A stretch of 23,930 nucleotides of DNA from a virus. Below the pieces are notes generated by a model, which saw only the letters and a program-made list of their open reading frames with translations, did no database searches and was not told where the DNA came from. The translations under genes were made by a program, and so were the position numbers. Positions within the stretch are counted from its first letter, which is position 1, and every line of letters starts with the position of its first letter. Positions 1 to 23,930 of the stretch are shown here, piece by piece. The stretch is taken from positions 1 through 23,930 of the IMG/VR virus record IMGVR_UViG_3300025132_000298. One strand, 5' to 3'.

Positions 1-93
1 ATGAATTCAATGATACCTGAAGATCCATCAATACAAAACATAAGAAGACAGGCTGATATTAGAGTCGGTAATGTAACAGTGAGCATAGCATAA
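1..93 (+). CDS. C-terminal end of an unidentified upstream phage gene (partial)
   Basis: An open frame enters from the left edge and stops with TAA at 91-93, leaving about 30 visible residues that end in VTVSIA. The TAA shares its last base with the ATG of the adaptor gene (TAATG), the coupling seen repeatedly in this genome, which supports a real gene end. An ATG sits at position 1, but whether it is the start cannot be judged because the upstream sequence is missing. Nothing in this tail identifies the family. By T7-like gene order a capsid-proximal gene is expected here, which is inference only. Confidence 0.5.
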   Translation: MNSMIPEDPSIQNIRRQADIRVGNVTVSIA

Positions 94-758
94 TGGCAAT
101 TACACACGCTAATTTTTTAACACAAGTCAGAGATTATACTGAGGTTGGTAGTTCTGTATTGTCAGATTCTATTATACAAAATTTCATCAGATCTGTTGAA
201 TTAGATATAGCAGGAAAAGTAGATTATGATGATTTAAGAAAGTATGCTACCTCAACATTTACTGCAGGCAATAGAGCTGTATCCATTCCTGCTGACTCAT
301 TGGTGCTTAGATCGGTAGAGCATGTGGGATCGAGTGGCACAAGGACTTTTTTAGAAAAAAGAGATATTAGTTTTATATCTGAATTTAACAGCACAGGATC
401 TCAAGGAACTCCTAAATATTTTGCAAATTACGATGATTTCAATATTTTAGTTGCACCTACGCCTGCAAATGCAAGCACAGTTCAAATCAATTATATTAAA
501 GATCCACCAGAATTTACTTCAACAAACAATACCTTTATATCCACATATCAAGAATCTATGTTATTGCATGGAGTATTAACTGAGGCATATAGTTTTTTAA
601 AAGGACCCGATAACCTATACAATCTATATAAAGGTAAGTATAATGAAGAATTACAAAATTTTGCTCTACAACAAATGGGCAGAAGAAGACGTGCGGAGTA
701 TGATGATGGTGTTATGAGAATAAAAATACCATCTCCTTCTCCAAACACAACAAATTAA
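93..758 (+). CDS. Phage head-tail adaptor protein (SU10/T7 gp11-like)
   Basis: This 221-residue protein is probably the adaptor ring that joins the portal to the tail nozzle in short-tailed phages. The N-terminal helical part (about 1-50), a central beta-rich part with a V..INY strand near 127-133, and the helical C-terminal part (about 148-195, with ESMLLHGVLTEAYSFLK and a Y..KY.EEL run) match the usual adaptor layout and its typical length near 200 residues. A basic RRRR patch lies at about 196-199. There is no clear Shine-Dalgarno; the start overlaps the preceding stop by one base, so translation is probably coupled. The nozzle, normally the next tail gene, is about 8.5 kb away, separated by fibre and accessory genes. 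The family call rests on pattern recognition, not an alignment. Confidence 0.75.
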   Translation: MAITHANFLTQVRDYTEVGSSVLSDSIIQNFIRSVELDIAGKVDYDDLRKYATSTFTAGNRAVSIPADSLVLRSVEHVGSSGTRTFLEKRDISFISEFNSTGSQGTPKYFANYDDFNILVAPTPANASTVQINYIKDPPEFTSTNNTFISTYQESMLLHGVLTEAYSFLKGPDNLYNLYKGKYNEELQNFALQQMGRRRRAEYDDGVMRIKIPSPSPNTTN

Positions 759-768
759 AGGAGAAAAA

Positions 769-1221
769 ATGGCAATAACAACAAACGCAATATGCAATTC
801 ATTTAAAAAAGAATTGTTAGAAGGAGCACATAAATTTCAAGCAGCTCCAAATGGAAGCACATATAAACTTGCAATGTTTACTAATTCTGCGAGTTTAGGA
901 AAATCAACTACAGGATATGCGACATCAAACGAAGTAACATCACCATCAGGTTACACTGCTGGAGGAAAAGCACTTGTAAACGTTGGAACATCCTTAGCAA
1001 CAAATACAGCAATAACAGACTTTGCTGATCTTTCATTTGTCGGAGTTACTTTAACAGCGAGAGGAGCTTTAATTTACAACACGACTACTGCTGGTGGATC
1101 AAGCACCACTGATGCGGTAGCTGTATTAGATTTTGGCGGAGACAAAACTGCAACTTCTGGAACTTTTACAATTCAGTTCCCTGCATTCACAACTTCTGCT
1201 GCTATATTAAGAATAGCTTAA
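769..1221 (+). CDS. Small virion-associated structural protein (Ala/Thr/Gly-rich)
   Basis: This 150-residue protein is rich in Ala, Thr, Ser and Gly with alternating hydrophobic stretches, suggesting a beta-rich structural protein. It starts with a short helix-like stretch (about 6-22, NAICNSFKKELLEGAHKF) followed by YKLAMFTNSASLG, a pattern I associate with small virion proteins common in marine phages. No enzymatic motif is seen. A good ribosome site (AAAGGAG, 7 nt spacing) supports the ATG at 769. It lies between the adaptor and the large repeat protein, so it is probably a tail or decoration component, but the exact role is unknown. Confidence 0.6.
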   Translation: MAITTNAICNSFKKELLEGAHKFQAAPNGSTYKLAMFTNSASLGKSTTGYATSNEVTSPSGYTAGGKALVNVGTSLATNTAITDFADLSFVGVTLTARGALIYNTTTAGGSSTTDAVAVLDFGGDKTATSGTFTIQFPAFTTSAAILRIA

Positions 1222-1237
1222 GGAGTAGAATGTTTTT

Positions 1238-2710
1238 ATGTCAAACACTTGGGGTTCACTTACATGGTCAGCTGGTAATTACGGAGCACAGAACGATTTT
1301 ACACAAACCGTTTCTGGTGTAAGTTCAACCTCAAGTCTTGGCAGTCAAACAATTGAGTTAAATACTTTTGAGACTGTAACAGGTCAATCATTAAATTTAT
1401 CAATCTCATCTGCATCTGTTGATCTATTAAACAATGGATGGGGAGCAAATACCTGGGGCTTTAGTGAGTGGGGTCAGATTGGAATTTTAGTTTCTGGACA
1501 AGCTCTTACATCAAGTGTTGGCCAGGGTGTAGCTTCTATTGCTTTTAGTACATCTGTAACTGGGCAAAGTTTATCTACAGCCGCTGGAAGCACAATAGTT
1601 TCAATTAATCAAACAATCATAGCTAGTGGGCAGGCTTTAGCATCTTCAATAGGGGTAGCAGACGCTGCACCAGATGCATTAGCCGTTGGACAATCTTTAA
1701 CCACAGCTATCGGAACCGTCACTGCTAGTGGAGTAATAGAAGTTGGATGGGGTGGAGATAGTTGGGGTGAAAACCAATGGGGTGAACTAAATGCACCTAC
1801 CGTTCCTGTAACTGGATCAAGTTCCTCGACTGCAGCGGGATCTGTAACCACACAAGGAAATGCAGATGTTAGTGTATCTGGATCTGTTGCAACCTTATCA
1901 CAAGGTGAAGATATTTCAGGAACCTCAGTTGATCAAGCAGTTACAACAGCTGGTTTATTATCTTCTTCTATTGGTAATGAAGTTATTGGTATAGGAGTTC
2001 CAATAACTGGTATTGCATCTTCCATGTCTGCAGGACAAACGACTATTGATCCAACATTCTTAATTGGTGAGGGTTGGGGTAGAGATACTTATGGAAACTT
2101 AGGTTGGGGTGTAAATTACTCAGCAATTAACACTGCAGGTCTTGTTCTTACTTCTTCTTTAGGCGATGAAGATATAGAGGGTAATGTTACTTTTTCAGTT
2201 TCAGGACTAGCACTATCAATGTCTTTTGGAGTTTATTCAGTTACTGCAAATGCTGACTTATCAATAACTGTTTCTGAGCACACAATGACATCTGCTCTAG
2301 GTTCTATAAATCTAGTTCAAACGACAAATGAATCAGCTACTGGTCTTGCTTTATCTGGCTCACAGGGAGATGTAATTGCTGGCACACGTCAAGACGTTCC
2401 GGTTACTGGCACATCGTTGACATCTAGTCTTGGTTCACCAAACTTAATTCAAACAACAACAGAAGCTGCTTCAGGATTATCTTTAACGTCTGGTATAGGG
2501 TCGATTTTAACATTACCTGACGAATTAGTAGGTATAACTGGTCTTGCTTTGACGTCAGCTATGGGCGAAGAAACCAATATAGTTGATGTTACTGTAGTTC
2601 CTACAGGCCTGTCCTTGACAAGTTCAGTAGGCAGCCCTAATATTACACCATGGCAAGAAGTTGATCTTGGTGTCAATAATACTTGGACTACAGTTGATTT
2701 GGCTGCTTAA
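1238..2710 (+). CDS. Repetitive tail/fibre-like protein with WG-rich cassettes
   Basis: The 490-residue product is built from about 18 degenerate units of 20-24 residues with the pattern V-x-G-x-(A/S)-L-T-S-S-x-G, best seen near 83-96 (LVSGQALTSSVG), 390-402 (PVTGTSLTSSLG) and the last unit. Four Trp-Gly-rich cassettes interrupt them near residues 4-16, 66-80, 169-183 and 278-291. The C-terminus carries a different two-Trp segment (W..VDLG...TW..VDLA). Such repeats suggest an extended beta fibre or a multivalent surface-binding protein; no catalytic motif is seen. The AAGGAG site is about 12 nt from the ATG, longer than usual, and no in-frame start lies closer. The position between adaptor and tail-fibre genes supports a tail role. 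Specific function is unknown. Confidence 0.7.
   Translation: MSNTWGSLTWSAGNYGAQNDFTQTVSGVSSTSSLGSQTIELNTFETVTGQSLNLSISSASVDLLNNGWGANTWGFSEWGQIGILVSGQALTSSVGQGVASIAFSTSVTGQSLSTAAGSTIVSINQTIIASGQALASSIGVADAAPDALAVGQSLTTAIGTVTASGVIEVGWGGDSWGENQWGELNAPTVPVTGSSSSTAAGSVTTQGNADVSVSGSVATLSQGEDISGTSVDQAVTTAGLLSSSIGNEVIGIGVPITGIASSMSAGQTTIDPTFLIGEGWGRDTYGNLGWGVNYSAINTAGLVLTSSLGDEDIEGNVTFSVSGLALSMSFGVYSVTANADLSITVSEHTMTSALGSINLVQTTNESATGLALSGSQGDVIAGTRQDVPVTGTSLTSSLGSPNLIQTTTEAASGLSLTSGIGSILTLPDELVGITGLALTSAMGEETNIVDVTVVPTGLSLTSSVGSPNITPWQEVDLGVNNTWTTVDLAA
1313..2665 (+). repeat. Degenerate intragenic coding repeat (about 60-75 bp units)
   Basis: The coding sequence of the 490-residue protein consists of about 18 diverged copies of a 20-24 codon unit. 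Conservation is clear at protein level (V-x-G-x-x-L-T-S-S-x-G) and weak at DNA level, so this is an old amplification rather than a recent tandem expansion. Longer units carrying a Trp-Gly cassette recur roughly every 103-109 residues. Confidence 0.6.
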
Positions 2711-2722
2711 TAAATGTATAAT
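2694..2722 (+). promoter_or_regulatory. Predicted sigma-70 promoter for the tail-fibre block
   Basis: TTGATT (2694-2699) and a perfect TATAAT (2717-2722) are separated by 17 bp. The promoter overlaps the last codons and stop of the repeat-protein gene and lies 23 bp before the ATG at 2746, which has its own AGGAG site. It could add transcription of the fibre and receptor-tip genes beyond readthrough from upstream. This is prediction from consensus matching only. Confidence 0.5.
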
Positions 2723-2745
2723 TAAAATAACTTAGGAGAATTTTT

Positions 2746-3444
2746 ATGGCATCAACATATTCGAGTGATCTAAAAATAGAATTGATGGCTACTGGTGAAA
2801 ATGCCGGTACTTGGGGAACAAAAACAAATACAAATTTAAATTTAGTTCAACAGGCTATTGCGGGATATCAAGCAATAGATGTTGCGTCATCTGATGTGGC
2901 ATTAGCCATGACTGACGGAACTATATCAAACGCAAGAAACGCTACTTTAAAATTAACTGGAACATTAGCTGCTAACAGAACAGTAACTGTGCCAAACAGT
3001 ATTGAAAAAGTTTATAATGTTGTTGATGGGACAGACCATGCGGGTTACACATTAACTTTCAAAACAGTTAGTGGTACAGGAATTTTACTTTGTGAGGGAA
3101 ATTGTTATGTTTTGTATGCTGACGGAACTAACGTAGAAAAAGCAAATGAATATAGAAAATGGAGAACAGTAACCGCTGCTGAAACAATTCAAGCAGGAGC
3201 AAAACTTTTTGTAGACACAAATAGCGGTGCTGTAACAATCACACTACCTGCCTCCCCAGCAGTTGGAGATGAAGTGCATTTTGCAGATTCAAGATTTACT
3301 TTTGATTCAAATGCATTAACTGTCGGAAGAAACAGTTCTAAAATTGTAAATACATCAGCTGATTTAGTGGTTAACACAGAGGGTGCATCTTTTGGACTTG
3401 TTTATTCTGGTTCAAATATTGGTTGGACTTATACGGAGAAATAA
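2746..3444 (+). CDS. Tail-fibre-like virion structural protein
   Basis: A 232-residue protein whose N-terminus (MASTYSSDLKIELMATGENAGTWG, followed by TNTNLN) matches a very common marine-phage structural family that I recognise by this segment. Residues about 48-130 are beta-rich (NATLKLTGTLAANRTVTVP), and the C-terminal half has ITLPASPAVGDEVHFAD and GLVYSGSNIGW, typical of beta-structured fibre or baseplate-like domains. A clear AGGAG sits 8 nt before the ATG, and a predicted promoter lies just upstream. It directly precedes the three tail-collar genes, so it may form a fibre shaft or attachment base for the tips. The precise role is not established. Confidence 0.7.
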   Translation: MASTYSSDLKIELMATGENAGTWGTKTNTNLNLVQQAIAGYQAIDVASSDVALAMTDGTISNARNATLKLTGTLAANRTVTVPNSIEKVYNVVDGTDHAGYTLTFKTVSGTGILLCEGNCYVLYADGTNVEKANEYRKWRTVTAAETIQAGAKLFVDTNSGAVTITLPASPAVGDEVHFADSRFTFDSNALTVGRNSSKIVNTSADLVVNTEGASFGLVYSGSNIGWTYTEK

Positions 3445-3447
3445 TAA

Positions 3448-4008
3448 ATGGCAACATACGAAGCTACAAAATACGACTTCGATGGTGCTGCTATCACCGG
3501 CATTCAAGGTCTATCTACTGGCACTATCATACCATGGACTACTGCTTCAGCCCCTACAGGTTATCTTGCATGTGATGGATCCGCAGTATCAAGATCCACA
3601 TACTCTGCATTATTCGCAGTCATAGGTACAACTTATGGATCGGGAGATGGATCTTCAACTTTTAATGTTCCTGACACTGAGGGTAAAACAGTTAAGTCTG
3701 TCAGTAACAATGAGAATGCAGGTACCACTGGAGGAGCTAACACGGCAACTGCCAATTCAGGAAATTTAGCTAACCACACTCTTAACACTGCAGAATTAGG
3801 AAGCCACAATCATACTTTGAGTGGTATAGGAGATAACGCAGACTACAACCTTGGTGTAAGTAATGGTAACAGATCGACTAGACAAGGACCAAATTTAAAC
3901 TCAAACAATACTGGAGGCGGAGGAGCACACTCACATACTTTAAATGCTGGAGACGCAGTCAGCACTTTGCAACCTTACTTGGCATTAAATTATATAATTA
4001 AAACATAG
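3448..4008 (+). CDS. Tail collar-domain receptor-tip protein 1
   Basis: A 186-residue protein with a phage tail-collar domain (PF07484-type) at about 22-76: TGTIIPW, then PTGYLACDGSAVSRSTYSAL, FAVIGTTYG and GDGSSTFNVPD. The downstream half is variable and glycine/asparagine-rich, bracketed by two HxH motifs (H120/H122 and H161/H163), and ends in LQPYLALNYIIKT, as in collar-type adhesins related to T4 short tail fibres. In T4 fibre proteins comparable histidines bind metal ions in a trimeric tip; a similar role here is inference. This is the first of three paralogues, and its first 76 residues are nearly the same in all three. A modest GGAG lies about 10 nt before the ATG. Confidence 0.85.
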   Translation: MATYEATKYDFDGAAITGIQGLSTGTIIPWTTASAPTGYLACDGSAVSRSTYSALFAVIGTTYGSGDGSSTFNVPDTEGKTVKSVSNNENAGTTGGANTATANSGNLANHTLNTAELGSHNHTLSGIGDNADYNLGVSNGNRSTRQGPNLNSNNTGGGGAHSHTLNAGDAVSTLQPYLALNYIIKT

Positions 4009-4015
4009 GATAGAA

Positions 4016-4558
4016 ATGGCAACATACGAAGCAACAAGATACGATTACACCGGAGCGAATATTACGGGTTTAGTAGGTGTGGATACAGGAAGTATTATAC
4101 CGTGGCCTACAGCTAGTGCCCCAACAGGCTATCTAAATTGTGACGGAGCTGCTGTATCAAGAAGCACATATTCAGCTTTGTTCGCAGTTATTGGCACTAC
4201 GTACGGAACTGGTGATGGATCTTCAACTTTTAACGTTCCAAGTTTAACAGATAAAATTCCTGTTGGAAAATCAGATTCTATATCTTTAGCAAGCACAGGC
4301 GGGGCTAACACTGCAAATATTTCAAGCGTATCGGCAGGTAACACAACCATTGACACAAACACCATGGCTAGTCACGCTCACGGCACGGACAGCGGAAGTA
4401 ACAGAAACACAGGATCAAACGGAAACCAATGCCCTACTACATCCACGCAAAGTGCTAATAATTCAGGTGGTGGTAGTGCACATAATCATTCTGCGGATTC
4501 AGCTAGTGTGTCTTTACTACAGCCGACAATTGATATAAACTATGTTATCAAAACTTAG
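4016..4558 (+). CDS. Tail collar-domain receptor-tip protein 2
   Basis: A 180-residue paralogue of the preceding gene. The collar domain occupies about 22-75 (TGSIIPW, PTGYLNCDGAAVSRSTYSAL, GDGSSTFNVP). The variable C-terminal half has HxH motifs at H120/H122 and H156/H158 with a Gly/Ser/Asn/Thr-rich stretch between them, and the end LLQPTIDINYVIKT matches the other copies. The start follows the previous stop by 7 bases with a weak AGGAT site. It is followed by a tail assembly chaperone gene, suggesting a tip-plus-chaperone unit. It probably binds a host surface receptor, with different specificity from copies 1 and 3 given the divergent middle. Confidence 0.85.
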   Translation: MATYEATRYDYTGANITGLVGVDTGSIIPWPTASAPTGYLNCDGAAVSRSTYSALFAVIGTTYGTGDGSSTFNVPSLTDKIPVGKSDSISLASTGGANTANISSVSAGNTTIDTNTMASHAHGTDSGSNRNTGSNGNQCPTTSTQSANNSGGGSAHNHSADSASVSLLQPTIDINYVIKT

Positions 4559-4566
4559 GAGATAAA

Positions 4567-5076
4567 ATGAAAGTATCAGTAATAGTAGCAGATAAAACAG
4601 TAGTAATAGACGGGGCAGGTTACACTAATATGACCAGTCAGTCTTGTTGGAATTCAGTACCTGCAAATGTTCATGCTTATCAATACGATAGTGAAAAAGC
4701 TGATATGAGTGAAATAGAATACACAGATGGCACTCCGCACTCACCATGTGCTTTGAGTGATGTCCAAATTTTTATCGATGCCCATGCAGCCGAAAAACAA
4801 CTTATTGTTGACAATGAGCTTGCTGCTTTAAATACTTGGGAAAGAGTAAGAGCCGACAGAGATCAACTTTTGAGAGATAGTGACTATACACAAGTTGAAG
4901 ACTCTCCTTTAACAGATGAAAAAAAGGCAGAGTATTTAACTTACAGAATTAATTTAAGAAACTTACCTGCAGATTATTCTGCAGAAGAACCAAAAAACAT
5001 TACCACATATGAGGGTGATGTAATATTAGAAGCGGCTGATGGAAGTAAATCAGTTATAATTCCTATGCCTGCTTAA
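4567..5076 (+). CDS. Phage tail assembly chaperone-like protein 1
   Basis: The C-terminal part of this 169-residue protein (about 90-145) matches the phage tail assembly chaperone pattern (PF16778-type): NTWERVRADRDQLL, then SDYTQ.EDSPLTDEKK, then YRINLRNLPADYS. The N-terminal half has YDSEKADMSEIEYTDG, also found in modified form in the second chaperone gene at 5635, so the two are paralogues over most of their length. Known relatives help fold or trimerise tail-fibre adhesins and are encoded beside them, which fits the location between collar genes 2 and 3. A strong AGGAG is placed 6-7 nt before the ATG. Confidence 0.75.
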   Translation: MKVSVIVADKTVVIDGAGYTNMTSQSCWNSVPANVHAYQYDSEKADMSEIEYTDGTPHSPCALSDVQIFIDAHAAEKQLIVDNELAALNTWERVRADRDQLLRDSDYTQVEDSPLTDEKKAEYLTYRINLRNLPADYSAEEPKNITTYEGDVILEAADGSKSVIIPMPA

Positions 5077-5090
5077 TATAAGGATTAAAG

Positions 5091-5633
5091 ATGGCTACTT
5101 ATGAAGCAACTAAATACGATTTTGACGGGGCGAATCTAACAGGAATTGTCCTTGTAGATACGGGAACTATTATTCCTTGGCCATCTAGCTCTGTGCCCAC
5201 AGGATATTTAGATTGTGACGGATCAGCTGTTTCAAGATCTACTTATGCTGATCTATTCGCAGTTATTGGAACTACCTATGGAACAGGGGATGGCTCATCT
5301 ACATTTAATGTGCCAGATATAAAAGACAAAGTTCCTCAGTGTAAAACTGGAAATCTAGGAACTAACGCAGGAGCTAATTCTCAAACTTGTTCTGTAACCA
5401 TGGCAAACACAGCTTTATCTTTATCAACCATACCAAGTCACAACCATAGTGGTGGGCCAAAAAGGGGTAGTGATGGTATTGGTTTTGGTAACAACAGTAA
5501 TAGTATGAGATATCAAGGAAACTATTCTTGGCAAAATCAAGGAAGTGGTTCTGGACACAATCACTCAGCTAGTCCTGGAACAATTGATCCTAAACAACCA
5601 TTTGTAGCAACTTTTTTTATAATTAAAACTTAA
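5091..5633 (+). CDS. Tail collar-domain receptor-tip protein 3
   Basis: A 180-residue third paralogue. The collar domain lies at about 22-76 (TGTIIPW, PTGYLDCDGSAVSRSTYADL, GDGSSTFNVPD). The C-terminal half has HxH motifs at H117/H119 and H156/H158, flanking an insert unlike those of copies 1 and 2 (with Lys, Arg, Trp and several aromatic residues), and ends in FVATFFIIKT. Two cysteines (84 and 100) are peculiar to this copy. It has an AAGGA site and is followed one base later by a second chaperone gene, giving a second tip-plus-chaperone unit. It probably binds a distinct host receptor, although all three could also assemble together. Confidence 0.85.
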   Translation: MATYEATKYDFDGANLTGIVLVDTGTIIPWPSSSVPTGYLDCDGSAVSRSTYADLFAVIGTTYGTGDGSSTFNVPDIKDKVPQCKTGNLGTNAGANSQTCSVTMANTALSLSTIPSHNHSGGPKRGSDGIGFGNNSNSMRYQGNYSWQNQGSGSGHNHSASPGTIDPKQPFVATFFIIKT

Positions 5634-5634
5634 T

Positions 5635-6168
5635 ATGACTAAATACGTAATTTGTGCACAAGATATGATGGTGATGATCAATGACAGGCATAAACGATTT
5701 CCTGATTATACTCCAGCACCAAGCAAAGATATAAATTATTTTAGATTTGATACTGAAACTAATTCAGGACAAATAGAGTATTTGGATAGAGGAACTCAAC
5801 ATGAACCTATCACATCAATACCTGATGAATTTCAGGCAATAATAGATCATGCAGAAGCAGACCATGCAGAAGAAGAAAGACTAAATGCTTTGCCATACTA
5901 TGAAAAAGAAGGTTATGATAATTGGGATAGGGTTAGACGAGAAAGAAATTCTTTTCTTTATTATTTAGATCAATATATTATTCCGAAAGACTATCCTTAC
6001 AATGACGGAGAAAAAGAAAACTTAATATCTTTTAGAAAAAAACTTAGAGACATTCCTACAGATCACGCAAGCTCTGAACCAAAAAACATCAGATTTACAC
6101 CTGAACTTAATATTGAGATTGATGGGGTAACGACTGAGCTTCACGAACGTTGGAAAGAAAACGCTTAA
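5635..6168 (+). CDS. Phage tail assembly chaperone-like protein 2
   Basis: A 177-residue paralogue of the chaperone gene at 4567. It shares the N-terminal pattern (YFRFDTETNSGQIEYLDRG) and the C-terminal chaperone region at about 96-152 (NWDRVRRERNSFL, then FRKKLRDIPTDHASSEPKNI). It has an acidic stretch near 72-82 (HAEADHAEEE). No ribosome site is visible and the ATG lies one base after the stop of collar gene 3, so translation is probably coupled. It is the last plus-strand gene before the oppositely oriented island; its TAA directly abuts the stop of the minus-strand gene with no spacer. Confidence 0.7.
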   Translation: MTKYVICAQDMMVMINDRHKRFPDYTPAPSKDINYFRFDTETNSGQIEYLDRGTQHEPITSIPDEFQAIIDHAEADHAEEERLNALPYYEKEGYDNWDRVRRERNSFLYYLDQYIIPKDYPYNDGEKENLISFRKKLRDIPTDHASSEPKNIRFTPELNIEIDGVTTELHERWKENA

Positions 6169-6690
6169 TTATTCCAAAACAATATTAGCACTTAAACGAA
6201 TCCAAGGACAACCTTTGATGGGTGAATCTCCTGTGTGAAATTCATTTGAATTAAAGTAAACAACATTACCAGGTTTAAATTTATACTCATTACCGTCAAC
6301 CCAAAAAGAACCTAACCATGAGTCCTGCCATGCAGGTGTTAAAAAAACTAACAAACTATGTACAGGTCTTTCTCCATCATTATCTGTATGTAATTTTGTA
6401 ATAGAATCACTAAATGTTGCGTTTATAAAAACTCTAGCAATCTTGTAATTCATTCCGACTTTTTGTTTATCTGCTGTCTGTTTAATTCTAAAAACTAAAC
6501 CCTGGAAATAATCAAACCATTTCATACCTGGCTCTATATGTAAGTTACCGATCGTGGGAAATATTCTATCTATGCCTGGTGCTGGTCTTGCATGAGCGTT
6601 TAATGTCCAACCGTGAGTAGCTAACAATTCTGTATATAACCAATACAACTCTTTTGGACATATTACATTTTCGAACAAACGTGGTTTCAT
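6169..6690 (-). CDS. 2-oxoglutarate/Fe(II)-dependent oxygenase superfamily protein
   Basis: This 173-residue protein carries the motif set of non-haem iron oxygenases: H101-T-D103 as the HxD pair, H152 as the distal histidine (in FHTGDSP) and R165 as the likely 2-oxoglutarate-binding basic residue. The spacing and the surrounding beta strands (HSLLVFLTP, GSFWVDGNEYKFKPGNVVYF) fit a compact jelly-roll hydroxylase such as prolyl-hydroxylase-like enzymes. The substrate cannot be read from sequence. The ATG overlaps the TGA of the gene transcribed before it (ATGA, 6687-6690), implying coupling. Its stop abuts the plus-strand chaperone stop. Phage proteins of this type are common in marine viruses and mostly uncharacterised. 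Confidence 0.8.
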   Translation of the reverse strand: MKPRLFENVICPKELYWLYTELLATHGWTLNAHARPAPGIDRIFPTIGNLHIEPGMKWFDYFQGLVFRIKQTADKQKVGMNYKIARVFINATFSDSITKLHTDNDGERPVHSLLVFLTPAWQDSWLGSFWVDGNEYKFKPGNVVYFNSNEFHTGDSPIKGCPWIRLSANIVLE

Positions 6691-7475
6691 TTAAAATTCA
6701 TCTTATCACTTATTTTTTTATAAAAATTACTAAAGTTCATACCTTTATTCACAGATAATTGTTTGTGAGTCTTATTTAATTTTTTATCATTGTATGAAAC
6801 ATTTAAGTTAAAATTAGTTCTTTTGAACGGTACTGCTAAAACTATAGGATCACCTCTTTTAAAAACATATTCTTGACCTAGGTTGATTTTGTTCCAATTA
6901 ACAATAAATGGAAAATTTATCTCGTGCCATTTATCTGTATCTACTATAGCTTCAAAAGCATAATACGTATCAGAAACATCATTAATTGTAGGATTTAAAA
7001 ATAATGTTGAATAGCCAGGTGGCGTTTTTATAAGCCAAGGATTATTATATTTATTAGCATGGTTTGATTTCCATTTATCTATTAAAGGTACTTTATGAAC
7101 TTGTACTCTACCATGTTCATTAATTAATGTTGGTCCAGAATAATTAGGTGGGTAATCATATATGAAACTATCAAACCCATTTGGTCCAGTCATTTGTTTT
7201 ATTGAAATATCCACAGAGTTTAAAATATAATATCCATGTCTGTATATTTCTAATACAGGAGGACATTTTTTTATCGTAGGTTGGTTAATTAAATCTTGAT
7301 TATATGAAACCATTTTTTTGTACCACTCTGGTATTCGTTTCATAACAGGTATAGGCGGCAACCAAAAATCATCAGTTGAATTTTCTATTTTGTATTTATC
7401 CATCAATGAGAATTTAATCTCTTTTGAATACGGATTCTTTAACGAATTTTTTAAAGTTCGTAAAAACGAGATCAC
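6687..7475 (-). CDS. DUF6065-like phage protein, copy 1 (unknown function)
   Basis: I recognise this as a phage family of unknown function, tentatively DUF6065. Landmarks are PPIPVMKRIPEWYKKM near the N-terminus, TIKKCPPVLEIY.HGY, PWLIKTPPGYSTLFLNPT, then VDTDKWHEINFPF and KRGDPIVLAVPFKR. I place the start at GTG 7475, which has an AGGAGG 4 nt upstream and gives 262 residues; an open frame extends to a TTG at 7490, and an ATG at 7403 would remove the EIKFSL strand that seems part of the domain. With the GTG start it overlaps the preceding gene by 62 bp. It is a diverged paralogue of that gene. No catalytic motif is evident, and its function with the oxygenases is unknown. Confidence 0.7.
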   Translation of the reverse strand: MISFLRTLKNSLKNPYSKEIKFSLMDKYKIENSTDDFWLPPIPVMKRIPEWYKKMVSYNQDLINQPTIKKCPPVLEIYRHGYYILNSVDISIKQMTGPNGFDSFIYDYPPNYSGPTLINEHGRVQVHKVPLIDKWKSNHANKYNNPWLIKTPPGYSTLFLNPTINDVSDTYYAFEAIVDTDKWHEINFPFIVNWNKINLGQEYVFKRGDPIVLAVPFKRTNFNLNVSYNDKKLNKTHKQLSVNKGMNFSNFYKKISDKMNFK

Positions 7476-8109
7476 CTTTCCTCCTCTCAAATTCTGATTT
7501 TTTTCTATTTTCTATTTTAAATTTAAACGACCTATTTGTACAAGGTGTTACTAAAAACAAAGGGTCATTTTGTTTTATTATAATATGGTCTTGGTTTTTA
7601 TAAACATTCATAAAAAAATTAAGCTCTTCATGACCTCCAATTATTCCAGGGACTACTTGAAATTTGGGAAAATGCCATGACGGAGAGTGTATTACAACAG
7701 ATTCTTTTTTACAATCCAAATACCAACCAAAAGTAAATTTTAAGGTGAAATCAAGATTAGCACTACTAGGGACGTATTGTGCATGTTGAGCTACGGAGTG
7801 TTGATGCACAAAATTATGCTTGTTACCATATTTGCCTACAAACGACATCGCCCTCCTATTTTTGTCTACAACTATTTCAATATCACAAGGTGAAGAAACT
7901 AACATAGATCTTTTATATAAATTCATAAACCCAGAGCATGTCTTAATAGTTCTATGTGATTCTAAAAATTTACTGACTCCTGGGTCAAAATATTTAGTAG
8001 GTATTGTTTTATAATATGTAGGAAGATTTTTTGGAAAAATTGTAAAGTATTCCTCTATGATATCTTTGTCCCAATGTTCAGTATAGATAGTAAATTTTTT
8101 TAAGAACAT
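7414..8109 (-). CDS. DUF6065-like phage protein, copy 2 (diverged paralogue)
   Basis: A 231-residue protein distantly related to its neighbour: RTIKTCSGFMNLYKR aligns with TIKKCPPVLEIYRHG, SSPCDIEI with NSVDISI, and QNDPLFLVTPCTNRSFKF with RGDPIVLAVPFKRTNFNL. It is histidine-rich in the middle (HQHSVAQHAQY, about 103-113). No Shine-Dalgarno precedes the ATG at 8109, but a TATAAT (complement of 8118-8123) lies 8 nt upstream. The gene overlaps the end of the preceding oxygenase gene by 10 bp. Function is unknown; the order oxygenase-DUF-DUF-oxygenase suggests they work in one pathway, which is inference. Confidence 0.65.
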   Translation of the reverse strand: MFLKKFTIYTEHWDKDIIEEYFTIFPKNLPTYYKTIPTKYFDPGVSKFLESHRTIKTCSGFMNLYKRSMLVSSPCDIEIVVDKNRRAMSFVGKYGNKHNFVHQHSVAQHAQYVPSSANLDFTLKFTFGWYLDCKKESVVIHSPSWHFPKFQVVPGIIGGHEELNFFMNVYKNQDHIIIKQNDPLFLVTPCTNRSFKFKIENRKKSEFERRKGDLVFTNFKKFVKESVFKRD

Positions 8110-8690
8110 AAATCAAAATTATAAGCGACACTAATTCTAGGGCCATCACTTTCTTGTCTTTCAACACAATGTCTTAGCCATGACGGAAATATAATTAATG
8201 TGCCTTGTGCAGGTGTAAAAATAACTTTGTCCCAAGTAATTGGATTGTTAGAATTTGAATGTGGTTTTGTAGGTAAATCATATATAGGTGATGCAAAGAA
8301 AACTCTTGCATCTTTATCTGGATCTGATTTTAAAAAATAAATACAAGAGACATGATGCATGGCATGTGAGTGAAATTCTTGAAAATCGTATTTGTAATAT
8401 ACATTAAACCAACCACTTTTAGCTTTCAAATTTTTATAACCCATAATCTTTCCATGAGCTATTGCTTTTGTTCTAACCCAATTGTTTAGATTATGAAATT
8501 TTTTCATATCTAACACATCCACCATATCAAGAGTGTTAAATGTGGAACTAGAAATCCAACCAGTCGTTACATCATTTTTTCTTTTTTTTGATATTTCAAT
8601 ACAATAATCCGCAGCATCTTTACAAAGATTTTCGTTTTCTTGATATTTATCTGTGCTTATCATCACAGGAAAAAACGGTTGTGTAAACAT
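8100..8690 (-). CDS. Putative 2OG-Fe(II) oxygenase (TIGR02466/PF13759-like)
   Basis: This 196-residue protein resembles the TIGR02466-type putative 2OG-Fe(II) oxygenases: SGWFNVYYKYDFQEFHSHA (about 92-110), a CIYFLKSDPD strand, and a strong C-terminal block PAQGTLIIFPSWLRHCVE with H174 and R185 followed by ISVAYNF. The first ligand region reads H107-S-H109 with more histidines at 112-113 rather than HxD, so activity is less certain than for the other two enzymes. The ATG at 8690 has no Shine-Dalgarno; a TGtTATATG -10-like box ends 7 nt upstream, pointing to a leaderless transcript. It is first in the minus-strand island operon. Confidence 0.75.
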   Translation of the reverse strand: MFTQPFFPVMISTDKYQENENLCKDAADYCIEISKKRKNDVTTGWISSSTFNTLDMVDVLDMKKFHNLNNWVRTKAIAHGKIMGYKNLKAKSGWFNVYYKYDFQEFHSHAMHHVSCIYFLKSDPDKDARVFFASPIYDLPTKPHSNSNNPITWDKVIFTPAQGTLIIFPSWLRHCVERQESDGPRISVAYNFDLCS

Positions 8691-8720
8691 TTGATATCAT
8701 ATAACACGTTTGAGAATAAT
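8691..8720 (+). promoter_or_regulatory. Predicted promoter of the plus-strand oxygenase gene
   Basis: TTGATA (8691-8696) and AATAAT (8715-8720) are separated by 18 bp, each 5/6 to the sigma-70 consensus. The ATG at 8729 begins 8 nt after the -10 and lacks a Shine-Dalgarno, so the transcript is predicted to be leaderless or nearly so. The whole element overlaps the divergent promoter on the other strand, so the two could not be bound by polymerase at the same time. Confidence 0.5.
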
Positions 8721-8726
8721 TTTGAA
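8698..8726 (-). promoter_or_regulatory. Predicted promoter of the minus-strand oxygenase operon
   Basis: Read on the minus strand: TTCAAA (8726-8721), 17 bp, then TATATG (8703-8698) preceded by an extended -10 TG (8706-8705). The start codon at 8690 begins 7 nt after the -10, so transcription would begin at or next to the ATG. The element physically interlocks with the plus-strand promoter at 8691-8720. Prediction by consensus only. Confidence 0.5.
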
Positions 8727-8728
8727 GT

Positions 8729-9262
8729 ATGAAATTAATTTACAATATACCAGATAAACTTTGGTGGATTCATGATTTTCTAGATAAAGATCATTATAAA
8801 ACTATTCACAATTCAATTATAAAAGAAAGAAGAGATATAAATTTACAATCTGCAATTGATGTCTGGGATAAAAATTTACATAATAATTTAGTGGCTCCAC
8901 AAAGGGTGGATGTATCTGCATATCCACCTATAGAAAAATTAAAATGGAAATTGCTAAATAATTCTTTTTTTAAATGTGAAGATATTTCTTCAATTAACAC
9001 ATCTATACATTATATGAAAAAGAGCTCAGGTATAAACTGGCATAGTGATAATAAATGGAAATATGGAGCTACTTATTATATCAACACTAAGTGGAATATA
9101 CACTGGGGTGGCGAATTCATGTTTGCTGATACTGATGCATATGGTTTCTTACCTATTGTAGGTAACTCATTAGTTATAGTTAAAGCCCCTTTAGACCATA
9201 AAGTAAACCCTGTATTAAGTAATATTATGCCTAGAATGTCAGTGCAAATGTTTATGAAGTAA
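8729..9262 (+). CDS. 2-oxoglutarate/Fe(II) oxygenase, prolyl-hydroxylase-like
   Basis: A 177-residue protein with a clear oxygenase signature: H105-S-D107 (INWHSDNKWKYG), a GATYYINTKWNIHWGGEFMF segment typical of P4H-like jelly rolls, H157 (APLDHKV) and R169 (MPRMSVQMF). The N-terminal third (WWIHDFLDKDHYKTIHNSI) is the usual lead-in helix. The substrate is not predictable, and hydroxylation of a protein or small molecule are both possible. It is divergently transcribed from the minus-strand island across a 38 bp gap and lies 22 bp before the tail nozzle gene. It belongs to a different subfamily from the other two oxygenases, so the three are not recent duplicates. Confidence 0.8.
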   Translation: MKLIYNIPDKLWWIHDFLDKDHYKTIHNSIIKERRDINLQSAIDVWDKNLHNNLVAPQRVDVSAYPPIEKLKWKLLNNSFFKCEDISSINTSIHYMKKSSGINWHSDNKWKYGATYYINTKWNIHWGGEFMFADTDAYGFLPIVGNSLVIVKAPLDHKVNPVLSNIMPRMSVQMFMK

Positions 9263-9270
9263 GATAAATA

Positions 9271-9279
9271 TGTTATAAT
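9271..9279 (+). promoter_or_regulatory. Perfect extended -10 just before the nozzle start codon
   Basis: TGTTATAAT is an exact TGn-TATAAT extended -10, with the hexamer at 9274-9279. The ATG at 9285 begins only 5 nt after it, with no Shine-Dalgarno in between or upstream. The -35 region (TTTATG, 9251-9256, 17 bp spacing) is weak, as extended -10 promoters allow. Transcription would begin at or within a base or two of the ATG. Confidence 0.5.
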
Positions 9280-9284
9280 TCTGA

Positions 9285-11435
9285 ATGCCATTAACAAACG
9301 TACAGATAAGACCAGGATTCAATAAACAAGTCACTGATGTGGGAGCAGAAGGTCAATGGATAGATGGTGACAATGTAAGATTTAGATACGGACTTCCTGA
9401 AAAAATAGGTGGTTGGGAGCAATTAACAGCTGACACGTTGGTCGGAGCTGTAAGGCAACAACACATATATGCAGATTTAGATGGAAATGTTTACGCTGTG
9501 CTTGGTACTAATAGAACTTTAATCGTATATTATGGTGGAGCCTTTTATGACATTACTCCACTAGCTACTGCTATAACTGGAGCTACCTTTACCACAGTAA
9601 ATGCTAGTCCTACTGTAACTGTCAATAAATCTGTACATGGTCTAGAAGCTGGCGACTTGTTTACATTTACCTCAGTCACCCCTCCAACTGGAGCTGGATA
9701 CACAGCTGCAAATTTTGAAGATACAACTTTTGAAGTAGTATCAGTTCCTACCATTGACACTTTTGAAATTACCATGGCTACTAACGCTGGCACAAGTGTA
9801 TCAGCGAGCGGAGCTGCAACAATAAATCCTTATGAAAAAATTGGACCACTTACTCAGTCCGCTGGATACGGATGGGGAACATCAACATATGGAGGAGCTT
9901 CTGGAGTATTAGGAACTCTTAACGGATCTTTAAGTGACGATACTGCTGGAACCGGTGGTTCAGGAACTAGCATTACGCTTACATCTACTTCAGGTTTTCC
10001 AACTTCGGGTGTTATAAAAGTAGGTGCGGAATTTATTTCTTACACTGGGATATCTTCAAATGATTTAACAGGCATAACTAGAGATGTAGCAGGCACAAGA
10101 TCTGCACATTCATCTGGTGCGTCAGTAGAATTTTTTACCGCTTGGGGTGATCAATCTTTAACATCTAATGTTATTTTAGATCCTGCGAGCTGGTCATTAG
10201 ATAATTTTGGGCAAATATTAATTGCTACAATAAAAAATGGTAAAACGTTTCAATGGAACCCTATTGCATCAACTCCTGCAGCTCTAACAACACGAGCAAC
10301 ACTAGTGTCTAATGCTCCAACTTCATCTGTAATGACTATTGTTTCTGAAAGAGACAGACATTTGTTAGTATTAGGGACAGAGACCACTATTGGAAATACA
10401 GCTACACAAGATAAAATGTTTATAAGATTTTCTGATCAAGAAAATATTTCAGATTATACCCCTACATCGATTAACACTGCAGGGACTTTAAGATTAGATT
10501 CAGGTACAAAAATAGTAGGAGCAGCGAAGGGTAAGGATTATATTTTAATACTAACCGACATAGCAGCATACATAATTCAATTTGTTGGACCACCTTTTAC
10601 TTTTTCTATAAGACAAGTTGGATCTAATTGTGGAGCAATAGGTAAAGACTCTATAAGGTATGTTGATGGTAAAGTTTATTGGATGGGGCAAGCAGGTGGT
10701 TTTTTTGTTTTTGACGGTACAGTTAAGAGCTTACCATGTTTAGTTGAAGATTTTGTTTTCACAAGCAAAGGAGACAATCTAGGAATTAACTATTCAAGCG
10801 GAGAGTTGGTTTATGCAGGTCTTAATACTCTGTATTCAGAAATCAATTGGTTTTATGTAAAATCAGGAGCTTCAAAAATTGATAGAATAGTAACATATAA
10901 TTATGCTGAAAATACTTGGACTACTGGGACTTTAGCAAGAACCACTTGGTCTGATGCTACTTTGTTTGAAGTTCCGTATGCAACTGAGTTTAACTCAACA
11001 GGAACACCTAGTTTCCCTGTGGTGCAAGGAGTTACGAATTCAAATGGTTCCTCAATTTATTATGCTCATGAGATTGGTAATAATCAAGTAGATCATTCTG
11101 GAAATAAAACAGCGATTGTAGCATTTATTGAATCTGGTTCTTTTGATTTAGATGTTGAAGGTAACGGTCAATTTTTTATGTCAATTAGAAGATTTGTACC
11201 TGATTTTAAATTAATATCTGGAAATGCACAAGTGACCATAAATCTAAGAGACTTTCCAACGGACACCGAAACCTCATCTCCACTAGGGCCATTTACAATC
11301 ACAAGCAGCACTGATAAAGTTGATACCCGTGCAAGATCTAGATTTGCTAGTTTAAAAGTTGCTAACACTTCTACTGATGAAAGTTGGAGATATGGCACAT
11401 TTAGGGCAGACATACAACCTGATGGACAAAGATAA
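9285..11435 (+). CDS. Tail nozzle / DNA-stabilisation protein (T7 gp12 / P22 gp10-like)
   Basis: This 716-residue protein begins with the hallmark segment IRPGFNKQVTDVGAEGQWID, then NVRFRYGLPEKIGGWEQL, found in tail-tube/nozzle proteins of short-tailed marine phages. A second signature lies near 400-490 (GTKIVGAAKGKDYILILTD, then VGSNCGAIGKDSI, VYWMGQAGGFFVFDGT and LPCLVEDFVF), consistent with a beta-propeller nozzle of the P22 gp10 DNA-stabilising type. An inserted beta-rich stretch near 95-165 (FTTVNASPTVTVNKSVHGLEAGD) may be an added domain. The protein would cap the tail below the adaptor and help retain DNA. No Shine-Dalgarno is seen; start signals point to a leaderless mRNA. The next gene starts on the last base of its stop. 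Confidence 0.8.
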   Translation: MPLTNVQIRPGFNKQVTDVGAEGQWIDGDNVRFRYGLPEKIGGWEQLTADTLVGAVRQQHIYADLDGNVYAVLGTNRTLIVYYGGAFYDITPLATAITGATFTTVNASPTVTVNKSVHGLEAGDLFTFTSVTPPTGAGYTAANFEDTTFEVVSVPTIDTFEITMATNAGTSVSASGAATINPYEKIGPLTQSAGYGWGTSTYGGASGVLGTLNGSLSDDTAGTGGSGTSITLTSTSGFPTSGVIKVGAEFISYTGISSNDLTGITRDVAGTRSAHSSGASVEFFTAWGDQSLTSNVILDPASWSLDNFGQILIATIKNGKTFQWNPIASTPAALTTRATLVSNAPTSSVMTIVSERDRHLLVLGTETTIGNTATQDKMFIRFSDQENISDYTPTSINTAGTLRLDSGTKIVGAAKGKDYILILTDIAAYIIQFVGPPFTFSIRQVGSNCGAIGKDSIRYVDGKVYWMGQAGGFFVFDGTVKSLPCLVEDFVFTSKGDNLGINYSSGELVYAGLNTLYSEINWFYVKSGASKIDRIVTYNYAENTWTTGTLARTTWSDATLFEVPYATEFNSTGTPSFPVVQGVTNSNGSSIYYAHEIGNNQVDHSGNKTAIVAFIESGSFDLDVEGNGQFFMSIRRFVPDFKLISGNAQVTINLRDFPTDTETSSPLGPFTITSSTDKVDTRARSRFASLKVANTSTDESWRYGTFRADIQPDGQR

Positions 11436-12247
11436 TGATTTATAATCCAGTAATGAACAGAGATGGCTTAATATCTACTGCAGGCACTAGTGATTTAACA
11501 AGACTAATTAATGAACGACAAAGCCAAGAGGCTGGTATAGTGCCAAGAAACATGGATATATTTGCACAAAGATTTAGTCAAGTCCCCACAGGCATCGCTC
11601 AAATCAACAACAGTAAAAGTTATATTCAAAATAAATTAATGGATAAACTTAAAAATTTTAAACCACCTAGCTTAGCTTTAGCTTCTGCTTTACTTCCTAA
11701 AGAAGATCCAGTTATAACTCAATCCAGAGATTATTTTTCTGGTTTATATGGTCTTGATGACATAGGCCGAATCGCACAAGGCGATCCTAATGATCCAAAT
11801 CTTATGGCAGGTTATAACCCTATTAGTGGTGGTCTTCTTAATATGTTAACCAAAGGTAAATTTGGTGATCCTACAAATGTTGGTTTAGATAGAGCATATC
11901 AAAAAAGAATAGACACCATTCGTAACAAGGGAATCCCTAGATTACTTAAGGCAGGTAAAGACCCATCTAACTTACAAAATAGATTAACTGAATTACTTGC
12001 AATGCAGGCTAAAGATAATGCAGCTATACAACAAATAAGATTAGATAATGCTACGAAACAACAAAAACAAACTATAAAAGATATGAAAGCTGGAAAAATA
12101 AATGCTGGTATGCCGGAACAACCATCTGGTGGAGGTGGTCGTGATACTGCCCCTATGCAAACATTTTCAGCTCCTACAAAACAAGGGCAAAGCCCAAGAG
12201 GTTCAATGTCTGGACAAAATATTCCAGATAGAAATAGAAATAGATAA
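11435..12247 (+). CDS. Hypothetical virion-associated protein (270 aa)
   Basis: I recognise no domain. The protein is hydrophilic, with a helical Gln/Lys/Asp-rich stretch at about 180-220 (LLAMQAKDNAAIQQIRLDNA) and a disordered Gly/Pro/Ser/Asn-rich C-terminus (about 225-270) ending in NRNRNR. A segment near 95-140 (SRDYFSGLYGLDDIGRIAQGD) looks conserved-like. The ATG overlaps the nozzle TAA by one base (TAATG). Located between nozzle and small structural genes, it is probably a virion or assembly protein, but this is positional inference. Confidence 0.6.
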   Translation: MIYNPVMNRDGLISTAGTSDLTRLINERQSQEAGIVPRNMDIFAQRFSQVPTGIAQINNSKSYIQNKLMDKLKNFKPPSLALASALLPKEDPVITQSRDYFSGLYGLDDIGRIAQGDPNDPNLMAGYNPISGGLLNMLTKGKFGDPTNVGLDRAYQKRIDTIRNKGIPRLLKAGKDPSNLQNRLTELLAMQAKDNAAIQQIRLDNATKQQKQTIKDMKAGKINAGMPEQPSGGGGRDTAPMQTFSAPTKQGQSPRGSMSGQNIPDRNRNR

Positions 12248-12411
12248 TGGCTAAAATAAATATTAGTGTTCCTGAACCAAAAGAACAATATGAGTCTTCT
12301 AACCAAAGACAAATTATTGAAGCAATTGATACATTAAAAAATCAATTAAATTTTTCTTTTCAATTTGATTTGAAAGAAGAACAAGATAGTTTTAATTGGT
12401 TTATATCATGA
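12247..12411 (+). CDS. Small hypothetical phage protein (54 aa)
   Basis: A 54-residue frame runs from an ATG that overlaps the preceding stop by one base (TAATG) to a TGA at 12409-12411 that overlaps the next ATG (ATGA). It begins MAKINISVPEPKEQYESSNQ and continues with a helical RQIIEAIDTLKNQL and an aromatic C-terminus (FNWFIS). The stop/start coupling at both ends, good coding character and a familiar marine-phage pattern (PEPKEQYESSNQRQI) argue for a real gene. The likely form is a short helical virion or assembly factor; function unknown. Confidence 0.65.
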   Translation: MAKINISVPEPKEQYESSNQRQIIEAIDTLKNQLNFSFQFDLKEEQDSFNWFIS

Positions 12412-12749
12412 CCATACAATATAAAAATCAAGGTATTAATTTAACAACAACTGGCACAGTTAGTGTGTTAACCGCACCATCAGATGCAACTGTTTTGGTA
12501 AAACAAATACAAATAAACAATGGGTCTGGAAGTGGTGTTAATTTAAATGTTCAATTTACTGACACATCAGCATCATCGACTTTTAGAATATTTAATGAAG
12601 CCATTACAGGAGCTGCAACAAAAGACATAATTAATTATACTCTTGTGCTTGAGGCAGGTGATATAATTAAAATGACAGCTGGTACGGCAAACGAAATACA
12701 AGGGGTAATATCCTATGCTTTATTAGATAGGTCTCAACAAAATGGCTAG
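12408..12749 (+). CDS. Small beta-rich virion protein (113 aa)
   Basis: The protein has alternating hydrophobic strands (TVSVLTAPSDATVLVKQIQINN, VNLNVQFTDTS, LVLEAGDIIKMTAG, VISYALLD), typical of small jelly-roll or Ig-like decoration proteins in marine phages. I place the start at ATG 12408, coupled by ATGA to the 54-residue gene, rather than at a TTG four codons earlier. The final codons overlap the start of the next small gene by 8 bp. The role in the virion is unproven. Confidence 0.65.
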   Translation: MTIQYKNQGINLTTTGTVSVLTAPSDATVLVKQIQINNGSGSGVNLNVQFTDTSASSTFRIFNEAITGAATKDIINYTLVLEAGDIIKMTAGTANEIQGVISYALLDRSQQNG

Positions 12750-12867
12750 AAAATTTAAAGCTTTTGTTGAAAGGCCAAAGCCTAGAAAAAGGCCTAGAAG
12801 ACATAAGAAAAAACTTTCAAAAAATGAGAAAAGAGACTATAAGAAATATAATCGACAAGGAAGATAA
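12742..12867 (+). CDS. Very basic small protein (41 aa)
   Basis: An ATG at 12742 lies inside the end of the preceding gene in another frame and opens a 41-codon frame that stops at 12865-12867. The product (start MARKFKAFVERPKPRKRPRR) has about 20 Lys/Arg residues in 41, with few acidic residues. It fills the gap between the beta-rich protein and the gene at 12870, which has its own AAGGAAG site within this gene's 3' end. It may bind DNA or the acidic interior of the capsid, but that is inferred only from charge. Length is below usual annotation limits. Confidence 0.55.
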   Translation: MARKFKAFVERPKPRKRPRRHKKKLSKNEKRDYKKYNRQGR

Positions 12868-12869
12868 TT

Positions 12870-13070
12870 ATGAGTGATGAACTACCAAGAATACCTGCTG
12901 AGGCTAAGGAAGTAATTAAAAATAAAAAAACAGGAAAGGTTTATGAAACCAAAGCTGAATTTGACGCTGATGTAGCCGATCCAAACACTGATACTACCGC
13001 AGATGATTTTTCACAACATGTAGAAATTACTGTAGCAAAACTTACATTGTTTGGCAGCACTAAAAAATAA
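12870..13070 (+). CDS. Small hypothetical phage protein (66 aa)
   Basis: A 66-residue acidic-to-neutral protein with a central KNKKTGKVYETKAEFDADVADP segment, which resembles small marine-phage proteins that often sit next to virion genes. It has a good ribosome site (AAGGAAG) upstream. Its TAA overlaps the ATG of the glycosyltransferase gene by one base, so both are probably translated from one message. No function is recognised. Confidence 0.6.
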   Translation: MSDELPRIPAEAKEVIKNKKTGKVYETKAEFDADVADPNTDTTADDFSQHVEITVAKLTLFGSTKK

Positions 13071-14011
13071 TGCAACCAAGAGGCGGCACGGAACTACAAC
13101 TGGAAATGTTGTACAAACATTGTGATAATAAGTTGTTAGATCAAGTTCAGATTTGCACTTCAATACCATACAAAGTTCCTTTAGATCCAAATAAATTAAA
13201 TATATTGTGGCAAAAAAATTCATACGATCAACCTAACTTATTCGACTTTTTTAATAATCCTGTAAGACATAAGGAGTATGACTGGTATGTATTTAACTCA
13301 CATTGGAATTATGAAAAGTTTAGACATTACTTTAAGATTCCTACTGAAAAAAGTATGGTGATAAAAAATGGGTCTATACATTTTCCTGAAAGAAAAATTT
13401 ATAAAAAAGGTGATCCTATAAAATTAATATATCATTCTACTCCTTGGAGAGGTTTGAGCGTGATATTAGGAGCTATGCAATATATCAAAACTCCAGGCGT
13501 TACTCTTGATGTTTATTCAAGCACAAAAATATATGGTCAAGAATTTTATGATAGCAGTAATCATTTGTATCAACCACTATTTGATCAAGCAGAACAATTA
13601 AAAAATGTAAATTACATAGGCTACAAACCAAATGAATATATTTTAGAAAGAATCACTGATTATCAAATGTGGACACATCCTAGTGTTTTTGAAGAGACGT
13701 TTGGTATTGGAGCTTTAGAAGCAATGAGTTCTGGTTTATATATGATAACAACAAACTTTGGAGCTTTATTTGAAACTTGTTCTGAATGGCCTATCTATGT
13801 AAATTATACTAACAACTTACCAGCTTTAGCTGAAAGATTTGCAAACGCTATTGATGTGGCTTGTAGTCATCTACATGAAGACTACGTACAAGAACATTTA
13901 GAAGAACAACAAAGATTTGCAAAAAAATTTTATTCATGGCAAAAGAAGGGAAAAGAATGGGAAGCATTTTTGAAAGGAGCTTTACATGAGCGACAATCCA
14001 CAGGGTTATAA
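13070..14011 (+). CDS. GT-B glycosyltransferase, GT4-like
   Basis: A 313-residue glycosyltransferase. The N-terminus is unusually short and begins almost directly with R-GGTELQ (residues 4-10), the glycine-rich donor-side loop. The C-terminal half has YHSTPWRGL (121-129), NVNYIGYKPNEYILE, and the GT4 E-x7-E motif with E209 and E217 (EETFGIGALEAMSSG), which binds the nucleotide-sugar donor. An in-frame TAA at 13061 rules out a longer N-terminus. The ATG overlaps the previous stop (TAATG), and the next gene overlaps its end by 26 bp. The acceptor is unknown: phage virion, host surface or DNA are candidates. It sits with a second glycosyltransferase between nozzle and internal virion genes. Confidence 0.8.
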   Translation: MQPRGGTELQLEMLYKHCDNKLLDQVQICTSIPYKVPLDPNKLNILWQKNSYDQPNLFDFFNNPVRHKEYDWYVFNSHWNYEKFRHYFKIPTEKSMVIKNGSIHFPERKIYKKGDPIKLIYHSTPWRGLSVILGAMQYIKTPGVTLDVYSSTKIYGQEFYDSSNHLYQPLFDQAEQLKNVNYIGYKPNEYILERITDYQMWTHPSVFEETFGIGALEAMSSGLYMITTNFGALFETCSEWPIYVNYTNNLPALAERFANAIDVACSHLHEDYVQEHLEEQQRFAKKFYSWQKKGKEWEAFLKGALHERQSTGL

Positions 14012-14882
14012 TCACGATGAGGTAAGAAAACCAATTTGGAAAAAAGAACCCTCTGTCAAACATAAAACATATACTAATGAGGACACTTACCAAACTATTA
14101 AAGAAGTAAACAACACAACAAACGAAAAAGGTGATATACATCTATTTATAGGAACACCTTGTCATTCTGAAGTTTCTTTACATTACGTAAATGCTTTAAT
14201 TAGTTTAACTAAATATTGTTTTAAAAGAGAAGTACCAATAGAATTTTCATTAATAAAATCATCGCTTGTCACTCAGGGCAGAAACCTTTGTGTATCAGGT
14301 TTTTTAGATTCAGACGCTACACACTTGTTATTTATAGACTCTGATATATTTTTATACGCATCCACCGTGTTTAAAATGATTGAGGCAAATAAGGATGTTA
14401 TTTCTGTTCCTTATCCTCTTAAAGCTTTTATGTGGGATAAAACTTTACAGCAAGTTAAAGAGGGTAATATAAAAACGTCAGAACAATTAGCTCAAGCTGG
14501 TAATACCTATCCAATGAGAGTGCCAGACCGTGAGGACATACAAATTAAAGATGGTGTAATAGAGGTAACACACAGCCCAACAGGAGCAATGTTAATTAAA
14601 AGAAGTGTATTTGAAAAAATGATCAAAGAATATCCACATAAAGATATTAAGCAAAACACCGTAATTAACGGTAAGTTGGTCGCTAAGAAAAATATGTACA
14701 ATTTTTTTGATACCATACATGACCCAATTACTAAAACATATCTTGGCGAAGATTTTGGTTTTTGTAAGCTCTGGAAGGATATAGGTGGCAAATGTCATGC
14801 ATATATCAACGATGAAATCACTCATGTGGGAGAGCACCAATATACAGGTAAATTTGCTGATGAGTTGATAAAGATTAAGTAA
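13986..14882 (+). CDS. GT-A-like glycosyltransferase
   Basis: A 298-residue protein with GT-A features: a strand and turn IHLFIGTPCHSEVSLHYVNAL (51-71), SSLVTQGRNLCVSGFL (92-107), and LLFIDSDIF (114-122), whose D118-x-D120 is the likely metal/sugar-nucleotide DxD. A second block YLGEDFGFCKLWKDIGG (252-268), followed by ITHVGEH (H280), looks like the acceptor/catalytic end of this fold. The start codon overlaps the previous gene by 26 bp with AAGGAG about 6 nt upstream. With the GT4-like neighbour it could add two sugars in sequence. Donor and acceptor are unknown. The N-terminal 45 residues are polar and probably flexible. Confidence 0.75.
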   Translation: MSDNPQGYNHDEVRKPIWKKEPSVKHKTYTNEDTYQTIKEVNNTTNEKGDIHLFIGTPCHSEVSLHYVNALISLTKYCFKREVPIEFSLIKSSLVTQGRNLCVSGFLDSDATHLLFIDSDIFLYASTVFKMIEANKDVISVPYPLKAFMWDKTLQQVKEGNIKTSEQLAQAGNTYPMRVPDREDIQIKDGVIEVTHSPTGAMLIKRSVFEKMIKEYPHKDIKQNTVINGKLVAKKNMYNFFDTIHDPITKTYLGEDFGFCKLWKDIGGKCHAYINDEITHVGEHQYTGKFADELIKIK

Positions 14883-14892
14883 AATGGTATCA
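14865..14892 (+). promoter_or_regulatory. Predicted promoter for the internal virion protein operon
   Basis: TTGATA (14865-14870), 16 bp, then TATCAT (14887-14892) with an extended -10 TG (14884-14885). It overlaps the end of the glycosyltransferase gene and precedes the gene at 14927, which has an AAGGAG ribosome site in a leader of about 28 nt. A second possible hexamer, TATAAA (14893-14898), is badly spaced. Consensus prediction only. Confidence 0.45.
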
Positions 14893-14926
14893 TTATAAAC
14901 TTAGATCTAAAAGGAGAAAATTTTAT

Positions 14927-15889
14927 ATGGCCATTCAAGCTTTAATACCTTATGCATTAGGAGCACTAGGGGCATATCAGGGATACAGAAGTGCAAAGGA
15001 CAGTGGTGCATCAGGGATTGGTAGATTATTAGGTGCAGGTTTAGGAGGTTTTGGTGGCTATACTGCGGGAACATCATTAGCAGGTATGTTTCCAGGCCAA
15101 GCTGTTACAGGCTCTACGGCTGGTAACATTTTAAGAACACAAGGAACAAACCCATTGCAAGCTGAAAGATTAGGGAGTGCAGCTGCACAGACAATTAACT
15201 TAGGTGGCCCAACTCCAGCAAAAGGAAATTTATTAGATGTATTTTTTAGAAAAAGTCCTGGAGGTGAAATAGATCCACTTAAATTAGCATTAACAACAGC
15301 AGGTGGTGCATTTGTATCAGGAGCCTTCAATGAAGGACCTACAGATATTTTCATGCCAGGATATAATATGAGTTACCTTGAGCTTGCAAATCAAAGAGGT
15401 AATTTTAAATACATTGACCCGGAGACCGGAGAAGAAAAAGAATACGATTCAGTTTATAAACCAGAGGAACAAGGTTTAAAGGATAGAAGGATTGGCGCGT
15501 ATTCAATGAACGTTCAAAGACTTAACACAGGTGGACTTGCATCAATTGAAAAATTTAATGAGGGTGGTATAAATTATTTACCTTCAAAACTTTCACATGA
15601 TGAAAACGATTCTAACAATTACGTTAGAGCAAGTGGTTATGTAGAAGACGGATCTGGAACAGGAGATAAAGACGAGGATACGATGTTAGCTCAATTAGCA
15701 GACGGAGAGTTTGTAACAAGAGCAGATGGTGTATTAGGTGCTGGTATCATAGCTGGAGGAAATCCAAATAGCATTAAAGATATGAGAGAAAAAGGTGCCC
15801 AATACTTTTATGAACAACAAAGAAGATACAAACGTGTATTTGATTTATTAAAGGAAAGTAATGGCAACAGTAAACAAAAAGAAAATTAA
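14927..15889 (+). CDS. Virion-associated protein with Gly-rich N-terminus (320 aa)
   Basis: The N-terminal 55 residues are Gly/Ala/Leu-rich and weakly hydrophobic (IPYALGALGAYQGY, then LLGAGLGGFGGYTAG), suggesting membrane interaction. The C-terminal half includes RLNTGGLASIEKFNEGG, then DKDEDTMLAQLADGEFVTRA and GVLGAGIIAGGNPN, which I recognise as a recurring segment of marine-phage virion proteins. A strong AAGGAG precedes the ATG, with a predicted promoter upstream. It leads the ejection-protein operon, so a role in the internal core or DNA entry is plausible. It is not clearly homologous to a T7 protein. The next gene overlaps its end by 29 bp. Confidence 0.6.
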   Translation: MAIQALIPYALGALGAYQGYRSAKDSGASGIGRLLGAGLGGFGGYTAGTSLAGMFPGQAVTGSTAGNILRTQGTNPLQAERLGSAAAQTINLGGPTPAKGNLLDVFFRKSPGGEIDPLKLALTTAGGAFVSGAFNEGPTDIFMPGYNMSYLELANQRGNFKYIDPETGEEKEYDSVYKPEEQGLKDRRIGAYSMNVQRLNTGGLASIEKFNEGGINYLPSKLSHDENDSNNYVRASGYVEDGSGTGDKDEDTMLAQLADGEFVTRADGVLGAGIIAGGNPNSIKDMREKGAQYFYEQQRRYKRVFDLLKESNGNSKQKEN

Positions 15890-16322
15890 ACCTCTTGTAA
15901 GTGTTTTACCAATAGAGCCTAAAGACATAGAAAGGTTTTGGCCACTTTGTGAATTCATGGTAGCTGAGGCTTTAGCTTTCTCTGGTAAATATGCAGATCC
16001 AGAATTTATTTTTAGAGAATTAAAAAAAGATGTAATGCAATGTTGGATAATGTTTGGTTCCGATGAAACGGAAGAGAATAAAGTATTTGGAGTTTGTATT
16101 GGACGTATTGCAGAATTACCAAATTACAGACAATACGAAATAGTTATCTGTACAGGAAAGAGAAGAGAGTTTTGGGAGACACAACTTGTAAACCAAATAA
16201 CAGAATTTGCTAAACACAACACATGTAAAAGATTAAGTATAATGGCAAGACCCGGTTGGGAAAGAGTATCAAAACAATGGGGTTGGAAAAAGAAACATGT
16301 TCAATTAGAGAAATGGTTATAA
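15861..16322 (+). CDS. T7 gp13-like / GNAT-like internal virion protein
   Basis: A 153-residue protein with a GNAT-like layout: a helix near 20-40, a strand KVFGVCIGRI (about 74-83), then YEIVICTGK, and a helix followed by RLSIMARPGWERVSKQWGWKKK. This resembles the phage gp13 family (PF11090-type) of T7 relatives, which is thought to help assemble the internal core rather than to acetylate. The position directly before gp14-, gp15- and gp16-sized genes supports the assignment. The start has AAGGAAAG upstream and lies inside the previous gene. A true acetyltransferase is an alternative. Confidence 0.6.
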   Translation: MATVNKKKIKPLVSVLPIEPKDIERFWPLCEFMVAEALAFSGKYADPEFIFRELKKDVMQCWIMFGSDETEENKVFGVCIGRIAELPNYRQYEIVICTGKRREFWETQLVNQITEFAKHNTCKRLSIMARPGWERVSKQWGWKKKHVQLEKWL

Positions 16323-16323
16323 T

Positions 16324-17187
16324 ATGAGTTTTTTTGGAGGAGGAAGAGGTTCTGCACCGAGCACACCATCGACACAAACATCAATAGTTAGGGAAGCACC
16401 TGGTATTGAAGAGCGTAAAATAGAGTTAATGGACATCGCGAGACAAGTCGCGCAAGATCCCGTAAATTTACCTGATATAAAAGTAGCACCGTTTTCAGGT
16501 CTAGAGCAACAAGGTTTGACTGCTGCGGGCACTACTGGTGTAGGAGCACCAACCACTACTGCAGGAATTGGATCTATATTAAGCGCACAACAAACAGCCG
16601 GTCAAGGTCCTAATATTTCACAATTTTTTAATCCATACCAAGATTTTGTAACTAACGAAATTTTAAGACAAGGTGCTGGAATGCAAAATCAATTAGCAGC
16701 TCAAGCTGTTGGATCTGGTGCATTTGGTGGTGGAAGAGAAGGTGTGCAGCAAGCAGAATTACAAAATAGAATTTTAGATGCAGTTGGTAGATCAAGACAA
16801 GCAGGTTTTGGTACAGCACTTGGTGCAGCACAAAGGCAACAAGCACAAGAAATTGCTACTGATTTATCCGCAGCTCAAGCTTTAGGTGGTGCAGGTATGC
16901 AACAACAACAAATGGCGCAGGCTGATATAAATCAATTGATGGGTGCAGGAGGATTACAAAGACAACTTGCTCAAACTGCTTTAGATGCACAAAGACAATC
17001 AACATTACAACAACAATTTGAACCTTACCAAAGAGCTGAATTTTTGAAAAACCTTTATGCAGCTGGGCCTACCACACAATCAGGTATCACGATGGGAACT
17101 GCTCCCTCAACAAGTCCATTAGCTCAATCTATTGGCACAGGAATAGGAGCTTTCGCAGCATATCAAGGATCTAAACAAACAGCATAG
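16324..17187 (+). CDS. Internal virion protein, gp14-like by position
   Basis: A 287-residue Gln/Ala/Gly-rich protein. It contains the recurrent phage segment QFFNPYQDFVTNEILRQGA, then QNQLAAQAVGSGAFGGGREG (about 99-140), followed by a long Gln-rich helical stretch (QQAELQNRI through QQQMAQADINQLM). The C-terminus (about 262-280, SPLAQSIGTGIGAFAAYQG) is amphipathic and membrane-prone. These features, and its place between gp13-like and gp15-sized genes, suggest an ejection protein that forms part of the trans-envelope channel. No Shine-Dalgarno is clear, and the gene starts one base after the previous stop. Confidence 0.6.
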   Translation: MSFFGGGRGSAPSTPSTQTSIVREAPGIEERKIELMDIARQVAQDPVNLPDIKVAPFSGLEQQGLTAAGTTGVGAPTTTAGIGSILSAQQTAGQGPNISQFFNPYQDFVTNEILRQGAGMQNQLAAQAVGSGAFGGGREGVQQAELQNRILDAVGRSRQAGFGTALGAAQRQQAQEIATDLSAAQALGGAGMQQQQMAQADINQLMGAGGLQRQLAQTALDAQRQSTLQQQFEPYQRAEFLKNLYAAGPTTQSGITMGTAPSTSPLAQSIGTGIGAFAAYQGSKQTA

Positions 17188-17195
17188 GAGAAAAA

Positions 17196-19586
17196 ATGAA
17201 TAAAGTTTTAAATAGACCTATGTTTAGACACCAGGCATTAAAAAAAGGACATTTGAAACCCATCCATGCACAAACTGGTGTAATGGTTGGTGCACCAACA
17301 CAGGACATTAGAAATACACAATTTAGACCACCTGCAATAAACAGACAAGGTTTTGTTGGGCGACAGGTAAGACCTAGATTACAGAGATTTGCAAACATTG
17401 CTGGTAAAACTATTGCAGATATTAAAAATTTTCCAACAAGTTCAGTCGGACAAGTTACTAGACCAAATGTAAAAGTCCCTTTTGGTATGGGAGGAGGCGT
17501 AGGAAGATTGTTAGGAGGTACAGGTCTTTACCAAGGTGTATCTAATGTTACTTCTAAATTAGGTTTTAAAGACGACAGTATGATAAAAGCAGGTTTAGAT
17601 CTAGGAATATCTGGTTTGTTGTACATGAATCCTTATGCCAGAGCTGCGGGTTTGGCTTACGGTGGATTTAATTTAGCAAGAAGTGCATTAGGTGCTGGTG
17701 TAGATTACGTTGCTCAAAAACCACCTGGCACTACTAAGGCAGCTTTATCGATAGATCGAGGAGATCCAATATTTGAAGAAGGTGTATTAGAAACTGGTAT
17801 TAAAAATTTATTCACACCTGTTGATGGTTCCAAAAAAAGAAGAAGAGATCCAAAACGTTTAGACGTGATGAATCAAAAAATTCAAGAAAATATAGCAGCA
17901 CAAGAAGCGGCAGGGTTACTACCAAGAAGTAGATCAAGAAGAGATGCTGTAATTGAAAGAATGAAGAGACTTAATTTTGAAAAAGAAGGTAAGGCCATAC
18001 AAGAAGCTATGGAAAGAGGAGAAGAATATAATAAAAAACTTGCAGACGAAGGAGATCAAATAGCACAGAATGCTAATGAAGAAGGTGGAGCTGCCAATTT
18101 AAATGTTATTCAACAAGATGGTATTACAAACTACGAAGACACACCTCTTGAAGCACAAGAAAGAGGAGAGGCAATAGGTGAAGCATTAAATAAATTAAAT
18201 ACTAAACTTCCTGAAGAGGATCCAAAAGATAAAAAACAAATTGATGAAAACCAAACAAGAGAAGGTGATAATAATATTAATTTTGGTGGCGCATCTTCAG
18301 ATCCAGATTTTAACAAAACTCAACAACTTGCAAGAAAATTTTATAAAGAATTAAGAGCTGGTGAGGGCTCACAAGCAAATTTAATATTTCTTGCTAACTT
18401 AGCATCGGGATTATTAACTGGTACAACAAGAAAAGCTGGTGTGGGAGGAGCCCTTGAGGTTCTAGGTCAAGCCTTAGGTCCTGCTGTAAATAACTATGCC
18501 ACTATAAAATTAAAAGAAGGTGAGCTAAGAGCAAACGCTAGAGAGGCATCTTTAAGTGCTGCTCTTGAACATATGAAAGCTCTAAATACTTCAGCGGAAA
18601 TAGATTATCCAGATAGAACTTCAGGTGTAATACAAATAACAGGGGCAGATGGTGAGCTGCAAAACGTTAATGGTTTTCAATTAAAAGATGGTACTATACA
18701 GATTGCTACGGGAATAGACGAAAACACAGGAAGAGAAACATTTTCATCTATTTCTCAAAGTGAACCACTAACAGTAGATGGTAAAGTAATTGGTACGTTT
18801 ACAAACTTCTTACCTAAGAAAGCCATACAGGAAAGATTGTTTGACATATCAGATACACTTGGAAACAGATACACAGCATATGCAACTTCTTTAGATGTTC
18901 TTAAAACGTTAAATCAACCAGATAGAAACGTTAAAGCCGGTGCTGCACTTACTGTAGATGCTGTTGTAAGAAGATTAGGTGGAGCTGCTGCAGAATTATT
19001 AGGTAGAGATATATCAGGTGCCTCAGTAGATCAAATGAAAGAATTAGGCAAAAAATTAATGCAAGATGAATTTGATGCAATAGATAGATCAGACTTAAGT
19101 GAAGAAGCTAAAGAAAAAGCTAAAGAAGAAATAAGTTTTGATTCAATATATGGTAAAGCACTCGCAAGAATTCAAAAAGGTGACAAAGGTGGTTTCTTAT
19201 CTGGTTTAACAAGAGAGGAACAAGAAAGATTAGCTGTACAAGAAGTTACACTTGTATACGCTTTAGCAAATACATTTAAAGATCAAGACAGATTAACACA
19301 AAGAGATATTAATGCTGCTAGAGAAATCGTAAATATCTTCTCATTAACAAGATCTTCTGCAGATGTAAAAGCTTCAATCAAAGCTATTTCAGAAAATTTA
19401 GAAAAAGATATTAGAAGACAAGAAAGATTATTTACTGCAGCAGGTGGCTTAACTTCATCGATTAACCAATTAAGAAAACTAAAAGGTTTTGACACTGATA
19501 TTGAAAATATAGAAGGATCATTGTTTGAAGCCTTAGGAGAAAAAGAATTTTTAGATGAGTTTAACAAACAAATGGGTAATTTATAA
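17196..19586 (+). CDS. Large internal virion protein, gp15-like by position (796 aa)
   Basis: No enzymatic domain is recognised. The first 60 residues are basic (MNKVLNRPMFRHQALKKGHLK). Residues about 85-170 include a Gly-rich, weakly hydrophobic stretch, and about 215-300 is strongly charged and coiled-coil-like (MNQKIQENIAAQEAAG, then KEGKAIQEAMERGEEYNKKL). A long Lys/Glu-rich C-terminal helical region follows. The length is near that of T7 gp15 (about 750) and it lies in the expected slot, which is the basis for an ejection-protein call. AGGAG precedes the ATG; its TAA overlaps the next ATG. Confidence 0.6.
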   Translation: MNKVLNRPMFRHQALKKGHLKPIHAQTGVMVGAPTQDIRNTQFRPPAINRQGFVGRQVRPRLQRFANIAGKTIADIKNFPTSSVGQVTRPNVKVPFGMGGGVGRLLGGTGLYQGVSNVTSKLGFKDDSMIKAGLDLGISGLLYMNPYARAAGLAYGGFNLARSALGAGVDYVAQKPPGTTKAALSIDRGDPIFEEGVLETGIKNLFTPVDGSKKRRRDPKRLDVMNQKIQENIAAQEAAGLLPRSRSRRDAVIERMKRLNFEKEGKAIQEAMERGEEYNKKLADEGDQIAQNANEEGGAANLNVIQQDGITNYEDTPLEAQERGEAIGEALNKLNTKLPEEDPKDKKQIDENQTREGDNNINFGGASSDPDFNKTQQLARKFYKELRAGEGSQANLIFLANLASGLLTGTTRKAGVGGALEVLGQALGPAVNNYATIKLKEGELRANAREASLSAALEHMKALNTSAEIDYPDRTSGVIQITGADGELQNVNGFQLKDGTIQIATGIDENTGRETFSSISQSEPLTVDGKVIGTFTNFLPKKAIQERLFDISDTLGNRYTAYATSLDVLKTLNQPDRNVKAGAALTVDAVVRRLGGAAAELLGRDISGASVDQMKELGKKLMQDEFDAIDRSDLSEEAKEKAKEEISFDSIYGKALARIQKGDKGGFLSGLTREEQERLAVQEVTLVYALANTFKDQDRLTQRDINAAREIVNIFSLTRSSADVKASIKAISENLEKDIRRQERLFTAAGGLTSSINQLRKLKGFDTDIENIEGSLFEALGEKEFLDEFNKQMGNL

Positions 19587-22500
19587 TGGCAACTTTAAAA
19601 GACATACAAGATGCAATAGATAATAAAACTTTTGATCCTTCAAAATTAACATTAGGTCAAAAAAGAGTTGTCAATGAAGCTATTAGAAGGGGCTTGATCA
19701 AAGGACCAACAACAAGTCAATTAGAATTACAAAGAGGTTCGGCTGCAAAAGACGTAGCAATAATGAGTGCAGCAGAGAAAGATCCAATAGGGACTCAATT
19801 ACAATTAGAGGACAGTGCTATCAAAGGTAGAAACTCAGCTATATTAGGTGGTGATATAACAGGATCAATAACACCTTATGTTTTAATGAGAAAAAAAATA
19901 TTTAGTGCTGCAAAATCTAAAGTGCCTGGAGACAAAAACACTGGTCTTTTTGCAAGAACAAATTATTTTAAAAATGCAGCAAACAATCTTACACAACGGC
20001 TACCGGGCAGATATAAATTATTTGGTGGTGCGATGCAATTATTAGCTAAAGTAGCGGATCCTACTGTTGGAAGACTTTTGAAAAGTCCTTTAGGAAGAGC
20101 AGAAGTATATTCTGTTTTGGGAGGGACTGCAGGTGCAGGTGCTGGTTCGATCACTTATGATGTGTTAAATGAAACAGCAGGTGTGCAAGTAATGGACGCT
20201 ATTGCAGATGATTTAGGTAACATGACTCCAAGAGAAGTTAATACAGACATTACGGCTAATGCACTAGATGCAACATTCACAGCATTAGCTTGGAATGCAG
20301 GAGCGGCAACTCTTACTCCATTATTATTAAAAAGTTTGGGAAAAATAGGTAGATTATCAATCGGTGCAAAATCGAAAGATGCAAAACAACTTGTCAACAT
20401 TGCTAGAGATAAAGGAGGATTACCAATTCCATTAGTTATGACAGCAAGAGAAGGAGTTGGTTTGTTAGGTGGTTTTGCAAATAAGTTTTTTAAAGTTCTA
20501 GGTATAATGCCTTTTGTAAATGGTATAGGTAGGGAAGCTCTTCAAGGTGCTGAGCAAGCTGCAGGTAAACAATATTTAAATACAAGTGTATTAAACTATG
20601 GCCCATTGATTAAAACAGGAATGTTATCATCAGTATTATTTAAACAAGCAGACGAGGCTTTTAAACAAAACTCTGCTTTAATTAATTCATCATATGCAGG
20701 TTTTGAATCATTAGCAAATGTCATAGGTAATCCAAGATTGATACCGACTGAAAAAACAAAAAAATTTGCTAAAGAAATGGTTGATGAGTTAGCCATGTCC
20801 TTTCCTGGTATAAAAGGTTATGCAGAAGATAAATTAGGTAAAATAGATTTAAATGAATTACAAAAATTAGCAGGCACAGCAGACCCCTTAGCTTTATTTT
20901 ACAGATATGTTAATCAAATAGGAGATTTTATTACACCTAAAGAATACAAAGGTTTGATTGGTCAATTAAATGCAGCTATAGAAAAAACAGCTTATCAAAA
21001 TATAAGACCACAATTGTGGACAATTAGAGAAGCTTTAGAAAATGATTTGAATTCTTTTGGTGGTAAAATTACCAAAGAAAATTTTTTAAAAGATGATGGA
21101 ATAAAAGCGGCATACGATGGCGTAGTAAAAACACAGGGTAAAGAAGCTGCAGAATTAGAACTTTCTAAAAAAGTAAACGAGGCTAAAAAATTAAGAGATA
21201 AACTATATGATGCAAACGATACCTTTTCATCTATTATGGATTTTTATCAAAGAGCAAATATTACAAAAGTGTTTAAACAATTTGACAATACAAAATTTAC
21301 AAACAAAGCACTTGCAGGCATAAGAGGATTAGAAAAAGATAAAACAGGAAACTTTTTTAAAGCACTAACAAATGATGTGTTCACACACGGAACACCTGAA
21401 TCTATAGATCAATTAAGAAAAATATTAGGTGCAACCGCTATAACATCAAGAAAAACTGGTCAAGCAATAGGTATTACTAAAGGTGGTGGAGAGGCATTGT
21501 ATAATGCTGCTAAGGCACGATGGATGTTTAATAGTTTTTATAGAGGTTTTGATTCTTCATTAACACCAGGCGGTAGAACTATGATGGATGATGTCTTAGC
21601 AGATTCTACTGTTAAAGCAGGAACTGATGGCGTAGTTGATGTTATGCAGGGAATGGCAAATGTGGCAACAAGACAAGGAGAGGAAATATTAGATTTTAGT
21701 TTGTCAAAAGCAAAATCATCAGGCGGTATTTTAGATGCAACAAAAATAAAATTTAGTCCAAGAGATACACAACAATTTAACATCAATAGATTTTTAAGAA
21801 CTTTAGGTATTGATGACCCAACTAATGATTTAGCAAAAGACAGATTAGTTAAAATATTAGGAGGACCACAAGCAGCAAAACCATTTGAAGAATTTATAAC
21901 TTACATGAAAGCGATAAGTGATACACCTATTGCAGACACATCAACCTTCATGCAAAGAAGACTACAATTAGGTGGACTTAACTCATTTGCAGGAGCTGTT
22001 GTTCTTGGTGGATCTGCAGCTATAAATCCATTTGCTCCAGCTTTGTTTGTGTTACTTGCTAGAAGAGCAGGACAAATTCTTACAGATCCTATTGCGATGA
22101 GGGCATGGAATGATGCATTAAATCCATCTGAACAGATTGGTTTATTGATGGGCAAAAAAGTTGGGCAGGGAGTGCCTGGATTGTTAGGCATAGGTAGAAG
22201 ATATTTTAAAGGAAGAGATATACAAACTGCTGCAAACATTTTAAAATCTCCTGGCGTTGTAGGAAGATTAGGTTTAACTCAAAAGAGAGAAGCTTTTGCA
22301 AGAGTTATGAATTATTTAAATGATAGCGATAGTGATGTTCCTAGAATAGATCCAAAAAATGTTACACCACAAGAAATTACTGAAAGACTTTTACAGTTAG
22401 ATAGTAAAATACCTGAACCTGCTTATGATCAAAGAACATTACCAAAAAACACTTATGAAACATTGATGGCATACGAATCAGCAGAACCATCTGGAAATAT

Positions 22501-22768
22501 TGATGTTGATAATAATGCAGTTACATTCCTTCAACGTTCAGCACAAAATGAAGTTGCAGATCAAGTTGAAACTGCTGAAGTTGAAGCGGAAGAAGAACAA
22601 TCAATCATGGAGGATTTAGAATTAGAAAGTCCTGTGTTGAGTCAAAACAATCAATTGCCTGGATCTTTGCCTGTGCCAGGACAAGATGTAAATCCACAAA
22701 CGGTAAAAGCTCTATTCCCTTTTGATACAACATTAGCAGCTGCTGCTGATAGGAGAAATCGTGGCTAA
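19586..22768 (+). CDS. Largest internal virion protein, gp16-like by position (1060 aa)
   Basis: The longest gene in the window. It is rich in Ala, Lys and Leu and appears mostly helical, with hydrophobic Gly/Ala segments near 170-195 (YSVLGGTAGAGAGSITYDVL) and 800-825 (SFAGAVVLGGSAAINPF), suitable for membrane insertion. The C-terminus (about 960-1060) is acidic and disordered. I do not see the lytic transglycosylase motif present in T7 gp16, so cell-wall opening may be done elsewhere. Its TAATG start is coupled to the preceding gene, and the next gene starts inside its last codons. Size, position and composition support an ejection protein; sequence homology to gp16 is not claimed. Confidence 0.6.
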   Translation: MATLKDIQDAIDNKTFDPSKLTLGQKRVVNEAIRRGLIKGPTTSQLELQRGSAAKDVAIMSAAEKDPIGTQLQLEDSAIKGRNSAILGGDITGSITPYVLMRKKIFSAAKSKVPGDKNTGLFARTNYFKNAANNLTQRLPGRYKLFGGAMQLLAKVADPTVGRLLKSPLGRAEVYSVLGGTAGAGAGSITYDVLNETAGVQVMDAIADDLGNMTPREVNTDITANALDATFTALAWNAGAATLTPLLLKSLGKIGRLSIGAKSKDAKQLVNIARDKGGLPIPLVMTAREGVGLLGGFANKFFKVLGIMPFVNGIGREALQGAEQAAGKQYLNTSVLNYGPLIKTGMLSSVLFKQADEAFKQNSALINSSYAGFESLANVIGNPRLIPTEKTKKFAKEMVDELAMSFPGIKGYAEDKLGKIDLNELQKLAGTADPLALFYRYVNQIGDFITPKEYKGLIGQLNAAIEKTAYQNIRPQLWTIREALENDLNSFGGKITKENFLKDDGIKAAYDGVVKTQGKEAAELELSKKVNEAKKLRDKLYDANDTFSSIMDFYQRANITKVFKQFDNTKFTNKALAGIRGLEKDKTGNFFKALTNDVFTHGTPESIDQLRKILGATAITSRKTGQAIGITKGGGEALYNAAKARWMFNSFYRGFDSSLTPGGRTMMDDVLADSTVKAGTDGVVDVMQGMANVATRQGEEILDFSLSKAKSSGGILDATKIKFSPRDTQQFNINRFLRTLGIDDPTNDLAKDRLVKILGGPQAAKPFEEFITYMKAISDTPIADTSTFMQRRLQLGGLNSFAGAVVLGGSAAINPFAPALFVLLARRAGQILTDPIAMRAWNDALNPSEQIGLLMGKKVGQGVPGLLGIGRRYFKGRDIQTAANILKSPGVVGRLGLTQKREAFARVMNYLNDSDSDVPRIDPKNVTPQEITERLLQLDSKIPEPAYDQRTLPKNTYETLMAYESAEPSGNIDVDNNAVTFLQRSAQNEVADQVETAEVEAEEEQSIMEDLELESPVLSQNNQLPGSLPVPGQDVNPQTVKALFPFDTTLAAAADRRNRG

Positions 22769-22961
22769 AACAGAAAACGCATTACAGAGGATTGATTCGC
22801 ATGAAAAATTGTGTCGAATCATGCAAAAGCAAACACAAGAACACATCAAAAGTTTACAAAGCGACATTGCAAGAATAGAAAAAATAATGTTGACATCAGC
22901 GGGCGTATTAATTACTGGTATGGCAGGAATAATATTAGTATTAATTACAAGAGTCTGGTGA
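22761..22961 (+). CDS. XhlA-like small membrane protein, candidate holin/lysis factor
   Basis: A 66-residue protein with an N-terminal coiled coil (about 5-42, with QKQTQEHIKSLQSDIARIEK) and one C-terminal membrane span (about 44-65, LTSAGVLITGMAGIILVLIT). This layout matches XhlA-type haemolysin/holin-associated proteins. The start is GTG with AGGAG 5 nt upstream, 8 bp inside the preceding gene. In T7 the holin also lies soon after gene 16. No endolysin is visible in the window. A structural membrane factor is an alternative. Confidence 0.65.
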   Translation: MAKTENALQRIDSHEKLCRIMQKQTQEHIKSLQSDIARIEKIMLTSAGVLITGMAGIILVLITRVW

Positions 22962-23632
22962 AATTAGTTATAAATAAGAAATATCCATACAAACATTACA
23001 ATAGATTCTCAGATACAACTGGGCGTAAATATCTTGTAGACAATGTCAAAGTCCCTTCTGTAACCACGATATTAAGTGCCACTAAAGATATGAGGCAGTT
23101 AAATAATTGGCGTAGACGAGTCGGAGAAAAGGAGGCAGATAGGATTATGAATCAAGCTTCAACAATAGGCACAGAAATGCACCAAGTGTTAGAATATTAT
23201 CTTACAGGTCAAGGTTATTATAATGATCAAGATGAGGGCAAAAAGCCAAGAATGATGGCTAAAACTATACTGGATAATATTAAATTAAATGAAGTATGGG
23301 GTAATGAAATAAGCCTAGAATATAAAAACCAGTTCGCTGGGACATGTGATTTAACTGCAGTTGCTTACGGAAAACCAAGTATTGTTGACTGGAAGCAGTC
23401 AAATAAGCTTAAAAGAGAAGAATATGTTGAAGACTACAAGCATCAGTTAGGTGCCTATTATTTAGCCCATACAACGAATTACGGGCCCATAGAGCAGGGT
23501 GTAATCAGTATTTGTACCAGAGACTTACAATATCAAGAATTTAAGCTCTCAGAGGCTGAATTGATTGAATATGGTGATAAGTTTTTAGAAAGATTAGAAA
23601 AATATAACAAGTTACAACAACCAGGATCTTAG
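22958..23632 (+). CDS. PD-(D/E)XK exonuclease (MGME1/RecB-like)
   Basis: I start this gene at GTG 22958, which overlaps the previous TGA (GTGA), giving 224 residues; the frame is open further upstream but that part overlaps the membrane protein and looks non-coding. Numbered from this start, the N-terminus contains VPSVTTILSATKD, then GTEMHQVLEYYL with H75. The nuclease core has FAGTCDLTA (D131), IVDWKQS (D144, K146) and YKHQLGAYYLAH (Q163, Y167), the usual order of PD-(D/E)XK exonucleases. It probably processes phage or degraded host DNA, in replication or recombination. Its last 21 bases overlap the convergent helicase end. Confidence 0.8.
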   Translation: MKLVINKKYPYKHYNRFSDTTGRKYLVDNVKVPSVTTILSATKDMRQLNNWRRRVGEKEADRIMNQASTIGTEMHQVLEYYLTGQGYYNDQDEGKKPRMMAKTILDNIKLNEVWGNEISLEYKNQFAGTCDLTAVAYGKPSIVDWKQSNKLKREEYVEDYKHQLGAYYLAHTTNYGPIEQGVISICTRDLQYQEFKLSEAELIEYGDKFLERLEKYNKLQQPGS

Positions 23633-23930
23633 ATCTTCTTCACCCAAAGTCTTTGCCGCTATTTGGCCTTTATTTATTAAAGATTTTAATATAGCCTCAT
23701 CAAGAGTATTTTTAGCCACAATATCAACATAAACCACTGTCCCTGTCTGACCCATTCTATGTGCTCTGTCCTCAGATTGCATACGCACCTCTAAATTGTA
23801 ATTATTACTATAATAAACCACAGTATTACATGCTGTAAGTGTAAGACCAAAACCACCAGTAGTAGGATTACCTACTAAGAATCTACAATTTGGATCATTT
23901 TGTATACGATCTACTGCTTTTTTTCTTTCA
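23612..23930 (-). CDS. SNF2-family helicase, C-terminal part (partial at right edge)
   Basis: A minus-strand frame open to the right edge gives 105 residues ending at TAA (complement of 23612-23614). It contains LVGNPTTGGFGLTLTACNTVVY (motif V region) and MQSEDRAHRMGQ (motif VI), then VDIVAKNTLDEAIL, characteristic of the C-terminal ATPase lobe of SNF2/SWI2-type helicases. The GTG at 23821 would cut off motif V, so it is not the start; the gene begins beyond the window. Phage members of this family are usually found with replication genes. It marks a switch from the plus-strand late block to minus-strand DNA metabolism genes. Confidence 0.9.
   Translation of the reverse strand, partial: ERKKAVDRIQNDPNCRFLVGNPTTGGFGLTLTACNTVVYYSNNYNLEVRMQSEDRAHRMGQTGTVVYVDIVAKNTLDEAILKSLINKGQIAAKTLGEEDLRSWLL

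What the first reader, a model, noticed from the sequence alone, without database searches (positions are those of the whole stretch)
6169..14882. Oxygenases and glycosyltransferases flank the tail nozzle: possible hydroxylation-then-glycosylation pathway
Three dissimilar 2OG/Fe(II) oxygenase-like genes (6169, 8100, 8729), two DUF6065-like genes and two glycosyltransferases (13070 GT-B, 13986 GT-A) all lie within virion genes on either side of the nozzle. Hydroxylation followed by glycosylation of the new hydroxyl group is established for collagen-type proteins and for hypermodified bases. The proposal that this phage hydroxylates and then glycosylates its own fibres or capsid, or a host envelope molecule, is inference from co-location. 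The DUF6065-like pair between the oxygenases would be candidate partners.
Basis: partly seen in the sequence, partly recalled or inferred. Interest (0 to 1): 0.7.

Follow-up and report, generated by a model that had tools for sequence, protein, structure and literature searches.

The report
Fibre-linked oxygenase cassette in pelagiphage
A marine virus of SAR11-type bacteria carries a swappable set of oxygen-using enzymes that changes together with its tail-fibre genes, while its two sugar-transferring enzymes are a separate fixed feature, so the proposed single 'hydroxylate then add sugar' pathway is not supported as such.

Summary
The window is a fragment of an HTVC023P-type podovirus. OX2 and OX3 are 2OG-Fe(II) oxygenases; OX1 is a weaker match. 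DUFa is DUF6065, DUFb a divergent paralogue. The GT-B/GT-A pair is confirmed. Oxygenases and glycosyltransferases (GTs) in this lineage were reported before (PMC9599517).

Across 80 related loci the two sets behave differently. The GT pair is core: present in 33/33 informative loci and tracking the nozzle (r=0.76-0.79). The oxygenases are cargo: 33 clusters, 0-8 genes per locus, with orientation tracking tail-fibre type perfectly (46/46 loci, four parsimony switches). Complete genomes exist with oxygenases but no GTs, and with both GTs but neither tested oxygenase family.

New leads: DUF6065 always sits beside an oxygenase, is fused to Cupin_8/JmjC domains in bacteria, and models as a dUTPase-like fold. 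GT-A resembles hydroxylysine GTs, yet its T4-type relatives sit beside the sliding clamp.

Best reading: a fibre-linked oxygenase cassette, probably modifying fibre protein; substrate unproven. GT acceptor open (DNA, virion or envelope).

The parts
3448..6168 (+). Tail-fibre module: three collar-domain genes (3448, 4016, 5091) and two fibre-chaperone-like genes (4567, 5635)
   Evidence: PF07484 9e-24 for 3448; PF16778 2.4e-5 (just under its cut-off) and phrog_4912 'tail fiber assembly' 2.6e-5 for 5635; 4016 and 5091 cluster with 3448
6169..6690 (-). OX1, probable 2OG-Fe(II) oxygenase (weakest assignment)
   Evidence: phrog_274 3.8e-7 (labelled DNA endonuclease V), Cupin_2 0.0012 below cut-off; iterated profile joins other oxygenases; profile-profile 47% with cluster 0; HxD...H...R pattern by eye
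6687..7490 (-). DUFa, DUF6065 protein with dUTPase-like predicted fold
   Evidence: PF19541 1.4e-8; phrog_7084 3e-35; AF2 pLDDT 75; Foldseek top hits are dUTPases, E 5e-4; only weak sequence support
7414..8109 (-). DUFb, divergent DUF6065 paralogue lacking the motif-III-like Asp
   Evidence: phrog_7084 2.5e-13; alignment A3, 20% identity to DUFa; pair seen only in close relatives
8100..8690 (-). OX2, 2OG-Fe(II) oxygenase of the PF13759 type (HxH...H...R)
   Evidence: PF13759 2.5e-17; phrog_81 6e-38; HxHP conserved in the PF13759 relatives 3bvc and 2rg4
8729..9262 (+). OX3, 2OG-Fe(II) oxygenase (PF13640), directly upstream of the nozzle gene
   Evidence: PF13640 1.2e-6, above cut-off; conserved WHxD...H...R in 18 aligned relatives; found upstream of the nozzle only in loci with collar-type fibres
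9285..11435 (+). Tail nozzle / DNA-stabilisation-like protein (reference gene)
   Evidence: phrog_3287 8e-85; 62% to HTVC023P; solved chain 9nwi_Y 2e-6, six copies
13070..14011 (+). GT-B, GT group 1 glycosyltransferase, core gene
   Evidence: PF00534 6e-9; homologues in HTVC023P, HTVC027P and T4-type phages; 33/33 loci
13986..14882 (+). GT-A, DxD glycosyltransferase, core gene, overlaps the GT-B gene by 26 bases
   Evidence: phrog_1574 1e-33; AF2 pLDDT 80; Foldseek: STIV A197, LH3, COLGALT1, mimivirus R699

Best explanation
The minus-strand block OX1-DUFa-DUFb-OX2 plus OX3 is an exchangeable oxygenase cassette of HTVC023P-type pelagiphages that moves together with the tail-fibre module. Shown: its composition turns over fast, its layout follows fibre type, and DUF6065 is a partner of oxygenases. 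Inferred: the oxygenases hydroxylate late proteins made beside them, most likely the fibre/adhesin parts (and DUF6065 assists, for example by binding the substrate), which tunes fibre folding or receptor binding. The downstream GT-B/GT-A pair is a separate, fixed late function of this phage group; its acceptor (DNA, virion protein or envelope) is open. So there are two independent modification modules side by side, not one two-step pathway.
For: Collar-type fibre and minus-strand oxygenases co-occur in 16/16 loci and are both absent in 30/30, with four inferred switches on the nozzle tree. Collar-negative loci instead show a fixed order DUF6065-oxygenase-oxygenase-nozzle on the plus strand in most cases (22 of 30 have DUF6065). 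A single-cell marine alphaproteobacterial contig with a collar gene carries the same kind of block, four Pfam-detectable oxygenases, DUF6065 and one member of cluster 1. GTs follow the nozzle (r=0.76 and 0.79) while oxygenase cluster 0 hardly does (0.29). 023Pt_psg01 and DSL-LC04 have oxygenases without GTs. DUF6065 is next to an oxygenase in 31/31 cases and fused to Cupin_8/JmjC in bacteria.
Against: Physical adjacency alone could make fibre and cassette move together without a shared substrate. The number of independent switches is small (four by parsimony, some on weakly supported branches), and many loci are near-duplicates. No hydroxylation motif or collagen-like repeat was found in window fibres. 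Some oxygenases lie downstream of the nozzle (15 of 31 loci), not beside fibres. No expression or proteomic data.
Confidence: 0.4

Rival explanations
1. DNA or nucleotide hypermodification: oxygenases hydroxylate bases (or nucleotides), the GT pair glycosylates them after replication, carbamoyltransferases or DUF6065 act in the same pathway, protecting the genome from host nucleases.
For: Homologues of both GTs co-occur in T4-type phages phiM12, Cr30 and DLP6. In 75 of 80 retrieved relatives GT-A lies beside a sliding-clamp (gp45) gene; T4 alpha-GT binds gp45 (PMC13216743). DUF6065 models as a dUTPase-like fold. A carbamoyltransferase is in 8 of 31 spans, and one phage carbamoyltransferase acts on 5hmC (PMC8670742).
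Against: No thymidylate synthase/hydroxymethylase family (PF00303) in HTVC023P, HTVC027P or 023Pt_psg01, nor in two 55-59 kb relatives. No TET/JBP or T4-type DNA-GT Pfam match for the window proteins. Oxygenases and GTs are separable, and oxygenase sets follow fibres, not GTs. In PMC8670742 unmodified contigs also carry carbamoyltransferases, next to group 1 GTs. The clamp synteny sample was taken with a phiM12 query and is biased to T4-type phages.
Confidence: 0.2
2. Host-directed activity: the oxygenases (and perhaps the GTs) alter a host envelope molecule or a small metabolite during infection, as auxiliary metabolic genes.
For: PMC9599517 classes these genes as auxiliary metabolic genes. 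The large turnover (33 clusters) and the mixed company (carbamoyltransferase, cupins, a sugar-binding-region GT) suit varied small substrates.
Against: Genes lie inside the late virion block and exchange with fibres. No nucleotide-sugar or lipid pathway genes were seen in the window.
Confidence: 0.2
3. One reading: oxygenases hydroxylate a virion protein and the GT pair glycosylates the new hydroxyl, in the manner of LH3/COLGALT1.
For: Fold comparison of GT-A gives LH3, COLGALT1 and mimivirus R699 among the best solved matches (E about 1e-5 to 1e-7). Within this lineage nearly all GT-bearing spans also hold oxygenases (29/31).
Against: Independent occurrence in both directions. The GT pair is unchanged while the oxygenase set turns over completely. 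Two lineage members, L067 and L074, have GT-B and no recognised oxygenase in the span. TM-scores to LH3 are low (0.36-0.41 on the query). No collagen-like sequence.
Confidence: 0.12

Closest known systems
2OG-Fe(II) oxygenases and GTs of HTVC023P-type pelagiphages (Wittmers et al. 2022, PMC9599517)
   Same: Same phage lineage; eight non-orthologous oxygenases, often near each other, and three GTs were reported.
   Different: That paper did not link oxygenase layout to fibre type or show that the GT pair is core. Its 'ferrochelatase' partner, as annotated in HTVC023P gp67 and 023Pt_psg01, falls in oxygenase cluster 1 here (HxD...H).
LH3 (PLOD3) / COLGALT1 hydroxylysine modification
   Same: Oxygenase plus DxD GT-A; GT-A model has similar fold.
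   Different: Separate genes with separate inheritance; no collagen-like substrate in the window; fold match of low TM-score.
T4-type DNA glycosylation and TET/JBP hypermodification of phage DNA
   Same: A pair of phage GTs; GT-A relatives beside the sliding clamp in T4-type phages.
   Different: No PF00303 in the HTVC023P-type genomes tested; no TET/JBP or T4 alpha/beta-GT family match; GTs lie in the late virion block.
Bacterial DUF6065-Cupin_8/JmjC fusion proteins
   Same: DUF6065 joined to an oxygenase-type domain.
   Different: Phage DUF6065 is a stand-alone gene beside PF13640/PF13759 oxygenases, and matches only the middle of the Pfam model.

Membership tests
2OG-Fe(II) oxygenase superfamily (OX2, OX3) | Match to a curated family model above cut-off | tested here: met
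   PF13759 63.5 bits vs 27; PF13640 29.8 vs 27
2OG-Fe(II) oxygenase superfamily (OX1) | Match to a curated family model above cut-off | tested here: inconclusive
   No Pfam model over its cut-off; iterated profile and 47% profile-profile match only
2OG-Fe(II) oxygenase superfamily | Metal triad and Arg: HxD/E...H...R | tested here: inconclusive
   OX3 cluster: WHxD...H...R conserved; OX1 by eye; OX2 has HxH instead of HxD, as do PF13759 relatives of solved structure
2OG-Fe(II) oxygenase superfamily | 2OG- and Fe-dependent hydroxylation activity | not testable with these tools
   Needs assay
DUF6065 (PF19541) | Curated cut-off | tested here: met
   DUFa 35 bits vs 26.6; DUFb only by phrog_7084
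dUTPase superfamily (DUF6065) | Fold | tested here: inconclusive
   AF2 pLDDT 75; the 50 matches listed are dUTPases or dCTP deaminase, E from 5e-4, TM on target mostly 0.45-0.67
dUTPase superfamily (DUF6065) | Conserved sequence motifs I-V | tested here: not met
   Profile-profile probability under 4%; only motif III/IV-like stretch aligned, P about 0.01; Tyr of motif III absent. No PDB sequence match
Phage DNA hypermodification (TET/JBP plus GT; T4 HMC plus GT) | TET/JBP or T4 alpha/beta-GT or TAGT family proteins | tested here: not met
   No such Pfam match for OX1-3 or the GTs at E up to 1
Phage DNA hypermodification | dCMP hydroxymethylase/thymidylate synthase family (PF00303) in the genome | tested here: not met
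   Absent in HTVC023P, HTVC027P, 023Pt_psg01 and in the records of L011 and L014; the window's own genome is a 24 kb fragment
Phage DNA hypermodification | Modified nucleosides in virion DNA | not testable with these tools
   Needs LC-MS
Hydroxylation-then-glycosylation pathway (LH3/COLGALT1-like) | Oxygenase and GT inherited together | tested here: not met
Hydroxylation-then-glycosylation pathway (LH3/COLGALT1-like) | GT of the hydroxylysine GT fold | tested here: inconclusive
   Best matches include LH3/COLGALT1 but TM-score only 0.36-0.41 on the query
Hydroxylation-then-glycosylation pathway (LH3/COLGALT1-like) | Collagen-like Gly-X-Y substrate | tested here: not met
   No (GXX)6 run in any window protein; a few Gly-rich fibre genes in relatives

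The most novel reading that the evidence does not exclude
Phages swap sets of hydroxylases together with their tail fibres, so that receptor-binding proteins are post-translationally oxidised by dedicated, fibre-specific enzymes, with DUF6065 (a dUTPase-fold protein without evident dUTPase function) acting as substrate adaptor of 2OG oxygenases in phages and bacteria.
Probability: 0.2. Interest if true: 0.8.

Novelty: new variant of a known kind. Interest (0 to 1): 0.45.

Why it matters
HTVC023P-type phages are widespread viruses of SAR11, one of the ocean's most abundant bacterial groups. Post-translational oxidation of phage fibres would be a new layer of host-range control. The results also give a testable role for DUF6065, a family without known function, and suggest that a published 'ferrochelatase' partner gene is itself an oxygenase. 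They show that the sugar-transfer pair should be studied as a separate, fixed function of this group.

Tried and rejected
DUF6065 as a cryptic oxygenase: rejected, profile comparison with oxygenase clusters 0, 1 and 3 gave at most 1.2% and the model is dUTPase-like. DUF6065 as a proven dUTPase: not accepted, sequence support is weak. Collagen-like fibres as substrate: not found. Neighbourhood of bacterial DUF6065: mixed, no common pathway. dUTPase relatives via viral scan with phiM12 dUTPase: only one hit, replaced by bacterial dUTPases. Promoter/terminator scan of the cassette: no excess over shuffles. Literature on restriction resistance of phages that carry both GT homologues: the DLP6 paper gives no clear result, the Ochrobactrum OC paper reports only a GANTC methyltransferase, and nothing usable was found in the hit list for Cr30. 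DUF6065 in the literature: no paper. The per-locus oxygenase counts use iterated profiles; the call for cluster 1 is backed by a 76% profile match and the HxD...H pattern, some small clusters are less certain.
Full report
What is there. The window is a fragment of an HTVC023P-type podovirus: its nozzle-like protein is 62% identical to that of Pelagibacter phage HTVC023P and 56% to HTVC027P over the aligned parts. OX2 and OX3 pass the Pfam cut-offs for 2OG-Fe(II) oxygenases; OX1 does not, and its assignment rests on iterated profiles, a modest profile match and a HxD...H...R pattern. DUFa is DUF6065, DUFb a divergent paralogue. GT-B and GT-A are a GT group 1 enzyme and a DxD enzyme. The block from about 6.0 to 9.0 kb is poorer in G+C (28-31%) than the fibre and nozzle genes on either side (36-40%), as expected of an acquired segment.

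Prior knowledge. Wittmers et al. 2022 (PMC9599517) already reported eight non-orthologous 2OG-Fe(II) oxygenases, often near each other, and three glycosyltransferases in this phage type, as well as 'ferrochelatase' partners. The product annotated 'putative ferrochelatase' in HTVC023P (gp67) and 023Pt_psg01 falls in our cluster 1, whose conserved HxD...H pattern and 76% profile match to the PF13640-type cluster make it an oxygenase rather than a ferrochelatase.

The GTs are core. I fetched 80 IMG/VR loci by the nozzle protein and mapped genes. In all 33 loci long enough to reach the gene after them (g21), GT-B and GT-A are present and adjacent. Their pairwise distances follow those of the nozzle (r=0.76 and 0.79).

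The oxygenases are cargo. Between the fibre gene g4 and GT-B there are 0 to 8 oxygenase genes per locus, in 33 sequence clusters, on either strand; other cargo includes DUF6065, carbamoyltransferases (8 of 31 spans), cupins and unknowns. 29 of 31 complete spans hold at least one. Distances of the largest cluster hardly follow the nozzle (r=0.29), with the caveat that this cluster mixes paralogues.

The cassette follows the fibre. On a nozzle tree of 46 loci, minus-strand oxygenases occur in all 16 loci with a collar-type fibre gene and in none of 30 without; this joint state changes four times by parsimony. OX3 upstream of the nozzle is found only in collar-type loci. Collar-negative loci mostly carry the order DUF6065-oxygenase-oxygenase-nozzle on the plus strand. 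The window is the only one of the 46 with collar fibre and DUF6065 together. Adjacency alone could explain joint exchange, so this links the cassette to the fibre module but does not prove the fibre is the substrate.

Independence of the two sets. The complete genome 023Pt_psg01 has oxygenases but no homologue of either GT. DSL-LC04 has an oxygenase and no GT; CRP-902 has neither. phiM12 and Cr30 have both GTs and neither PF13640 nor PF13759; DLP6 has both GTs and three PF13640 places. The phages with GTs but no oxygenase of these families are distant relatives; within the lineage only two short loci (L067, L074) have GT-B without a recognised oxygenase.

DUF6065. In these phages every DUF6065 gene (31 of 31) lies next to an oxygenase or in a DUF pair flanked by one. 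In 385 alphaproteobacterial genomes 41 have a match above the curated cut-off; of 10 such proteins scanned, seven of them chosen because their reading frames are long, three are fused to a Cupin_8/JmjC domain and one to SapC. This is independent support for an oxygenase partnership. The AF2 model (pLDDT 75, pTM 0.70) matches dUTPases, with E from 5e-4. Sequence support is weak: the only aligned stretch is the motif III/IV region at P about 0.01, and the motif III Tyr is missing. I therefore treat the fold as probable and dUTPase activity as unsupported. In haloviruses the homologous gene lies between tail-fibre genes and thymidylate synthase or ribonucleotide reductase, which does not decide the matter.

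What the GT pair does. Two lines conflict. The GT-A model (pLDDT 80) has as best solved matches STIV A197, LH3, COLGALT1 and mimivirus R699 (E 4e-8 to about 3e-5, but TM on the query only 0.35-0.41), that is, hydroxylysine glycosyltransferases among others. Its phage relatives of T4 type, however, lie beside the sliding clamp in 75 of 80 retrieved loci, a place that recalls T4 alpha-glucosyltransferase, which binds gp45 (PMC13216743). That sample was drawn with a phiM12 query and is biased to T4-type phages. No thymidylate synthase/hydroxymethylase family gene occurs in the HTVC023P-type genomes tested. The acceptor stays open.

Verdict. The co-location is a real lineage feature but reflects two modules with different inheritance. 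The best-supported reading is an exchangeable oxygenase cassette tied to tail-fibre type, most likely acting on fibre proteins (inferred), next to a fixed GT pair of unknown acceptor. The genes' presence is known; the fibre linkage, the DUF6065-oxygenase fusions and the ferrochelatase correction appear new as far as the papers searched here show.

Limits. Loci are the best 80 of at least 595 matches, many from the same surveys and some nearly identical; records are mostly fragments. Oxygenase labels for small clusters rest on iterated profiles. The window's own record is only 23,930 bases, so nothing can be said about the rest of this genome.

Noticed in passing
L082:10295-10915 (HTVC023P gp67) and L083:12051-12707: Annotated 'putative ferrochelatase', but belongs to oxygenase cluster 1 (HxD...H pattern); the published ferrochelatase-oxygenase partnership may be two oxygenases.
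   Followed up: yes
window 3448-6168: Three collar-domain fibre genes interleaved with two chaperone-like genes; most relatives have one of each (L078 also has three collar genes).
   Followed up: partly
L175-L254: Relatives of GT-A in T4-type phages lie beside the sliding-clamp gene gp45 in 75 of 80 loci; function undescribed in the papers searched.
   Followed up: partly
L134:571-2220, L138:532-2247, L128:1471-3168; L133:691-2340: Bacterial DUF6065 domains fused to Cupin_8/JmjC (three) or SapC (one).
   Followed up: partly
L017:14051-15550 and cluster 9: Carbamoyltransferase genes (PF16861/PF02543) among the cargo in 8 of 31 complete spans.
   Followed up: partly
L107:2522-7648: A contig from a marine alphaproteobacterial single cell carries the same kind of block (four Pfam-detectable oxygenases, DUF6065, a cluster-1 gene) beside a collar fibre gene: the cassette occurs outside the nozzle-defined set or in another phage.
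   Followed up: partly
window 8100-8690 and PF13759 relatives: PF13759 members keep HxH where classical 2OG oxygenases have HxD, also in the solved proteins 3bvc and 2rg4: possibly a different metal site.
   Followed up: partly
HTVC027P record 3502-4191: A second GT-A-like match in two pieces within one open frame, far from the core GT pair.
   Followed up: no
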